DNA of 64,000 bases, taken from the NCBI RefSeq assembly GCF_017094465.1, contig NZ_CP064791.1:930001-994000 (forward strand), in the 5' to 3' direction. The translations under genes were made by a program, and so were the position numbers. Origin of the DNA: Halapricum desulfuricans. GTDB lineage: Archaea > Halobacteriota > Halobacteria > Halobacteriales > Haloarculaceae. Shown here one piece after another: positions 1 to 64,000 of the stretch; position 1 is the stretch's first letter, and each line of letters opens with the position of its first letter. The notes under the pieces are model-generated. The model ran no database searches, was not told the DNA's origin, and saw only the letters and a list, made by a program, of their open reading frames with translations.

Positions 1-309
1 CACGGACGGCTCGCCGTCGAACCGGGGGAGACGCTCCTGGAAGCCGCCGAACACAATGGGTTCGCCTGGCCGTTCGCCTGTCGGGGCGGTGCCTGTACGA
101 ACTGTGCGATCGCGATCGTCGACGGACGGATGCCCCCGCCGGTCGGTCACATTCTTCCGGAGTCGATGATCGAACGCGGGATCCGACTGTCGTGTCTGGC
201 CGCCCCGATCACCGACAACGCCAAAGTCGTCTACAACGTCAAGCACATGCCGGACGTCGCGGAGTTGCTCCTCCCCGCGAGTCGCTTCGAGCAGACCCAC
301 TCGAAGTAG
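1..309 (+). CDS. [2Fe-2S] ferredoxin, 3' part (5' end outside window)
   Basis: The window opens inside this gene; 102 residues are visible before the stop at 307-309. Four cysteines at visible residues 27, 32, 35 and 65 have CX4CX2CX29C spacing, the plant-type [2Fe-2S] ligand pattern of haloarchaeal ferredoxins, with CRGGACTNC around the first three. The protein would act as a soluble cytoplasmic electron carrier. The haloarchaeal acidic N-terminal insertion, if present, lies outside the window. The next gene starts 47 bases downstream behind its own TATA-like stretch. Confidence 0.9.
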   Translation, partial: HGRLAVEPGETLLEAAEHNGFAWPFACRGGACTNCAIAIVDGRMPPPVGHILPESMIERGIRLSCLAAPITDNAKVVYNVKHMPDVAELLLPASRFEQTHSK

Positions 310-356
310 TCAGACCGGTACCGTTATCCGACGCAACACATTATACCTGTAGCGGT

Positions 357-1421
357 ATGGATAACGTTCGAACTGGACTTTCGTACGGCGATGCGCTGCT
401 CGTTCCGCAGCGCTCGCCGGTTGACAGCCGCAGTGACGTGGATCTCTCGACCCAGTTGACGCCCGAGATCGAACTCGAAACGCCGCTGCTGTCGGCTCCG
501 ATGGACACCGTCACGGAAGCCGAGACGGCGATCGCGCTCTCGGAGGCCGGCGGCTTCGGGACGGTTCATCGCTTCATGGCGGTCGACGAGCAGGTCGAGG
601 CTGTCGAGCGCGTCGTCGCGGCCGGCGAACGCTGTGGCGCGGCGGTCGGTATCGCCGAGGACACGATCGCCCGCGCCGAGGCCGTGCTCGAGGTCGGCGC
701 ATCGCTGGTGATGGTCGATGTCGCCCACGGTCATCTCGAACGGACGCTCGATGCGGTCTCGGAACTGCGAGACGCGTTCCCCGACGCCGAGATCGTCGCC
801 GGTAACGTCGCGACGAAACGGGGCGTGCGCGACCTGGCCGACGCCGGTGCCGACGCCGTCAAAGTCGGGATCGGACCGGGTAGTCACTGTACGACGCGCC
901 GTGTTGCCGGTGCTGGCGTTCCCCAGTTGACCGCTGTCGACGACTGCTCCGACGCGGCCGAACCGCTCGGCGTCCCGATTATCGCCGACGGCGGCATCCA
1001 GACATCCGGCGACGCGGTGAAGGCGCTGATGGCGGGTGCCGACACCGTCATGATGGGGAGCCTTTTCGCCGGCACCGAGGAAGCGCCGACCGAAATCGTT
1101 GAGGTCGACGGGACGCGGTACAAGCGATCCCGCGGAATGGCGACGACCGCCGCCAACGAGAACCGCTCCGACAAGGACGCCGACACGGCAGCACCCGACG
1201 CCGACGAAGGTGTCGAGGCACTGACCGAATACAAGGGACCGCTGGCCGACGTCGCCGCGGAGTTCGCGGCCGGAATGCGGTCCGGCCTCTCCTACGTCGG
1301 TGGCCACACGATCGAACAGGCCCGCGAACGAGCGGAGTTCATCCGGGTCGCCCCGGGTGCAAAGGACCGAGAAGGCGCGCACAGCGACCACGACTGGGAG
1401 ACAGTTTCGGTCGACGACTAA
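357..1421 (+). CDS. IMP dehydrogenase/GMP reductase family protein without CBS domains
   Basis: A 354-aa (beta/alpha)8 barrel of the IMPDH/GMPR family, which interconverts IMP with XMP or GMP in purine metabolism. The catalytic loop GPGSHCTTR places the thiol at Cys178; the phosphate-binding ADGGI and the flap motif SRGMA follow. No CBS pair interrupts the barrel, so the chain is shorter than classical IMPDH (about 490 aa) and GMP-reductase length; the choice between the two activities is open. ATG 357 was preferred over an upstream in-frame start at 192 because the latter overlaps the ferredoxin, because homology begins at [12 protein letters not shown], and because a TTATA stretch lies about 20 bases upstream, as in leaderless mRNAs. 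Confidence 0.88.
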
Positions 1422-1455
1422 CTGAACTGAAAATGAGTGGCCCTCGGCCTGTTCG

Positions 1456-1686
1456 CTATCGGCCGAGCGTCTCGAATCCGATGACCCGATACGCCGGACA
1501 GGTCTGCAGGTAGCCTGTCACGACCAGTACGGCACCGACGATGGCGAGCACGACCGGGCCGACGACGGTGCTGATCGTGCCCGATACGCCACCGATCCCG
1601 GCGAACAACGCGATTGCGACCGCGAGAACAGCGATTCCGATGACGATACGTGCGAGCCTATCGGTCGAGCCGACGTTTTGCTCCAT
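1456..1686 (-). CDS. DUF2892 (YgaP-type) inner-membrane protein
   Basis: A 76-aa protein that begins MEQNVGSTDRLARIVIG, the usual opening of DUF2892 proteins. It has two hydrophobic segments (about residues 12-33 and 38-60) joined by a glycine-rich turn, then TCPAYRVIGFET with the conserved C-P pair. The family is membrane-embedded and in some bacteria fused to rhodanese domains; its role is unclear. A longer frame reaches 1818, but the start at 1686 matches the family start and the extra residues are hydrophilic and derive from the tandem repeat at 1755-1844. It is divergent from the kinase at 1891. Confidence 0.85.
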   Translation of the reverse strand: MEQNVGSTDRLARIVIGIAVLAVAIALFAGIGGVSGTISTVVGPVVLAIVGAVLVVTGYLQTCPAYRVIGFETLGR

Positions 1687-1754
1687 ATCGGATATATCAC
1701 GCTCCGGGAAGAAAACTGTAGCGGCCCAGTAGCCGCGTGCGCGGGTGTCATATC

Positions 1755-1844
1755 TATCGGCACATTCGCCACCTCGAAGTAGTTTTAATAATGTGTAGTC
1801 CATCGGAACATTCGCCATCGCAGTAGTTTTAATAATATGTAGTC
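1755..1844. repeat. Two-unit tandem repeat between divergent genes, each with a TATA-like core
   Basis: Two near-identical units (1755-1800 and 1801-1844) share the core AGTAGTTTTAATAAT followed by RTGTAGTC, and a CATTCGCCA block. On the minus strand each unit reads TTATTAAAACTACT, a plausible TATA/BRE, then a GGCGAATGT segment. The repeat sits in the 204-base gap between the DUF2892 gene (leftward) and the kinase (rightward), so it may be a duplicated promoter or operator. Transcript starts cannot be fixed from sequence. Confidence 0.7.
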
Positions 1845-1890
1845 ACCTTATCTCCTCAGAGCGAACCGACTGTCGCTTTCCCATCTATCC

Positions 1891-3780
1891 ATGTCTGACC
1901 AGACCGGTATCGCGCTTCTCGACCGCAACGGTGCACTCGGCGCGGTGGCCGAGGCACTAGCCGGCGCCGACATGCCCGCCGCTAGATCGTTCGATAACCT
2001 GGCAGAGATCGACGGGACGCCCGACTGTCTCGTCGTTCCGGACCAGCCTGAAACTGACGACCAAACAGCGATTAACGGACTCGCGCTGCTTGAGGCAGCC
2101 AACGACCAGTTCGACTGTCCGATCGCCGTCTACACCCGGCGAGACGGGTACGAGGCGGTCCGATCGGCGCTCGACGCCGGAGCGACAGATGTGCTCCGGG
2201 TTCCAGCCTACCGGCCGAGACTGATCGCACGTCGTATTGCCGCCGCTGCGGGATACGACGACACGTTCCGGTCCAGCGGCGAGCAGATCACGTCGCTGCT
2301 GTGCAACTACCCTCACACCCTATTTCTCAAGGACGACGTGGGCCGATTCGAGAACGTCTCGGCACACACGGCGAACAACTACGGCTTCACGCGCCAGCAG
2401 TTGATCGGGATGAGTGACTACGAACTCTTCTCGACTGCACACGCTGACGAACTCTGGGAGGCCGAACAGGAGATCGTCCGGAGGGGTGAGCCGGAAATAA
2501 ACGCTGTCGAAGAGTACGTTGATCAAGACGGCGAACGACGCTGGGTTAGCACGACGAAGGTCCCCCGGCGCGGACCGGATGGCACGATCGTTGGCATCGT
2601 CGGCGGGACGCAGGATGTCACGCCCGCGAAACAACAGGAGGCGCTGATGGTCGCCCTACACGAGGCCAGTCGCAAACTTACTCGGGCGACGACCCGATCC
2701 GAGATCGCGACTGTCGCCGCTGAGATCGCTGCCGAAATCGACAACTTGCCGGCGGTACAGGTTGCACTGGCGGACCCGGATGGATCGATCCAGCCGATCG
2801 ACGGGGCCACCGCAGGCCCGGACGCGACGGGCGGATCCAGCGGGGGGACAGCCATCTTCGAGCGCTACCGGGACGCGTTTCAGCGTGCGTACGACAGCGA
2901 CACGACCCAGTACGTCGACGCCAGCGGGGACCTTGCGACGGCAGCGTCGGTCGTGAACCCCGTCTTCGAGGGTGAGTTCACGTCCGACGAAGTCGGCATC
3001 GTGATCCCGCTGTCGAAACACGGCGTGCTCGGTGTGGCTGCACCCAGCGGGATCGTCGACGAGTTTACCGATCGCCTCGCGCACGTCCTCGCCGCGAACG
3101 TCGTCGCTGCCTTCGATCGGGCCGAACGGGAACGCGAACTCGCCGAGAAGAACCGCCGGCTCGAAGAGTTCGCGACGCTTGGCGCACACGAACTCCGCAA
3201 CCGTCTCCAGGTCGTTTTAGCTGATATCACGCGGGCGCGATCGGCTACCGGGCCCGATCCGCTCGGACACGCCGAAGACACGCTGGACCGGATGGATCGA
3301 CTGCTCACGCAACTGTTACAGCTAGCCAAAAGCGGCACGATCCCGCGCGCGGTCGATGCAGTCGATCTTCGGGACGTGGCCTGCCAGGTTTGGGACGGAC
3401 TTGATACACCGCCGGGAGCGACCTTTTCCCCGCCGCCTGAGACATCTGTCGTCGCCAATCGCGGGGCGCTGTTCGAGATATTCGAAGCGCTGTTCGACAA
3501 CAGCATCGAGCACGGTCTCGGTACCAACCCTGGTAACGATGCGACGCTGACAGTCGACGTCGGTGTCAGCGAATCGGGGTTTTATGCCGCCGACGACGGC
3601 GTCGGCATTCCCGACGAGCAACGCGGCCATCTGTTCGATGTCGAATATGCGAGATCCGACGACGGATACGGGCTGTACATCGTCTCGGCACTTATCGATG
3701 CCCACGGCTGGGAGATCGGGGTCGCCGAGAGCGAGACCGGCGGCGCACGCTTCGAGATAACTGGTGTCGAGTTCCGGTGA
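1891..3780 (+). CDS. PAS-GAF sensor histidine kinase with N-terminal receiver-like domain
   Basis: A soluble 629-aa protein with no membrane segment. Residues 1-125 resemble a degenerate receiver (CLVVPDQ, AIAVYTRR-like, ALDAGATDVLR); 130-250 form a PAS domain (FLKDDVGRFENVS to GGTQDV); 255-410 look GAF-like; 410-480 hold the dimerisation/phospho-acceptor region with H433 in GAHELRN; 520-629 hold the ATPase with N-box FDNSIEHG, G1 DDGVGIP and a G2 region in DDGYGLYI. The layout matches the soluble haloarchaeal signal-transduction kinases. It probably phosphorylates a receiver encoded elsewhere, since no response regulator adjoins. Divergent from the DUF2892 gene and convergent with rfcL. Confidence 0.9.
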   Translation: MSDQTGIALLDRNGALGAVAEALAGADMPAARSFDNLAEIDGTPDCLVVPDQPETDDQTAINGLALLEAANDQFDCPIAVYTRRDGYEAVRSALDAGATDVLRVPAYRPRLIARRIAAAAGYDDTFRSSGEQITSLLCNYPHTLFLKDDVGRFENVSAHTANNYGFTRQQLIGMSDYELFSTAHADELWEAEQEIVRRGEPEINAVEEYVDQDGERRWVSTTKVPRRGPDGTIVGIVGGTQDVTPAKQQEALMVALHEASRKLTRATTRSEIATVAAEIAAEIDNLPAVQVALADPDGSIQPIDGATAGPDATGGSSGGTAIFERYRDAFQRAYDSDTTQYVDASGDLATAASVVNPVFEGEFTSDEVGIVIPLSKHGVLGVAAPSGIVDEFTDRLAHVLAANVVAAFDRAERERELAEKNRRLEEFATLGAHELRNRLQVVLADITRARSATGPDPLGHAEDTLDRMDRLLTQLLQLAKSGTIPRAVDAVDLRDVACQVWDGLDTPPGATFSPPPETSVVANRGALFEIFEALFDNSIEHGLGTNPGNDATLTVDVGVSESGFYAADDGVGIPDEQRGHLFDVEYARSDDGYGLYIVSALIDAHGWEIGVAESETGGARFEITGVEFR

Positions 3781-3801
3781 GCGCTGACTTGCGCCGCTCG
3801 A

Positions 3802-5286
3802 TCACATGAAATCCGACAGTCCGGTCTGCCCGTCGTCTTCGTCCGACTGGTTTTCCTCTACCGTGGCTTCGGTCCCGTCAACTGTCTCCGACGACGAGTC
3901 GGATGGCGTCGCCGAGTCCTCTCCGTCCGTCCCGTCCGTCCGCTCGTCGCCGTCCGTGCCCTCGCTGTCCACGCCACTGCGTCCGGCGAAGGCTTCGCCG
4001 CTGGCCGCGACTGTTTCGTCGTCCCGTAGCTCCTGGGCGTCCTTGACGATCGACTGGACCTTGTTCGTGTCCTCGCCGCTGCCCGTGATAAACGAGACGT
4101 GGCTGGCGTCGAGATCGTACGCGGCGGCCATCGCGACTGTCAGCTCGCGGTTCTTGCAGTGGTGGGTCATCGTCGCCAGAAACGGCATGATCTCCCGGCG
4201 GGCCGTCGAGATACTGGTCCCGTTCCGGGTCGCGATCTCGCGAGCGATGTAATCGCGGGTCTTTCGGGTCCCTTTCGTGCGGCCGAGTTTCGACCAGTAC
4301 GACGGCGGCCCGTAGCGTGTCCACCCGCCCTTCTGTTCGCCGCGGGCCGCCGCGACGCCCGCAGTCATGTTGTCGCCGGCGTACTTCCAGAAGCTGTAGT
4401 TCTGTGTCGCACGGACCCGCCCTAGCCACTGGTCCGCGCGCGCGAGCGCGCCGTAGGCTCGGGCCAGTTCCGCCCCCTCGAAGTCCTTCGGCACGTTGTC
4501 CGCGATCCAGTTTATCAGGTCGTCCGGCGTCTCGTCGACGTCGTAAGACGATTTGAGCGCAGTCTCGGCGTCCCCCTCCTTGATCACCACGTCGAGATAC
4601 TCGAAGATCCCCTGGGTGGTGTCGCGTTCGCCGGTGATCACGTCCTCGGCTTCGATCGAACCGCGACCTTCCGTCAGCGCCTGTAGGTCCTTGATCGCCC
4701 CGCGGAGGTCGCCGCTGTTCATCTCGGCGATCCGATCGAGCGCGTCGTCCTCGAACTCGATGCTCTCCTTGCGACAGATGTCCCTGAGCACGGGCACGAT
4801 CGAGCGTGTGCTCACCTCACGGAACTCGATCTCCCGGCAGGCGTTGCGAAGTCCCTTGGACATCTCATAGAAGTCGTTGGCGATGAGGACGACTGGTTGG
4901 TCGGCCTCTTTGACGAGTGAGGTGACTGCCCGGGTGCCCCCGCGATCGGCGTTGCCGTGGATGTTGTCGGCCTCGTCCATGACGACCAGTCGACGGCCCG
5001 AACCGCCCTGCGAGAGCGTCCCCGAGCGGGCCGCCTCGCCGGCGACGCGTTCGATCACGTCCTTCGTGCGCGCGTCGCTCGCGTTGAGCTCGATCGTCGG
5101 CCAGCCCTTGTCGTTGGCCAGCGCGTGCGCGGCGGAGGTCTTCCCGACCCCCGGAGAGCCGTGCAGGACGACCGCTTCGCGATGGTCCTCCCAGCTATCG
5201 GCCCACTCCTCGAAGGCGTCTCGGGCCTTGTCGTTGCCCCGGACCTCCGCAAGCGTCGACGGGCGGTACTTTTCCGTCCAGTCCAT
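3802..5286 (-). CDS. rfcL: Replication factor C large subunit
   Basis: The 494-aa AAA+ clamp-loader large subunit, which works with RFC small subunits to load PCNA at primer-template junctions. The start MDWTEKYRPSTLAEVRGN is the canonical RFC opening; Walker A GSPGVGKTS is at residues 43-51 and Walker B VVMDEADN near 101-108. The C-terminal collar is followed from about residue 410 by a Ser/Thr/Asp/Glu-rich tail that ends LSDFM, a hydrophobic-aromatic end that may be a PIP-like PCNA-binding motif. A longer frame to 5382 has no family match. No intein interrupts the Walker motifs. Confidence 0.96.
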   Translation of the reverse strand: MDWTEKYRPSTLAEVRGNDKARDAFEEWADSWEDHREAVVLHGSPGVGKTSAAHALANDKGWPTIELNASDARTKDVIERVAGEAARSGTLSQGGSGRRLVVMDEADNIHGNADRGGTRAVTSLVKEADQPVVLIANDFYEMSKGLRNACREIEFREVSTRSIVPVLRDICRKESIEFEDDALDRIAEMNSGDLRGAIKDLQALTEGRGSIEAEDVITGERDTTQGIFEYLDVVIKEGDAETALKSSYDVDETPDDLINWIADNVPKDFEGAELARAYGALARADQWLGRVRATQNYSFWKYAGDNMTAGVAAARGEQKGGWTRYGPPSYWSKLGRTKGTRKTRDYIAREIATRNGTSISTARREIMPFLATMTHHCKNRELTVAMAAAYDLDASHVSFITGSGEDTNKVQSIVKDAQELRDDETVAASGEAFAGRSGVDSEGTDGDERTDGTDGEDSATPSDSSSETVDGTEATVEENQSDEDDGQTGLSDFM

Positions 5287-5331
5287 TACGCGAGGAAAGG
5301 CGGGTAACGGGGTTAGTGGTTTCGGAGCACT

Positions 5332-5769
5332 GTGAAGTACCTCGAGGTCAAGCCCCGAGGCTTCACCGTCTTGGGACCGCACTGCACCGCAGGTGAATTT
5401 AATTCCCCTCGACCTTCCCGGATGGGTCGGCTGGAATTAAACACCCGAACACACCGATGTGTCCGTGAGGGTCGGCGGCTCCACCACCGCCCGACAACTC
5501 CCGTCTCACCCACCATAGAGGCGGGATTTTGAGAGGAGTCGCATTTCCAAACTGCCAAACGACCAGCGAAGGAATTGAGGTCATCAATTCCATACTTTGA
5601 GAGTTGTTTTCTGGCCGTTACATGTATATTATTTCTCAAACTACTTAAATTTGTGCAATATCGTGACGGCCTTCACCCACGGGGTCAAGTGGTTCGAGGC
5701 GCGAAGCGTCTCGTCATTACGGAAATCTTCGATTTCCGTACGACCCCGAGGCACTCGGCCTAATTTTCT
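5332..5769 (-). mobile_element. Non-autonomous IS200/IS605-like element, copy 1 (no transposase)
   Basis: About 438 bp with no intact transposase, read right-to-left. The minus-strand right end is a GAAGCC-led hairpin ending GGTACTTCAC at 5332, the same end as the element at 53309-53708. The roughly 290 bp next to that end are strongly similar to copy 2, including uninterrupted identical blocks of 27 and 22 bases (about 5484-5550). The left end (about 5660-5769) has palindromes, for example ACGGAAATC-TTC-GATTTCCGT near 5717-5737. The boundary at 5769 is inferred by alignment to copy 2; the bases outside it read TCTAC, against TCTAT at copy 2. A reading frame at 5399-5593 shares PPLWWVRRELSG with copy 2 and may be a tnpB-tail relic. 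This resembles the palindrome-associated elements reported in haloarchaea (recalled, not searched). Confidence 0.7.
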
Positions 5770-5913
5770 GTAGACGCCTTTCAAACTGAGCGCAGACCGG
5801 GTGACCGGGCCTCTCTGTACTCATAGAGCAGAAAAAGTCAGATGAAAGACTATAACTCATAGATGATGGTTATCTCACAGAGTCGTGGTCTCGCTTCGCA
5901 CACGGCCGTCCCC

Positions 5914-5955
5914 TTCGACGGGTTTTTGTATACCCCTCCCTTCGGATGGAATGCA
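5914..5955 (+). promoter_or_regulatory. rRNA operon promoter
   Basis: TTCGACGGGTTTTTGTATAC followed by CCCTCCCTTCGGATGGAATGC closely follows the haloarchaeal rRNA promoter pattern: TTCGACGG, a TATA core, then CGGATG and a purine start about 25 bases downstream. Only one clear copy was found, although many haloarchaeal rRNA operons carry several. Transcription probably begins near 5950. Confidence 0.8.
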
Positions 5956-6147
5956 CACGGCAGGTGGCGGACGGCGGCCTCGGTCGCCACGCCACCGAGA
6001 CTCTAGACGGGTTTTCTCCCGTCGATGATGACGATGTCGCAGGGTCGTTGCTCTGCAACGGCTCGGGTCGCCACCGCTTGGCGGTGGAGATCAGTGAAAG
6101 ATGAGGAGTCCACACCTGCGGGTTACACCGTACAGATGGGTTCTGAT

Positions 6148-6168
6148 GTGAGCCTTGACAGTTCGGTG
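6148..6168 (+). other. 16S processing stem, 5' arm
   Basis: GTGAGCCTTGACAGTTCGGTG pairs with 7814-7836 on the far side of 16S, with a small bulge. Such long stems carry the bulge-helix-bulge cut by the archaeal splicing endonuclease during pre-16S release. Confidence 0.85.
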
Positions 6169-6256
6169 ATGTATCGTCGAATATCTCGATGATCTATCAC
6201 CAACTGACGGACAGAGACATAGCGTGTCTCCGCCAGCCCCCTGATTGTCAGGGAAC

Positions 6257-7727
<1,471 letters not shown>

Positions 7728-7813
7728 AACGATCGGGACTGGGGCGTCGCCCCAGCCCACAAACCCTGTCGCTTTCGCGGCAGGTATCGGTGACAGACGA
7801 CCATTCGGTCGTC

Positions 7814-7836
7814 CACCGAACTGTCAAGGCTCGCAC
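7814..7836 (+). other. 16S processing stem, 3' arm
   Basis: CACCGAACTGTCAAGGCTCG and the next bases are the reverse complement of 6148-6168. The spacer between 16S and this arm also folds into three compact hairpins (CTGGGGC/GCCCCAG, CCTG/CAGG, ACGACC/GGTCGT). Confidence 0.85.
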
Positions 7837-7850
7837 CCCTCGCAAGAGGG

Positions 7851-7917
7851 AGACCGATAGCTCAGTGGTAGAGCACCACCTTGTGTGGTTGCCCCGGTTC
7901 GATTCCGGGTCGGTCAC
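7851..7917 (+). tRNA. Degenerate tRNA-like element in the 16S-23S spacer (anticodon arm short)
   Basis: It occupies the place of the tRNA-Ala found in most haloarchaeal rRNA operons. The D-arm GCTC-AGTGGTA-GAGC, T-arm CCCGG-TTCGATT-CCGGG and most of the acceptor (GACCGA/TCGGTC) are intact, but only 17 nt separate position 26 from the T-stem instead of 22. The best remaining anticodon hairpin is ACCAC-CTTGT-GTGGT, with a five-base loop, so no anticodon can be assigned; the first acceptor pair is A-A. An outer GGGAG/CTCCC helix extends the stem. It is most likely a tRNA relic kept, if at all, as a processing signal. It does not read as tRNA-Ala(TGC). Confidence 0.55.
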
Positions 7918-8023
7918 TCCCGCGGGCGATCGTCGCCCGCACCGACCGATGCACCAGCCCGCGGCAAGCGTGGCTGGGAAGGGTTGATGCACGCACCACC
8001 CACCTCGGGCGTGTATATGACAC

Positions 8024-8069
8024 CGCGTGTACGTGCAATCCAGACGTCAACTGGACCCGTTTCATCGTG
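8024..8069 (+). other. 23S processing stem, 5' arm (bulge-helix-bulge)
   Basis: GTACGTGCAATCCAG, a seven-base bulge, then CTGGACCCGTTT pair with the matching blocks at 11069-11117 around a second seven-base bulge. This is the classical archaeal pre-23S processing stem cut by the splicing endonuclease. Confidence 0.88.
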
Positions 8070-8119
8070 GAACGTGTGTCCGACTATCCGGAGCTGAGCT
8101 TCGCTCAGCTTCGTATCGA

Positions 8120-11051
<2,932 letters not shown>

Positions 11052-11068
11052 TCATACTGGACTGGACG

Positions 11069-11117
11069 CACGATCCGGAAACGGGTCCAGGCGGAAACTG
11101 GATTGCACGTACATGCG
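11069..11117 (+). other. 23S processing stem, 3' arm (bulge-helix-bulge)
   Basis: AAACGGGTCCAG, bulge GCGGAAA, then CTGGATTGCACGTACATGCG are complementary to 8024-8069, with the seven-base bulges facing each other. Confidence 0.88.
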
Positions 11118-11128
11118 GTGGAAACCAA

Positions 11129-11171
11129 CCGACTATGGTACGATGTCGCGGTTCGAGTCCGCGAGTCGGCG
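11129..11171 (+). other. tRNA-like minihelix (acceptor plus T-arm) directly upstream of 5S
   Basis: CCGACT (11129-11134) pairs with AGTCGG (11164-11169) and encloses a perfect T-arm CGCGG-TTCGAGT-CCGCG (11147-11163); the D and anticodon arms are replaced by about 12 bases. The 5S gene starts at the following bases. In Haloferax volcanii, published work reports that tRNase Z matures the 5S 5' end at a tRNA-like structure (recalled, not looked up); this element fits that role. Confidence 0.75.
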
Positions 11172-11293
11172 TTAAGGCGGCCACAGCGGCGGGGCAACTC
11201 CCGTACCCATCCCGAACACGGAAGATAAGCCCGCCTGCGTTCCGGGGAGTACTGGAGTGCGCGAGCCTCTGGGAAATCCGGTTCGCCGCCTGC
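11172..11293 (+). rRNA. rrf: 5S ribosomal RNA
   Basis: 122 nt from TTAAGGCGGCC to GCCGCCTGC, whose ends pair as helix I. The loop C/helix III core CCCATCCCGAACACGGAAG and the loop E/helix IV region GGGGAGTACTGGAGTGCG are almost identical to Haloarcula 5S. No tRNA-Cys follows, unlike in many haloarchaeal operons. Confidence 0.96.
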
Positions 11294-11304
11294 TATTCAT
11301 ATCA

Positions 11305-11391
11305 CGCGATTCCCTTGGGAATCGCGGCATACTCGAAGTGGCTTTGCCACTTCAATACTTTCACCCTCACACAGCGCCTGCTGTGTGGGGG
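11305..11391 (+). terminator. Three consecutive hairpins after 5S (termination/processing region)
   Basis: Three strong stem-loops follow 5S: CGCGATTCCC/GGGAATCGCG (11305-11326), GAAGTGGC/GCCACTTC (11335-11353), and CACACAGC/GCTGTGTG inside CCC/GGGG (11364-11391). The last leads into GTTTCGTATTTTATAC. This is a plausible end-of-operon signal; archaeal termination depends more on T-tracts than hairpins, so the mechanism is inferred. Confidence 0.6.
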
Positions 11392-11476
11392 TTTCGTATT
11401 TTATACGTCCAGTTGCCACTCTATCATCAGTGACAGGACCGACAACTCGTCGCGGGGAAGAGATCAGATCGTACCT

Positions 11477-11641
11477 TCAGTCGCGGTCTCGCAGTTGCTT
11501 GATGCGGTCTTCGAGGGTATCTATCGCGTCTTCGACTTCCCGTTGCGCCTTCTCGCTCATCTCTTCGGCTTCGTCCGCCGCTTGTTCGAACGTGTCTCGA
11601 ACACGCTTGAGTGCCTCGTCCGTCTTATCTGAGTCACTCAT
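11477..11641 (-). CDS. 54-aa acidic coiled-coil protein of unknown function
   Basis: A short leftward frame that faces the end of the rRNA operon: 54 aa, starting MSDSDKTDEALKRVRDTFEQ. It contains long runs of Glu, Asp, Lys, Arg and Ala in heptad-like spacing (DEAEEMSEK, REVEDAIDTLEDRIKQL), which predicts one continuous amphipathic helix. It has no Cys, no membrane segment and no known motif. Strong GC-third-position bias and the acidic composition support it as a real gene. It is convergent with 5S and divergent from mobA. Confidence 0.65.
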   Translation of the reverse strand: MSDSDKTDEALKRVRDTFEQAADEAEEMSEKAQREVEDAIDTLEDRIKQLRDRD

Positions 11642-11799
11642 GTTCCACTGGGAACTGTGGTCTTCAAGCGTGGTAAAACTGATGGCAAAACGTTAAGCCC
11701 GCTATCTCACGCCTACTGGAAGAATGATTCACAGTGATACCACGGAGCTCGCGGCGACGAAAAACGCCTATACCATGGACGACCAAACGACTGGTATCC

Positions 11800-12396
11800 G
11801 TGAGTACGCGTGCCGGGATCGTCCTCGCTGGCGGGTTCGCACGTCGGTTCGGCGACTGTGACAAGACGCTTGCCGAACTCCGTGGCAAGCCCTTGATCGC
11901 ACACGCGGTCCAGTCACTTCGACCAGCCGTCGACCGAGTGATCGTTAGCTGTCGCCACGAGCAACGGCCGTCGTTCGAACGCGTCCTCTCGAACGTCACG
12001 TATCGGCCGGACCCGACTCCGGACGAGGGGCCGCTGGCGGGGCTGGACGCCGCACTCGATGGGCTCGACGCAACGGCGGTGGCTGTCTCGACTGCCGATC
12101 GGCCGCTGGTTCCCACGGACCTGTACCGGCACCTCTTCGACGCACGTTCCGCGGAGGCGATCGTGATCCGAGCGGAGGGGATCGATCAGCCAGTCCCCGC
12201 AGTTTTCGATGCTCCGGCACTTCGCACTGCAGTTAGCGACCAGCGGGCGCGTGGGACGCGACGCCTGCGGGCCGTCCTCGATGCGGTCGAATACACGACA
12301 GTCCCGGCCACGATGGTTGCACGACGCTGGGGGGAGCACGCTCTCGTCGACGTGAATACGCCAGCACAGCTGGACCGGCTGAACGAGTCTCGGTAG
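11800..12396 (+). CDS. mobA: Molybdenum cofactor guanylyltransferase (MobA)
   Basis: A 198-aa nucleotidyltransferase of the MobA family, which transfers GMP from GTP to molybdopterin (or, for MobA-like proteins, related cofactors). The N-terminal loop LAGGFARRFGDCDK carries the GG-R-G-DK signature, followed by RGKPLIAH and the EGPLAGL and STADRPLV metal/substrate motifs. The GTG start at 11800 is preferred to ATG 11734 because homology begins at STRAGIVLAGG and CCTATACC lies about 28 bases upstream, as expected for a leaderless transcript. It may serve the same pathway as the two moeA genes 8 kb downstream. Confidence 0.88.
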   Translation: MSTRAGIVLAGGFARRFGDCDKTLAELRGKPLIAHAVQSLRPAVDRVIVSCRHEQRPSFERVLSNVTYRPDPTPDEGPLAGLDAALDGLDATAVAVSTADRPLVPTDLYRHLFDARSAEAIVIRAEGIDQPVPAVFDAPALRTAVSDQRARGTRRLRAVLDAVEYTTVPATMVARRWGEHALVDVNTPAQLDRLNESR

Positions 12397-12491
12397 TGCA
12401 TATTGGAAGATATAGCAACTACCTGCCAACGGCGGCAGAGCCCGCGCGTTCGCTAACCTCTTTGTGTCTGAGGGGCGTCTATCGAATCGCT

Positions 12492-12911
12492 ATGCCAACC
12501 CGCAACGCAGAAGCGACCTGGCGTGGAGACCTCCAGACCGGCAGCGGTGACCTCGCTCTCGGCAGCGGCGTGTACGAGGGACCGTACTCCTTCGCGTCGC
12601 GGTTCGAAGACGGTGACGAGACGAACCCCGAAGAACTCATCGGCGCGGCCCACGCCGGCTGTTTCGTTATGGCGCTGTCGAACGAACTCGACGAGGCCGG
12701 CTACGAGGCCGAGGAACTGCACGCCGACGCGGAGGTTCACCTCGACCCCGAGGCGCTGGAGATCGACTGGGTCGAACTCACGCTCGAAGCGACGATTCCC
12801 GATATCGACGAGGAAACCTTCCAGGAGATCGCTGCCGGCGCCAAAGAGAACTGCCCGGTCTCGAAAGCGCTGGCCGGTGTCGACATCCGCCTCGACGCGA
12901 CGCTCGTGTAG
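12492..12911 (+). CDS. OsmC/Ohr-family peroxiredoxin
   Basis: A 139-aa OsmC-fold protein; the family reduces organic hydroperoxides with a Cys pair. Cys57 (HAGCFVMALSN) and Cys121 (ENCPVSKAL) are the conserved peroxidatic and resolving positions. The family start MPTRNAEATWRGDLQTGSG was chosen over a start 96 bases upstream. Single-gene unit; its 3' end is 20 bases from ilvD, which is convergent. Confidence 0.9.
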   Translation: MPTRNAEATWRGDLQTGSGDLALGSGVYEGPYSFASRFEDGDETNPEELIGAAHAGCFVMALSNELDEAGYEAEELHADAEVHLDPEALEIDWVELTLEATIPDIDEETFQEIAAGAKENCPVSKALAGVDIRLDATLV

Positions 12912-12931
12912 TCGGAACGAACGACGTCTTT

Positions 12932-14707
12932 TCAGTCGTCACCAGTCGCGGTGCGATCCGACGGCCCTTCGAGTTGGATCGCCGGTGCAGTGTGATCCGG
13001 GGCCTCCAGCACGCCACCGGTCGCCGCGCTGGTCGCGAGCGCGGCGAACCGCTCGATGACGCCGTTTGCTTCGATCGTCGGCGGCTCCCACTCGGCTGCC
13101 CGACGCTGTAGCTCGTCTTGTGACACGGCAAGGGTCAACTCGCCTGCGTCCACGTCGATCCGGATCGTGTCGTCCTCTTCGACGAGCGCGATCGGACCAC
13201 CAGCGGCCGCTTCGGGGCTGATGTGACCGATCGCGGCACCGCGAGTGCCACCGGAGAACCGTCCGTCGGTCAGCAACGCGACCTCGCCCGAGAGCGTGGG
13301 CGAGCCGCTGATCTTCGAGGTCGGTTCGAGCATTTCCGGCATCCCGGGACCGCCTTTCGGCCCCTCGTAGCGGATCACGACCACGTCGCCCTGCTCGATT
13401 TCGCCGTCGTCGTAGGCCTGCAACATTGCCTGCTGGGATTCGTATACTCTCGCACGGCCCTCGAACTGTCGCATCGAGTCGTCCATCGCGCCGGCCTTGA
13501 CAACCGAGCCTTCAGGTGCCAGATTGCCGCGCAGTACTGCGAGCCCACCCACCTCGTGGACGGGGTTGTCCCGCTCGCGAATGACTTGTCCGCTGGGCTG
13601 ACGATCGCCCATTCGGCCGCCAATCGTCCGGCCGTCGACTGTCGGTGTGTCCAGGTTGAGCAAGTCGTCGATCCGGTGGTACAGTGCCGGGAGGCCGCCG
13701 TCGTCCCGGAGGTGTTCCATCCGCCAGGGGCCGGCGGGACTCATATGCGCCAGGTGGGGTGTCCGTTCGGCGATCTCCTCGAAATCTGTCAGCGTCAGGT
13801 CCAGCCCGGCTTCCTGGGCGATCGCCGGGAGGTGCAGCATGGTGTTGGTCGACCCACCGAGCGCGAGATCGACTGTCACGGCGTTCTCGAAGCTTTCGCG
13901 GGTGAGGAACTCGGAGGGCCGGATATCCCTCTCGACGAGATCCAGGATCTGCCGGCCGCTCTGGCGTGCGATCTCGAATTTACGCTCGTCGGTCGCGCCG
14001 TGGGTCGCACATTCGGTCCAGGAGAGCCCAAGTGTCTCGGTGACACAGGCCATCGTGTTCGCAGTGAACATCCCCGCGCAGGATCCCTCACCGGGACAGG
14101 CGGTACATTCGAGCTGGTAGAGTTCGTCGTCGTCCATCTCGCCTTCCGCGTGCTGGCTGACGCCCTCGAAGACGTCGACCAGGTCGACCGGTTCGCCCTC
14201 GTGCTCGCCGGCCGCCATGTGCCCGCCGGTGACGACGATCGCCGGGATGTCCAGTCGGGCAATGGCCATCAACATCCCGGGGACAATTTTGTCACAGGAC
14301 GCCAGCGCGACGATCCCGTCGAACTGATGGGCATTGGCCATCAGCTCGACCGAATCGGCGATGACCTCCCTGGACGGGAGCGAGGATCGCATCCCCTCGT
14401 GGCCCATCGCGATCCCGTCGTCGACGGCGATCGTGTTGAACTCGAGCGGTGTACCGCCGGCCTCGCGGACGCCTTCCTTGACGTACTCGGCCAGTTCGTC
14501 CAGATGGACGTGGCCGGGGACGATCTCGTTCCAGGAGTTGGCGATTCCGATGTGCGGGTTGTGTATCTCCTCGTCACTCAGCCCCGCGGCGCGGAACAGC
14601 GATCGATGCGGTGCGCGATCGGCACCTTCAGTCACTTCCGCACTCCGGAGGTTCTCGTCTTTCTCGGACGGCAATGGATCTGCAGGCATGCTATTCGGTG
14701 TCGTCAT
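12932..14707 (-). CDS. ilvD: Dihydroxy-acid dehydratase
   Basis: A 591-aa iron-sulfur dehydratase that makes 2-oxo acids from 2,3-dihydroxy acids in valine, leucine and isoleucine synthesis. Diagnostic segments are HIGIANSWNEIVPGH, GIAMGHEGM, the cluster cysteines in ASCDKIVPGM and CPGEGSCAGMFTANTM, and C-terminal TDGRFSGGTRG. Full family length. An alternative start at the second Met (14689) would remove six residues. It stands alone, without other ilv/leu genes. Confidence 0.95.
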   Translation of the reverse strand: MTTPNSMPADPLPSEKDENLRSAEVTEGADRAPHRSLFRAAGLSDEEIHNPHIGIANSWNEIVPGHVHLDELAEYVKEGVREAGGTPLEFNTIAVDDGIAMGHEGMRSSLPSREVIADSVELMANAHQFDGIVALASCDKIVPGMLMAIARLDIPAIVVTGGHMAAGEHEGEPVDLVDVFEGVSQHAEGEMDDDELYQLECTACPGEGSCAGMFTANTMACVTETLGLSWTECATHGATDERKFEIARQSGRQILDLVERDIRPSEFLTRESFENAVTVDLALGGSTNTMLHLPAIAQEAGLDLTLTDFEEIAERTPHLAHMSPAGPWRMEHLRDDGGLPALYHRIDDLLNLDTPTVDGRTIGGRMGDRQPSGQVIRERDNPVHEVGGLAVLRGNLAPEGSVVKAGAMDDSMRQFEGRARVYESQQAMLQAYDDGEIEQGDVVVIRYEGPKGGPGMPEMLEPTSKISGSPTLSGEVALLTDGRFSGGTRGAAIGHISPEAAAGGPIALVEEDDTIRIDVDAGELTLAVSQDELQRRAAEWEPPTIEANGVIERFAALATSAATGGVLEAPDHTAPAIQLEGPSDRTATGDD

Positions 14708-14745
14708 GGGTTACCGGCCGAGGACGGTGTAGGTTTCGGTTTAGC

Positions 14746-15183
14746 CTACAGTCGCTCTTTCGCGAAAAGAGGGATCCCGACGTGTCGAAGCCGCTGTATC
14801 GTGTAGATCGGGACGGCCAGGAACGCGCCGACAAAGAACGTGAGATGCAACAGTACGTAGGCCTTCCAGTGGGGCGAATAGTCGACCTCCAGCGTGTCGA
14901 TATACTTGGCGTCGTAGTAGTAGCCGAACAACGCGCCGATCCACGACACGGCAAGGACGACTCCGAGCCCCCAGAGTGCCACATTCAATGCGGACCGAAC
15001 CCCTCCAGCGATGCCGAAAAATCGCCAGAGACCACCGAAGATTCCGTCAGGTGACGAGAGGAGGATGGCCGGAAACGCGACGAACACGCTGAGGAAGAAC
15101 GCCACGTGGTATTTCCACCACGCGAACTCCTCGGTCGGCGTCGATCGAACGGTTACCAGCCATTCCGCTATCGGCGAAGCCAT
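14746..15183 (-). CDS. Small polytopic membrane protein, unknown function
   Basis: A 145-aa protein with about four membrane segments (residues 25-45, 50-70, 75-95 and 108-130), rich in Trp, Tyr and Phe near the bilayer edges. A hydrophilic loop YDAKYIDTLEVDYSPHWKAY lies before the last segment. No family was recognised. It lies 38 bases upstream of ilvD on the same strand, so co-transcription is possible. Confidence 0.75.
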   Translation of the reverse strand: MASPIAEWLVTVRSTPTEEFAWWKYHVAFFLSVFVAFPAILLSSPDGIFGGLWRFFGIAGGVRSALNVALWGLGVVLAVSWIGALFGYYYDAKYIDTLEVDYSPHWKAYVLLHLTFFVGAFLAVPIYTIQRLRHVGIPLFAKERL

Positions 15184-15288
15184 ACGTCACTATCAACTTC
15201 ACGTCCCGACGATTAAAAGCCCCGATCCGGTGTTTCTCGAGTGGACAGCGGTCTCCAGTCGGCCGTGGCCGGGTTGTTGCCGATTATG

Positions 15289-15345
15289 GTTACTCTTTCG
15301 CAAGATATTGGGCATAGTCGTTACTCTTATGGCAATATTCTCCGA
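15289..15345 (+). promoter_or_regulatory. Promoter with direct repeats upstream of the importer operon
   Basis: GTTACTCTT occurs at 15289-15297 and again at 15320-15328, 31 bases apart (about three helical turns). The second copy runs into TTATGG, a TATA-like box about 25 bases before ATG 15355. AATATTCTCCGATATT follows. The layout suggests a regulator site overlapping a leaderless promoter. Confidence 0.5.
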
Positions 15346-15354
15346 TATTCGGGT

Positions 15355-16380
15355 ATGATGAATCGCCGTGCGTTCCTTGGAAGTCTCGGTGTTGCCAGCA
15401 CGACCGCCCTTTCAGGTTGTACGGTGTTCGGGCAAAACAGCGGTGCTCCTGGGCCGATCCAACTGGCCTACGACGCGGCGCCGCCCCACTTCCAGGCAGT
15501 CGTTATGGATCGGGAAGGCTGGTTCGAGGAGATGGACGCCGACTTCGAGACCGAAGAGGCCAGCTGTAACAGCATCGTCCAGTTGCTTACGACCGGCAAA
15601 GCTGACATCGGGATGATCGGTGTGGTTCCGGCACTTGTCGTTGCGGACTCAGACGCCGAGGCATCTGTTGTCTCGGCGAGTTCGAAAAACGGGTTCGTCG
15701 TGCTGACCGCGGAATCGGTCGCCGACCGATTCGAGGCTGACAGTGGTGGGTTCGATGCGGTGGACGGGCGACGATTCACACTCGGCACGTATCCGAAGGG
15801 GAGTGTCTCGGATATCACTGCTCGATACTGGATCAGCAACGAACGCGAGGCGTCTCTTGAGAATGTCGAACTCGTCCATCTCGGCGGGCCGGGTGCTGCC
15901 CGTCAGGCACTACTCGCAGGTGAGGTCGACGGGGCCGTTATCCCGGAGCCGACGCCGACGCTGATTGAGGAACGCACGGACGCCCCCTACCAGCGCGTCG
16001 CACGTGTCGAGCAGTTCATTCCCGGCGAACCGGCCGGCGTGACTGTCGCCCGGGACTCCTTCGCGGAGAAGCGACCCGACGCCGTGGAGGCGTTCATCGA
16101 TCGGCACGCATCGGCAACCCAGTTCATCCACGACAATCCCGACCAGGCCGCGACCTATATGAGCGACGTCTACGGTGGCGAAAGTGCCCTTGACGCCTCA
16201 ACAGCACGGGCAGCACTCGACTCCCCGGCGACGCAGTACACCACCGACCCACACGATATCACGTCCGGGGCCGAGGTATTGGCCGAGTACGCCCACCGAC
16301 TCGGGAAGACCGACTCGCGTCTCACGGCCGATGAGTTGTTCGATATGTCCTATTACGACCGGGCCGTCGGGGATCAGTGA
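15355..16380 (+). CDS. ABC transporter substrate-binding lipoprotein, NitT/TauT (SsuA-like) type
   Basis: A 341-aa extracellular binding protein. MMNRRAFLGSLG is a Tat motif and LSGC a lipobox, with Cys22 as the predicted lipid anchor. The mature part follows the NitT/TauT (nitrate/sulfonate/thiamine-precursor) fold: DIGMIGVVPALV, GTYPKGSVSDITARYW and AGEVDGAVIPEP line the ligand cleft in this family. The substrate cannot be read from sequence; the embedded DUF2061 gene hints at sulfur compounds and the downstream moeA genes at oxyanions. First gene of an operon with overlapping stops and starts through 18299. Confidence 0.85.
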   Translation: MMNRRAFLGSLGVASTTALSGCTVFGQNSGAPGPIQLAYDAAPPHFQAVVMDREGWFEEMDADFETEEASCNSIVQLLTTGKADIGMIGVVPALVVADSDAEASVVSASSKNGFVVLTAESVADRFEADSGGFDAVDGRRFTLGTYPKGSVSDITARYWISNEREASLENVELVHLGGPGAARQALLAGEVDGAVIPEPTPTLIEERTDAPYQRVARVEQFIPGEPAGVTVARDSFAEKRPDAVEAFIDRHASATQFIHDNPDQAATYMSDVYGGESALDASTARAALDSPATQYTTDPHDITSGAEVLAEYAHRLGKTDSRLTADELFDMSYYDRAVGDQ

Positions 16381-16631
16381 TGGCTGGCAGGTCGCTGTTG
16401 CCGATCACGGTCGCCAATCCGCGACGCAGTTGGAGCGAGTCGCTACTGAAAGCGCTGGTCTACCGGCTGTTTATGCTCGTCCTGACTGTCGTCGTCGCCT
16501 ACGCCGTCACGGCCGACCCGACGGCCTCGCTACAGATCGGGGTCGCCACCAATATCCTCAAGACGGGGACGTACTACGCCTACGAGCGTATCTGGGACCG
16601 CTTCCGGTTCGAGGTGGACAGCGATGGCTAG
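16380..16631 (+). CDS. DUF2061 membrane protein
   Basis: An 83-aa protein with two membrane helices around the conserved core SLLKALVYRLFMLV and ATNILKTGTYYAYERIWDR, the DUF2061 signature. ATG 16380 overlaps the upstream stop by one base; a GTG at 16377 is also possible. In bacteria DUF2061 genes are often found with sulfate-assimilation genes. Its placement between binding protein and permease suggests an accessory transport role, which is an inference. Confidence 0.85.
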   Translation: MAGRSLLPITVANPRRSWSESLLKALVYRLFMLVLTVVVAYAVTADPTASLQIGVATNILKTGTYYAYERIWDRFRFEVDSDG

Positions 16632-17487
16632 TCGCCCGTCCGATCGCACTGATGCACTGTCGGCCACGCGCGAATCTATCACTGTCGCATTCGAGGCGGT
16701 CGACCGATCATCGGTTATGTCGGGTCGAGTAGGGCGCGGTCTCGTCGGCGCGGCCGTCTTCGTGGCCGGTTGGTGGTCGCTCGCGAGTACGGTTCCGTCC
16801 TACCTGCTCCCGACACCCGCGGCTGTTCTTGGGGCGTTCGTCACGGAGCTGACGACGCCGGCGACGTTCGCGTTCGGCGGCGTCGAACTCAAGTTGACGG
16901 AGCTTTCGGCCGTCCTGTTGCAGAGTCTGCTGCATTACGTCCCCGGCTTGCTTCTCGGCGTTGGGCTGGGTGCGCCGCTGGGAATCGCGCTGGGGTATTC
17001 GACGCGACTGGACGAGTATTTCACGCCTGCTGTGGGGCTGCTGCGGCCGATCCCGCCGCTGGCGTGGATGGGGTTTGTCATCGCCTGGGTCGGCATCGGC
17101 CACGCTGGCGCGGCGGTCATCGTCGCCATCGGTTCGTTCTGGATCACGCTGCTTGGCGCCCACGACGGGGTCCGGGAACTCCCGACGGAGTGGATCGAGG
17201 TCGGGGAGAGTCTCGGCGTCCGGGACCACCGGACAATGGTCCGGAAGGTCGTGATTCCTGGCGTTGCGCCGTCGGTTTCCACCGCCGTCCGAACCAGCCT
17301 CGGCCGAAGCTGGATGATCATCGTCGCCGCCGAACTGTTCGGCGCACCGGGGCTCGGCTATCGAATCATCCACACGGCCCAGAGTCTCGCGATGGACGTC
17401 AGTATGGCCTATATGGTCGCGCTTGGGCTCGCGTACCTGGCTACGGACGCACTCTTTCAGGTCGCTCGCGAGGTGGCTGCACCGTGA
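16624..17487 (+). CDS. ABC transporter permease, SsuC/TauC type
   Basis: A 287-aa binding-protein-dependent permease with about six membrane helices from residue 38 on. The EAA loop that contacts the ATPase reads EVGESLGVRDHRTMVRKVVI, followed by PGVAPSVSTAVRTSLGRSW, typical of SsuC/TauC. The hydrophilic N-terminal 35 residues are longer than usual. It overlaps the DUF2061 gene by 8 bases and the ATPase start by 4, so it is translationally coupled. Confidence 0.9.
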   Translation: MASRPSDRTDALSATRESITVAFEAVDRSSVMSGRVGRGLVGAAVFVAGWWSLASTVPSYLLPTPAAVLGAFVTELTTPATFAFGGVELKLTELSAVLLQSLLHYVPGLLLGVGLGAPLGIALGYSTRLDEYFTPAVGLLRPIPPLAWMGFVIAWVGIGHAGAAVIVAIGSFWITLLGAHDGVRELPTEWIEVGESLGVRDHRTMVRKVVIPGVAPSVSTAVRTSLGRSWMIIVAAELFGAPGLGYRIIHTAQSLAMDVSMAYMVALGLAYLATDALFQVAREVAAP

Positions 17488-18299
17488 CTGACGAGACGGC
17501 GTTCGTCGCCCTCGAAAACGTCTCGAAGCGCTACGAGACTGGCGAGGGGACCATCGCCGCACTCGAGGAGATCGACCTCTCGGTCCCCGAGGGTGGGTTC
17601 GTGAGTCTCGTCGGCCCGTCCGGCTGTGGGAAGACGACGCTTCTCCGACTGGTCGCGGGCCTGGAATCACCGTCTTCCGGGCGCGTCCGCGTTGGCGGCG
17701 ACGTGGTCACCGGGCCGGACCCTGACCGGGGACTCGTCTTCCAGTCGACGACGCTGTATCCCTGGCGGACAGTGGCCGAGAACGTCCGCTTCGGGCTGGA
17801 GGTCAATGACACGAGCGCGACTGTGGCCGACCGGCGAGTCGAACGACTCCTTTCGATGGTCGGGCTTGCCGACCGGGCAGATGCCTATCCATCGGAACTC
17901 AGCGGCGGTATGCGAACCCGTGTCGGAATCGCTCGCGCGCTCGCTCTCGACCCCGAGGTCCTGTTGCTTGACGAGCCGTTCTCGGATCTCGACGTGGCGA
18001 CCCGGGAGTCGCTGCAGGAGGATCTACTCGGGATTTGGCACGAGCTGGGAAAGACCGTCGTCCTCGTGACACACACCGTCGGCGAGGCGGTCCGGCTCTC
18101 GGACTCGGTCGTCGTCTTCGATGGGCACGGGGCGATTTCGACTGTCGTTGACGTAGATCTCGACCGACCGCGGGACTTCGAGACCGACCGCTTTGACCCC
18201 TATGTGAGCGCTATCCGAAACACGATTCGGGACGGCAGAAGAAACGACCAGTCGACTGATCGATGTTTCGAACAACACACGACCAATCCAAAACACTGA
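17484..18299 (+). CDS. ABC transporter ATP-binding protein, SsuB/TauB type
   Basis: A 271-aa ATPase of the same importer. Walker A GPSGCGKTT, Q-loop VFQSTTLYPW, signature LSGGMRTRVGIARAL (Met for the usual Gln), Walker B VLLLDEPFSDLD and switch His VLVTHTVGEA are all present. The GTG start at 17484 overlaps the permease stop (GTGA); the long upstream frame is antisense-like noise. Residues after about 240 are polar and variable (NDQSTDRCFEQHTTNPKH). Confidence 0.9.
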   Translation: MTDETAFVALENVSKRYETGEGTIAALEEIDLSVPEGGFVSLVGPSGCGKTTLLRLVAGLESPSSGRVRVGGDVVTGPDPDRGLVFQSTTLYPWRTVAENVRFGLEVNDTSATVADRRVERLLSMVGLADRADAYPSELSGGMRTRVGIARALALDPEVLLLDEPFSDLDVATRESLQEDLLGIWHELGKTVVLVTHTVGEAVRLSDSVVVFDGHGAISTVVDVDLDRPRDFETDRFDPYVSAIRNTIRDGRRNDQSTDRCFEQHTTNPKH

Positions 18300-18352
18300 C
18301 CGAACAACGCACAAATAGCTCAGACACTTACCAGACGCCACCCAAATAACCT

Positions 18353-19405
18353 ATGACAGTGAACGCACTCGCACTCGCGGCGGATCGATTCGGTGATCGC
18401 TCGCTCAGTTACCCCTACTACCGCCTCCAGGAGGCGGGCCACACCGTCGATATCGCCGCTCCTGGCGGACAGCCGATCACCGGGCGCAACGGGATCGACT
18501 TCGAGGCCGACCTCCCGATTTCGGAGGCCGACGCGGCGGCCTACGACCTGCTCGTGCTCCCTGGTGGGTACTCCTCGGAGGCGATCCGGATGCAAGCCCC
18601 CGAGGCTATCGATATCGTTCGCTCGTTCGACGAGCGGGACAAACCGATCGCGTCGGTCTGTCACGGCGCACAGTTGCTCGTCAGTGCCGGCGTCGTCGAG
18701 GGGCGGCGACTGGCCTGCCATCCCTCGATCAAAGACGACGTCGAGGCCGCCGGTGGGACGTTCGTGAACGACGCGGGCGTCGTCGACGGCAATCTGATCA
18801 CGGCCCGGGATTACTCCGACGTGGCCGACTGGCTCGCCGCCGTCCTCAGGGAAGTCACGACTCCGACGACGACCGACGGCAGCGGGGTAACGGCTTCGGC
18901 CGCCGGACCCGACCCGACCCGATCGTCGAACGGGTCAATCCAGCCGATCGGGACCATCCACTCGCCGTACACCGAGGAGTCAGGGATGCCGATTCAGGGT
19001 GCCTTCTCCGAGGCGATGGGTGTCGTCGAGGTCGATCCCGAGTACGAACCGGGCCTGCTCGATCTGGCGGAGTTCTCCCACGTCGTCGTGCTCTATCAGT
19101 TCCACGTCGCCGAGGACTATGACCTACAGCCCCAGCCGTTTATGGAAGACGAGGTCCACGGCGTCTTCGCGACGCGGGCCCCGCGACGACCGAACCCGCT
19201 CGGGATGTCTGTCCTCGAGTTGGAGAACGTCTCGGACGGCTCGCTGTTCGTCTCCGGGGTCGATGTGCTCGATGGGACGCCACTGCTCGATATCAAACCG
19301 TTTGTCCCCGAGTTTAACGGGGTCGAAGACGCCCAGATTGGGTGGCTTGAGGGCGCTATCGACAACGAACACCGCCGGACGTCGGACGACCGGTTCGTCG
19401 AGTAG
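18353..19405 (+). CDS. trmO: DJ-1/PfpI domain fused to TrmO (TsaA) tRNA methyltransferase domain
   Basis: 350 aa in two parts. Residues 1-168 form a DJ-1/PfpI domain with nucleophile elbow SVCHGAQLL (Cys103-His104) and LLVLPGGYSSE, as in glyoxalase/peptidase-like PfpI proteins. A Thr/Ser/Pro/Gly linker (169-195) leads to a TrmO/UPF0066 domain (196-350) with IGTIHSPY, FATRAPRRPNPLGMSVLEL and LDGTPLLDIKPFVPEF. TrmO N6-methylates t6A37 in tRNA with SAM. The frame is continuous through the linker, so this is a true fusion, not adjacent genes. It lies between the importer and moeA on the same strand. Confidence 0.9.
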   Translation: MTVNALALAADRFGDRSLSYPYYRLQEAGHTVDIAAPGGQPITGRNGIDFEADLPISEADAAAYDLLVLPGGYSSEAIRMQAPEAIDIVRSFDERDKPIASVCHGAQLLVSAGVVEGRRLACHPSIKDDVEAAGGTFVNDAGVVDGNLITARDYSDVADWLAAVLREVTTPTTTDGSGVTASAAGPDPTRSSNGSIQPIGTIHSPYTEESGMPIQGAFSEAMGVVEVDPEYEPGLLDLAEFSHVVVLYQFHVAEDYDLQPQPFMEDEVHGVFATRAPRRPNPLGMSVLELENVSDGSLFVSGVDVLDGTPLLDIKPFVPEFNGVEDAQIGWLEGAIDNEHRRTSDDRFVE

Positions 19406-19455
19406 GCACTGTCGGAGACACGGGTTTTTGGTTCCGGCCGGTGTTCGATTCTACT

Positions 19456-20676
19456 ATGGGAGATGCTGAGTCAGTCCGAGGGTCAGGATTCGTCGAGCGG
19501 ACGCGCGTCCGTGAGGCACTCGAAACCCTCAGGGAAGCAACGAACGTCTCGACGGGGACCCAGACGGTGCCGCTCGCTGACGCGGACGGACGAGTCCTCG
19601 CCGAGACAGTGACGTCGCCACGGAACGTCCCGGACTTTCCGCGGGCGGCGATGGACGGCTACGCGGTCAGAGCCGAGGACACCTTCGGTGCGGCCGATCG
19701 ATCACCTGCCACGCTCACTGTCGGGGACAGCGCTGGCCCGCAACGGGCGACCTGGGTTCACACGGGCAGTCCCGTCGCGGAGCCGGCCGACGCCGTCGTC
19801 AAGACCGAGAACGCCCGGGAAGTGGGCGACACCATAGAGATCACGAGCGCCGCCGCAGTCGGCCAGAACGTCAGTGAGGTCGGCGAGGACATCGAGGCCG
19901 ACCAGCACCTGTTCGATCCGGGGCATCGGCTCCGCCCATCGGATCTGGCGCTGCTCCGGTCGGTCGGAACTGAGTCAGTCACAGTTCGGGAGCGCCCGTC
20001 CGTCGCCGTGATCCCGACCGGCGAGGAGCTGGTCGAGAGCGACCCCGACCCCGGGGAGGCGATCGAGACCAACGGGCTGATGGTCTCATCGCTGGCCGAG
20101 CGCTGGGGCGGCGACACCCGGTATCGCGATGTCGTGACCGACGATCGGGACGCGCTCGTGGCGGCGATCGAGGCCGATCTCGACGCGGACGTGATCGTGA
20201 CGACCGGCGGCTCTTCGATCGGCAAGCGCGATCTGCTTCCGGCCGTTGTCGAGGACCGTGGTGAATTGCTCGTCCACGGAGTGGCACTCAAGCCGGGCCA
20301 TCCGGTTGCGCTCGGACAGGTCGAGGACACGCCGATCCTCATGCTGCCGGGGTATCCCGTCGCCTGTATCGTCAACGCCTGGCAGTTCGTCCGGCCGATC
20401 GTCAACTGGACGACCGACACGGAGCCCGACGAGCCGGCCCGGGTCGAGGCCGAACTCGATCGGAAGGTCCGGAGCGAACCCGGCATCCGGAGTTGTGTCC
20501 GGGTGACCGTCAGCGAGACCGACGAGGGCGTCGTCGCTGACCCGGTCCACGAAAGCGGCGCGAGTATTCTCTCGAGCGTTTCGCTTGCCGACGGCTGGGT
20601 GCAGGTGCCCGAGTCGGTCGAGGGGTACGACGCGGGCGATCGCGTCACGGTCGAGTTCTGGGAGGCCCAGCCGTGA
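19456..20676 (+). CDS. moeA: Molybdopterin molybdotransferase MoeA
   Basis: 406 aa. MoeA inserts molybdate (or tungstate) into adenylated molybdopterin. Domain III motifs are clear: NVPDFPRAAMDGYAVRA near residue 60, HTGSPVAEPADAVV, VAVIPTGEELVE, TTGGSSIGKRD and KPGHPVALGQ, with a C-terminal beta-barrel domain IV. The start was set at ATG 19456, 15 bases inside the longest frame. It is translationally coupled to a second MoeA (4-base overlap), the paired-MoeA pattern seen in many archaea and thought to separate Mo from W or different steps. Confidence 0.93.
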   Translation: MGDAESVRGSGFVERTRVREALETLREATNVSTGTQTVPLADADGRVLAETVTSPRNVPDFPRAAMDGYAVRAEDTFGAADRSPATLTVGDSAGPQRATWVHTGSPVAEPADAVVKTENAREVGDTIEITSAAAVGQNVSEVGEDIEADQHLFDPGHRLRPSDLALLRSVGTESVTVRERPSVAVIPTGEELVESDPDPGEAIETNGLMVSSLAERWGGDTRYRDVVTDDRDALVAAIEADLDADVIVTTGGSSIGKRDLLPAVVEDRGELLVHGVALKPGHPVALGQVEDTPILMLPGYPVACIVNAWQFVRPIVNWTTDTEPDEPARVEAELDRKVRSEPGIRSCVRVTVSETDEGVVADPVHESGASILSSVSLADGWVQVPESVEGYDAGDRVTVEFWEAQP

Positions 20677-22571
20677 CCGAGCGCAAGCAGTTTCGCGACC
20701 TCGCGACGCCGTTGGAACTCCATTCGGCAATAGAGGCGCTGGACATCGGGGCCGGGACGGAATCGGTCGGGCTACTGGACGCCGACGGCCGCGTCGCGGC
20801 CGAGCGGATCGACGCCGCCATCGACGTACCGGGGTTCGATCGCTCGACGATGGACGGATACGCCGTCCGGGCTACCGACACGTTCGACGCCTCCGAGGGC
20901 GATCCTTTCGTGGCCGACCTCGCCGGCGCCGTCGACGCCGGGGAGCGCCCCGAGACGGACGTCTCCGCGGGAACGGTTGTCAGTGTCGCGACGGGTGCGC
21001 CGCTGCCCTCGGGTGCTGACGCAGTGGTCCCGGTCGAGCGCACGACCCGACGTGAGGCCGACGATAGCACCGTCGTCGAGATCCGAACGGCCGTCGCGCC
21101 GGGGGACAACGTCATGCACAGCGGCGACGACGTGGCCGCCGGCGACCGGGCCGTCGGTCCGGGGACAGTGCTGACGACGCGAGACGTGGGACTGCTCGCC
21201 GCTCTCGGCGTCGAGACGGTCCTGGTCGTCGAGTCGCCGTCGGTTGGGATCGTCTCGACCGGGAACGAACTCGTGCGACCGGGCGAGGCCCTCGAGACCG
21301 AGCGCGGCCAGATCTACGACCTCAACACGTACGCGCTGGCGGCGGCAGTCCGAGCGGCCGGCGGCCGGCCGGAGGTCGTGCCACACGTCGCCGACGATTA
21401 CGAGACGATGCACGAGACGCTACAGTCGGTCGGCGAGCGGTGTGAACTCGTCCTCTCTTCGGGCTCGACGAGCGCGAGTGACACCGACGTGCTCTATCGG
21501 GTCGTCGACGACCACGGATCGCTCGATCTCCACGGTGTGGCGGTCAAGCCCGGCCGCCCGACGATCGTCGGGGAGATCGCCGACACTCCCTACGTCGGCC
21601 TCCCCGGCAACCCCGTCTCGGCGCTGAGTATTTTCCGGACCTTCGTCGCGCCTGCGATTCGGGAGGCGGCCGGTCGACCGCCCGAATCCGCTCCCACGCT
21701 CGTGGGGGAGATGGCGGTCCCGAAGCGCTACACCGAAGGGCGGACGTACCTGCTCCCGGTCGCCGTCATCGAGGACGGGGTGGGCGACGTGCTCGTCTAC
21801 CCGGTCGACAAGGGAAGCGGGGCGATTACCAGTCTCACCGAGGCCGACGGCGTCGTCGAAATGGCGCCCGAGACCGAGCTGCTCGACCGGGGCGAGTCCG
21901 TCACTGTCGAGCTGTTCTCCGCGGAGACGCGCCCGCCGTCGGTGCTCGCCATCGGCGAGTCTGACCCGCTGCTCTCGCGGTTGCTCGACCGGCTCGACGG
22001 GCCGCGCTATCTCCCCCACGGGAGTGCCGAGGGCCGTCGCCGTCTCCGCGATGGGATCCCGGATTTCGCCCTGCTCGACGAGGACGACGCCGATGTCGCT
22101 GCTGGCGATACCCTCGCCACGTACACCCGCGAATGGGGGCTGATCGTCCCGGCGGGCAATCCTGACGACGTGTCGGAACTGACTGACCTCTTCGAGGTGG
22201 AGGGGTTCTACAACCTCCCGCAGTCGTCGGCCCTACGGTCGACTTTCGACCACGCCTTCGGCGAGATGGCCGCCGAATCCGGTGTGTCAAGACACGATCT
22301 CACTGATCGGATCCATGGCTACGACCGGACGGTATCCGGCATTCGGAGTCCGGCCCGTCGCGTGGCCGAGGGATCGGCGACAGTCGGACTCGGGCTTCGC
22401 TTCGCCGAAACGGCGCTCGACGTTGATTTCGTGCCGATCGGCACACAACGGCTCAGCGTCGTTGCGGCCCCCGATCGTCTCGGCAAGTCCGGCATGCGGA
22501 CGCTCCAATCAGTGCTTGAACGCGAACTCGATTCGATCGCCGAGTCGACGCCGGGATATAACATACACTGA
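20673..22571 (+). CDS. moeA: MoeA fused to a periplasmic-binding-protein-like domain
   Basis: 632 aa. Residues 1-420 form a second MoeA (DVPGFDRSTMDGYAVRA, ATGAPLPSGADAVVPVE, GIVSTGNELVRPGE, KPGRPTIVGE). Residues 425-632 form the cytoplasmic PBP-like domain (PF12727 type): LAIGESDPLLSRLLDRL to SATVGLGLRFAE and FVPIGTQRLSVVA, which in homologues is thought to bind the oxyanion or cofactor. The GTG start at 20673 overlaps the previous stop. The fusion is common in archaea. It completes the co-directional run begun at 15355. Confidence 0.92.
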   Translation: MTERKQFRDLATPLELHSAIEALDIGAGTESVGLLDADGRVAAERIDAAIDVPGFDRSTMDGYAVRATDTFDASEGDPFVADLAGAVDAGERPETDVSAGTVVSVATGAPLPSGADAVVPVERTTRREADDSTVVEIRTAVAPGDNVMHSGDDVAAGDRAVGPGTVLTTRDVGLLAALGVETVLVVESPSVGIVSTGNELVRPGEALETERGQIYDLNTYALAAAVRAAGGRPEVVPHVADDYETMHETLQSVGERCELVLSSGSTSASDTDVLYRVVDDHGSLDLHGVAVKPGRPTIVGEIADTPYVGLPGNPVSALSIFRTFVAPAIREAAGRPPESAPTLVGEMAVPKRYTEGRTYLLPVAVIEDGVGDVLVYPVDKGSGAITSLTEADGVVEMAPETELLDRGESVTVELFSAETRPPSVLAIGESDPLLSRLLDRLDGPRYLPHGSAEGRRRLRDGIPDFALLDEDDADVAAGDTLATYTREWGLIVPAGNPDDVSELTDLFEVEGFYNLPQSSALRSTFDHAFGEMAAESGVSRHDLTDRIHGYDRTVSGIRSPARRVAEGSATVGLGLRFAETALDVDFVPIGTQRLSVVAAPDRLGKSGMRTLQSVLERELDSIAESTPGYNIH

Positions 22572-22606
22572 TGCCGAGTAAAGCGCGTGCGAGACGAACT
22601 CACTGA

Positions 22607-22849
22607 TCAGTGCGTGAACAGGAGTAGCTGGTCGTCGGTCCGGACCAGACAGAACGGGCCGGGCGGCGACTGGAAGGTGTTCGTCCGCTTCTCGGAGACG
22701 AATAGCTCCTCGAAGGGCTTTCCGCAGGCCGGACACTCGAAGCTCCCGCGGTTCTCCAGTTGCATCGTCCGTCGGGTTTCCTTGCGGAGTTTGAACCCCT
22801 CTCGATACTCGTGGACGTCGAACCCGTCCGATACGTCCAGTCGCGCCAT
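22607..22849 (-). CDS. Small haloarchaeal zinc-ribbon-like protein (DUF7385-like)
   Basis: 80 aa, starting MARLDVSDGFDVHEYREGF. CPAC at residues 39-42 and Cys67 give a partial zinc-ribbon pattern, with only three cysteines. It resembles a haloarchaeal family I recall under the name DUF7385 (flagella-cluster-type protein), but this was not searched. Function unknown. Convergent with the MoeA fusion (35 bases) and divergent from msrB. Confidence 0.7.
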   Translation of the reverse strand: MARLDVSDGFDVHEYREGFKLRKETRRTMQLENRGSFECPACGKPFEELFVSEKRTNTFQSPPGPFCLVRTDDQLLLFTH

Positions 22850-22991
22850 ACCTTCGTTTCGGGAACCGTCACAATAAGGGCCGGGCTAGCCGCTCGCGTC
22901 CGGATCTGGCAGGCCTGCGTGTCGCCGGCTCCCCGGCGTGATGTCTGCCGACTCCAGTGTACATATACGCCTCGCGCCGGTAGAGAGAGGT

Positions 22992-23405
22992 ATGACTGAC
23001 ACTCAGACGCCAGACGACATCCCGGGGAGCGACGAGGAGTGGCGCGAGATTCTGACCGAAGAGGAGTATCACATCCTTCGCGAGCGCGGCACCGAGCCGA
23101 AGTTCAGCGGCGACCTGCTGGACGTCGACGACGACGGCGTCTTCCGGTGTGCCGGCTGTGGCGCGCCGCTGTTCGACGCCGATTCGAAGTTCGAGTCCGG
23201 TCACGGCTGGCCGAGTTTCTACGACGTCGTCGAGGAGGGTAACGTCGAGACCGAGGTCGACACCCGACACGGGATGGAACGGACGGAGGTTCTCTGTGAC
23301 TCCTGTGGCGGTCATCTCGGCCACGTCTTCGAGGACGGCCCGGAGCCGACCGGCAAGCGCTACTGCATCAACTCGGCAGCACTGGAGTTCGAAGCCGACG
23401 AGTAG
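22992..23405 (+). CDS. msrB: Peptide-methionine (R)-S-oxide reductase
   Basis: 137 aa. MsrB reduces the R epimer of methionine sulfoxide in proteins. Zinc ligands Cys53, Cys56, Cys102 and Cys105 (CAGCG, CDSCGGHLGHVF) and catalytic Cys125 in GKRYCINSAAL are present, with SGHGWPSF between them. The start at ATG 22992 matches the family; TATA-like sequence ACATATACGCC lies about 25 bases upstream. Confidence 0.95.
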   Translation: MTDTQTPDDIPGSDEEWREILTEEEYHILRERGTEPKFSGDLLDVDDDGVFRCAGCGAPLFDADSKFESGHGWPSFYDVVEEGNVETEVDTRHGMERTEVLCDSCGGHLGHVFEDGPEPTGKRYCINSAALEFEADE

Positions 23406-23463
23406 CGCGATCCGGATCACCGGAACGTTTTTGACGCTATTCGAGGTGGTTTGAGACGTGTCC

Positions 23464-24234
23464 ATGGACGACTCGCCCGAGGACGGGCCGTTGTTCGACC
23501 CGCGGATAACGAGTTACAACTGGCTGGCTGGCGTCCTTGGCGGCGTTGTGACGTTTGTCGCGGGCTATCTCGTGATGGCCGCCACGATCCTGATGCCGGA
23601 CGGCCCGCCCGAGGGACTGAGCCTTCGTGAGTTGCTCGCCGAGATTGGACGTGTGTTCTACAACGCCCATCAGGTGACGCTGGATCTCCGGCCGGCCAGC
23701 GATAACGTCGAGATAGAAGACGCCCCGAACACGGTCAACTGGAGTGATGTCGGGCCGGACAGCGTGATCACGATAAATACGGAACTGCTCGACCCAAATC
23801 AGACGATCGTCTGGAACGCAGACGTCGAGCAGATGATCCCGTATGAACAGGTCGGGCTCTATGTGTTCGATTTCAGTCAGTACCAGGAACCCGTACAGCA
23901 CGCCCAGGAGAAGCCGGAACTCCTCTATCGTCTGGTGCCCGTCATCGTATTGATCGCGGCGGGCGCGACGCTGGCGTATCTCACGCTCTCGGATTCGGAT
24001 TCGATCCACGAAGCAGTCCTCCCGGCAGTCGCGTTTTCCGGTGGGTATACTGCGGTCGCAGTTCTCGGGACGTTTTTCGTCGGACAAGAACTCGCGGGCG
24101 GTGCAGTCGTTCTCTCGCCGAACCTCGGACAGACGATCGTGTTCGCGCTGATGTACAGTCTCCTGTGTGGACTCCTCGGCAGTTACGCGATCTCGGCGTG
24201 GCGTGACCGAAACGGTCCGATTGCTAATCACTGA
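23464..24234 (+). CDS. Haloarchaeal membrane protein with a large external loop, unknown function
   Basis: 256 aa. One hydrophobic segment at about residues 20-43 is followed by a 110-residue hydrophilic Asp/Asn/Glu-rich region predicted to lie outside, then four membrane helices (about 155-255). No catalytic motif or family was recognised. GTG 23458, two codons upstream, is an equally possible start. It stands alone between msrB and surE on the same strand. Confidence 0.75.
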   Translation: MDDSPEDGPLFDPRITSYNWLAGVLGGVVTFVAGYLVMAATILMPDGPPEGLSLRELLAEIGRVFYNAHQVTLDLRPASDNVEIEDAPNTVNWSDVGPDSVITINTELLDPNQTIVWNADVEQMIPYEQVGLYVFDFSQYQEPVQHAQEKPELLYRLVPVIVLIAAGATLAYLTLSDSDSIHEAVLPAVAFSGGYTAVAVLGTFFVGQELAGGAVVLSPNLGQTIVFALMYSLLCGLLGSYAISAWRDRNGPIANH

Positions 24235-24296
24235 ACTCCTCACGTGACGACAGGATCGAGCGGTGGGCTTTTGCGGTGGCCGGCCGGAAGGAGGGT

Positions 24297-25112
24297 ATGG
24301 ATGAGGGCGAGCCGACAATTTTGCTGACGAACGACGACGGCATCGAGACCGCGGGCTTTCGGGCGCTCTATGACGCGCTCACCGACGTCGGCGATGTGAT
24401 CGCCGTCGCACCCGATAGCGACCAGAGCGCCGTCGGTCGCGCGCTGTCTGAGTCGGTGACCGTCACCGATCACGAACTCGGCTACGCGGTCGCCGGGACG
24501 CCCGCCGACTGCGTCGTCGCCGGCGTGGAGGCGTTAGTTCCCGATGTCGATCTCGTCGTCGCTGGTTGTAACGATGGGGCGAACCTCGGCGCGTACGTGC
24601 TGGGTCGGTCCGGCACGGTGAGTGCGGCTGTCGAGGCGGCCTTCTTCGGCGTGCCGGCGATCGCCGTCTCGATGTACATCCCGGTCCGGGAGGACATCAC
24701 GTTCGAGTCTATCTCGGCGGAATATGACGCCTACAGTGAGGCGACTCGGGCGGCAGCCTATCTTGCGGAGCACGCGCTTGGGGCTGGCGTGTTCGATCAC
24801 GCCGACTACCTGAACGTCAACGCGCCGATGGCTGGTGGGGAATACGGTCCGCTCGAGGATGGCGAACACGCGCCGCTGGCGATCACCGAACCCTCGAAAG
24901 TGTATCAGATGGACGCGGTCCGGGACGGCGAGCAGGTCCAGCTCTACGATCGGATCTGGGAACGGATGGCAGAAGGTGATATTCCCGATGCGAACGGAAC
25001 TGACCGTCGCGCTGTCGTCGATGGCAAGATCAGCGTCTCACCGCTGGCCGTCCCGCACACGAGCGAGCATCACGAAGCGCTCGATGCGCTGGCGGAGACG
25101 TACCCCGTGTGA
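24297..25112 (+). CDS. surE: 5'/3'-nucleotidase SurE
   Basis: 271 aa. SurE removes phosphate from nucleoside monophosphates with a divalent metal held by the N-terminal NDDG motif (ILLTNDDGIETAG, residues 8-20). Other family blocks are VAPDSDQSAVG, GTPADCVVAG and VAGCNDGANLG, which is close to the usual SG-N-GAN loop with Cys in place of Ser. Length and order are normal. The start at 24297 follows a GGAGGG purine run. Confidence 0.93.
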   Translation: MDEGEPTILLTNDDGIETAGFRALYDALTDVGDVIAVAPDSDQSAVGRALSESVTVTDHELGYAVAGTPADCVVAGVEALVPDVDLVVAGCNDGANLGAYVLGRSGTVSAAVEAAFFGVPAIAVSMYIPVREDITFESISAEYDAYSEATRAAAYLAEHALGAGVFDHADYLNVNAPMAGGEYGPLEDGEHAPLAITEPSKVYQMDAVRDGEQVQLYDRIWERMAEGDIPDANGTDRRAVVDGKISVSPLAVPHTSEHHEALDALAETYPV

Positions 25113-25131
25113 TCGCTGTTCGAGGCAGAGA

Positions 25132-25305
25132 TCAGTCTTTCATCTGCTGGAGTTTGTCCAGCAGTTCGTCCTGGTCGGCCTCGGCTTCGAAGCTGACGCC
25201 CCCGTCGTGGTCGTTGTCGTGGACGTTGACGGCTTCGTCGTCGTCGTAGTCGGCATCGCTTTGCTGGTTCTCCTGTTCGGATTCATCGTAGCTACCGAAG
25301 CCCAT
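25132..25305 (-). CDS. DUF5786-type small acidic protein
   Basis: 57 aa, starting MGFGSYDESEQENQQSD, which matches a small haloarchaeal family (DUF5786, recalled). The middle is rich in Asp, Asn and His, and the end EADQDELLDKLQQMKD is helical and amphipathic. The start at 25305 matches the family; the longer frame to 25470 runs into the promoter of the divergent carbonic anhydrase. Function unknown. Confidence 0.85.
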   Translation of the reverse strand: MGFGSYDESEQENQQSDADYDDDEAVNVHDNDHDGGVSFEAEADQDELLDKLQQMKD

Positions 25306-25425
25306 TGTATCTCTCTCTATGGAGAGCGTGCGGAAAAACCGTATGGCTTCTACACTGCCCTGGTTGTGATTCTCACTCACTGTGGCAGCCGACAGTCTCA
25401 ATTGGAGTCCGCGTGTGGCACCTGT

Positions 25426-26106
25426 ATGGATCAGACTATCCTCGAACTCCTGGAGCGCAACCGTGAGCACGCCCGGACGTTCGAGACGCGTTTCGATGAC
25501 GTCCAGGACGGCCAGCGGCCGGACGCAGTCACCGTCTGCTGTTCGGATTCGCGCGTGTTACAGGATCACATGTGGGGCAACGAGCAACCCGGCCAGTTGT
25601 TCACCTGCGGGAACATCGGCAATCGAGTCGTTCAGCGGACCGCTGACGGGGAGGTCGTCTCCGGCGACGTGCTCTACCCAATCGAGCACACAGGTACCGA
25701 AACCGCGATCGTCGTCGGCCACACCGGATGTGGGGCGGTCACGGCGACCTACGACCATCTGACGGACGGACTGTCGGAACCACCGGGGATCGAACACGCG
25801 ATCGGACTGCTGGCCCCACATCTCCGGGACGGCGTCGAGACATTGCCGGACGGTCTCGACCGGGAGGACGCGATCAATCGACTCGTCGAGTACAACGTCG
25901 ACCGCCAGGTGCAGTTCCTTCGCGAGAGTAGTGACGTTCCCGACTCGGTCACAGTCGTCGGCACCGTCTACGATTTTCAGGACGTGTACGGGGGCCGCCG
26001 TGGTGAGATTCACGTCGTCAACATCGACGGCACCCGATCGACCGCGGACCTGCGGGCGGACTACCCCGGGATCGAAGACCGGATCGATCGGCTCTGGGAG
26101 TACTGA
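25426..26106 (+). CDS. Beta-class carbonic anhydrase
   Basis: 226 aa. Beta-carbonic anhydrases interconvert CO2 and bicarbonate at a zinc held by two Cys and a His: here Cys39 with the Asp41-Arg43 dyad (CCSDSR), His99 and Cys102 (GHTGCGAV). FTCGNIGNRV is also conserved. The homologous start is ATG 25426; the in-frame upstream extension to 24835 is an out-of-frame shadow of surE. It may feed carboxylases or pH control. Confidence 0.93.
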   Translation: MDQTILELLERNREHARTFETRFDDVQDGQRPDAVTVCCSDSRVLQDHMWGNEQPGQLFTCGNIGNRVVQRTADGEVVSGDVLYPIEHTGTETAIVVGHTGCGAVTATYDHLTDGLSEPPGIEHAIGLLAPHLRDGVETLPDGLDREDAINRLVEYNVDRQVQFLRESSDVPDSVTVVGTVYDFQDVYGGRRGEIHVVNIDGTRSTADLRADYPGIEDRIDRLWEY

Positions 26107-26252
26107 CAGTGATCGCGGCCACGGTAGGTGCGCGACTATCGGGTTGTACTCGCTGCGGTAAACCGACTGATCTATCGTTTGTTTAGGTTGTCGACAGTTT
26201 CCGGCAAATATCGATGATTTAATTGAGAGGCGTCGTCAAGCGCGGACGAAAT

Positions 26253-27629
26253 ATGAGCAATTCAAACGCGGAGCGTGAGACGTGGTCGACCCGCATCGGT
26301 TTCATTCTCGCAGCGGTCGGGAGCGCTGTCGGGCTCGGCAACATCTGGCGGTTCCCCTTCCAGGTCGGTCAGGAAGGTGGTGCCGCGTTCATCGTCATGT
26401 ACCTGGCGTTTGTCGTGCTGATCGGCTTCCCGGCGATGATGGTTGAGTTCGTCGTCGGCCGAAGCACCGGTCTCAACGCCGTCGGTGGGATTCGGGAATT
26501 CGCTGGTGGCGCTTGGAAATACCTTGGTGGTTTGTTCGTTTTCATCGGGTTCGTTATCCTCTCTTACTACAGTGTCGTCGGTGGCTGGGTCCTCCGATAT
26601 GTCTTCGGCAGTGCAACGGGCGGATATATCGGCACTGCCGGCCCTGACGAGGCACCTGTTGCACAGCAGTACTTCTTCGATATCGCGTCCGGCCTTGACG
26701 CGCTTTTGTTCCACGCGCTGTTCATGGCCCTTGTCGTCCTGATCGTCGCGCTTGGCATCAAGCGCGGTATCGAACTCGGTGTGAAGATCATGGTGCCCGC
26801 AATTATCGCCATTTTTGCTATCTTGGCAGTATATGCGTCTACGCTGTCCGGTGCTGGTGAGGCGTACGCCTACTATCTATCGCCGGATCTCGGATACCTG
26901 ATCGACAACTGGAAAAGTATCGTCCCGGCCGCGGCGGGACAGGGATTCTTCACCCTTTCGCTCGGTATGGGGGTAATGATCACTTACGCTTCGTATCTCT
27001 CCGAAGACGAAAACCTCGGTATCGACGGTGGTACCATCGTCGCCTTCAATACCGGGATCTCTATTTTGACCGGCCTGATCGTCTTCCCAATTCTCTTTTC
27101 GGCTGGTGTCAGTCCCGGCGATCCCGGTGCTGGAGCGATCTTCGTTAGTGTCGCTGAGGCACTTGGAGACCTACAATTCGGACGAGCCATTGGTGTCCTG
27201 TTCTTCGCGACGGTCGCTATTGCCGCGCTGTCGTCGGCTGTCAGCCTGATCGAGGTCGTCGTCTCCTATGCGATCGACGAATTCAATGTTCCCCGCGTGC
27301 GAGCGACCGCTATCATTGGGACTTTGATTTTTGCACTCGGGATCCCCGTCACGATCGATCCCGTGATGGTGGATCTGTACGACATTTTTGCGGCCAAGAT
27401 CTTGCTGGTGCTGGGAGGTATCCTGCTTGTCACTGCGGTCTCTTGGATCTATTCCGACAAAGCACTCGCCGAACTTAGCAAAGGGATCGGCTCCTTCTCG
27501 GGTATTGGCACGGTCTGGCTCTGGACGGTTCGGGTTCCAGTACTCGTCGTGCTGATCATCTCACTGTATCTGGGCATTGATTCGTTCATCGACTTCCTTG
27601 CTGGCCCCTTCGCTGAGTTCCTGGCATAA
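26253..27629 (+). CDS. Sodium-dependent transporter, NSS (SNF) family
   Basis: 458 aa with about 11 membrane helices. The first helix carries the hallmark AAVGSAVGLGNIWRFPFQV, where LeuT homologues bind substrate and Na1/Na2. It is a secondary transporter probably moving an amino acid or similar solute with sodium; the substrate is unknown. GATTTAATTG lies about 30 bases before ATG 26253 as a TATA box. The gene is less GC-rich at third positions than its neighbours (many ATC/ATT and GGT codons), in line with high membrane-gene expression or separate ancestry. Confidence 0.92.
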   Translation: MSNSNAERETWSTRIGFILAAVGSAVGLGNIWRFPFQVGQEGGAAFIVMYLAFVVLIGFPAMMVEFVVGRSTGLNAVGGIREFAGGAWKYLGGLFVFIGFVILSYYSVVGGWVLRYVFGSATGGYIGTAGPDEAPVAQQYFFDIASGLDALLFHALFMALVVLIVALGIKRGIELGVKIMVPAIIAIFAILAVYASTLSGAGEAYAYYLSPDLGYLIDNWKSIVPAAAGQGFFTLSLGMGVMITYASYLSEDENLGIDGGTIVAFNTGISILTGLIVFPILFSAGVSPGDPGAGAIFVSVAEALGDLQFGRAIGVLFFATVAIAALSSAVSLIEVVVSYAIDEFNVPRVRATAIIGTLIFALGIPVTIDPVMVDLYDIFAAKILLVLGGILLVTAVSWIYSDKALAELSKGIGSFSGIGTVWLWTVRVPVLVVLIISLYLGIDSFIDFLAGPFAEFLA

Positions 27630-27760
27630 CCGTCGGGATACTGTATCTGCCGTTCGCGCTTCTCTGACCCTCACTCCCCGACTGCGTCATATCAACAGAT
27701 CAGTATCATGTGAACGTGATGGGGCAGTTCCCCAGGCAGTTTCCTTCTCCTACTGGGTTC

Positions 27761-28115
27761 CGGTGGGGCTGGGATTTGAACCACGCGAGGGTGGTCACTC
27801 GCTTCGCTCGTGCTCCACCTTCTCTCCTTCAAATCCAGCGTAGTGTTCAACGCGGCGCGTCAATGCGCCGCGCACTCACGGTGGGGCTGGGATTTGAACC
27901 GGACCAAGACGTTCCTGCTCGCTTCGCTGTGCGGGCTGCGACTTGTAGGCTTCAAATCCCCGTTTCAGCCGTTGCTCCTCGCGGAGTTGCTCGGAGCAAA
28001 ACGGTGGGGCTGGGATTTGAACCGAAGCCAGACGTGCTCACTCCGTTGCGCGCGACTGGCAGGCTTCAAATCCAGCGTATTGTTCGGCGCGGCGCGTCAA
28101 TGCGCCGCGCACTCA
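27761..28115 (-). repeat. Tandem array of three partial copies of the tRNA-Ser 3' end
   Basis: Downstream of the tRNA (leftward) its last 22 bases recur at 27761-27782, 27879-27900 and 28002-28023, at 114-123 base steps. Between them, segments at about 27827-27878 and 28065-28115 are nearly identical and hold a GCGCGGCGC/GCGCCGCGC hairpin; the middle spacer differs. Each unit also carries TTCAAATCC (27828, 27951, 28065), the reverse complement of GGATTTGAA in the repeat, so each can fold on itself. No integrase or other gene lies nearby. Possible remnants of attachment sites. Confidence 0.8.
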
Positions 28116-28198
28116 CGGTGGGGCTGGGATTTGAACCCAGGAGGCTTAACGCCACCTGCTTTCAAGGCAGGCGCAATGGGCCGCTCTGCCACCCCACC
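28116..28198 (-). tRNA. tRNA-Ser (TGA anticodon)
   Basis: 83 nt, class II. The acceptor GGTGGGG/CCCCACC, D-arm GCA/TGC, anticodon stem CCTGC/GCAGG with loop CTTGAAA (anticodon TGA), a long variable arm GGCGTTAAGCC-like, and T-arm CTGGG-TTCAAAT-CCCAG are all intact. The discriminator base is G, as expected for serine. The 3' CCA is not encoded. No intron. Confidence 0.93.
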
Positions 28199-28224
28199 GC
28201 AGTCACTTCTTGCGGGGCGGCCAT

Positions 28225-28983
28225 TTAATGGCTGTCGGTTTTCTCGATATCCAACCCGTCCTCGCCCTCGGCCGCGTACACGCCCCGATTCTCCGCCCAT
28301 TCGTACGTCCGGGTCGGATAGAGTCGGTCCGCTCGCGCACGCGCCCGAACGACGGAGACGACCGACGCGAGGTCGGCCCCCGTCTCGACCGGCTGCAGCG
28401 ACGGCACGAAATCCACATCCAGGTCCGCCGCCCGTGCCGCTTCGACCAGCGATGTCACTTCGGGCGGGTCGTATGCACCCTCGAAATCGATCGGTTCGCT
28501 GAAGCCGGCGTATCCGACACGGCCACCCGGTCCCGGCGAGATGACGACCGGGCTTCGCCGGAGCTTCATTGACGTCGAATCGATCCCCTGGCGGGTCACC
28601 AGCGGGACCGTCGGCTCGATCACGTGGACACTCCCTTCCTCTTCGGTATCGAGCAAGTGCCGCACGGTGTTTCCGGCCCGGGCCGCGAAGGAACTCCCGA
28701 CCTGCACCTCGTATCGAACGTCGTCCGGCTTCTCGACGGCCGCTGTGACGACTGCTTCGAGACGCCCTTTCGGCGAGACGTCGTCGTCGATATCGAGGTG
28801 CTCGCGCGGTCGGTAGTTGACGAGCAATTGCCCGCTGGCGGCTTCCGCCGCCCGGACGATGTCCGACAGCATCGCCTCGTACAGCGAGACGACTTCCGTG
28901 GCGTCGAGCGGCGTCGTTTCGACGAGTCGCTGGCCGACGACGCCCTCGATCGGTGGATCCGCGAGTACGGCGAGCGTGGTCAT
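28225..28983 (-). CDS. Conserved haloarchaeal protein, glycosyltransferase-A-like (DUF2064-type)
   Basis: 252 aa, starting MTTLAVLADPPIEG. The opening VLADPP, ETTPLDATEVVSLYEA and the later SPGPGGRVGYAGF resemble haloarchaeal proteins that I recall as DUF2064/GT-A-fold family members. No clear DxD motif was seen, so catalysis is uncertain. The start at 28983 was chosen over 29031 by homology to the remembered family opening. It is divergent from the DUF998 gene. Confidence 0.65.
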   Translation of the reverse strand: MTTLAVLADPPIEGVVGQRLVETTPLDATEVVSLYEAMLSDIVRAAEAASGQLLVNYRPREHLDIDDDVSPKGRLEAVVTAAVEKPDDVRYEVQVGSSFAARAGNTVRHLLDTEEEGSVHVIEPTVPLVTRQGIDSTSMKLRRSPVVISPGPGGRVGYAGFSEPIDFEGAYDPPEVTSLVEAARAADLDVDFVPSLQPVETGADLASVVSVVRARARADRLYPTRTYEWAENRGVYAAEGEDGLDIEKTDSH

Positions 28984-29096
28984 ACCTCCTTTCGGGCTGG
29001 CCCGGCCTTGAACGTCGCGCTTGCCGATCACGGTCCCGCCACGGGCGAGCTGTCACGGTACAAACGTCTTTCAGTCCGCGTGGTGTGGACTCATCC

Positions 29097-29723
29097 ATGG
29101 GCTGGTCGGCACGGACCCTCGGACGCTGGGCCGGCGTCGCGTCGATCAGCACCGTCTTCGGGGCCGTCCTGCTCGCTGTGGTGCTGTCGCCGGCGTTCGC
29201 GCTCGAGGCCAACGCCCTGTCCGATCTCGGCGAGCGGAGCCACCCGGCGAGTACGGGTCTGACGGTGATCGTCTTCAACGGCGGGCTGTTCGTCGGCGGC
29301 GTCCTCGGGCTGCTGTTCGCCGGGGTACTCTCGACTGCGACAGCGCGCCCCCTCTCCCGAATCGGCGCGGCCCTGTTCGGTGTCGCGGCGATATTGCTCT
29401 CCGCGATCGGCGTATTTCCCCAGGGACATCCCCTTCATTTCCCGGTCGCGTCCGGGTTTTACACCCTGTTCTCGGTGGCCGTGCTCGTGTTCGGTGTCGG
29501 GCAACTGCGCGACCGAGACACACGGTCGGCTCTGGTCTCGATGGGCGCGGGGGTCGGAAACCTCGCTGTCTGGACGGGGTGGATCACGCGGGGCGGTCTC
29601 CGGCAGCCTGGTCTCGCCATTCCGGAAATCGCCGGCGCGCTGTTCGTCGCGCTGTGGGTGCTCGTCCACGCAACCGGGCTGCGGTCGACTGACCGCCAGC
29701 CGGACGTGAGCGTTCTCGACTGA
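29097..29723 (+). CDS. DUF998 family membrane protein
   Basis: 208 aa with six predicted membrane helices. The conserved LEANALSDLGERSHPAS after the first helix and FPQGHPLHFPVASGFY in the middle are hallmarks of DUF998. The ATG at 29097 matches the family start. Function unknown; the family is widespread in archaea and actinobacteria. Confidence 0.87.
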   Translation: MGWSARTLGRWAGVASISTVFGAVLLAVVLSPAFALEANALSDLGERSHPASTGLTVIVFNGGLFVGGVLGLLFAGVLSTATARPLSRIGAALFGVAAILLSAIGVFPQGHPLHFPVASGFYTLFSVAVLVFGVGQLRDRDTRSALVSMGAGVGNLAVWTGWITRGGLRQPGLAIPEIAGALFVALWVLVHATGLRSTDRQPDVSVLD

Positions 29724-29778
29724 TCGCTGGTCCCGACGACGGAACCGTTTACTCCCCGTGGGGCGAACCGACGGGTGG

Positions 29779-31413
29779 ATGAACAAGTGGTACCGTCGAA
29801 CGGTTCTCTCCTTTGCCGTACTCGTAGTCATCATTGCCGTATACGCCGTCGTCTATCACTTCGGGATGCTCTATCTCGAGGGCGAATCGAAGACCTTCCT
29901 GCAGTCACTAGAGGCCGTCGTCCAGACGTTCACGACGACCGGGTTCGGCGAGGACGCTCCCTGGCAGACTGATTTTATGAACATCCTCGTCATCGCAATG
30001 AACTTGACCGGCGTCGCACTGGTCTTCCTCGCGCTGCCGGTGTTGATCTTCCCGATGTTCGAGGAGGCGTTCTCGACGACCGTCCCGACGAGCGTCGAGG
30101 AGGACCTCGCGGACCACGTCGTCGTGTGTGCGGACAAGCCACGGGCGGAAGTGCTCATCGACGAACTCGAGAGCTGGGACGTCGATCACGTCTTCGTCGA
30201 GTCCGATCGCGAGGTTGCGACCGCGCGATACGAGAACGGCTACGACGTCATCCACGGCGATCCGACCGCAGTCAGCGCCCTCGAAAACGCGAACCTCGCA
30301 GACGCGCGGGCTATCGTCGCGGACGTTGCGGACGATGTCGACACGAGCATCGTTCTGACCGCCCAGGAGGTCAGCGAGGACGTTCAGGTCGTGAGTATCG
30401 TCGAGGATCCGGACCAAAAGCGGTATCACGAACTCGCCGGCGCCGACGTGGTGTTGTCCCCGCGCCCGATCCTCGGCGAGAGTCTCGCGTCGAAAGTCAC
30501 CACGAGCGCCCGAACCTATATCGACGACGCTGTCGCGATCGACGGCGATCTCCAGGTCGCGGAACTTCCGATCAGCGCCGGGAGTCCACTGGAAGGGACG
30601 ACGATAGCCGAAAGCGACATCCGCGAGGAGACCGGCGTCAACGTCATCGGAGCGTGGTTCCGCGGGGACTTCGAGAGTCCCCCCTCTCCAGAGACGACCA
30701 TCGATCGGGGCACTGTCTTGCTGGTTACCGGCCGCTCAGAGCAACTTGCCGATCTTCGGGACCGCACGCGTGCGCCGATGCGGCGCTTCGACGGCGGACG
30801 TGTCCTGATTGCGGGCTACGGACAGGTCGGCCAGCGTGTCGCGACGCTGCTGGACGAACAGGGAATTCCCTATACGACTGTCGACTCGGCCGACGGAGAC
30901 GGCGTCGATGTCGTCGGCGACGTGACCGATCCTGAAACGCTCGAGTCGGCCGGGATCGACGATGCCAGGACGGTGGTGTTGGCGATCCCCGACGACACGG
31001 CGGCGGAGTTCGCGACACTGGTCGTCCGCGATCTCAGCCCCGAGACGGAGGTCATTGCTCGCGTCGAACAGGCCGAAAGCATCCAGAAGATGTACCGGGC
31101 CGGCGCCGACTACGTCCTCGCACTCGAGACGATCACCGGCCGGATGATCGCCTCGACTGTCCTCGAAAACGAGGACGTCATCTCTTTCGACACTCAGGTC
31201 GAGGTCATTCGGACGGAAGCCCCGGAGATCGTCGGCCATACGCTACAGGAGGCCGAGGTCCGGCCGAAAACCGGCTGTACCGTCGTCGCCGTCGAACGGG
31301 ACGGACGGGTCCAGACCGACCTCGGCTCCGACTTTCGGATCCAGCCCGGCGACGAGTTGATCGTCGTCGGCACGGACGAGGGGATCAACCGGTTTACCGA
31401 GACGTTCCGGTAG
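29779..31413 (+). CDS. Two-helix K+ channel with tandem TrkA (RCK) domains
   Basis: 544 aa. The N-terminal region has two membrane helices (about 10-30 and 70-95) around a pore loop with selectivity filter TTTGFGED (about residues 55-62). From residue 115 two RCK units follow, each a Rossmann TrkA_N (HVVVCADKP; VLIAGYGQVGQRVATLL with the GYGQVG nucleotide loop) and a TrkA_C domain. The first Rossmann copy lacks the glycine motif. This is the MthK-like or TrkA-channel layout for gated potassium flux, important for salt-in haloarchaea. The start at 29779 was chosen over 29758. Confidence 0.88.
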   Translation: MNKWYRRTVLSFAVLVVIIAVYAVVYHFGMLYLEGESKTFLQSLEAVVQTFTTTGFGEDAPWQTDFMNILVIAMNLTGVALVFLALPVLIFPMFEEAFSTTVPTSVEEDLADHVVVCADKPRAEVLIDELESWDVDHVFVESDREVATARYENGYDVIHGDPTAVSALENANLADARAIVADVADDVDTSIVLTAQEVSEDVQVVSIVEDPDQKRYHELAGADVVLSPRPILGESLASKVTTSARTYIDDAVAIDGDLQVAELPISAGSPLEGTTIAESDIREETGVNVIGAWFRGDFESPPSPETTIDRGTVLLVTGRSEQLADLRDRTRAPMRRFDGGRVLIAGYGQVGQRVATLLDEQGIPYTTVDSADGDGVDVVGDVTDPETLESAGIDDARTVVLAIPDDTAAEFATLVVRDLSPETEVIARVEQAESIQKMYRAGADYVLALETITGRMIASTVLENEDVISFDTQVEVIRTEAPEIVGHTLQEAEVRPKTGCTVVAVERDGRVQTDLGSDFRIQPGDELIVVGTDEGINRFTETFR

Positions 31414-31507
31414 GCTCTCCGATTGGCCGAACCTCTAAGGGAATCTCACCCGATGTCCGGGACGTGCTGGAATCGGACATGCGGGACGACTATCTGGAGG
31501 AGCCACG

Positions 31508-32248
31508 ATGACAGCTATCGACACGCGGGATCTTCGGATGGAGTTCGGTGATGTGACCGCGCTCGACGACCTGAATCTGGCCGTCGACGACGGTGAGCTG
31601 TTCGGACTCCTGGGACCGAACGGTTCCGGAAAGACGACGACGATCGAGATCCTGACTGGCCAGCGCCGCCCGACGAGCGGCTCGGCGACCGTGCTCGGGA
31701 TCGATCCGGTCGAGCGGCCGATGGCTGTCAGAGCGGAAATCGGGATCTTGCCCGAGCGCGAGGATCCGCCGAGCTTCCTCACGCCACGGGAGTATCTGGA
31801 GTTTGCGGCCGAGATCCGCGGGCTGGCGGACGCGGGCGAGCGCATCGACGAGTGGGCGACCAAACTCTCCTTCGAGCACAAACTCGATACGCTGGCGACC
31901 AATCTCTCGGAGGGCGAACGCCAGCGCGTCATGCTGGCCCAGGCGTTCTTTCACGAGCCGTCGCTGGTCTTTATCGACGAGCCGCTGGTCAACCTCGACC
32001 CGATCTTGCAGGAAGAGGTCAAAGAGCACCTGCAGGCCTACTGTGAGAGTGGCAACACCCTCTTTCTCTCGACGCATTTCGTCGACGTTGCCGAGGAGCT
32101 CTGTACCCGTGTCGCCGTCCTCAGAGAGGGACGACTCCTGGGCACGACCGACCCGCGGACGCTTGACGGTGAGGAGGCGCTGCTCGAGTACTTCCTCTCG
32201 ACTGTCGAGGGCGATAAGCCGGAAACGGTCCCGACGACGGGGAGGTGA
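31508..32248 (+). CDS. ABC transporter ATP-binding protein (exporter type)
   Basis: 246 aa. Walker A GPNGSGKTTTIEIL, signature LSEGERQRVMLAQA, Walker B LVFIDEPLVNLDP and switch His STHFVDVAEE. LSEGE replaces the usual LSGGQ. It resembles ATPases of archaeal multi-drug or lantibiotic-type exporters; the permease is the next gene 6 bases downstream. Confidence 0.9.
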   Translation: MTAIDTRDLRMEFGDVTALDDLNLAVDDGELFGLLGPNGSGKTTTIEILTGQRRPTSGSATVLGIDPVERPMAVRAEIGILPEREDPPSFLTPREYLEFAAEIRGLADAGERIDEWATKLSFEHKLDTLATNLSEGERQRVMLAQAFFHEPSLVFIDEPLVNLDPILQEEVKEHLQAYCESGNTLFLSTHFVDVAEELCTRVAVLREGRLLGTTDPRTLDGEEALLEYFLSTVEGDKPETVPTTGR

Positions 32249-32254
32249 CTTGTT

Positions 32255-33652
32255 GTGGGAATCCTACGTGCGATGATCGAGGAGGAATGGCGGCTCCACG
32301 CCGATCTCTTCGGAGGACGGCGGTTCGGCGCGTTCCCGGCCGGCGTCGCGGTCGTTGCGGCCGGCTCGTTCTGGCTCCTGGCCTCGATGGGGACGGACAC
32401 GGCAGCGATCGCCGCCGGTCTGCACGTGCTGGTCGGCTTCTTCGGGTTGCAGGTCGGGACGATCGGACTCGTCGGTCGGGACGCGATGCGCGACGTGCTC
32501 GGGGACGTGACGCTGCTGGTGTTCAGTTCCCGGACGCTACCGATCTCGTGGCGGCGATTGCTCGCGACGTTCCTGTTGAAGGATCTGCTGTATTACTCGG
32601 GGCTGTTTCTGGCACCGATCGCGCTGGCGTACGCGCCCGTGGCACTCGCGACCGGCGACGGCGTGCTGGCGGTCCTGTCGCTGTGGATGACGCTGGCGGG
32701 CACGTTCGCCCTCGGGGTGAGCCTGAGTCTGGCGCTGGTGGGGCTCGCGAGCTATCACGGCGCTCTCGCGCTTGTGGCTGCCGGGCTGGCGACTGCCACT
32801 GTCGTGGTCAGCGGCGTCGATCCGATCACGCTGACGCCGTACGGCCCCTTCGTCGATCCGACGCTTGGGACCGTCATCGCCGGATTCGTTCCGACAGTCC
32901 TCGTCGCGACGCTCGGAGTCGCCCTGTTCGAGCCCGTCGAGCGGACCGACGGGAGCCAGCGGATCGGCCCGCTGTCGAGCTACGCCCGTGCGATCCCCGA
33001 CGACACCGGAATCGCTCGGCGGACGGTCCTCTCGGTCGCGCGATCGAGCGGCTCGGTCTGGAAAGTCGCCTTCTCGATGGGCGTGCTGGTGGTCGTCGTA
33101 GTCGTGTTGCTCTCGGAGCTGGCGCGCGTGACCGTTCTCGAACCGCACTTCGGGCTCGCACTCGGGACGTTCCTCGGGCTCGGCGGGTTCACGACCTACG
33201 CCTGGCTCACCCAGTTCGAGGATCCTCGGGAGATGCTGCGGTACCCAGTCACGATCGAGCAGGTCTTCGCGAGCAAGCGGCGGGCGTATCTGGCGCTCGT
33301 GTTGCCCGCCGGCCTGGCGTACATCCTCCTGGCAGCGGTGTGGCTCCCGGTCGCGGAGCTGGTCGTCGCTGCCGTCGTCTTCCCGGGCGTCGCGGTCTAC
33401 GTCTTCGGACTCACGGCGTATGTCGCGGGACTCTCCCCGACCGAGTTACTCTTCGACACGCCGCTGTTCGCGGCGTTCGGTGCCGGCCTGGCTGTCGTTG
33501 CGGTACCGTTGTTGGTCGCGGCGCTGGCGACGACTGCAGCCCCGGCACTGACCGTCGCTGTCGGAATCGGGATTGCCGTACTCGCCGGACTCGTCGGTGT
33601 CGTCCTCGCTCAGCGGGCCGGCCCGCGCTGGGAACGGCGACTCCGCGAATGA
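32255..33652 (+). CDS. ABC transporter permease (large, about 12 membrane helices)
   Basis: 465 aa starting with GTG. Hydrophobic helices run in pairs through the length, with a central cytoplasmic stretch at about 235-265 (DGSQRIGPLSSYARAIPDD). No external enzyme or MacB domain. It forms an export pair with the ATPase upstream. Substrate unknown. It ends 4 bases from dnaJ, which is convergent. Confidence 0.8.
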   Translation: MGILRAMIEEEWRLHADLFGGRRFGAFPAGVAVVAAGSFWLLASMGTDTAAIAAGLHVLVGFFGLQVGTIGLVGRDAMRDVLGDVTLLVFSSRTLPISWRRLLATFLLKDLLYYSGLFLAPIALAYAPVALATGDGVLAVLSLWMTLAGTFALGVSLSLALVGLASYHGALALVAAGLATATVVVSGVDPITLTPYGPFVDPTLGTVIAGFVPTVLVATLGVALFEPVERTDGSQRIGPLSSYARAIPDDTGIARRTVLSVARSSGSVWKVAFSMGVLVVVVVVLLSELARVTVLEPHFGLALGTFLGLGGFTTYAWLTQFEDPREMLRYPVTIEQVFASKRRAYLALVLPAGLAYILLAAVWLPVAELVVAAVVFPGVAVYVFGLTAYVAGLSPTELLFDTPLFAAFGAGLAVVAVPLLVAALATTAAPALTVAVGIGIAVLAGLVGVVLAQRAGPRWERRLRE

Positions 33653-33656
33653 ACCG

Positions 33657-34808
33657 TCAGATAGAGTTCTTCAGCTTCTCGAAGAAGCCTTCCTCGACGC
33701 TGATGTCCTCGTCGCTGGCATCGGCGAACGCCTCCAGGGCCTCGCGCTGTTCGCCGTTCAGCTCTTCGGGCGTGTACACCTGGACGGTCACGTAGAGGTC
33801 ACCCTGTCCGCGCCGGCGCAGGTGTGGCATCCCCCTGCCCTCGAGCCGGAACGTCTCGCCGCTCTGGGTGCCCGAGGGAATCTCCAACTCGACGTCGCCG
33901 TCCAGCGTCCCCACTTCGATCGTGTCGCCGAAGACTGCCTGCGGGAACGAGATCGGCTCGCGCCGCCGGAGGTCGTCGCCCTCCCGTTCGAAGTCGGGGT
34001 GCTCGCGGATCGACACGTCGATCAGCAGGTCGCCGTTCGGTCCGCCGTTCTCGCCGGGTGCTCCCTCCCGTTCCATCCGGAGGGTCTGGCCGTCCTGGAT
34101 ACCGGCGGGAATCTCGACGGTGAGAGTCGCCTCGTTGCGGACGACGCCGTCGCCGCCGCAGGTCGAACAGGTCTCCTCGTAGAGCGTCCCGTCGCCGCCA
34201 CAGCGCCGGCAGGTCGTCGTCTGCTGGACGCGACCCATCGGCGTCTGCTGGACCTGCGTGACCTGGCCACGGCCGTCACATTCGGGACAGGTCTGGCTGT
34301 CTGCGTCCGGTGGGTGGCCGTTGCCATCGCAGTCCGGACAGGTCTCGGGCCGGCGAACTGTCACCTGCTTTTCGGCTCCCTCGTGGGCCTCTTCGAGGTC
34401 GATTTCGAGCGTCGTTTTCAGGTCCTGGCCCTGGCGCGGACGGTTGCTGTCACGACTCCGACGGCGGCCGCCCCCGAAGAACTGATCGAAGATGTCCTCC
34501 ATGTTGAAGCCACCGCCGAACGGGTCGCCACCGCGACCGCCGCGGCCACCGGCGCCACCGCCGTCGAAGCCGCCGCGCTTCTCGGCCTGTTCGAACCGGT
34601 CGTGCCCCATCTGGTCGTAGGCCTGGCGCTTTTCGTCGTCGGTCAGCACTTCTTTGGCCTTCTTGACCTGCTTGAACTTCTCCTCGGCGTCGGGTTCGTC
34701 GCTCACGTCGGGGTGGTACTCGCGCGCTTTCTTCCGGTAGGCCTCCTGGATCTCCTCCTCGCTGGCGTCGCGTGAGACCCCGAGTATATCGTAGAAGTCC
34801 TCGCTCAT
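33657..34808 (-). CDS. dnaJ: Chaperone protein DnaJ
   Basis: 383 aa, type I J-protein. The J domain with HPD at residues 32-34, a Gly/Phe-rich region (GGFDGGGAGGRGGRGGDPF), four zinc CxxCxGxG repeats (CPDCDGNG, CPECDGRG, CRRCGGDG, CSTCGGDG) and the C-terminal substrate-binding domains are in order. It stimulates DnaK ATPase. dnaK lies 28 kb away at the window's right end, so the usual dnaK-dnaJ linkage is broken here. Confidence 0.96.
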   Translation of the reverse strand: MSEDFYDILGVSRDASEEEIQEAYRKKAREYHPDVSDEPDAEEKFKQVKKAKEVLTDDEKRQAYDQMGHDRFEQAEKRGGFDGGGAGGRGGRGGDPFGGGFNMEDIFDQFFGGGRRRSRDSNRPRQGQDLKTTLEIDLEEAHEGAEKQVTVRRPETCPDCDGNGHPPDADSQTCPECDGRGQVTQVQQTPMGRVQQTTTCRRCGGDGTLYEETCSTCGGDGVVRNEATLTVEIPAGIQDGQTLRMEREGAPGENGGPNGDLLIDVSIREHPDFEREGDDLRRREPISFPQAVFGDTIEVGTLDGDVELEIPSGTQSGETFRLEGRGMPHLRRRGQGDLYVTVQVYTPEELNGEQREALEAFADASDEDISVEEGFFEKLKNSI

Positions 34809-34861
34809 TCGTTATCGCTGGGTAATCGGTTGAGACACTTCAAAAGCCCGGGTCACCGATG

Positions 34862-35704
34862 CTACCGTGCCGGTGGCACGAGCAAGACGTTGCTGTCGGC
34901 TCTGGCGGTCACGTCCTCGGAGGTACTGCCGAGCAAGAGCCGACGGAGACGGCTCCGACCCCGGCCACCGAGGAGTACCGTCGTCGGGTCGACCTCGTCT
35001 TCGACGGCGAGGATCTCCTCGGCGGCTTCACCCTCCCGGACCATCGTCGTCGTTTCGATCCCGTTTTCTTGGAGCGTTTCGGCCATCGATTTGAGGCGCT
35101 GCTCGGCGTCGTCGACGCCGTCGTCACCGGCACGACGGTCCGGCGGCCGCACGTGTAGCAGCGTCGCCTCGTGGGTCGCTTCCCTCGTCCGGTGGAACTG
35201 CTCGAAGGCCCGCTCTGCGTTCTCCGAGAAGTCGGTCGCGTACAGCATCCGCCGGAAGAGGTGCTTGTTCGCGACTTCCGGAGCCCCGTCCCGTTCGACG
35301 ATCCGCTGGACCAGCAGCGGACTGACGGCCGTCCGCGCGATGTTCCGGACCGTGCTCCCGATGAATCGCTGTTTGAGCGGGCTCTGTCCACGGGAGCCCG
35401 CGATGATGAGATCGGCATGCACTTGCTCGGCGAGGCCGTTGATCCGGCGATGGGGCGTTCCGCGGACGATGTGAGTGTTGACTGTGAACCCCTCGGATTC
35501 GAGTTGCTGTTGCTGGCGCTGTAGCCCGCGTTTCGTTTGACCGGCGATGTCACTGCCTGGCATCCCCGCTGTGATGTTGGGGCTGGTGACTGTGATCAGA
35601 TCGATCTCGTCGATCCCGTACCGCCCGAGACACTTCAGGCAGATCCGTGAGTCGATCGCCGTATCGATCGCCGAGGACAGATCCGTTGCGTACACTGCGC
35701 GCAT
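34862..35704 (-). CDS. Tandem universal stress protein (two USP domains)
   Basis: 280 aa with two USP domains (about 1-135 and 150-280). Each ends in the nucleotide-loop pattern G-x2-G-x9-G(S/T): IAGSRGQSPLKQRFIGST and LGGRGRSRLRRLLLGST. The family binds ATP or cAMP in many cases. The start at MRAVYATDLSS was chosen over 35758. It is divergent from nothing close by; 99 bases separate it from the YeeE gene. Confidence 0.9.
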   Translation of the reverse strand: MRAVYATDLSSAIDTAIDSRICLKCLGRYGIDEIDLITVTSPNITAGMPGSDIAGQTKRGLQRQQQQLESEGFTVNTHIVRGTPHRRINGLAEQVHADLIIAGSRGQSPLKQRFIGSTVRNIARTAVSPLLVQRIVERDGAPEVANKHLFRRMLYATDFSENAERAFEQFHRTREATHEATLLHVRPPDRRAGDDGVDDAEQRLKSMAETLQENGIETTTMVREGEAAEEILAVEDEVDPTTVLLGGRGRSRLRRLLLGSTSEDVTARADSNVLLVPPAR

Positions 35705-35803
35705 GTCTCTCTGTAGTGGCGCTGCTGTAATAGTATTGTTGGTGAATTCCAATACCACACAATATCAGTGATACCGCTACAAACGGGCGATAACGGCCCG
35801 GAG

Positions 35804-36262
35804 TCAATCGGCAGGTGTGACGGTCGTCTCGGTTTGCTGGCGATACGATCGCCAGTATCCCTGTGCATACGCGCCGATGAACATGCCGCCGATCGCGACG
35901 AGAATCGGGTAGTTACCGATCCCGAGGCTCGCGTAGGCCGCTCCGGGACAGATCCCCGAGAGGCCCCAGCCGATGCCGAAGATGGAGCCGCCGATGACGA
36001 CGTTTCGGTCGAAGGATTTGACGCGCTTGCGGAAGATATCGCCCGTCAGTGGCGCTCGCTCGAGCACCCGCGGGACGACGGCGAACGTGACGGCCGTGAC
36101 GACCGCACCGCCGCCCATCACGAACAGCAGGCCGAAGTCCTCGAACTGGAGGAAGTTGAGCACGACCTCCGGACGAGCCATCTGACTCAGACCGAGGCCG
36201 AACCCGAAGACCAGCCCACCGAGCAGGATGACACCGTGGAACAGCGGCGAACGCTCGCTCAT
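35804..36262 (-). CDS. YeeE/YedE-family transporter, half B
   Basis: 152 aa with four membrane helices. LVFGFGLGLSQMARPEVV and GWGLSGICPGAAYASLG are the family motifs; Cys104 in SGICPG matches the cysteine that relays thiosulfate or sulfane sulfur in YeeE homologues. Bacterial YeeE is one chain; here it is split into two overlapping genes (stop and start overlap by 4 bases with half A). Part of a 3-gene leftward operon. Confidence 0.88.
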   Translation of the reverse strand: MSERSPLFHGVILLGGLVFGFGLGLSQMARPEVVLNFLQFEDFGLLFVMGGGAVVTAVTFAVVPRVLERAPLTGDIFRKRVKSFDRNVVIGGSIFGIGWGLSGICPGAAYASLGIGNYPILVAIGGMFIGAYAQGYWRSYRQQTETTVTPAD

Positions 36263-36753
36263 GGCGACACCCCCAGTGCGGCGACTAGCTGTGCCGTCCC
36301 GATCGCGAACGCCAGGAACGTCGCCACGTTGACGAACGAGGTGTTCGACCCCGAGCCGACGCCACAGACGCCGTGTCCGGAGGTACAGCCCTTCCCCACG
36401 CGCGTTCCGATTCCGACCAGCACGCCACCGACGAACAGCCGCCAGAGCTGTACGTCGGTCGTCCAGCCACCGGCCCCGAGCGTCAGCGCGTAGGCTGCCG
36501 CGCCGGCGACGATCCCGACGGCAAAGACGACCCGCCAGTCCCGGGATGCCAGATACTTCGGCTTGTTGAACCGCGAGACCTTCGAGACGTACGACCACGT
36601 CGACTCCAGGAAGGTGCTCGCACCGGCGATGATGCCGGTGGCGGCGTAGATGATCGTGACGCCGAGCCCGATGAGCAGCCCGCCGGCTGCGTAGTGGCTA
36701 ATACCGTTCGGGAACAGCGTTTCGACGGTGATCTGGAGCGGTTCAATCGTCAT
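36259..36753 (-). CDS. YeeE/YedE-family transporter, half A
   Basis: 164 aa with four to five membrane helices. GTRVGKGCTSGHGVCGVG carries the two cysteines of the YeeE inlet motif. Together with half B it would form a complete channel for thiosulfate or related sulfur species; this is inferred from the family. ATG 36753 matches the family, and it overlaps the 3' end of the 45-aa gene upstream by 11 bases, which couples their translation. Confidence 0.88.
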   Translation of the reverse strand: MTIEPLQITVETLFPNGISHYAAGGLLIGLGVTIIYAATGIIAGASTFLESTWSYVSKVSRFNKPKYLASRDWRVVFAVGIVAGAAAYALTLGAGGWTTDVQLWRLFVGGVLVGIGTRVGKGCTSGHGVCGVGSGSNTSFVNVATFLAFAIGTAQLVAALGVSP

Positions 36754-36880
36754 CTGCGTCGCCCGTGTCGATCTCGGATTCGTCCGCTTGCCCGTCCCGA
36801 TCGTCGAGCAGCCGCTCCAGCCCCGGCGGCCCGACGATGCTGACGTTGCCGTCCTCGTCAAGCACGAATGGCTTGGTCAT
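36743..36880 (-). CDS. 45-aa companion protein of the YeeE operon
   Basis: A short frame that reads MTKPFVLDEDGNVSIVGPPG then an acidic tail ending DADDD. It ends inside the start of the YeeE half A gene and is preceded by a TTTTAG box about 30 bases before its ATG, as the first gene of the leftward operon. Composition and coupling support it as real. No Cys, membrane segment or known domain; function unknown. Confidence 0.6.
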   Translation of the reverse strand: MTKPFVLDEDGNVSIVGPPGLERLLDDRDGQADESEIDTGDADDD

Positions 36881-37131
36881 ACTCGTCTCTCCGTACCCTT
36901 CCGTGCTACTAAAACGTTTGGATAGTAATGTATATTTGTGGCAATATTATGGACAAACGAAGTCTATATCCGGGTGGAGCGAATTACTTAAAGACCCCTG
37001 GTTTGATGGCATTCTATTCTAACCATTTCTTCGAGATCACGGGAACCTGACCGGGATAGCCCGGGTCGGATGTGGATTAGTATTGCAGGTAAAGAACAAT
37101 ATAGGCGCGGTGCTGATTCACGATATCGGAG

Positions 37132-37794
37132 TTACTCAGCGGCGTCGACACGGATCGTCACGGCGACGTGTTCGGGTAGCGGGACCCGCGTGCCGTCTTC
37201 GAGTTCGACCTCGATCAGTCCGATCGGGGGCGTATCGACGACGGTCAGCGTCGTCCCGGGGCCGATCCCGACATCGGCGAGGTACGCTAGTTCGTCGGGA
37301 TCGCGGTCCCGAACCCGTGTCACTTCGACCACGTCGCCGTCCTCGCACTCGCTGAGGGCCGTTCCGATGCACTCCTCGATCGGTTCGAGTGTGTCGCTGG
37401 GGATCGGGTCGCCGTGGGGGTCGACGTCCGGATCGTCGAGTTGCGCCGCGACGCGGCGCTCGAACTCCTCGGAGATGTGGTGTTCCAGCCGGTCGGCCTC
37501 CTCGTGGACGGCCGTCCAGTCGAACCCGAGTCTGTCAGTGAGATACGTCTCGAGCAAGCGGTGGTGGCGGATGACCTCGGTCGCGATCGTCTCGCCCTCC
37601 TCGGTGAGCCGCACGCCCTTGTATTTCTCCCGCTCGACGAGTCCGCGGTCCTCCAGTTTCTCCATCATGCTCGTCGCCGTCGGCGGCGTCACGTCCATGC
37701 TCTCGGCGATGGTCGAGGTCGAGACCGGCCCCGTCGTCTCGCGCTGATGTTCGTGGATCGCCTTGAGGTAGTCCTCCATCTCGGGGCTGAGCAT
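37132..37794 (-). CDS. DtxR/MntR-family metal-dependent transcriptional regulator
   Basis: 220 aa. Residues 1-60 form the winged helix (MLSPEMEDYLKAIHEHQ, VTPPTATSMMEKLEDRGLV); 60-135 the dimerisation and metal-binding helices (HHRLLETYL, EEADRLEHHISEE); 150-220 a FeoA/SH3-like domain (GDVVEVTRVRDRD). Such proteins sense Fe(II) or Mn(II) and repress uptake genes or activate others. No metal transporter adjoins, so the target genes lie elsewhere. Confidence 0.92.
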   Translation of the reverse strand: MLSPEMEDYLKAIHEHQRETTGPVSTSTIAESMDVTPPTATSMMEKLEDRGLVEREKYKGVRLTEEGETIATEVIRHHRLLETYLTDRLGFDWTAVHEEADRLEHHISEEFERRVAAQLDDPDVDPHGDPIPSDTLEPIEECIGTALSECEDGDVVEVTRVRDRDPDELAYLADVGIGPGTTLTVVDTPPIGLIEVELEDGTRVPLPEHVAVTIRVDAAE

Positions 37795-37819
37795 CTACCC
37801 GTATCTCGGGCGACCGCCG

Positions 37820-37917
37820 AAATAAAGGCTGGCTCTCCGGCCGACTACAGACGGTCCTGTTCTTCGAGAAATAAAGGCTGGCTCTCCGGCCGACTACAGA
37901 CGGTCCTGTTCTTCGAG
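37820..37917. repeat. Perfect 49-bp tandem duplication at a gene 3' end
   Basis: 37820-37868 and 37869-37917 are identical. The unit spans the last seven codons and stop of the MTH865-like gene (leftward) plus 25 bases of its downstream sequence. The functional stop is at 37894-37896, so the copy farther from the gene is an untranslated echo. No divergence suggests a recent event. Confidence 0.95.
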
Positions 37918-38145
37918 TTGGTCCAGCACGTCCTCGACGAACGACTCGACGTCCTCGTATGGGAAGTTCCCGCTTCCGAGCTTCGTGTTTAGCTGCATGG
38001 CTGTCATCGAGAAGTCACCCGATTCGAACGTCGTACTCGGACCGTCCGGCAGCGCCGGTACCAGGTCCATCGGACTGGAGATCGGATAGTCAGCGCCCTC
38101 GAACGCGTCGATGAACTGTTCGCGCAACTCGTCTGTGTCTACCAT
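37894..38145 (-). CDS. MTH865-like small protein
   Basis: 83 aa. The MTH865 family pattern is visible: FEGADYPISSPMDLVPALP, then the switch GDFSMTAMQLNTKL and NFPYEDVESFVEDVLDQL. The family has an EF-hand-like fold of unknown function. Its last codons are copied in the tandem duplication 37820-37917. Confidence 0.8.
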   Translation of the reverse strand: MVDTDELREQFIDAFEGADYPISSPMDLVPALPDGPSTTFESGDFSMTAMQLNTKLGSGNFPYEDVESFVEDVLDQLEEQDRL

Positions 38146-38225
38146 GGCGTTCGACGTTTTGGGATACTATCCTCAAAAATCATTCGCGTTTCCCTCCTTT
38201 CGCAAGCATCTCACGGACGCGCTCT

Positions 38226-41081
38226 CTAGCTCGCCCACTCGACCATCTCGGCGTAGGTGTCGTCCGTCGAGAGTGCGGCGGCGTCACCGACGAGCACCAG
38301 CGACTTCTTCGCCCGGGTGAGCGCGACGTTGATCCGCCGGTAGTCCTCGAAGATCGGTCCGTCGAGGTCCCCAGTCGCGACGAAAGAGACCACGATCACC
38401 TCCTTGCTTGAGCCCTGGAAGCGATCGACAGTATCAACGGCCACCGCGTCGGGCACGCGCTGGCCGATCTCGGCGACCTGCGCGCGGTAGGGGGCGATCA
38501 CGCCGATGTCCTCGCGGGCGACGCCGGCGTCGGTGAACGCCTCGACGATCTCGGCGACAGCGTCCGCCTCATCGGGATTAGTGTTCCCCCGTGCCGCCCC
38601 ATCTGGATCGACGAAGGTCACACGATCACGGAGATGGTCGGGAAGCGCCGAGGGCCCAACCCCATCCAGATCGTCCAGCCGCTGGGCCGCGACCTCGCCG
38701 GTGGCCGGGCGGAGTTGCCCGTCGTAGAACGCCCGCGAGGGAAACGCCTGGATACGCTGAGCCATACGGTACTGGCGGTCGAGCAGCACGCCCGCGTCGG
38801 GATGCGTCTCGATCAGTCGCTCGAACAGCGATTCCTGAAGTTCGTTTTCTGCTCGCACGACCGGGGGCAACTGCTGATGGTCACCGATCAGGACGAACCG
38901 CTCGGCGAGGTTCGTCGCCGCGAGCGTCCCCGGCTCGGTGAGTTGGCCCGCCTCGTCGACGACCGCGGCGTCGAACTCCTGTTCGCGGACGATCCGTGAC
39001 CCGCAGGAGGCCGTGGTCGCCGCCACGACCGGCGCGTCCCGAAGTTTGTCTGCCAGTTCGCCCGGATTACCGGACTGTTCGAGCCTGAACCGCTGCATGT
39101 CCTCGCGAACGCCGCTCTCGGTCCCCACGCGGACGATGTCCTCGAATCCCTGCTCGACCAGCGCCGCCATCGCGTTGTCGACGGCCCGGTTGGTGAACGC
39201 CGACAGCAGCACGCGCTCGCCGCGATCGACGAGTTCCCGGACGATCGTCGCCAGCGTGTAGGTCTTGCCCGTCCCGGGCGGACCGTGGACCAGCGCGAAG
39301 TCCTCCGCACCCACCGCCAGCCGGACCGCCTCGTCCTGGGCCGGGTTGTTCCCGATGAACGTCTCTTCGGGACGATCGAACTCGGGATCGCGCCGCCCGA
39401 AGAGGACGTCTTTCGTCGGCTGGGGTTGTTTCAGAACTGCATCGTGCAGCGCCGTCAACAGTCGGTCTGTCGAGAGTTCAGAGGGGTAGATGTCCAGCCG
39501 CCTGAGTTCGACGGGCTCGTCCGCAGTGACGACGACTTCCTGTCCGGTTGCCGACTTGCCGCTCTCGGCGTCGGGCGACGGCCCGCCGAGCCGCTCGACC
39601 CGTGCGAGCTCGGCCTCACCCCGGATGGGGTGGCCGTCACTGGCAAGAACGACATCGCCCTCCCGGATTTTCGAGGTCGCACCCGTTCCCTCCGCGCGCA
39701 GCTCCCAGCGCCCCCCGTCGATTTCTCGTCGCTCCGTGGGTTCGAGATCCACCAGCGCGCGGTCGTCGTCGGCCCGCTCGTGAGCGCCTTGCTCCCAGAG
39801 TTTCGCATATTCGCGGTGGACTTCCCGCCGTTCTTCCTCGATCGCCCTGTAGAACTTCTCGAAGTATTCGCGTTCGGCTCCGGGGATCGGCGACCCGACT
39901 TGCCCCGCTTTCGACTCCTGGTCGAGCCGCCCCGAGACGGCCATACACGTGTCCTGCTCGAAGCAGTACTCGCATTTGGCGTCGGCCTCGTAGCCGGTCG
40001 GGACATCGCTGTCGTACTCCATAGCCGCGATGGCGTTTCGCTCCCGGAGGACGAACTCGAGCAGCCCCGGACCGATCGAGAATTCCTTGGCCGGCGAGAG
40101 ATCACCGCTCTCCTCGCTGCGCTCGACGGCGGCGTTTTTCGTATACAGCAGCGTCCCGGTGTCCGGCGCGGCTGCGAGTGCGGACGGGCTATCGCTTTTG
40201 GCCGCGCCCCCGTCGCCCATCATCTCGGCCGCCGAGGTCTCCTCCGCCGCGCGCTCGCCGAGGATCAACGCGTAGGCGGCAGCCTGGATCTTGTCGTGAA
40301 ATCGGGGCTCGCGCCGGGTGTTCTTGCCCGTTTTCAGTTCGACCGGCATCCCCCGGCGGACTGCGTCGGCCCGTCCTTTGATCCCGTACCGTTCGCTGAT
40401 CAGCGTCATCTCCGAGCGCCACTCGTCCGTTTCAGTGAGTGTCCCTTGCGCGAGCCACCCTTCGATGGCGCTGGCGTGATCCCGGACGTCCTCCGTCACG
40501 TCACCCACGTCCCGCCCCAGCAAGCCGAGTTCCAGTCCGGCGGCCTCGACCTGCTCCTCGACTGCGGTGTCGAGGTCCCGGCCCCGCAGCAGATCGCCGA
40601 ACACCTCGTGGACGATCGTCCCCTTGACGACCGGATAGGCCAGCGGCAGCCCGTCGATCTTGTTGAGATAGTACATCCGGGGGCACTGCACCCACGAGCG
40701 GATGTCGGTCACGTCGACGATGAAGTCGGGTTCGACGACGACCATCGTGTCACTGCCAGTGGTGTACTGCGTCTCACCCTGGTAAGTCCGCTGCTCGGTG
40801 TCGTAGACGGCCAGTTCCATGCCTGCCTGGAGTTGTTCTCCGTTCTCGGTCCAGTCGCCCCACAGCGTCACCATCGTTGGCTCGCCGCGACCGCGGTCGG
40901 GCCGGATCGTGACTTCACAGAGCTCGCGCTCCCCGTACTGTGTGCTGACGGTTTTCGGGCCTTCGACTTCGACGACGACGCCGCGAACGTTCACGAAACG
41001 GGCCAGGTTCGCGTCGGGAAAAACGCTGTCGGTGAGCTGTGGGTCCGGGTGACAATGCGGCAGATTCAATTCACATAACAC
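38226..41081 (-). CDS. OB-fold / Cas4-like nuclease / SF1B helicase (Dna2-like)
   Basis: 951 aa. Residues 20-115 form an OB-fold (FVNVRGVVVEVEGPKTV); about 125-420 a RecB/Cas4-like nuclease with Fe-S cysteines (SWVQCPRMYY and CEYCFEQDTC) and GTIVHEVFGDLL; about 585-951 a Dna2/Upf1-type helicase with HGPPGTGKTYTLA (near 595), VVDEAGQL (near 705), GDHQQLPP and VDTVDRFQGSSKE and a final NVALTRAKKSLVLVGD. Dna2 processes flaps and DNA ends in eukaryotes; this is an archaeal analogue. GTG start at 41081 with an AT-rich TATA region upstream (leaderless). It is not part of a CRISPR locus here. Confidence 0.9.
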   Translation of the reverse strand: MLCELNLPHCHPDPQLTDSVFPDANLARFVNVRGVVVEVEGPKTVSTQYGERELCEVTIRPDRGRGEPTMVTLWGDWTENGEQLQAGMELAVYDTEQRTYQGETQYTTGSDTMVVVEPDFIVDVTDIRSWVQCPRMYYLNKIDGLPLAYPVVKGTIVHEVFGDLLRGRDLDTAVEEQVEAAGLELGLLGRDVGDVTEDVRDHASAIEGWLAQGTLTETDEWRSEMTLISERYGIKGRADAVRRGMPVELKTGKNTRREPRFHDKIQAAAYALILGERAAEETSAAEMMGDGGAAKSDSPSALAAAPDTGTLLYTKNAAVERSEESGDLSPAKEFSIGPGLLEFVLRERNAIAAMEYDSDVPTGYEADAKCEYCFEQDTCMAVSGRLDQESKAGQVGSPIPGAEREYFEKFYRAIEEERREVHREYAKLWEQGAHERADDDRALVDLEPTERREIDGGRWELRAEGTGATSKIREGDVVLASDGHPIRGEAELARVERLGGPSPDAESGKSATGQEVVVTADEPVELRRLDIYPSELSTDRLLTALHDAVLKQPQPTKDVLFGRRDPEFDRPEETFIGNNPAQDEAVRLAVGAEDFALVHGPPGTGKTYTLATIVRELVDRGERVLLSAFTNRAVDNAMAALVEQGFEDIVRVGTESGVREDMQRFRLEQSGNPGELADKLRDAPVVAATTASCGSRIVREQEFDAAVVDEAGQLTEPGTLAATNLAERFVLIGDHQQLPPVVRAENELQESLFERLIETHPDAGVLLDRQYRMAQRIQAFPSRAFYDGQLRPATGEVAAQRLDDLDGVGPSALPDHLRDRVTFVDPDGAARGNTNPDEADAVAEIVEAFTDAGVAREDIGVIAPYRAQVAEIGQRVPDAVAVDTVDRFQGSSKEVIVVSFVATGDLDGPIFEDYRRINVALTRAKKSLVLVGDAAALSTDDTYAEMVEWAS

Positions 41082-41185
41082 TCAAGAAACACATAAAAAT
41101 ATAATAGTATTAGTATAAGACATGAGGATATAGCCGATTTCAATTCCACAATTCGGATATTTCTCGTGTTGAAGTCATAACAGAG

Positions 41186-41205
41186 ATATGGTACGTATAC
41201 CATAT
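41186..41205. promoter_or_regulatory. 20-bp perfect palindrome, probable operator
   Basis: ATATGGTA-CGTA-TACCATAT lies immediately upstream of TATTTAAATA (41207-41216), a TATA box about 22 bases before ATG 41239. It sits in an unusually AT-rich 157-base gap between the divergent helicase and the small ORF/glycosyltransferase unit, so a dimeric regulator could act on either gene. Confidence 0.65.
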
Positions 41206-41238
41206 GTATTTAAATACTAATCTAGCTTATGAATAAGT

Positions 41239-41334
41239 ATGGTTGATGTATACGACTATCGGCCCGACAGCGAGCGGCGTACCGTTGCCAGTGACGACCG
41301 GGCGTCCCCCGTCGGTGAAATCGAGGGTGGCTGA
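41239..41334 (+). CDS. 31-aa leader ORF coupled to the glycosyltransferase
   Basis: ATG 41239 lies where the TATA box at 41207-41216 predicts the transcript start, so this would be the first ORF of a leaderless mRNA. It codes for MVDVYDYRPDSERRTVASDD and 11 further residues, and its stop overlaps the ATG of the glycosyltransferase by one base (TGATG). It may serve to couple ribosomes to the membrane gene, or code for a real micro-protein. No homologue was recognised. Confidence 0.5.
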   Translation: MVDVYDYRPDSERRTVASDDRASPVGEIEGG

Positions 41335-44018
41335 TGTCCGAGTCCCAGACCGCCAGGCTGCACAGCGTTATCTGGTATCTTTCCGTGCTGGTAGCGCTCG
41401 TCGGCCTCGCCAGTGTGAGCACAGGCCGTTTGCTGACCGGGGCAGCTTTCGGTGTGGCTGGCGGGAGTACCCTCGTCGTATTGTCCCTGCTTTCGACGTG
41501 GCAGATTCACCGTGACAAGTTCGGGCACGCCGTCGGCGGCACGCTCGGCATTCTCGCCGTCGCAAGCATCTTCTTCGTGGCTATAGTGGTCAGTGTCGAC
41601 GTTTTCTCGCTCGGTTTCCCGACCGACGTTCGGGTAGTCGCATTTGCGACGGGACTGCAGGCAATGCTTTTCATCCTATCGGTTCGCTCACCGAGTAGTT
41701 CCCCGATCGCACGATGGCTCGCCCCAGTCACTGGCCATATCACAGTGCTTTTTGGCTCCGCCCAGGCGCTTGGATGGGGGCCGTTCACGTCCAGAACGGT
41801 CTTGCTGGCCTACGCAGTCGGCTTTTCGTTGCTTGCCCTGCACGCGTTCTGGATGCGCCAGCGCGCTAACGAGCGTGTCATCCCCCCGCGTCCTGACACC
41901 GATCCACGACGATGGGAGGCGGTACTAATCGTCGCCGTGTTCGTTGCCGTGATCAGCGCTGCGATCGCGGACCTCGTTGTTCGGCCCGGCACTGCCGAAC
42001 TCGCCGTCCGATCCGGTGGGCTGATTCCCGAGAGCGCTGTCGCACAGACGGCGGCCGCGATCGCTGCCGGGGCAGCTGTCGTCGGATTCTCGACGATCGC
42101 CGCTCCACCGTCACCGCCCGGATTTCTCGATGTCCTCACTGGCACTCGCGCAACGGTCGTACAGCACGCTCTCACGCTTATCCTCCTGTTGAACATGCTG
42201 CTCGCCGTCGTGTTGATGGCCGCCCCGTGGGGCTTCTATCCGGTACTGGGTGTGTTCCTCGCGTGGCTTGCTATCGGAGTTTCGGTCGAATACGCGTCCG
42301 TGGTCCACGCCCGCCGCAAGCGGCCAACGACGGCGTCTCCGGCCCCGCCGCTACCCCAGGATCCGTCCATCACCGTGGTCGTAGCCGCTTACAACGATGA
42401 GGCTGTCCTTTCAGAGAGCCTGTCACACAACATTGAGGAGTTGGCTCCGCTCCCATTCGTCGTCGTACCAGCCAGTCGATCTACGGACGACACCGTCGCG
42501 GTCGCAAACGAATTCCAACGGCAGTATCCGGATCGGGTCCGGGCCGTCGAAGGTGTCGGCGATACCAAAGCCGCAGATCTCAACGATGTGTGGGCCTCCA
42601 TCGACACGGAGTTCGCTCTCGTGCTGGATTCGGATGAGATTGTCGACACCGAGTTCGTTGCGCGGGGTCTACACGCCCTCGAGGAGCAGCCCGAGCTAGG
42701 TATCGCGCAAGGGCGGAAGGTATCGGAGGCCCCACGCGAAAGTTCGCTGGCGCTGTTTGGCAGTGTCGAACGCCAGCAAAGTACGTGGCTTGAGCACCGG
42801 TTCATGCACGATGTCTTCGGTGCGGGCCATTTCGCCGGCTCCGCTGCGTTGATCCGACGGGAAGTCCCTTCCTCGGTAGGCGGCTGGTCACCGGCGGTGC
42901 TGACTGAGGACATCGATCTCACAGTTCGCCTCCAACTCCAGACCGACTGGGAGATTGCCTACGACATGGAGATGGTCGCACTGGAATCGACACCCGAGAA
43001 CAGTCGCGAATTGGTGCGCCAGCGCCAGCGGTGGACCCGTGGATGGGCACAGGTCGCCGAACGATACTTGGGAACGATGCTTCGATCTCGGGGTGTGGGA
43101 ACACGACGAACTATCGGGATGTCGTGGCTCCTGTTTGCCGCGGTGAGCGCGCCGCTCGCCACGATATTCCCCACGTTGCTCGTGCTACCGTTCCTCGGAA
43201 TCGGCGGCGGGCTGCCGTTGCTCGCAGCGGTCGTGCTGGCGTTGTATCTGCTCCCTGCTCGCGGGATATCCTTCGGGTACGCAGCACTGCGAGACCCCAC
43301 GATTCCCCTTCCGACCACGCTCGGGAACGCGGTAAAGATCGTCGTCTATGGCTATCTCTGGATCGTGCTCAACTGGATCGTCCAGATCCACAGTCTCTAC
43401 CTCGAAATCGGCGGCTCACCGGGTGTGTGGCACGTGACGCGGAAACAGACAAGGGAAGAGATGCGACGGCAAGCGAGCGTCCATGAGACGACGGTCGTAG
43501 CCGGCACAAATCCCTTCAGCCGCTGGTACAGAACCCGGATCGGTCAGCCGACCACGGACGGTGAGATTCTCGGCTACTGGCTGTATGTGCTCGGCACGAT
43601 ACTGGGTGTTCTCGGTGTCTGGCTGTTGTTCAACAGCCACTCCGCGGGACCCGCTCGTCAGTGGTCGATCGTCCTCGCCTCGGCAAGTCTGGTCCTACTG
43701 ATGGCCGGGCCGGCAATCCGATTGCCGCTTCGACGCAGTAGCACCTTACTCACCTATCTCGGGATGGCGATCTCCGCGGTGGCACTCGTCTGGTTCGTCG
43801 TCGCATACCCCGCTCAGTGGAGTACCGACACGGGTCACCCTACGATCATCGCCCTCTACACGGTTGGTGTGTTCGTCATCGCGATCAGTGCTGCAGTCGT
43901 TCCACTCGTGACCAAAAGTGTCGAACCCGACCAGCCAACGACCACACCCGACGAAACAGTCGGTGCTCAGCAAACGCCTGTCGAAACCACGCCCCGACTC
44001 TCGTCGGACGAGCTCTGA
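41334..44018 (+). CDS. Large processive family 2 glycosyltransferase, multipass membrane
   Basis: 894 aa. About 8-9 helices (residues 10-330) precede a GT2 domain (about 345-590) with AYNDEAVLSESL, the DxD VLDSDEIVD, TEDIDLTVRLQ and the QRQRWTRGW (QxxRW) motif of processive synthases such as cellulose and hyaluronan synthases. A further seven to eight helices follow, to residue 860, then a Thr/Gln-rich tail. Probably makes a secreted polysaccharide or glycolipid. Helices on both sides of the GT2 domain make it longer than typical BcsA-like proteins. Confidence 0.88.
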   Translation: MSESQTARLHSVIWYLSVLVALVGLASVSTGRLLTGAAFGVAGGSTLVVLSLLSTWQIHRDKFGHAVGGTLGILAVASIFFVAIVVSVDVFSLGFPTDVRVVAFATGLQAMLFILSVRSPSSSPIARWLAPVTGHITVLFGSAQALGWGPFTSRTVLLAYAVGFSLLALHAFWMRQRANERVIPPRPDTDPRRWEAVLIVAVFVAVISAAIADLVVRPGTAELAVRSGGLIPESAVAQTAAAIAAGAAVVGFSTIAAPPSPPGFLDVLTGTRATVVQHALTLILLLNMLLAVVLMAAPWGFYPVLGVFLAWLAIGVSVEYASVVHARRKRPTTASPAPPLPQDPSITVVVAAYNDEAVLSESLSHNIEELAPLPFVVVPASRSTDDTVAVANEFQRQYPDRVRAVEGVGDTKAADLNDVWASIDTEFALVLDSDEIVDTEFVARGLHALEEQPELGIAQGRKVSEAPRESSLALFGSVERQQSTWLEHRFMHDVFGAGHFAGSAALIRREVPSSVGGWSPAVLTEDIDLTVRLQLQTDWEIAYDMEMVALESTPENSRELVRQRQRWTRGWAQVAERYLGTMLRSRGVGTRRTIGMSWLLFAAVSAPLATIFPTLLVLPFLGIGGGLPLLAAVVLALYLLPARGISFGYAALRDPTIPLPTTLGNAVKIVVYGYLWIVLNWIVQIHSLYLEIGGSPGVWHVTRKQTREEMRRQASVHETTVVAGTNPFSRWYRTRIGQPTTDGEILGYWLYVLGTILGVLGVWLLFNSHSAGPARQWSIVLASASLVLLMAGPAIRLPLRRSSTLLTYLGMAISAVALVWFVVAYPAQWSTDTGHPTIIALYTVGVFVIAISAAVVPLVTKSVEPDQPTTTPDETVGAQQTPVETTPRLSSDEL

Positions 44019-44054
44019 AAGGCGAGTTTCGGCGCATCTGGTGCGCCTGATGGA

Positions 44055-44582
44055 CTATTCTGTCGGGTGGGTTTGACCGCTCGTCGTATTTGTCTCAACG
44101 AGCGTCGAGGCGTTTTCCAGTCGGACGACAGTCAATTCGCGGTAGGCGCGCCCGTTCGGACAGAAGCCAGCCACGTCGGGATCGACCCCGTACCACTGGA
44201 CGGTCACGCGGTCTTGCTCGGTTAGCTCGAAGCCGATTTCCTCGGCTGTGATCGTCAGCGTGTCCCCGTGCTCGATGGTTCCCTCAGCACCGATCCACTC
44301 GCGGCTTGCAGTGTCGGGACTTTCCCCGTTCCGGACCGAGACGACGACTCGGTCGGTCGTCGCCCCGCCGACCGTCCTGTTGCCGGTGTGGACGACGACC
44401 ACCGCCGACCCGTTCGAGGCGACGGTGAACTCGGCGTCCGGCGCGGTGAGATCCGCGGTGTCCGCACAGGGGCCGCCGGGGGCGAGAAACAGGCCGACAT
44501 AGCCCACCACGACGATCCCGACCAGCAGTACGATCGGCCCGAAGACACCGATCGCCCAGCGACGCCCCTCGATGTCCGACAT
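44055..44582 (-). CDS. Secreted/membrane-anchored protein, unknown
   Basis: 175 aa. A short cytoplasmic start MSDIEGRRW, one membrane anchor (about residues 10-32), then a 140-residue extracellular domain rich in Thr, Val, Glu and Asp with two Cys. The layout resembles archaeal pilin-like surface proteins, but no pilin cleavage motif was found. ATG 44582 was chosen because the longer frame overlaps the divergent gene's promoter. Confidence 0.65.
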   Translation of the reverse strand: MSDIEGRRWAIGVFGPIVLLVGIVVVGYVGLFLAPGGPCADTADLTAPDAEFTVASNGSAVVVVHTGNRTVGGATTDRVVVSVRNGESPDTASREWIGAEGTIEHGDTLTITAEEIGFELTEQDRVTVQWYGVDPDVAGFCPNGRAYRELTVVRLENASTLVETNTTSGQTHPTE

Positions 44583-44706
44583 GCCCGCGTCTCGTCGTCC
44601 GGGGCCCATAGAGATTGCTATCACCGTTCCGATCCGCCCACATTTCGCGTATTGAGTGTTTCGCGGATCGACATCTTCATTCTGAACCGGCCACAACGAC
44701 ACGGGT

Positions 44707-45252
44707 ATGCGCGTTCGCGACTGGCAGGACATTCTCGAGGACGTCGTCGAGAGCGACAGCGACCCCGACCAGTGGCGAGCAGTCGGCGGTGATCGCCGAT
44801 CCGGGATCGGGGAGGATCTCTATCTCGCCCATCCCTCAAGCGGGGTCTATCAGCTCAAAACCTACGCGAAAAATCCCTACGAGGTGCAGGGCGTCGGCGC
44901 GCAGGTCGCACGACGGATCGACGACGAGATCGAGCCGCTGTTCCCCGAAGCGGGAAGCGGTCTGTTCGGCGTTCAGCAACCGATCGAAGACGAAGATGAG
45001 GCCGAACGCAAGGCCAGACACCTGGAGACGGTACTGGAGACCCACGCCGAGGCCCCGACGACCCCGGAGGCGCTGTTTGAAGACGTTATGGACACGCTCG
45101 ACAGTCCAGCTTACGGCCCGATGGAGTTCGACACCTACGACCGCCCCGATCCGATGACCGATCTCACCGACACCTTCGAGGAGGCTGAACAGTTGCTCGA
45201 CGCCGAACTCGAGGATCTCATCGACGAGAACGTGACCCGCGGATTTCACTAA
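44707..45252 (+). CDS. Conserved haloarchaeal acidic protein, unknown function
   Basis: 181 aa, starting MRVRDWQDILEDVVESDSDP. No membrane segment or Cys; highly acidic, with two helical regions in the second half (EEAEQLLDAELEDLIDEN). No domain was recognised. Its stop is followed directly by the solo IS605-type right end. Confidence 0.75.
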   Translation: MRVRDWQDILEDVVESDSDPDQWRAVGGDRRSGIGEDLYLAHPSSGVYQLKTYAKNPYEVQGVGAQVARRIDDEIEPLFPEAGSGLFGVQQPIEDEDEAERKARHLETVLETHAEAPTTPEALFEDVMDTLDSPAYGPMEFDTYDRPDPMTDLTDTFEEAEQLLDAELEDLIDENVTRGFH

Positions 45253-45254
45253 TA

Positions 45255-45345
45255 CGGACTGTCGTACGTCTGTGTTTCCGAATGTGACTGCCGTGTTACG
45301 GCAGTGCGAGGAGAAAGCCCCGCCCTGTAGGACGGGGTGGATAGC
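45255..45345 (+). mobile_element. Solo right end of an IS200/IS605 (tnpB-type) element, degenerate
   Basis: GCGAGGAGAAAGCCCCGCCC-TGTA-GGACGGGG-TGGAT matches the recalled right-end hairpin of haloarchaeal IS1341-type (tnpB) elements. A GCCGT-GTTA-CGGC stem precedes it, and a CCCCCTAGGGG palindrome follows. No tnpB is attached. A simple hairpin terminator for the two converging genes is an alternative reading. Confidence 0.5.
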
Positions 45346-45363
45346 CCCCTAGGGGCCCGTACG

Positions 45364-45756
45364 TTAGTCGGCCGCCAGCGGGTCCGATTCTTTGGCCGGC
45401 AGGTCACGCGTCGCGACGATATCCACGCCGGTTCCACAGACGTCTTCGAAGACCACGTCGCCGAGTTCGATCGGGGCCTCGACCTCGACGGTGGCGAGTT
45501 CCTTGACGGCGGCCTCGAGTTCCCCTTTCGGGATCGGTTCGGCCGTCTTCACTGGCACGTACGGCAACACGCCGCCTTTGACGCGCACCGTCGTGGGCAG
45601 CACTCTGGTCGGATTGCGGTACTCCTCTCTGGCGTAGTCTTCACCCTGGATACAGCCAGCCCCCTCCATCGAGAGGATCTCGCCGTCCTCGACTTCCAGT
45701 TCGATCTCACAGCCGATCGGGCACCTGATACACGTAATTTCGACAGTTTCGGTCAT
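45364..45756 (-). CDS. DUF1667 protein (GlpA-associated redox partner)
   Basis: 130 aa with CIRCPIGCE at residues 10-18 and two more Cys (GAGCIQGE, VCGTG), the DUF1667 cysteine pattern that may bind a cluster or form disulfides. ATG overlaps the stop of the upstream oxidoreductase by 4 bases. Last gene of a 3-gene leftward operon. Confidence 0.88.
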   Translation of the reverse strand: MTETVEITCIRCPIGCEIELEVEDGEILSMEGAGCIQGEDYAREEYRNPTRVLPTTVRVKGGVLPYVPVKTAEPIPKGELEAAVKELATVEVEAPIELGDVVFEDVCGTGVDIVATRDLPAKESDPLAAD

Positions 45757-47072
45757 GCTTCCTCCCGTTGAACGACATCCAGTTCGAGCCGCGGCTCGGG
45801 CAACTCCGCGAGAGTATCGCTGTCGACGTTCAGCGTGACCATCTCGCCGGGTTCGGCCCGCCGTTCGAAGGTCCGGGCCAGCTGCTCGCCGCCCGAGGAG
45901 AGCGTGACGAACACGTCCTCCATCGGCGCGTGGACGCGCATGTACAGCGGGATCTCCTCGCGGTCGGGATCGACCGTCGAGATCCGGTCCGGGACGACGT
46001 AGCGCAGTTTCCCCGTGCTTTCGATCTCGATCGGTTCCTCGCGGGTCTCGACGCGATCCTGCAACGACCGGGCGGCACTGCGACCGGCGATCATGCTCTC
46101 CTCGGTGACCCAGTCGACCACGTCGTGGACGTGCAGGACGTTCCCGCAGGCGTAGATGTCCTCGACGTTGGTCTCGCGCGTCTCGTCGACGATCGGCCCG
46201 CCGGTCACCGAGTGTAACTCGACGCCGGCGTCGACCGACAGTTCGTTCTCGGGGATCAACCCGACCGAGAGCAGTATGGTGTCACACTCGATCTCGTATT
46301 CGGTCCCCGGGATCGGTTCGAAGTCCTCGTCGACCTCTTGGACGGTGACCCCCTCGACGCGGTCGTTCCCGTGGATCTCCGTGATCGTCTGCTGGGTACG
46401 AAGCGGGATGTCGAAGTCCTCCAGACACTGGACGACGTTGCGAGTGATCCCGCCCGTGTAGGGCATGATCTCGAGCACGGCCTCGACCTCGGCACCTTCG
46501 AGGTGCATGTGACGGGCCATGATGAGCCCGACGTCGCCGGAGCCGAGGATGACGGCCTTCTCGCCGGGCAGTTTTCCCTCCATGTTGATCAGCCGCTGGG
46601 CGGTCCCCGCGGTGAAGATGCCGGCCGGCCGCGAGCCGGGGATGTCCAGCGCGTCCCGCGTCCGCTCGCGACAGCCCATCGCGAGGATCACTTTCTCGGC
46701 GTCGATCTCGGTCACGCCGTCCTCGTCGTTGACGGCGTAGACGGTCCGGTCGTGAGTGACCTCAAGCACCATCGTGTCCAGCCGGATATCGACGCCGCGC
46801 TCGGCGACGTTCTCGATGAACTGCTGGGCGTACTCCGGCCCCGTCAGCTCCTCCTCGAAGTACTCCAGCCCGAAGCCGGGGTGGACACACTGCTGGAGGA
46901 TGCCGCCGAGTTCGAAGTCGCGTTCGAGGATCACGATGTCGTCGACACCCTCGTCGTAGGCAGCCTGTGCGGCCCCCAGTCCGGCGGGACCGCCGCCGAC
47001 CACAACCAGGTCGTGTTCTTCTCGACGCATCGCGTCGAGGTCACCGGTAACTGCCTGTCGGCTTTCAGTCAT
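45753..47072 (-). CDS. NAD(P)/FAD-dependent oxidoreductase of the GlpA-like operon
   Basis: 439 aa. FAD-binding VVVGGGPAGLGAAQAA near residue 25, a redox-type CVHPGFG region, and a second NAD-binding block AVILGSGDVGLIMARH near 170, then DIYACGNVLHVHDVVD for the FAD ribityl. This class pairs with type-1-like glycerol-3-phosphate or 2-hydroxyacid dehydrogenases and DUF1667 in Thermotoga-like clusters. It overlaps both neighbours by a few bases. Confidence 0.88.
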   Translation of the reverse strand: MTESRQAVTGDLDAMRREEHDLVVVGGGPAGLGAAQAAYDEGVDDIVILERDFELGGILQQCVHPGFGLEYFEEELTGPEYAQQFIENVAERGVDIRLDTMVLEVTHDRTVYAVNDEDGVTEIDAEKVILAMGCRERTRDALDIPGSRPAGIFTAGTAQRLINMEGKLPGEKAVILGSGDVGLIMARHMHLEGAEVEAVLEIMPYTGGITRNVVQCLEDFDIPLRTQQTITEIHGNDRVEGVTVQEVDEDFEPIPGTEYEIECDTILLSVGLIPENELSVDAGVELHSVTGGPIVDETRETNVEDIYACGNVLHVHDVVDWVTEESMIAGRSAARSLQDRVETREEPIEIESTGKLRYVVPDRISTVDPDREEIPLYMRVHAPMEDVFVTLSSGGEQLARTFERRAEPGEMVTLNVDSDTLAELPEPRLELDVVQREEA

Positions 47073-48561
47073 CGGCGTTCACCTCCGAGCCCTCGCGGGA
47101 CTTCTCCAGCAGTGGCTGTTTGATCTCGTCGGTTAGCAGCTCCGACCCTTCTTCCTCGAGTTTGATTTCTGTCATGGGAACGTCGAGTTCCTCGGAGAGG
47201 ATCTCGATGACGCGCGGGCCACAGAACCCGCCCTGACACCGGCCGGCGCCGGGCCTGACCCGGCGCTTGATCGCGTTGACCGTCTGTGCGGGGACGGGCT
47301 GGTTGATCGCGTCACGGATCTCGCCCTCCGTGACGGTCTCGCACCGACAGATGATCTGCCCGTAGCGGGGGTCTTCCTCGATCAGTGCCGCCCGCTCCTC
47401 GTGGCTCATGTGCCGGACTTTCGGCGGGCCGCTGTAATTGGGGTCGAACGCCGGATCCTCCTCGAGGTCGCCACGCACCTCTTCGACGAGGTCGACGACC
47501 AGTTCGGCGGTCGCCGGAGCCGAGGCCAGCCCGGGCGACTGGATCCCGGCTGCGTTGATAAACCCTGGCACCTCCTCTTCGATCTGGATCCGGAAATCGC
47601 CGGTCTCCTTGATCGCCGGCCGCAACCCGGCAAACTCCTTGATGACGTCCTGTTTGGTCAGGTCCGGGACCGTCTTCTGTGCGCCCTCGAGGACCTTGTC
47701 GAGCCCCTGTCGGGTCGTCGCCTTGTCGCGCTTATCGTCGATCTCCTGGGCGTTGGGGCCGATCAGCAGGTTTTCCTCGTCGGTCGGCGTCACGACGATC
47801 CCCTTCGTGACTTCGGTCGGCACGGGGAAGATCGTCGTGTCGATATCGATGTCGAACTGCTTGTCGTAGAGGTAGTACTCCCCGCGCCGGGGCGTGATTT
47901 CGAAGTCGTCGACGCCGACCATCTTCGAGACCTCGTCGGCGTACAGCCCGGCCGCGTTGATCACGATGTCGGCGTCGATCTCGCCTTTCGCGGTTTCGAC
48001 AGTGAACCCCTCATCAGTCTTCGTGATGTCGGTCACTTCGGCTTCGAGCTCGACGCTCGCCCCGTTCTCGACGGCGTTGTTGGCGAACCCGACGGTCAGC
48101 TCGAAGGGATTGACGATTCCGGCCGTCGGGGCCCATAGCGCGGCCACGGCGTCGTCGGTCAGGTGCGGTTCCTTCTCGAGGAGTTGCTCGCGTTCGAGGA
48201 TCTCCAGTCCATCGACGCCGTTGTCCTGCCCCTTCGCGAGGAGTTCTTCGAGTTTCGGCCGTTCGCTCTCGTCGGTCGCGACGACCATCGCCCCGCGCCA
48301 CTCGATCGGCACGTCCAGTTCGTGCTGAATCCGCTCGTGATACAGTTCGTTACCCCGGACGTTCAGCCGCCCTTTCTGTTTGTCCGGGTCGGCGTTGAAC
48401 CCGGCGTGGATCAGAGCCGTGTTCGCCTTGCTCGTCCCGGTGCAGACGTCGGGGGATTTCTCCACCAGTACGACGTCGAGTTGGTACCGCGACAGTTCCC
48501 GTGCGATGGCCGTCCCGGTCACCCCACCGCCGACGACCACCACATCCGTTTGTGATTGCAT
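47065..48561 (-). CDS. GlpA-like FAD-dependent dehydrogenase with C-terminal [2Fe-2S] BFD domain
   Basis: 498 aa. N-terminal DVVVVGGGVTGTAIARELS binds FAD; the DAO-type fold continues to about residue 370; the C-terminus has ICRCETVTEGEI and RCQGGFCGP, the bacterioferredoxin-associated-ferredoxin cysteine set. The layout fits anaerobic-type glycerol-3-phosphate dehydrogenase (GlpA-like), though L-2-hydroxyglutarate or related substrates remain possible. No glpK or glpF adjoins. The start at 48561 was chosen over 48618. Confidence 0.85.
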   Translation of the reverse strand: MQSQTDVVVVGGGVTGTAIARELSRYQLDVVLVEKSPDVCTGTSKANTALIHAGFNADPDKQKGRLNVRGNELYHERIQHELDVPIEWRGAMVVATDESERPKLEELLAKGQDNGVDGLEILEREQLLEKEPHLTDDAVAALWAPTAGIVNPFELTVGFANNAVENGASVELEAEVTDITKTDEGFTVETAKGEIDADIVINAAGLYADEVSKMVGVDDFEITPRRGEYYLYDKQFDIDIDTTIFPVPTEVTKGIVVTPTDEENLLIGPNAQEIDDKRDKATTRQGLDKVLEGAQKTVPDLTKQDVIKEFAGLRPAIKETGDFRIQIEEEVPGFINAAGIQSPGLASAPATAELVVDLVEEVRGDLEEDPAFDPNYSGPPKVRHMSHEERAALIEEDPRYGQIICRCETVTEGEIRDAINQPVPAQTVNAIKRRVRPGAGRCQGGFCGPRVIEILSEELDVPMTEIKLEEEGSELLTDEIKQPLLEKSREGSEVNADD

Positions 48562-48772
48562 GGTGTATGCTCCGAGCGACGCTCCGCCAGATTGAGTCAA
48601 CGTGGCGATGCCATCCATGGCCGGCGCAGCGTCGCTGCTCCAAATGTATTGACGAATCCGACAGTAAATTCTTTATCGGCGATTCCCAGAAACCAGTAAA
48701 CAATCATTTCTGACCGAGAACGAGCGGTCTACGGACGAATCGCGGTCCAAACCGCAAATCCGAGGATGCCAA

Positions 48773-50962
48773 TCAGGCTAGCTGACCGGCAACTGTCTCC
48801 AGCGCGGCATCGAGCACGGCGTCCCGCCGACCGGCGAGGAACGCGATCTGCTGGGAGCGGCTGCTCTGTGCCTCGACTCCGGCGTCCGGGACTGCTTCGT
48901 CGATCCGGGTCGCGACGGTGCGCACGTCCAGAGCGTGCTCGCTTCGAAGGTGCAGGTCGTCCTCGCCGATGCCGACGATCGCGTCGACGTCACTGCGCAG
49001 CTGTCGGAGCAGTTCGTCGAGCAGCAGCGTCTCCGGCGGGAAATCAAAGCGGTGGGTGAACGCTTCGGTGTCGAGGACGGCGACCTCGACGCCGTCGACC
49101 GTCCGGCGATCGACGTTCGCCTCGGCGGTCTCGACGGCGGTCTCCAGTTTCGAGCGGAACTGTTCGCTGACGTGGCCCGCGAGCCCGCGCGCCTCGTCGT
49201 CGGCCACGTCGCTCGCCCGCCCCGCAAAGAGCAGGTCGGCGATCAGCTGTCGTTTGTCCTCGTAGGACTGGTAGTACGCCTCCAGCGCGACGGCGTCCCG
49301 GATGTCCGCGAGCGTGTCGCTCTCGTAGCCTGCCTGTCGTGCGGCCTCGGCGTACGCTTCGGGCGGTTCCTCCCAGAAGCTCACCGCCGGCAGATGCAGC
49401 AGGTCCTCGCGGACGTCCTCGTTGACGTGTGTCGCGACGTTTGCCGCGATCGCTGCCGTCGTCGGCCCGTCGAGTTGGCCATCCACCGTCGTCAGCGTCG
49501 CGGGATCGGCATCGGGGCTGACGACCGTCTCGACCTCGTCGGCGATCTCCGGCTCGGCGACGGTGTCGATCACCACGCGCGGCGCGTCGTACACATCGAG
49601 GAACTCCAGTCCGTCCAGCGACTCGCGCGTGCCGCCGACCGCGACGAACACGTACAGCGGCAGTTGCTCGTCGTGGCGCTCACGGTTGCCGAGCATCGTC
49701 GTGACGTCCTTGGTCGCATCGCCCATTTCGTAGACGTCGCCCTCGAGTGGCCGACGATCGAAGTAGTGATACTCGGCGTCCGAGCGGGAGTGTTCCTCGC
49801 GGATCAGCGGGAGCGTCGCACGCTCGATCGCCGCACCGGCGACATAGCCGTCCGCGGTCGCGCTGTGGCGGACGATGACCGGCCGCTCCTCGAAGACGGC
49901 ACGCCGGATCTCGCCGGCCGCGTCGCGGAACGACTCCGAAAGGCTCGACAACATCTCGTCCTCGGCGAGCAGGTCCAGCGCGCCAGGTCGGGCCTTCTCC
50001 GTCAGTGCCGCCTCCATCCGTTCGCGAACCGTCTCGCGTTCGTCGTCTTCGAGCGCGGTGAGTTGCTCGGTCTCGACCTGCAGTTCCCCGCGGCGCTCTC
50101 GGACCTCGCCGGACAGGCGAACGACGTCGTCTTCGCCGATGTCCGGATACGCTCGGACGCCCGCCTCCTCGAAGGCAGCGCAGTCGACTGTGCCGGTGCC
50201 GTCGGCGAGTTCGAACACCGTCGGCCCGCTGGTCTGGCGCGCGCTCTCGATCTTCCCTTCCAGTCGTACCGTTTCGCCGATGCGATCCCCGAGGGAGTCG
50301 ACCGTCACGAGCGGCGCCTCGTCGGCTTCCTCGGACGCGACTGTCTCGGCTGCGGTCCGCGTCTCGCCTGCCTCGGGCCCGTCCGAATCGGCCTGTCGCG
50401 TCCGGACGCCACCCGCTTCGGGACGGCCGGACGGCTCGTCGCTCTGTTCCGACGCCGTCTCTGTCTTCGATGCAGTGACAGCCTCCGCTGCTTCGTCAGA
50501 CGACGCGTCCGCGGCCGTCTGCTCCGACTCGGACGCGTCCGACGTGTCGCCTGTGTCCGGCGCGCTGCCGTCGATCTCTTTGGGGTGTTTCGGCTCGTCG
50601 AACGCGGGGTCGTCGATCAACTTCCCGCGGAACTCCCGGTCGGACTGGCGGATCGACCAGCCGAGGTCGATGTTACCGTTGTCTCTGACGTTTTTCACCT
50701 GGACGTAGACTGCGTCACCGGGCTCCCATTCGAGGTTGTCGAGCCGGCCGTCCAGCTCGCTTTCGTGGAGCAGTCCCGTCACGCTGTCGCCGACGTCGAC
50801 GAAGACGCCGAACTCGGCGAAGCCGTCGACCGTCCCCTTGTAGTAGCGGCCGGATGTCAACTGATCGGGACTCGATCCTCGAAACTCGAATGCGACGTCC
50901 TCTTGGTGAATGTCGCAGATCTTACCGTCAACAGATTTGCCGCAAATGATGCACGAACCCAT
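48773..50962 (-). CDS. Zinc-finger / S1 / OB-fold / DHH-type nucleic-acid protein
   Basis: 729 aa. MGSCIICGKSVDGKICDIH opens with a CxxC-CxxH zinc finger; residues 30-100 are S1-like (GRYYKGTVDGFAEFGVFVDVGD); 115-215 a low-complexity Ser/Ala/Glu/Asp linker; 220-310 an OB-fold (IGETVRLEGKIES); 340-729 a RecJ/DHH-type region (IVRHSATADGYVAGAAI), although the DHH signature itself is not intact. This is the haloarchaeal RecJ-like fused protein class, probably acting on single-stranded nucleic acid. The start at 50962 was chosen by the zinc finger over 51244. Confidence 0.82.
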   Translation of the reverse strand: MGSCIICGKSVDGKICDIHQEDVAFEFRGSSPDQLTSGRYYKGTVDGFAEFGVFVDVGDSVTGLLHESELDGRLDNLEWEPGDAVYVQVKNVRDNGNIDLGWSIRQSDREFRGKLIDDPAFDEPKHPKEIDGSAPDTGDTSDASESEQTAADASSDEAAEAVTASKTETASEQSDEPSGRPEAGGVRTRQADSDGPEAGETRTAAETVASEEADEAPLVTVDSLGDRIGETVRLEGKIESARQTSGPTVFELADGTGTVDCAAFEEAGVRAYPDIGEDDVVRLSGEVRERRGELQVETEQLTALEDDERETVRERMEAALTEKARPGALDLLAEDEMLSSLSESFRDAAGEIRRAVFEERPVIVRHSATADGYVAGAAIERATLPLIREEHSRSDAEYHYFDRRPLEGDVYEMGDATKDVTTMLGNRERHDEQLPLYVFVAVGGTRESLDGLEFLDVYDAPRVVIDTVAEPEIADEVETVVSPDADPATLTTVDGQLDGPTTAAIAANVATHVNEDVREDLLHLPAVSFWEEPPEAYAEAARQAGYESDTLADIRDAVALEAYYQSYEDKRQLIADLLFAGRASDVADDEARGLAGHVSEQFRSKLETAVETAEANVDRRTVDGVEVAVLDTEAFTHRFDFPPETLLLDELLRQLRSDVDAIVGIGEDDLHLRSEHALDVRTVATRIDEAVPDAGVEAQSSRSQQIAFLAGRRDAVLDAALETVAGQLA

Positions 50963-51023
50963 TGATCTGAACAAATGCACCCGGATTAAAACTGTTGTCG
51001 AATCAGTTCCGCCCATCGACCGC

Positions 51024-51632
51024 TCAGAACGCGAGCAATTCGACTGACGCTCTAAGGACTTTGCTCGCGGCTTCGAACCCGCGGAAGCCGTATCCGAACC
51101 CGATCGCAGCCGTCGGGATCGCGGCCACGGTCGCCCGCCGGTAGTTCGTCCCGTGGACGACGGCGAGACCGACGACCAGCAACACGAACCCGTATACTGT
51201 ACACAGCAGTCTGACTGCCGGGATCGGGACGCCCGCGACGACACACGGCGCGCTCGCGTACGCGAGCACCTGGACAGTCTCGCTGACGCCCGCCCGATCG
51301 GGGACTAGCCCCATCAGGACGAGTACCTGCAGCGCGACCAGCAGGTGCAACGCGACCGGCGCGACGAGTACCACCGTCAGCAACAGCGCCAGCACCGGGC
51401 CGGCGACCGGATGGCTCCCGACTGCGGGCGCGGCGCCGGCGAGCAGGTACCGCCCCCCTTCGGCGAACAGCACGACGCTCATGAGGAAAAACAGCCCCGG
51501 AGCCTGATCGGCCGGGGCGACGCCCGCCCGGAAGAACCGCCGCGGTGCCGTCAGAACCTCGAACCAGGCGCGAGCGATCGCTCGCGGCCCCCGGTCGCGC
51601 CCGCCCTCCGGATCCTTGATCCACTGTGTCAC
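51024..51632 (-). CDS. YIP1-family membrane protein
   Basis: 202 aa. A short cytoplasmic start TAPRRFFRAGVAPADQAPG leads into five membrane helices, the Yip1/YipF layout. The family is common in archaea and bacteria; function is unknown. It starts 73 bases from the DoxX gene on the same strand. Confidence 0.8.
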   Translation of the reverse strand: MTQWIKDPEGGRDRGPRAIARAWFEVLTAPRRFFRAGVAPADQAPGLFFLMSVVLFAEGGRYLLAGAAPAVGSHPVAGPVLALLLTVVLVAPVALHLLVALQVLVLMGLVPDRAGVSETVQVLAYASAPCVVAGVPIPAVRLLCTVYGFVLLVVGLAVVHGTNYRRATVAAIPTAAIGFGYGFRGFEAASKVLRASVELLAF

Positions 51633-51704
51633 GCCCGTCCCTTGCAGCGGCGGTGATTTGTCCGTTTGGAAACCGGCCGTCCGCTCGCGAGACGGGCGGA
51701 CGCG

Positions 51705-52181
51705 CTACCGTTGCGCGTTGCTCCTGACCGTGCTCCCGATCGCGAGCGCGGCGCCGATGATGACGAGGTTCTTGACGATGTACTGGCCCTCAACGGTCAG
51801 CGCGTAGGGAGCGGTCGTGTAGACGACCTCGGGCAGGAGCACGAGCGGCAGGAACGTCCCGGGCAGCTGCAGAAAGAGCAGGAAGATCCCGGCCCGGATC
51901 AGCGGCCGGTAGAGCAGGAAGAGCCCGATGAGCATCTCCCAGACGCCGAGCACGGGGACGAACACTTCCGGCGGCACGACGTAGACGGTGGACGCGACCA
52001 GCTCCGCCGCCGGGCTGACGTCGAGCACTTTCAGCGCGCCGAACCAGATGAACACGACGCCAACGGAGGCCCGGAGCATCGGGATGCTCCATCGCTCCAT
52101 CGCCTGGGCGATGGCCCTGTCGACCGCGTCGAACCGCTCTCTGTATGTCTCGAGTCGCTCGCTGACTGTTCCGTTTTCCAT
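51705..52181 (-). CDS. DoxX-family membrane protein
   Basis: 158 aa with four membrane helices. RASVGVVFIWFGALKVLDVSP and VWEMLIGLFLL are DoxX-type. The helix-4 region ends in a basic tail STVRSNAQR. DoxX proteins are small quinone- or thiosulfate-linked membrane proteins in some cases; here the role is unknown. A second DoxX-type gene is at 56277. Confidence 0.82.
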   Translation of the reverse strand: MENGTVSERLETYRERFDAVDRAIAQAMERWSIPMLRASVGVVFIWFGALKVLDVSPAAELVASTVYVVPPEVFVPVLGVWEMLIGLFLLYRPLIRAGIFLLFLQLPGTFLPLVLLPEVVYTTAPYALTVEGQYIVKNLVIIGAALAIGSTVRSNAQR

Positions 52182-52298
52182 GGCTGACGTACGTGCTGGG
52201 CCGGAAAGTCCCTTTCTGCCCGATATCGGCAGGCCCGGCTGGTCGAATCGTCGCTCGACGAGCCCTCCTCAGTTCGCACGGCACACGAGCCGTGACGG

Positions 52299-52877
52299 TT
52301 AATCGCCGGCGCCGACGTTTTCCTCGCTCTCGAACGACGGCGGTTCGGGTCCGATGTTCGCGTACCGGACGGCGTCCGCACCCAGCGTCGCCACGCGCGA
52401 CTCCAGGTCGCTATCGACGAACTCGCCGTCCTCGATCGCGCTACTGGCTCGCGGAACGGCCGCCTGATGGGGGATCACCCAGCAGTCCAGCGCCCGACAG
52501 ACCGACCGCAGGTGATCCAGCGCGGTGATCGGGAACGACCCGCCGGCGACCGCGAGCAGCCCCACGGTCTTTTTCTCAAACTCGTCGAACCCACAGTAGT
52601 CCAGCGCGTTCTTCAGCGGCGCGGCGTAGGAGCCGTGATAGACGGGCGTCCCCAGCAGAATCGAGTCCGCCTCGCGGATCCGCCGTTTGAGTTCGGGCGC
52701 GTCGCCGGCCTCTCGGGCGTCCGCGTCGAAGACCGGGAGTTCGAGTTCGCGAAGGTCGATCAGATCCGTACTCGCGCCGGCCGCCCCGGCTTCCTGTAGC
52801 GCGCGCTTCAGTGCGAGCCGCGTATAGCTGTCCTCGCGGAGGCTCCCCGCGACTGCGGCGACGTGTGGATCGGTCAT
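52299..52877 (-). CDS. NADPH-dependent FMN reductase family protein
   Basis: 192 aa flavodoxin-like fold. AVAGSLREDSYTRLALKRAL binds FMN phosphate; LLGTPVYHGSYAAPLKNALDY is the family's core; the rest matches ArsH/YieF-type quinone or azo reductases. The start MTDPHVAAVAGS at 52877 was chosen. Single gene, divergent from the broken DsrE gene. Confidence 0.88.
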   Translation of the reverse strand: MTDPHVAAVAGSLREDSYTRLALKRALQEAGAAGASTDLIDLRELELPVFDADAREAGDAPELKRRIREADSILLGTPVYHGSYAAPLKNALDYCGFDEFEKKTVGLLAVAGGSFPITALDHLRSVCRALDCWVIPHQAAVPRASSAIEDGEFVDSDLESRVATLGADAVRYANIGPEPPSFESEENVGAGD

Positions 52878-53039
52878 AGGCACCTCCTACTCGCACCGTC
52901 ACAAAGAAGCCCCCGATGACGGCGAAACACGCTGTCCGGGGGACCACGCTTCCGCGCAGACGCTCGCCCTCCGGTGGTGGCGAACTCACCGAGGGGGCAA
53001 CCCGCCACTATCAAGTCGGTGGCGAGTGCCAACCTCGGT

Positions 53040-53763
53040 ATGGACCTGGGCATCATCGTCGAGACGAACGATCCGGAAAAGGTCTGGAACGGCTTCCGGC
53101 TCGCGAACACGGCGATAGAAGACGGTCACTCGGTCGAGACGTTTCTCCTCGGTGACGGTGTCGAGGCGCCCGATCTCGAACACCCGAAGTTGAACCCGCA
53201 CGGCGCGATACGCAAGTACACACTCAACGACGGCGAACTGTTAGCCTGTGGTACCTGTATGGACTCGCGCGATCTCGAAGCCGACGAGCTGCGTCCGCGT
53301 GGCTCTATAAAAGGGAACAGCGCGAGTACCCCGACCCACCGTGGTCGGGGGGTGAAGCGCGTCACCCCGTGCAGTAATCCAAACAATTAATACGACAGAG
53401 TGACTACGTAATAGTAACGGTCAGAAAACAATCTCTAAAGGCAGAATTGAAGACCTCAATTCCGCGCTGGCCGTGTCACGGACCTGGAAATGCGACTCCT
53501 CTCAAAACCCCGCCGCTATGGTGGGTGAGACGGGAGTTGTCGGGTCGTGGTGGAGCGACCGACCTCCACGGACACACCTCGTGTGTTCGGGTATTAATCC
53601 GGAGCCGACCCCTTCACTGGGGAAGGTCGGAGGGAATTAAATTCGCCTGCTGGTGCAGTGCGGTCCTAAACGGCGAAGCCCCGCGCCACTGTGCGCGGGG
53701 TACTTCACGAGCGACTGTCTGGCCGTCGTCGAGAACGCCGACAAAGTGATCACGATCGGGTAA
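53040..53763 (+). pseudogene. DsrE-family protein interrupted by a 400-bp mobile element
   Basis: The first 269 bases code for MDLGIIVETNDPEKVWNGFR and on to the DsrE Cys motif ACGTCMDSRDLE. The frame is broken at 53308 by the element 53309-53708 and resumes at 53709 with SDCLAVVENADKVITIG and stop TAA 53761-53763. Joining 53040-53308 to 53709-53763 gives a perfect 107-codon DsrE frame with Met at the join. DsrE proteins relay sulfane sulfur. In its present form the chain is truncated after residue 89 and continues into element sequence for 27 residues, so it is probably non-functional. Confidence 0.9.
53309..53708 (+). mobile_element. Non-autonomous IS200/IS605-like element, copy 2, inside dsrE
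   Basis: Exactly 400 bp between CTCTAT (left flank) and GAGCGAC (right flank), with no target duplication, as for single-strand IS200/IS605 insertions. The left end has overlapping hairpins CCCCGACC/GGTCGGGG (53329-53350) and GGGGTGA/TCACCCC (53349-53368); the right end CCCCGCGC/GCGCGGGG (53679-53700) followed by TACTTCAC. No transposase. The interior matches copy 1. The right-end hairpin and flank resemble a TnpB omega-RNA scaffold with its guide: the guide would match dsrE and the bases before it (TCTAT) would be the target-adjacent motif. Confidence 0.85.
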
Positions 53764-53839
53764 CGATCCCCGCAATCGCGCAAGCCCGGATTATCGCTGC
53801 GCATACGACAGAATTTTCAATGCGCACTGTGTATCCTCG

Positions 53840-54466
53840 ATGATGGTCACAAAGAGCGCGCTCGCCCAGCAGTTGGGCGTCGTTGCCGGGTTCGACGATC
53901 CGCGGGCCCCACTCGAACAGTACCGGACGCCCCCGGAAGTCGCTGCGAGTCTGATCCATACGGCGGATCTGCAGGGTGACATCGAGGGACGGACGGTGGT
54001 CGATCTCGGTTGCGGGACGGGCATGCTCGCGCTGGCGGCCGCGTTGCGCGGGCCGCGGCGGGTCGTCGGGGTAGACCTCGACGCGGCCCCGCTGGCGACG
54101 GCCCGGGACAACGAACGCCGCGTCGGAACGACCAGTGCCGTCGACTGGGTCCGCGCAGACGCCACGAAGCTACCGCTGTCGGTCGAGAACGCGACGGTCG
54201 TGATGAACCCGCCCTTTGGCGCCCAGGACGGCAACGAACACGCCGACCGCGCGTTTCTGGAGACGGCAAGCGAGATTGCGACCGTTTCCTACTCGATCCA
54301 CAACGAGGGCAGCCAGTCGTTTGTCGAGTCGTTCGCGGCGGACAACGGCGGGGACGTCACCCACGCGTTCGCGGTCGAACTCGATATTCCACACCAGTTC
54401 GACTTTCACGAGTCCGGGACCGAGGTGATCGACGCCGAGGCGTTCCGGATCGAGTGGGGTCAGTAG
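53840..54466 (+). CDS. METTL5-like RNA N6-adenine methyltransferase
   Basis: 208 aa. SAM motif I VVDLGCGTGMLALAA near residue 55, VVGVDLDAAPL, and catalytic NPPF (VVMNPPFGAQDGNEHADR) for N6-adenine methylation. The layout matches METTL5, which methylates rRNA in eukaryotes, and its archaeal homologues. ATG 53840 or 53843 are possible starts. It lies 76 bases after the broken dsrE. Confidence 0.9.
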   Translation: MMVTKSALAQQLGVVAGFDDPRAPLEQYRTPPEVAASLIHTADLQGDIEGRTVVDLGCGTGMLALAAALRGPRRVVGVDLDAAPLATARDNERRVGTTSAVDWVRADATKLPLSVENATVVMNPPFGAQDGNEHADRAFLETASEIATVSYSIHNEGSQSFVESFAADNGGDVTHAFAVELDIPHQFDFHESGTEVIDAEAFRIEWGQ

Positions 54467-54473
54467 CGAGACA

Positions 54474-56210
54474 TCAGTCTCTCCGGGTCGGCGGCACGTT
54501 CTTCTGTGCGACCCGGACGCGTGTGCCGTCGTAGTTCGCGTAGAGATCTCTGCCGTCGCGCTCGAACCTGATCGCACCGACAGTCGTGTTCGATCCCGTT
54601 TCCGGCAGGGCCCCGACGCCGATTGTTTCGTTGTGCTGTCGAATGGCGACCTCGAAGTCAGTGTCGGCCGGCTGTAGCGTTATCGTTCGGTTCGCGATCG
54701 TCGCGTCGGCCCGTGCCGGCCCGGACGTGAACGCCACTCGCGACGGTTCGTCCGGCGGGTGAAGCTGGACGCGATAGGTCCGGTTACCACCGACGACAGA
54801 CCATCCGGTGCGCGAGACGCCGACGGTCTCGCGCCAGCCGACGCCCCCGACCGTGACCTCCGTGTACCCGGTGGACGCGAGCCGCGATTTCGAGGTCGCG
54901 AGTTGCCAGACGTTGCGGCGCTCGCTGTAAACGATCACGCCGCTCGAATCGACTGAGGTCACCTGCTCGAGGCCCGGAATGTCGACCATCGCGTAGAGCT
55001 GGTTGGTCACGTTTTCCGAGTAGCCGACCTGGTAGTCACGAACTTCGACAGGATCGTTCGGGAGCTCAGTCGATTCGACGGTCTGGAGGTGGACGACGAC
55101 GCCGGCGAGCGCGAGCGTGAGGACGGTCATCACGAGCACGCCGGCTGCCGCCTGGCCGCGTGACGGGAGTTCCTCGCGCAGTCGCTCTGGGGCCCGTGAC
55201 GGCCACGGGATCGAGGGACGAGACGACCGGCGCGCCGTCGCAACGATTGCCGCCCCGAGCAGGAAGACGAAGGCGATACCGATTCCTCGAAAGAGGGCGT
55301 ACCGGCCGTTCCCGAGCGGCAGATACGCCAGCCACAGCTGTTGTATAACTCCGAACAGCACGGCCGCAAACCAGACGCGTGGTGCGGAGGGTCGATCCCC
55401 GCGCCGATACCACAGCGCGATCCCCAGCAACACACCGAGCAGGAACCCGAGGAGATGCCCGGTCACGGCGATGTCCGCGAACCAGACGCCGTAATATCCG
55501 ATGCCGGGCGAATGTGTCGTCACCGGACTCGTGAAGGCAGTATAGAGCGTCCCGAGCATGTCAGACAGCAGCAGCCCGACGACGGCCGTCAGCGGGCGGA
55601 CGACCAGCGCGAACCCGGCCAGCGCGTAGACGACCCCCGAAAAGCCGATGATCGGCCCCGGGACGAACGCCGAGGTCGCGACTCCGACGAGTCCCATCGC
55701 GCCGGCGAACAGCAAGGGTCGAACGTAGGGACTCCGTCGGGACAGATACTCGATCTGTGTGCCCCTGCCCGGCCGGAAGTGGCTGTAGCCGTACTCGGCG
55801 ATCGATCCGAACACGAGCAGCGAGATGACGTTCCCGCGGAGGTGTGCGAGGTTCGCGTGACTAAACGGCGCGGCGAGAACGCCCAGAGGATACTCGTAGG
55901 ACCAGGCAGTGAACGCGTACGTGACCGGTTGCCGCGGATCGAAGGGGTTACCGCTGTAGGCGCCCTGGACGAACAGGAACATCCCAAGCAGGAATACCGC
56001 GGTCAGGACGGTCCCCCAGGGAGCGCCCAGCAATAGCCGGGATCGGAGCCGACGCATCCACTCACCGCCGGGGTCGGCCAGCCGATAACAGACCAGCCCG
56101 GACCCGACGGCGACAGCGACGACGAGCAGTTGCATCGGCCACGGCGGTGCCTCGATAATCGTGTCGATCCCAGCCTGCACGGGCACCGGCGCAGTCAGCC
56201 AGCCGGACAT
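54474..56210 (-). CDS. Rhomboid-family intramembrane serine protease
   Basis: 578 aa. The rhomboid core spans about residues 70-275 with SHANLAHLRGN (His118, His123, Asn127), catalytic Ser191 in GFSG and His252 in GHLLGFLLG. C-terminal to it are three more helices and then a 200-residue extracellular domain with repeated beta-like stretches. Rhomboids cleave membrane proteins in the bilayer; the extra domain may select substrates. It ends 8 bases from the METTL5-like gene (convergent). Confidence 0.9.
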   Translation of the reverse strand: MSGWLTAPVPVQAGIDTIIEAPPWPMQLLVVAVAVGSGLVCYRLADPGGEWMRRLRSRLLLGAPWGTVLTAVFLLGMFLFVQGAYSGNPFDPRQPVTYAFTAWSYEYPLGVLAAPFSHANLAHLRGNVISLLVFGSIAEYGYSHFRPGRGTQIEYLSRRSPYVRPLLFAGAMGLVGVATSAFVPGPIIGFSGVVYALAGFALVVRPLTAVVGLLLSDMLGTLYTAFTSPVTTHSPGIGYYGVWFADIAVTGHLLGFLLGVLLGIALWYRRGDRPSAPRVWFAAVLFGVIQQLWLAYLPLGNGRYALFRGIGIAFVFLLGAAIVATARRSSRPSIPWPSRAPERLREELPSRGQAAAGVLVMTVLTLALAGVVVHLQTVESTELPNDPVEVRDYQVGYSENVTNQLYAMVDIPGLEQVTSVDSSGVIVYSERRNVWQLATSKSRLASTGYTEVTVGGVGWRETVGVSRTGWSVVGGNRTYRVQLHPPDEPSRVAFTSGPARADATIANRTITLQPADTDFEVAIRQHNETIGVGALPETGSNTTVGAIRFERDGRDLYANYDGTRVRVAQKNVPPTRRD

Positions 56211-56276
56211 ACCAGAGAAGTGTGTGTCCGGCCTGCTTATATTCCCGTGTATTAGATGACGGTCCGCAGGCCGATC

Positions 56277-56696
56277 TCAGAACAGTCCGATGCCGACGGC
56301 GTACGGCCACTCGACGCTACCGAGCGCCAGAAACGCCAGCGCACCGCCAAGCAGCGTGGCGTTTTTCAGGAAACTCGTCATCTCGCTCTGTCGCTGCTCC
56401 TCGGGGACGGCCCAGAAGTCGTGCATCGTCGGCGTCGCGACGAGCAGGAACACGGCGATCGCACCCGCTGCGACGACCGGGAACGCGCCGATCGCGATCG
56501 CGACTCCGCCGGCGATCAACTGGACGCCAGTCGCCGGGACCAGAAACTCCGCGGCAGGGATGCCCTTGGCTTTGCTGTAGCCGATCATCCCCTCCGCATC
56601 GAGCAGGTGGTTGAGCCCGGTAAACGCCAGCACGAGCCCGAACAGGGCACGAGCGAGCAGGAACACCTCGCCGGAACCGGCCGATTCGAACGCCAT
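56277..56696 (-). CDS. DoxX-family membrane protein
   Basis: 139 aa with four helices: LARALFGLVLAFTGLNHLL, then EGMIGYSKAKGIPAAEFLVPA, which is DoxX-like. It is divergent from an HxlR regulator across 142 bases that contain the palindrome GTTCG-TATC-CGAAC, so HxlR may control it. Confidence 0.85.
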   Translation of the reverse strand: MAFESAGSGEVFLLARALFGLVLAFTGLNHLLDAEGMIGYSKAKGIPAAEFLVPATGVQLIAGGVAIAIGAFPVVAAGAIAVFLLVATPTMHDFWAVPEEQRQSEMTSFLKNATLLGGALAFLALGSVEWPYAVGIGLF

Positions 56697-56781
56697 CAGG
56701 CGACACCTCCGGAGAGGGACTGTGCTTCGTTCGATACGACTCGCGGCAGATTCGAGATAGCGACTATCACGACAGTACCTA

Positions 56782-56795
56782 GTTCGTATCCGAAC
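56782..56795. promoter_or_regulatory. Inverted repeat between doxX and hxlR genes
   Basis: GTTCG-TATC-CGAAC lies 43 bases before the HxlR gene start and 86 bases before the DoxX start. A related GTTCGATACG stands near 56732. A dimeric HxlR could bind here and control both divergent genes. Confidence 0.5.
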
Positions 56796-56838
56796 CCATT
56801 TATCGCTTCGCGGACATAGATGTCACCGGATAACCCCG

Positions 56839-57171
56839 ATGTCATCGGAACTCACTACCACGGACGAGCAGTCGGGACCGTGTCCGGTCGTCGAAACGAT
56901 CGAGCAGATCGGCTCGGAGTGGCGGCTCGTCGTGTTACACGAGCTACAGAGCGGCGAGCGACGGTTCAACGAACTCAAACGGGCGACCGACGCCAGCGCG
57001 CGGACGCTCTCGCGCGTTCTCGACGACCTCCAGGAGCAGGGGTTCGTCACGCGGCGGCTCGAAGAGGACGCACCGGTCGCGACCTACTACGAGTTGACGG
57101 AGAAGGGCAAGTCACTGTGTCCCGTTTTCGATGCGATCGACTCGTGGGGACAGGAGTGGCTGGAGAGCTGA
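56839..57171 (+). CDS. HxlR-family transcriptional regulator
   Basis: 110 aa winged helix. SGPCPVVETIEQIGSEWRLV, then NELKRATDASARTLSRVLDD and RRLEEDAPVATYYELTEKG are HxlR hallmarks. Cys in GPCPVV and SLCPVF could sense redox or quinones, as in related YodB/HypR. Divergent from the DoxX gene. Confidence 0.92.
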   Translation: MSSELTTTDEQSGPCPVVETIEQIGSEWRLVVLHELQSGERRFNELKRATDASARTLSRVLDDLQEQGFVTRRLEEDAPVATYYELTEKGKSLCPVFDAIDSWGQEWLES

Positions 57172-57248
57172 TACTCCCGCCGTAATCGCGTCTTTCGGCA
57201 CGCACGGCAACGCAGGTTTTTCAACGCTCGGGTTCGTGAACTCGCGTG

Positions 57249-57575
57249 ATGGGAGTACGGCCACCTGCGGACGACGACCTGAGCGAGCCGGAATCGGTCG
57301 AGTTCGGGATCGCTGCACTCGACGGGACGCTGTCGGAGGCGGACCTGTCGTTTCCGACCGACCGCGGGACCGTCATCGAAAAACTGGGCGACCAGTCGGT
57401 TCCATACGACGCCGCGGGCCGCACGGTCCAGCTCGCGGAGGTACTTTCGGAACTCGACCGCGACCGGTTCGAATCGAAGCAGGACCTGCTCGATGCCCTC
57501 TACCCCGCCTTCGAGGAGCGCAGGAGTTCACCGCGCGGGCTACTCAGTCAGTTGCGGTCGCTGGTCCCGTTCTGA
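57249..57575 (+). CDS. DUF5789-type small protein
   Basis: 108 aa, starting MGVRPPADDDLSEPESVEFG. AALDGTLSEADLSFPTDRG and EKLGDQSVPYDAAGRTVQL are the DUF5789 pattern (recalled). Predicted to be a soluble mixed-fold protein of unknown function. It ends 28 bases inside the end of the convergent aglJ gene. Confidence 0.8.
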   Translation: MGVRPPADDDLSEPESVEFGIAALDGTLSEADLSFPTDRGTVIEKLGDQSVPYDAAGRTVQLAEVLSELDRDRFESKQDLLDALYPAFEERRSSPRGLLSQLRSLVPF

Positions 57576-58501
57576 TCCGAGTCGTCTTCGCTTGCGATCC
57601 GCTCGATGAAGTGGAGCTGTTCGCGGTGTAGCGTCACGATCATATCCGAGAGCACGCCGAAGATCAGCAGTTGTACGCCGAATATGATCGCCAGCGTCGC
57701 CAGTACCGCGATCACCTCGTGAGAGACGTTCCGCGTGAACCATTCTACGGCAACGTACACGCCCAGTCCGATACCGGCCAACATGGACAGTCCGCCGATG
57801 CTCCCGAAGTAAAACAGCGGGTTGTTCGTCTTCGCCATGCGATACAGCGTGAGCAGGATCACCGCCCCGTCCCGGAAGGGGCTGAGATTCGTATCCGCAC
57901 CTTCCGGCCGTCGCTGGTAGGTTATCGGAACGACCTCGGTCGGCACGTTGTGTTTCACGCACTCGACGGCCATCTCGGTCTCGATTCCGAACCCGTCGGC
58001 CGTCAGGGCGAATCGCCGCGCCGACTCGGTCGTGAACGCACGATACCCGCTGAGAATGTCGGCGAAATCACGGCCGTGAACGGACCGGAATGCGGCGTTG
58101 ATGAGCCGATTTCCGGCCCTGTTGAGACGGGACATCGCGCCAGCTTCCATGTCGGCGAAGCGGTTCCCGATGACGTGTTCGGCCTCACCGTCGACCAGGG
58201 GGTCGAGCATCACCGGGGCGTCTTCCGGGCGATACGTCGCGTCCCCGTCGACCAGCAGGACGTACGGCTGGTCGATCAGCGAGATGGCTTCCCGGACCGC
58301 CTGTCCCTTTCCGGAGCCGCTCTGGCGGCGCACTTCGACGCCGTGCTCGCGGGCGATATCCCGGGTGCCGTCGGTCGAGCCGCCGTCGATCACCAGTATG
58401 TGCTCGAAGCCCTGCTCGCGGAACCCGGTGAGGACGTCGCCGATGGCTGCCGCTTCGTTGTAGGTCGGCACCAGCACGCAGACGTCGCTCCAGTCGCCCA
58501 T
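57548..58501 (-). CDS. aglJ: AglJ-type dolichyl-phosphate glycosyltransferase
   Basis: 317 aa. N-terminal GT2 domain with LVPTYNEAAAIGDVL, IDGGSTDGT and VDGDATYRPED; two membrane helices near 230-285 anchor it. AglJ adds the first hexose to dolichol phosphate in haloarchaeal N-glycosylation of the S-layer. The sequence is close to AglJ in length and order. The start at 58501 was chosen over 58528. Confidence 0.87.
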   Translation of the reverse strand: MGDWSDVCVLVPTYNEAAAIGDVLTGFREQGFEHILVIDGGSTDGTRDIAREHGVEVRRQSGSGKGQAVREAISLIDQPYVLLVDGDATYRPEDAPVMLDPLVDGEAEHVIGNRFADMEAGAMSRLNRAGNRLINAAFRSVHGRDFADILSGYRAFTTESARRFALTADGFGIETEMAVECVKHNVPTEVVPITYQRRPEGADTNLSPFRDGAVILLTLYRMAKTNNPLFYFGSIGGLSMLAGIGLGVYVAVEWFTRNVSHEVIAVLATLAIIFGVQLLIFGVLSDMIVTLHREQLHFIERIASEDDSDQNGTSDRN

Positions 58502-58570
58502 TACCCGACAGTCCGCACAGGCGCGCAAAAAGTGTGTGGTCTCGGAGACCGACAGAGTTGCCCCACCAGA

Positions 58571-59914
58571 TCACTCTGCACGCGGGAAGTTGTCGATCGT
58601 CTCGCTCTCGAAGCCGTCCGCGTCGAACTCGTAGTCCCGATCGAGGAACTCGACGATCTGGCGCGTGTCCTCCTTGGCGTTCTGGAGGCAGGTCGAGGCG
58701 CCCGGCGAGGGCGTGATGTTGAAGATGATCCCGTGGCCGTGGATCTTGGCCTCGCCCATGTCCAGGGATTTCGTGCTGGTGTCGACGATCTGCGGACGGA
58801 CGCCACCGTAGCCTTTCGCACGCTCGATGTCGTCGGCCTCGACTGTCGGGACGACCTTCTGGACGTGCGGCAAGAATGCTTCCTTGCCGATCTGCGGGAC
58901 GTCGTACAGGAGGTTCTTGAGCACGAACGGGAACAACACCCGATCCGCGAGGATGTTCGTGTAGCTCGCAAACGCCGCCGGACTGAACCCGAACACGTCG
59001 AGGAAGTCCGGAACCGTCGAGAGCCGCCCCCGCTCCAGCGCCGGCACGAACTTCGCGGTCGGGCCGAACCTGGTGATCCCTTCGTCGTGCACGTCGGCGT
59101 CGCCGTGGACCGCCGCGAACGGCAGACGCTTCATCTGGAGAGTGTACACCTTGCCGTTCAGCAGCCCGTCCTCGGAGAGGAAGAAACTCCCCGCCACTGG
59201 GAGCAGCGCCATATCGTCGCCGTAGCCCATCTCCTTGGCGATCTGCAGGCTGTGGGAACCGGCTGCGACGACCGTCGCGTCGGATTCGAACGTTCCGCTG
59301 TCGGTCTCGACGGTGAATCCTTCCATCGTCTCGTCGATGTTGGTGACCTTCGTCCCCGTGTAGACGTCGACGCCGCCTTCTACGCGGGCCTGCTCGACGA
59401 ACGATTTCGATATCTCGCCGTAGTCGACGGTGTAACCGTCTGGCGTGTGCAGTGCGAGCAGATCGGTGTCGGGATCCCGGCCCTCGACGACCTTCGGTTC
59501 GAGTTCAGCGATCCGCTCGCGACCGATCGCCTCCAGTTTCGGATACAGGTCGCCGAACCCTTCCTCCTCGTGTCGGTGCCTGAGCGTCTCGACTTCCTCG
59601 TCGCCGACCGCGAGCACCATCTTCGAGCGCTTGCTGTGCATCTCCCGGTCGGAATCGTGGTTTTCGAGATAGCCCGCGACCATCTCGGCCCCGCGTTTGA
59701 CCGATTCGGCCTTCTCCAGGGTGTAGTTCGTCTCGATGTCCCCAAAGTGCAGCGTCTGGGAGTTGTTCGTGACGTGGGAGTTGATCGCCGCGATCTCGTC
59801 CTCTTTCTCGATCAGCGCGACCCGCTCTACGTCCGTGAACTTCGAAATAGTGTACAGCAGCGACGCGCCGCTGATGCCCCCGCCGACGACGATGATATCG
59901 TATTCTTGGTCCAT
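58571..59914 (-). CDS. mqo: Malate:quinone oxidoreductase-type FAD enzyme
   Basis: 447 aa. N-terminal DIIVVGGGISGASLLYTI binds FAD; INSHVTNNSQTLHFGDIE and the C-terminal IFNITPSPGASTCLQNA fit Mqo, which oxidises malate and passes electrons to menaquinone. The haloarchaeal form is slightly shorter than bacterial Mqo. The start was set at MDQEYDIIV, 59914. Confidence 0.82.
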   Translation of the reverse strand: MDQEYDIIVVGGGISGASLLYTISKFTDVERVALIEKEDEIAAINSHVTNNSQTLHFGDIETNYTLEKAESVKRGAEMVAGYLENHDSDREMHSKRSKMVLAVGDEEVETLRHRHEEEGFGDLYPKLEAIGRERIAELEPKVVEGRDPDTDLLALHTPDGYTVDYGEISKSFVEQARVEGGVDVYTGTKVTNIDETMEGFTVETDSGTFESDATVVAAGSHSLQIAKEMGYGDDMALLPVAGSFFLSEDGLLNGKVYTLQMKRLPFAAVHGDADVHDEGITRFGPTAKFVPALERGRLSTVPDFLDVFGFSPAAFASYTNILADRVLFPFVLKNLLYDVPQIGKEAFLPHVQKVVPTVEADDIERAKGYGGVRPQIVDTSTKSLDMGEAKIHGHGIIFNITPSPGASTCLQNAKEDTRQIVEFLDRDYEFDADGFESETIDNFPRAE

Positions 59915-60027
59915 GGTATCATCCGATGTGACTCGGTAAGCGTTCTTCGTTACTACAGGCGGGCCGAGCACACTAAACCGCTACTATCTATCGGGTACGT
60001 TAGAATTACCGGGGCTAATTCGATCGA

Positions 60028-60393
60028 CTACTGTCGGTCGCGCTGCAGTCGCTGTCGCCGGCGCTCGAACTCCTCGTCGGAGAGTTCCCCACGGGCGTAC
60101 CGTTCGCGGAGTGCGGCGAGCGCACCGTCCGTGCTGGAGGGAGGTTCGGTGTTGGGTGAGTTGTTCGGTCGGGTGTAGCCGCCGACCAGCGCGACGATCG
60201 CCCCAATGACCACGATCCACAGCAGCGGTCCGAGCCCGAACCAGCCGACGCCACCGACGCCACCGCCCATCGCGCCGGCGCCGTGTTGCGCGGCGGCGGG
60301 CATCGTCAGCGCCACGAGTACTGCGAGCGCAGCGACGGCAGTTCCGATCGAGCGACCGGTTCGCGAGCGGAGCGACGCGTCAGTCAATGGCAT
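60028..60393 (-). CDS. SHOCT-domain secreted/membrane protein
   Basis: 121 aa. A membrane or signal helix (about residues 19-38), Gly/Ala/His region (QHGAGAMGGGVGG), a second helix (about 50-73), and a C-terminal SHOCT motif ALAALRERYARGELSDEEFE. SHOCT domains occur at the ends of many membrane proteins as oligomerisation or localisation tags. It overlaps the upstream His-rich gene by 10 bases (coupled translation). Confidence 0.85.
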   Translation of the reverse strand: MPLTDASLRSRTGRSIGTAVAALAVLVALTMPAAAQHGAGAMGGGVGGVGWFGLGPLLWIVVIGAIVALVGGYTRPNNSPNTEPPSSTDGALAALRERYARGELSDEEFERRRQRLQRDRQ

Positions 60394-60941
60394 CCCCCCG
60401 GACCGCCACTGTATCGCCACGCTGAATCACTCGTTCCCTCTGTCCGTGTTCCGTCGGACGGGTACGGACTGCTCTCGTACCCGTCTCCCGGGTAGTAGGT
60501 GCCGTTCACGGCGGAGGGATACGTACTGTTTGCGTAACCCCCGTGATGGTACGCGGTACCGTTTGCGTACCGAGCGGGTGCGGACCCGTTCACGTACGCG
60601 CCACCGTGATAGTGCGACGCGTTCGCGGGCCGTTCGTCGCCTGCTCCGTACGCCCACCCGTGATGTGGGCCGTGGTGGGGTCCGTACTGGCCGCCGTATC
60701 GCGTCTCGTTCGTAGCGGCTGGGCCGTAGGAACCGCCACCGTGCGGGCCGTAATGGCCGCCACCGTGTGGCCCGGCGTACGGACCGACATCGTCCGGGGC
60801 GTCCCCACCCCAGACGTTCGTGTCCATCCAGTCTGTCCAATTATTATCGTTCGTCCCGTGCGCGCTGACGGCCGGGATGAGCAGTGCAACACCGATCAGT
60901 GCGACCACCAGGAGTAGCCAGCGGTCGGTTCGGTCTGTCAT
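60384..60941 (-). CDS. Secreted His/Gly/Tyr-rich protein with seven N-glycosylation sequons
   Basis: 185 aa. A signal helix (RWLLLVVALIGVALLIPAVSA) precedes a low-complexity domain of GPHGGGHYGPHGG-type and HGGY repeats with 13 His and many Tyr. Seven N-X-S/T sequons (NWT, NET, NAS, NGS, NGT, NST, NGT) predict heavy glycosylation. His clusters suggest binding of Cu, Zn or Ni outside the cell. No family was recognised. First gene of the two-gene unit with the SHOCT protein. Confidence 0.8.
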   Translation of the reverse strand: MTDRTDRWLLLVVALIGVALLIPAVSAHGTNDNNWTDWMDTNVWGGDAPDDVGPYAGPHGGGHYGPHGGGSYGPAATNETRYGGQYGPHHGPHHGWAYGAGDERPANASHYHGGAYVNGSAPARYANGTAYHHGGYANSTYPSAVNGTYYPGDGYESSPYPSDGTRTEGTSDSAWRYSGGPGGCH

Positions 60942-61089
60942 CGTGTGATCGCCTCACCCCTTTCTATGGGGGGTACTGGGTTATCCCCGTGGGTCTAAAC
61001 GAACCTCTCAAATCGTCCGAGAACGTTTATGCAACGGTTAGAGAGTTTTTGAGGAACAAGATCGTTCGTGGCGACGGTTGCAGACACTC

Positions 61090-61812
61090 TCAGTTCCCGA
61101 GGCGCTCCTCGAGGTCGTCGTCCGGATAGACCCGGTAGGTTCGGCCCTGTTTCTCCCGGTAGAGCAGGCCACGCTTTTCGAGCTCCGAGACCGTCTGGCT
61201 CACCTTGCTCTTCGAGAAGTCCGAGCGGTCCCGCAGTGCGATCTGTGTGAGCCCCGGCGACTCGACGACCGGTTCGAGGATCCGGCGCTCGTCGTCCGGC
61301 AACAAGTCCAGGACCTGGCGGACCGACTGTCCGTCCCCGTCGGTCGTCGCCGACGCGTCCTCGTCGGGTCCAGCCTCATCCGGCTGATCCACGCTCGTGT
61401 GGTGTGCTGTCTCGCCCGCTTCGCTCTTCGCGTCGGATGCGTCCACCGTCCCTTCAGCCGTGCTCGCGGGAGCGCTCTCGGCCGCCGTCGTTCCGTTGGT
61501 GCCGGCGGTCGGTTGTCCGGCCACGTCCGTCCGCATCCCGTTGGCAGCCGGAGGGGACGTATCTGTCCGTTCGGCGGCCTCACCCCGCATAATCGCGTAG
61601 AAGCCGATCAATAGCGCGACCGCGAGTAGTGTCCCGACAGCATATACAATCGGATCCGTGCCGCCCATCGTGGACGACCCGTCCATCATCGAGCCCATCA
61701 TCTCGTGACTTGTTTGCCGTTGCTGGATCGCCTGCCAGGTGAGTACACCGCCGCCGAGCAGCAGTGTCGCGACTGCGGCCGCGACGACTCTGTCCGACGT
61801 CTGTCGGTCCAT
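61090..61812 (-). CDS. Membrane-anchored winged-helix regulator with Met-rich loop
   Basis: 240 aa. Two membrane helices (about 8-27 and 54-75) flank an external loop with SHEMMGSMMDGSSTMGG, a Met/His-rich motif typical of copper or silver binding proteins. A Thr/Ala/Asp/Glu linker (76-160) leads to a cytoplasmic MarR-like winged helix (165-235; TQIALRDRSDFSKSKVSQTV). Topology predicts the sensor outside and the DNA-binding domain inside. It is 148 bases upstream of the His-rich/SHOCT genes, facing them. Confidence 0.85.
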   Translation of the reverse strand: MDRQTSDRVVAAAVATLLLGGGVLTWQAIQQRQTSHEMMGSMMDGSSTMGGTDPIVYAVGTLLAVALLIGFYAIMRGEAAERTDTSPPAANGMRTDVAGQPTAGTNGTTAAESAPASTAEGTVDASDAKSEAGETAHHTSVDQPDEAGPDEDASATTDGDGQSVRQVLDLLPDDERRILEPVVESPGLTQIALRDRSDFSKSKVSQTVSELEKRGLLYREKQGRTYRVYPDDDLEERLGN

Positions 61813-61920
61813 AGGCGTAGCTACACGACTGGGACTTCTAACGCTGTCGCTGTCGTCTCGGCGAAAACGGCAGTGATAGCCGGAATCAGGAGACTGGAGC
61901 GGTCGCGATCGGTGACGCCG

Positions 61921-62808
61921 TTACTCCGCGTCGCCGGTCTCGATCGGAGCGCGGATCGTGTTGCCCCATTCCGTCCAGGAGCCGTCGTAGTTCTCGACGT
62001 CTTCGAAGCCGAGCAGTTCGTGGAGCACGTACCACTCGATTGAGGACCGTTCGCCGACTCGGCAGTAGGTGATGACCGACTGATCCTCCTCGATGCCGAC
62101 CTCCTCGTACAGCGCACGGAGTTCGTCGGCGTCTTTGAACGTGCCGTCGTCGTTCAGGACTGACGTCGTCGGGACGTTCTGTGCGCCGGGAATGTGGCCG
62201 CCACGCTGGGCGGTCTCCTGAAGGCCCTCGGGGGCGATGACCTCACCGGTGAACTCCGCAGGCGAGCGGACGTCGACTAGCGGGACACCGGAATCGATCG
62301 CCTGCTCGACATCTGACTTGTACGCGCGGATGTTCTCGAACGGTCCCCGTGCGGTGTACTCCTGGGGCGTGAACTCCGGGACCTCCGTCGTCAGCGGGTA
62401 GTCGTTTTCGACCCAGTAGGGCTTCCCGCCGTCGACGACCCGCACGTCCTCGTGGCCGAAGTATTTGTACTGCCAGTAGCCGAACAGTGCGAACCAGTTC
62501 GGGACGCGTCCGCCACCGTAGAGGACGACCGTCGAGTCCTCGGTGATCCCCGCGTCCCCGTTCAGCTGTTCGAAGGACTCCTTGTCGAGGATGTCACGAG
62601 AGACCGGGTCGCTGAGGTCTTCTTCCCAGTGGAAGAACGTCGCCCCCGGGATGTGGCCGTCCTCGTAGGGCGTGTACTCCGAGTCCGCAGTGACCGTCGG
62701 GTTGTTGATCTCGACGAGTCGATACTCCGGATCGTCCGCCTGGAACTGTTCGAGGTGATCTTCGACCCAGTCCGCCGTCACGAGCGTGTCCGCACCGTGT
62801 TTTGCCAT
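61921..62808 (-). CDS. Thiosulfate/3-mercaptopyruvate sulfurtransferase (tandem rhodanese)
   Basis: 295 aa with two rhodanese domains (about 10-140 inactive, 165-285 active). The active loop CRVGERSS at Cys249 follows SVITY, as in TST/MST enzymes that pass sulfane sulfur to thiols or cyanide. GHIPGATFFHWEEDL and GGHIPGAQNVPT are the CH2-type motifs. A TTTATGG box lies about 30 bases before the start. It is near sulfur-related genes but not in their operon. Confidence 0.92.
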   Translation of the reverse strand: MAKHGADTLVTADWVEDHLEQFQADDPEYRLVEINNPTVTADSEYTPYEDGHIPGATFFHWEEDLSDPVSRDILDKESFEQLNGDAGITEDSTVVLYGGGRVPNWFALFGYWQYKYFGHEDVRVVDGGKPYWVENDYPLTTEVPEFTPQEYTARGPFENIRAYKSDVEQAIDSGVPLVDVRSPAEFTGEVIAPEGLQETAQRGGHIPGAQNVPTTSVLNDDGTFKDADELRALYEEVGIEEDQSVITYCRVGERSSIEWYVLHELLGFEDVENYDGSWTEWGNTIRAPIETGDAE

Positions 62809-62860
62809 ACACGACGTTGTATGTACCCCTCCTCCATAAACATATCAGTAGTGTGTAAAT

Positions 62861-62882
62861 TTGCCGTCGTTCGTGACGGCAA
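62861..62882. other. Perfect hairpin upstream of the rhodanese gene
   Basis: TTGCCGTC-GTTCGT-GACGGCAA, an 8-bp perfect stem with a six-base loop, stands in the 305-base gap between dnaK and the rhodanese gene. It lies 53 bases before the rhodanese start, so it could be an operator for the leftward gene. The rest of the gap (62883-63113) shows no gene. Confidence 0.4.
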
Positions 62883-63113
62883 TATCCTGGAAATGCGGGC
62901 CGTTCGGATCGAACAGGGGTGTTTTCCGATAGCTCGCTCGCTCACTCCTGTCTCCAGTTGTGGTAAAAAACGCCGAGACCGACAGCTATGAGCGTTCGAA
63001 GCGGCTGACGTAGCACCTCTCCTCGAAACGTCGATATCGCTAGTTCCCGCGATCACACGGGACGTGTGCGCTTTCGCTGTGCCACGATCGGGGGCGGCGG
63101 CAGCGGGCCCGTG

Positions 63114-64000
63114 TTATTCGCTGTCTGGTTCGTCTTCGTCGACGTCTTCGAAGTCGGCGTCGACGTACTCCTCGCCCTGGCCGCCTGCACCAGCGCCAGG
63201 ACCGGCTGCGCCGCCCGGACCAGCGCCCGCGGCACCGCCGGGACCGGCACCCGCAGCACCGCCCGGACCCGCACCGCCGGCGGCCTGCTGGGCCTGCTCC
63301 TGGTACATCTGCTTGCCGATCTCCTGGAGTTCCTCGGTTAGCGCCTCGGTGACTTCCTCGTAGTCGTCTTTCTCGGCGTCCTCGTCTTCCAGCACTTCCT
63401 CGACGTCCTCGATCTTGGCCTCGATGGACTCCCGAAGGTCGTCGTCGACGTTCTCCTCGTTCTCCTCGAGCAGCGTCTCGGCGCGTCGGACCGCGGCCTC
63501 GGCCTCGTTGCGGGCCTCGATGCGCTGACGGCGCTGCTCGTCCTCTTCGGCGTGTTTCTCGGCTTCTTCCTGCATCTCTTCGATCTGCTCGTCGCTCAGG
63601 CCGGCACCGCCCTCGATGGTGATCTCCTCGGAGTTGCCCGAACCCTGATCCTCCGCGGAGACGTTGACGATCCCGTTCTCGTCGATGGAGAAAGTCACCT
63701 CGATCTGGGGCGTGCCTGCCGGGGCGGGCGGGATGCCCGTCAGCGCGAACTCCCCGAGCAGTTCGTTCTCCTCGGCGATCTCGCGCTCGCCCTGGAAGAC
63801 GCGGATCTGGACCTGCGTCTGGTTGGCCGCGGCGGTCGTGAAGATCTTCGACTCCTCGGTCGGAATCGTCGTGTTCTTCTCGATGAGTCGCTCGAACAGC
63901 CCACCCTTCACTTCGACACCGAGCGAGAGCGGCGTCACGTCGAGCAGGACGATGTCGTCGACGTCACCCGAGAGCACACCGCCCTGGATGGCCGCACCCA
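63114..64000 (-). CDS. dnaK: Chaperone protein DnaK, 3' part (5' end outside window)
   Basis: About 295 C-terminal residues are visible. [18 protein letters not shown] begins the substrate-binding domain; [19 protein letters not shown] and the helical lid follow; the tail is a Gly/Ala/Pro repeat ([18 protein letters not shown]) ending [18 protein letters not shown], an acidic C-terminus typical of haloarchaeal DnaK. The N-terminal ATPase lies beyond position 64000. dnaJ is 28 kb away at 33657. Confidence 0.95.

Follow-up and report, generated by a model that had tools for sequence, protein, structure and literature searches.

Three adjacent genes in a haloarchaeal genome of 2.88 Mb probably form a haloarchaeal envelope metal-response unit, in which a membrane regulator (REG) would, via promoter repeats, control a secreted, metal-binding His-rich protein (HISP) and a SHOCT protein. 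What the analysis shows is the gene structure, the conservation and co-occurrence of the genes, the metal-gene context in relatives and the repeats in the promoter. We regard the trio as a probable surface metal-buffering system because it is conserved and usually situated beside copper-handling genes, and because its repeat-bearing promoter is highly conserved. The features below are numbered by position in the window, i.e. the whole 64-kb stretch of DNA that was analyzed (G000:C1:930001-994000).

60028-60393, minus strand: SHOCT protein, from its match to the SHOCT domain
60384-60941, minus strand: HISP, His-rich and probably secreted, 185 aa, from a signal-like N-terminus and the counts of His and sequons
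60942-61089, minus strand: intergenic region upstream of HISP, with conserved promoter and probable operator, from an alignment of relatives
60974-61055, minus strand: promoter block, 82 bp, scoring 51.9 bits with the hold-out matrix
60980-61000, minus strand: conserved element GTTTAGACCCACGGGGATAAC, found with a degenerate pattern
61010-61016, minus strand: repeat ACGATTT, 10 bp from the ACGTTCT repeat (repeat scan)
61020-61026, minus strand: repeat ACGTTCT, adjoining the TATA-like element (repeat scan)
61059-61065, minus strand: repeat ACGATCT, the outermost (repeat scan)
61090-61812, minus strand: REG, membrane regulator of 240 aa, with DUF7343 and MarR_2 matches and two hydrophobic helices
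Parts of REG, minus strand, from the sequence and a predicted model: putative Met-rich outer loop (residues ~29-53), acidic linker, winged helix (~161-230)

Gene order and co-occurrence

REG, HISP and SHOCT follow one another in this order, each encoded on the minus strand, and the SHOCT start codon (ATG) falls within the 3' end of HISP, giving a 10-base overlap. An earlier, sequence-only reading of this DNA had an operon facing the regulator; this was wrong, as the three genes share one direction. Its counts were accurate, namely 13 His and seven N-x-S/T sequons in HISP, an MM..MM..M loop and a winged helix in REG, and the SHOCT domain. The trio is flanked in the window by an FAD oxidoreductase (DAO/Mqo-like, 58571-59971) and a tandem rhodanese (61921-62808), whose positions are kept in the loci L004 and L046. 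Also kept in these two loci is a pair at 56277-57171, with a DoxX protein (minus strand) divergent from an HxlR-type regulator (plus strand).

Among 142 genomes of the family, REG was found in 52 (E<=1e-15) and HISP in 55 (E<=1e-3), or 48 after seven weak matches were set aside. Both genes occurred in 47 genomes, REG only in five, HISP only in one and neither in 89 (Fisher p 1.2e-30, a value that is indicative only due to shared ancestry). HISP was no more than 5 kb away from REG in 40 out of 46 loci of the family sample, and SHOCT in 35. A set of 24 control stretches, of which the window supplied four and the same genomes 20, served for comparison, and HISP was present at 35 of 40 REG loci vs. 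none of the controls, and SHOCT at 38 vs. one, with some of the 40 loci being near-identical plasmid copies. The co-occurrence check proposed in the sequence-only reading has hereby been run, and the genes are far from rarely together. A chance neighborhood of the trio is excluded by the co-occurrence in the 142 genomes and by the 24 control stretches.

A scan of GTDB contigs yielded 26 REG loci in many haloarchaeal genera. Three more genomes of the genus share the order rhodanese-REG-HISP-SHOCT. The closest named relative found was Halapricum hydrolyticum, whose regulator is 72% identical. Other arrangements include a REG divergent from HISP-SHOCT in G003 (L047), while the trio is also present in G004 (L048).

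The regulator and the conserved promoter block

The C-terminal winged helix of REG was matched by Pfam DUF7343 (35.5 bits) and MarR_2 (34.1 bits, with a cut-off of 27), both above cut-off. Regulators of the MarR family are soluble, with helical dimer ends around the winged helix. REG, whose relatives are annotated as MarR in RefSeq, has the MarR winged helix but shares nothing else of this architecture, the rest of the protein being two membrane helices and a linker. As in transmembrane regulators, a DNA-binding domain is found together with at least one transmembrane region, the latter predicted from the hydrophobic helices in both sequence and model. Two long helices (residues 3-37 and 54-81) bracket the loop in the predicted model, which also contains the winged helix (161-230) and is of low confidence (mean pLDDT 55). 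The loop between the two hydrophobic helices, QTSHEMMGSMMDGSSTMGG, would be external to the membrane if the winged helix is in the cytoplasm and the protein crosses the membrane twice. Its counterparts, 44 distinct loops, hold 2-6 Met (mean 4.4) in ~30 residues, and the HTH is almost invariant among relatives.

The region 5' of HISP (60942-61089), which the sequence-only reading had named as a possible binding site of the winged helix, is conserved over 45 distinct loci. The promoter block in it has the consensus AaACGnTTAgAncgcnnTATAnACGtTCTCGaACGnTCTC, then gTTCACACCCA-N5-ATAACncC, ~31 bases before the ATG, and occurs in ~50 loci, with recovery in both hold-out and untrained loci. Using the hold-out matrix, whose training set left out the window-type loci and the nearest ones, no other site above 5 bits was found in the 64-kb window. 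The block is also absent from the three P-type ATPase loci of the host. The best of the 24 control stretches reached -23 bits with the full matrix, while shuffled sequences, a poorer control than these real stretches, gave nothing above the reporting threshold of -20 bits. In the host genome, the degenerate pattern of the 60980-61000 element is matched exactly twice, each time ahead of a HISP gene. Moreover, a second copy of the block (67 bits) precedes a paralogous HISP-SHOCT pair on the 181-kb contig C2 (61794-62848; L127), which has no REG beside it. In L024, an untrained match lies before a HISP of His repeats that had escaped the profile, and another in L050 is likewise meaningful. The L024 gene (5733-6203) encodes a HISP variant of HHESGxRHHGN repeats and was detected only via the promoter block. 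A partial block (54 bits) is found after REG at L114:7324, with no HISP called behind it; the HISP of that genome is on another contig (L131).

Repeats of the form ACGnTCT are strongly enriched in HISP promoters, with 93 observed vs. 1.8 in shuffles. The spacing of ACGnTYT repeats is 10 or 20 bp, with clusters at positions 50, 69, 89 and 99, i.e. separated by approximately two, two and one turns of the helix; the second repeat of the window is degenerate (ACTCTCT). A simple palindrome was rejected as the operator, as the best symmetric center is only 0.52 complementary and direct repeats in steps of 10 bp are a better fit. Nor did the upstream region match any known RNA leader in Rfam at the gathering threshold.

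It is rather improbable that a factor other than REG reads these repeats, with REG being only a linked gene with some other target, or a membrane-bound accessory. Such a factor would agree with the second HISP pair of the host, which has the block without REG nearby, and with the lack of any block elsewhere in the REG loci examined. If REG is the reader, it would have to act in trans on the L127 pair, since no REG lies beside that block. Against another factor stand the near one-to-one occurrence of REG and HISP across genomes, the almost invariant HTH with an equally invariant promoter block, and the case of G090, the sole genome of the 142 with HISP but no detected REG. This genome (L130:6293-8850) retains a frameshifted REG remnant without the HTH, 1.7 kb from an intact HISP whose promoter has kept the TATA and ATAAC parts, while its two central repeats have become ACCTTTT and ACCGTCT. 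The change of the repeats alongside the loss of the HTH fits REG as the repeat reader, although it is a single case. In L117 and L118, the REG recognition helix is changed (SKAKISQ) and so are the repeats, a pairing that is only suggestive. The HISP-like proteins of these two loci are divergent, with five Cys and many Met.

Metal-gene context and putative metal-binding residues

In other haloarchaea, REG usually has as neighbors ArsP_1/YHS permease, multicopper oxidase or plastocyanin, HISP, SHOCT, DUF302, HMA proteins and P1B ATPases. At least one ATPase, permease, oxidase or HMA protein was found near REG at 29 of 40 loci vs. one of 24 controls, where the oxidase profile may include cupredoxins; plasmid islands and common ancestry confound this association. 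Plasmid pNG600 of Haloarcula marismortui, for example, carries in order a P-type ATPase, HMA, two other genes, permease, 'MarR', a hypothetical protein (HISP), SHOCT, DUF302, SHOCT, thioredoxin and plastocyanin, with the unit itself at RR_RS01540-01550. The island on Halorientalis pHOS300 resembles it, and REG occurs on a total of 36 plasmid records. The ATPases of these islands include a CPH type with a His-rich N-terminus and an SPC type. A soft-metal link had been guessed from composition in the sequence-only reading, and the metal genes that neighbor REG in other genomes independently support it, but the window trio is adjoined by no metal gene. Likely copper genes of the host map away from the trio, with an HMA-domain CPC ATPase and an Lrp-like gene at around C1:2.62 Mb, and an ATPase with a multicopper oxidase at around 1.23 Mb.

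HISP has no family match in Pfam or NCBIfam. The mature part of the window protein starts near A-H-G, and a single Cys is situated near its end, GGCH. Among 50 distinct HISP sequences, most have a single terminal Cys adjoining or near His (GHC, GHGC, GGCH) and A-H-G after the signal; in an alignment of 13 rows, neither A-H nor the Cys of the terminal region varies. Beyond the window type, most proteins have 1-4 MxxH motifs, which fall in a hairpin of helices predicted at residues 45-89 (pLDDT ~80 for the block), whereas window-type HISP has no MxxH, one Met after the start, and PHGGG and HHGPHH runs instead. An iterated profile linked the window HISP to the Met type of other genera (E 1.6e-16, optimistic as the iteration was over the same loci). 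Homology from the signal peptide alone is unlikely, because the A-H start, terminal Cys and promoter are also common to them and the promoter matrix recovered further HISP genes. The SHOCT protein of the trio has a C-terminal SHOCT domain (37.8 bits, Pfam cut-off 27), preceded by a signal or transmembrane segment, the putative outer segment QHGAGAMGGG and a transmembrane segment. Its relatives have AAAHG or AAAQHG followed by Gly/Met. By their residues, the His, Met and Cys-containing ends of HISP and SHOCT could bind metal.

Two alternative readings concern the signal itself. It is unlikely that oxidant or envelope stress, and not metal, is what the unit answers to, with oxidation of the loop Met, HISP as an envelope-shielding surface glycoprotein, and the nearby metal genes as common plasmid cargo. 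The sequons of HISP, the rhodanese and FAD oxidoreductase beside the window trio, the thioredoxin in some islands, and the trio occurring alone in several genomes (L079-L082, L110) all favor stress, but the metal-gene association is strong compared with the controls, and HISP and the REG loop use residues of metal type (His, Met, terminal Cys-His). Also doubtful is a change of metal in the window-type lineage, e.g. to Cu(II), Ni or Zn, as Met motifs were swapped for His-Gly repeats. The composition of window-type HISP and the missing adjacent metal genes would agree with this, but the REG loop, HTH and promoter are conserved, and the HISP of L047, from the same genus, combines the Met helix and the His tail. 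For the metal-response unit, Cu or Ag would be the most likely metal.

Proposed mechanism and relation to known systems

From the above we infer metal sensing by the REG loop and the identity of the metal, binding of REG to the repeats, the direction of regulation and buffering by HISP. REG would be situated in the membrane with the Met-rich loop outside and the winged helix inside. A soft metal, Cu or Ag most likely, on the loop would change the occupancy by REG of the ACGnTYT array, which surrounds the TATA-like element of the HISP promoter at one or two helical turns, and HISP and the coupled SHOCT gene would be switched on. The overlap of the repeats with the TATA element suggests that REG represses HISP and that metal releases this repression, while REG may instead be an activator. 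Once secreted, HISP would act as a possibly glycosylated buffer, taking up metal via its A-H-G start, His or Met motifs and C-terminal Cys-His, and SHOCT, having a similar HG-Gly/Met outer segment, would hold or pass metal at the membrane. The unit would in many relatives work together with multicopper oxidase or plastocyanin, P1B ATPases and permease, functions encoded elsewhere in the host of the window.

A broader reading, possible though falling somewhat short of probable, is that of a widespread and undescribed haloarchaeal regulon, in which a membrane-tethered winged helix senses outside metal by a Met loop, directly reads phased ACGnTYT repeats and controls a secreted buffer, whose chemistry has switched between MxxH helices and His-Gly repeats with regulator and operator fixed. 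If confirmed, the unit would offer a compact, testable example in which a single protein detects metal on the outer side of the membrane and contacts DNA on the inner side, and the likely operator can be read off the sequence. Conserved 'hypothetical' and SHOCT genes in the copper islands of haloarchaea would also be explained, and SHOCT proteins would gain a concrete context.

We did not find the REG-HISP-SHOCT unit described in the open-licence literature, nor any papers there on DUF7343, or on SHOCT with MarR, in haloarchaea. SHOCT function is given as unknown, without mention of copper, in the description of the domain (PMC3581485); the trio protein shares the C-terminal domain and differs in its tie to HISP. 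SilE (PMC5008109), whose MxxH and HxxM peptides bind Ag+ (PMC10080550), resembles HISP as a small, secreted, disordered protein, and MxxH or HxxM motifs are found in most HISP relatives; the buffering role of HISP is proposed by this likeness. HISP differs by its signal, its C-terminal Cys-His and the archaeal surface, and the window protein has neither MxxH/HxxM motifs nor sequence homology to SilE in Pfam or NCBIfam.

Transmembrane transcription regulators likewise combine membrane segments and a DNA-binding domain in one protein, with archaeal examples for motility and pilin genes (PMC10269533), and the words copper, metal, MarR and winged helix are absent from the main text of that paper. 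Unlike these, REG combines a Met-rich loop, putatively on the outside, with HISP as a constant partner and with repeats in helical phase. Lastly, the copA-lrp-copZ locus of Haloferax is also part of a haloarchaeal copper/silver response, where silver induced one SHOCT membrane protein (PMC10694973), which is not equated here with the SHOCT family of the trio. That locus relies on a soluble Lrp-type regulator and the cytoplasmic CopZ (PMC10694973), whereas the trio combines a membrane regulator, REG, with a secreted partner.
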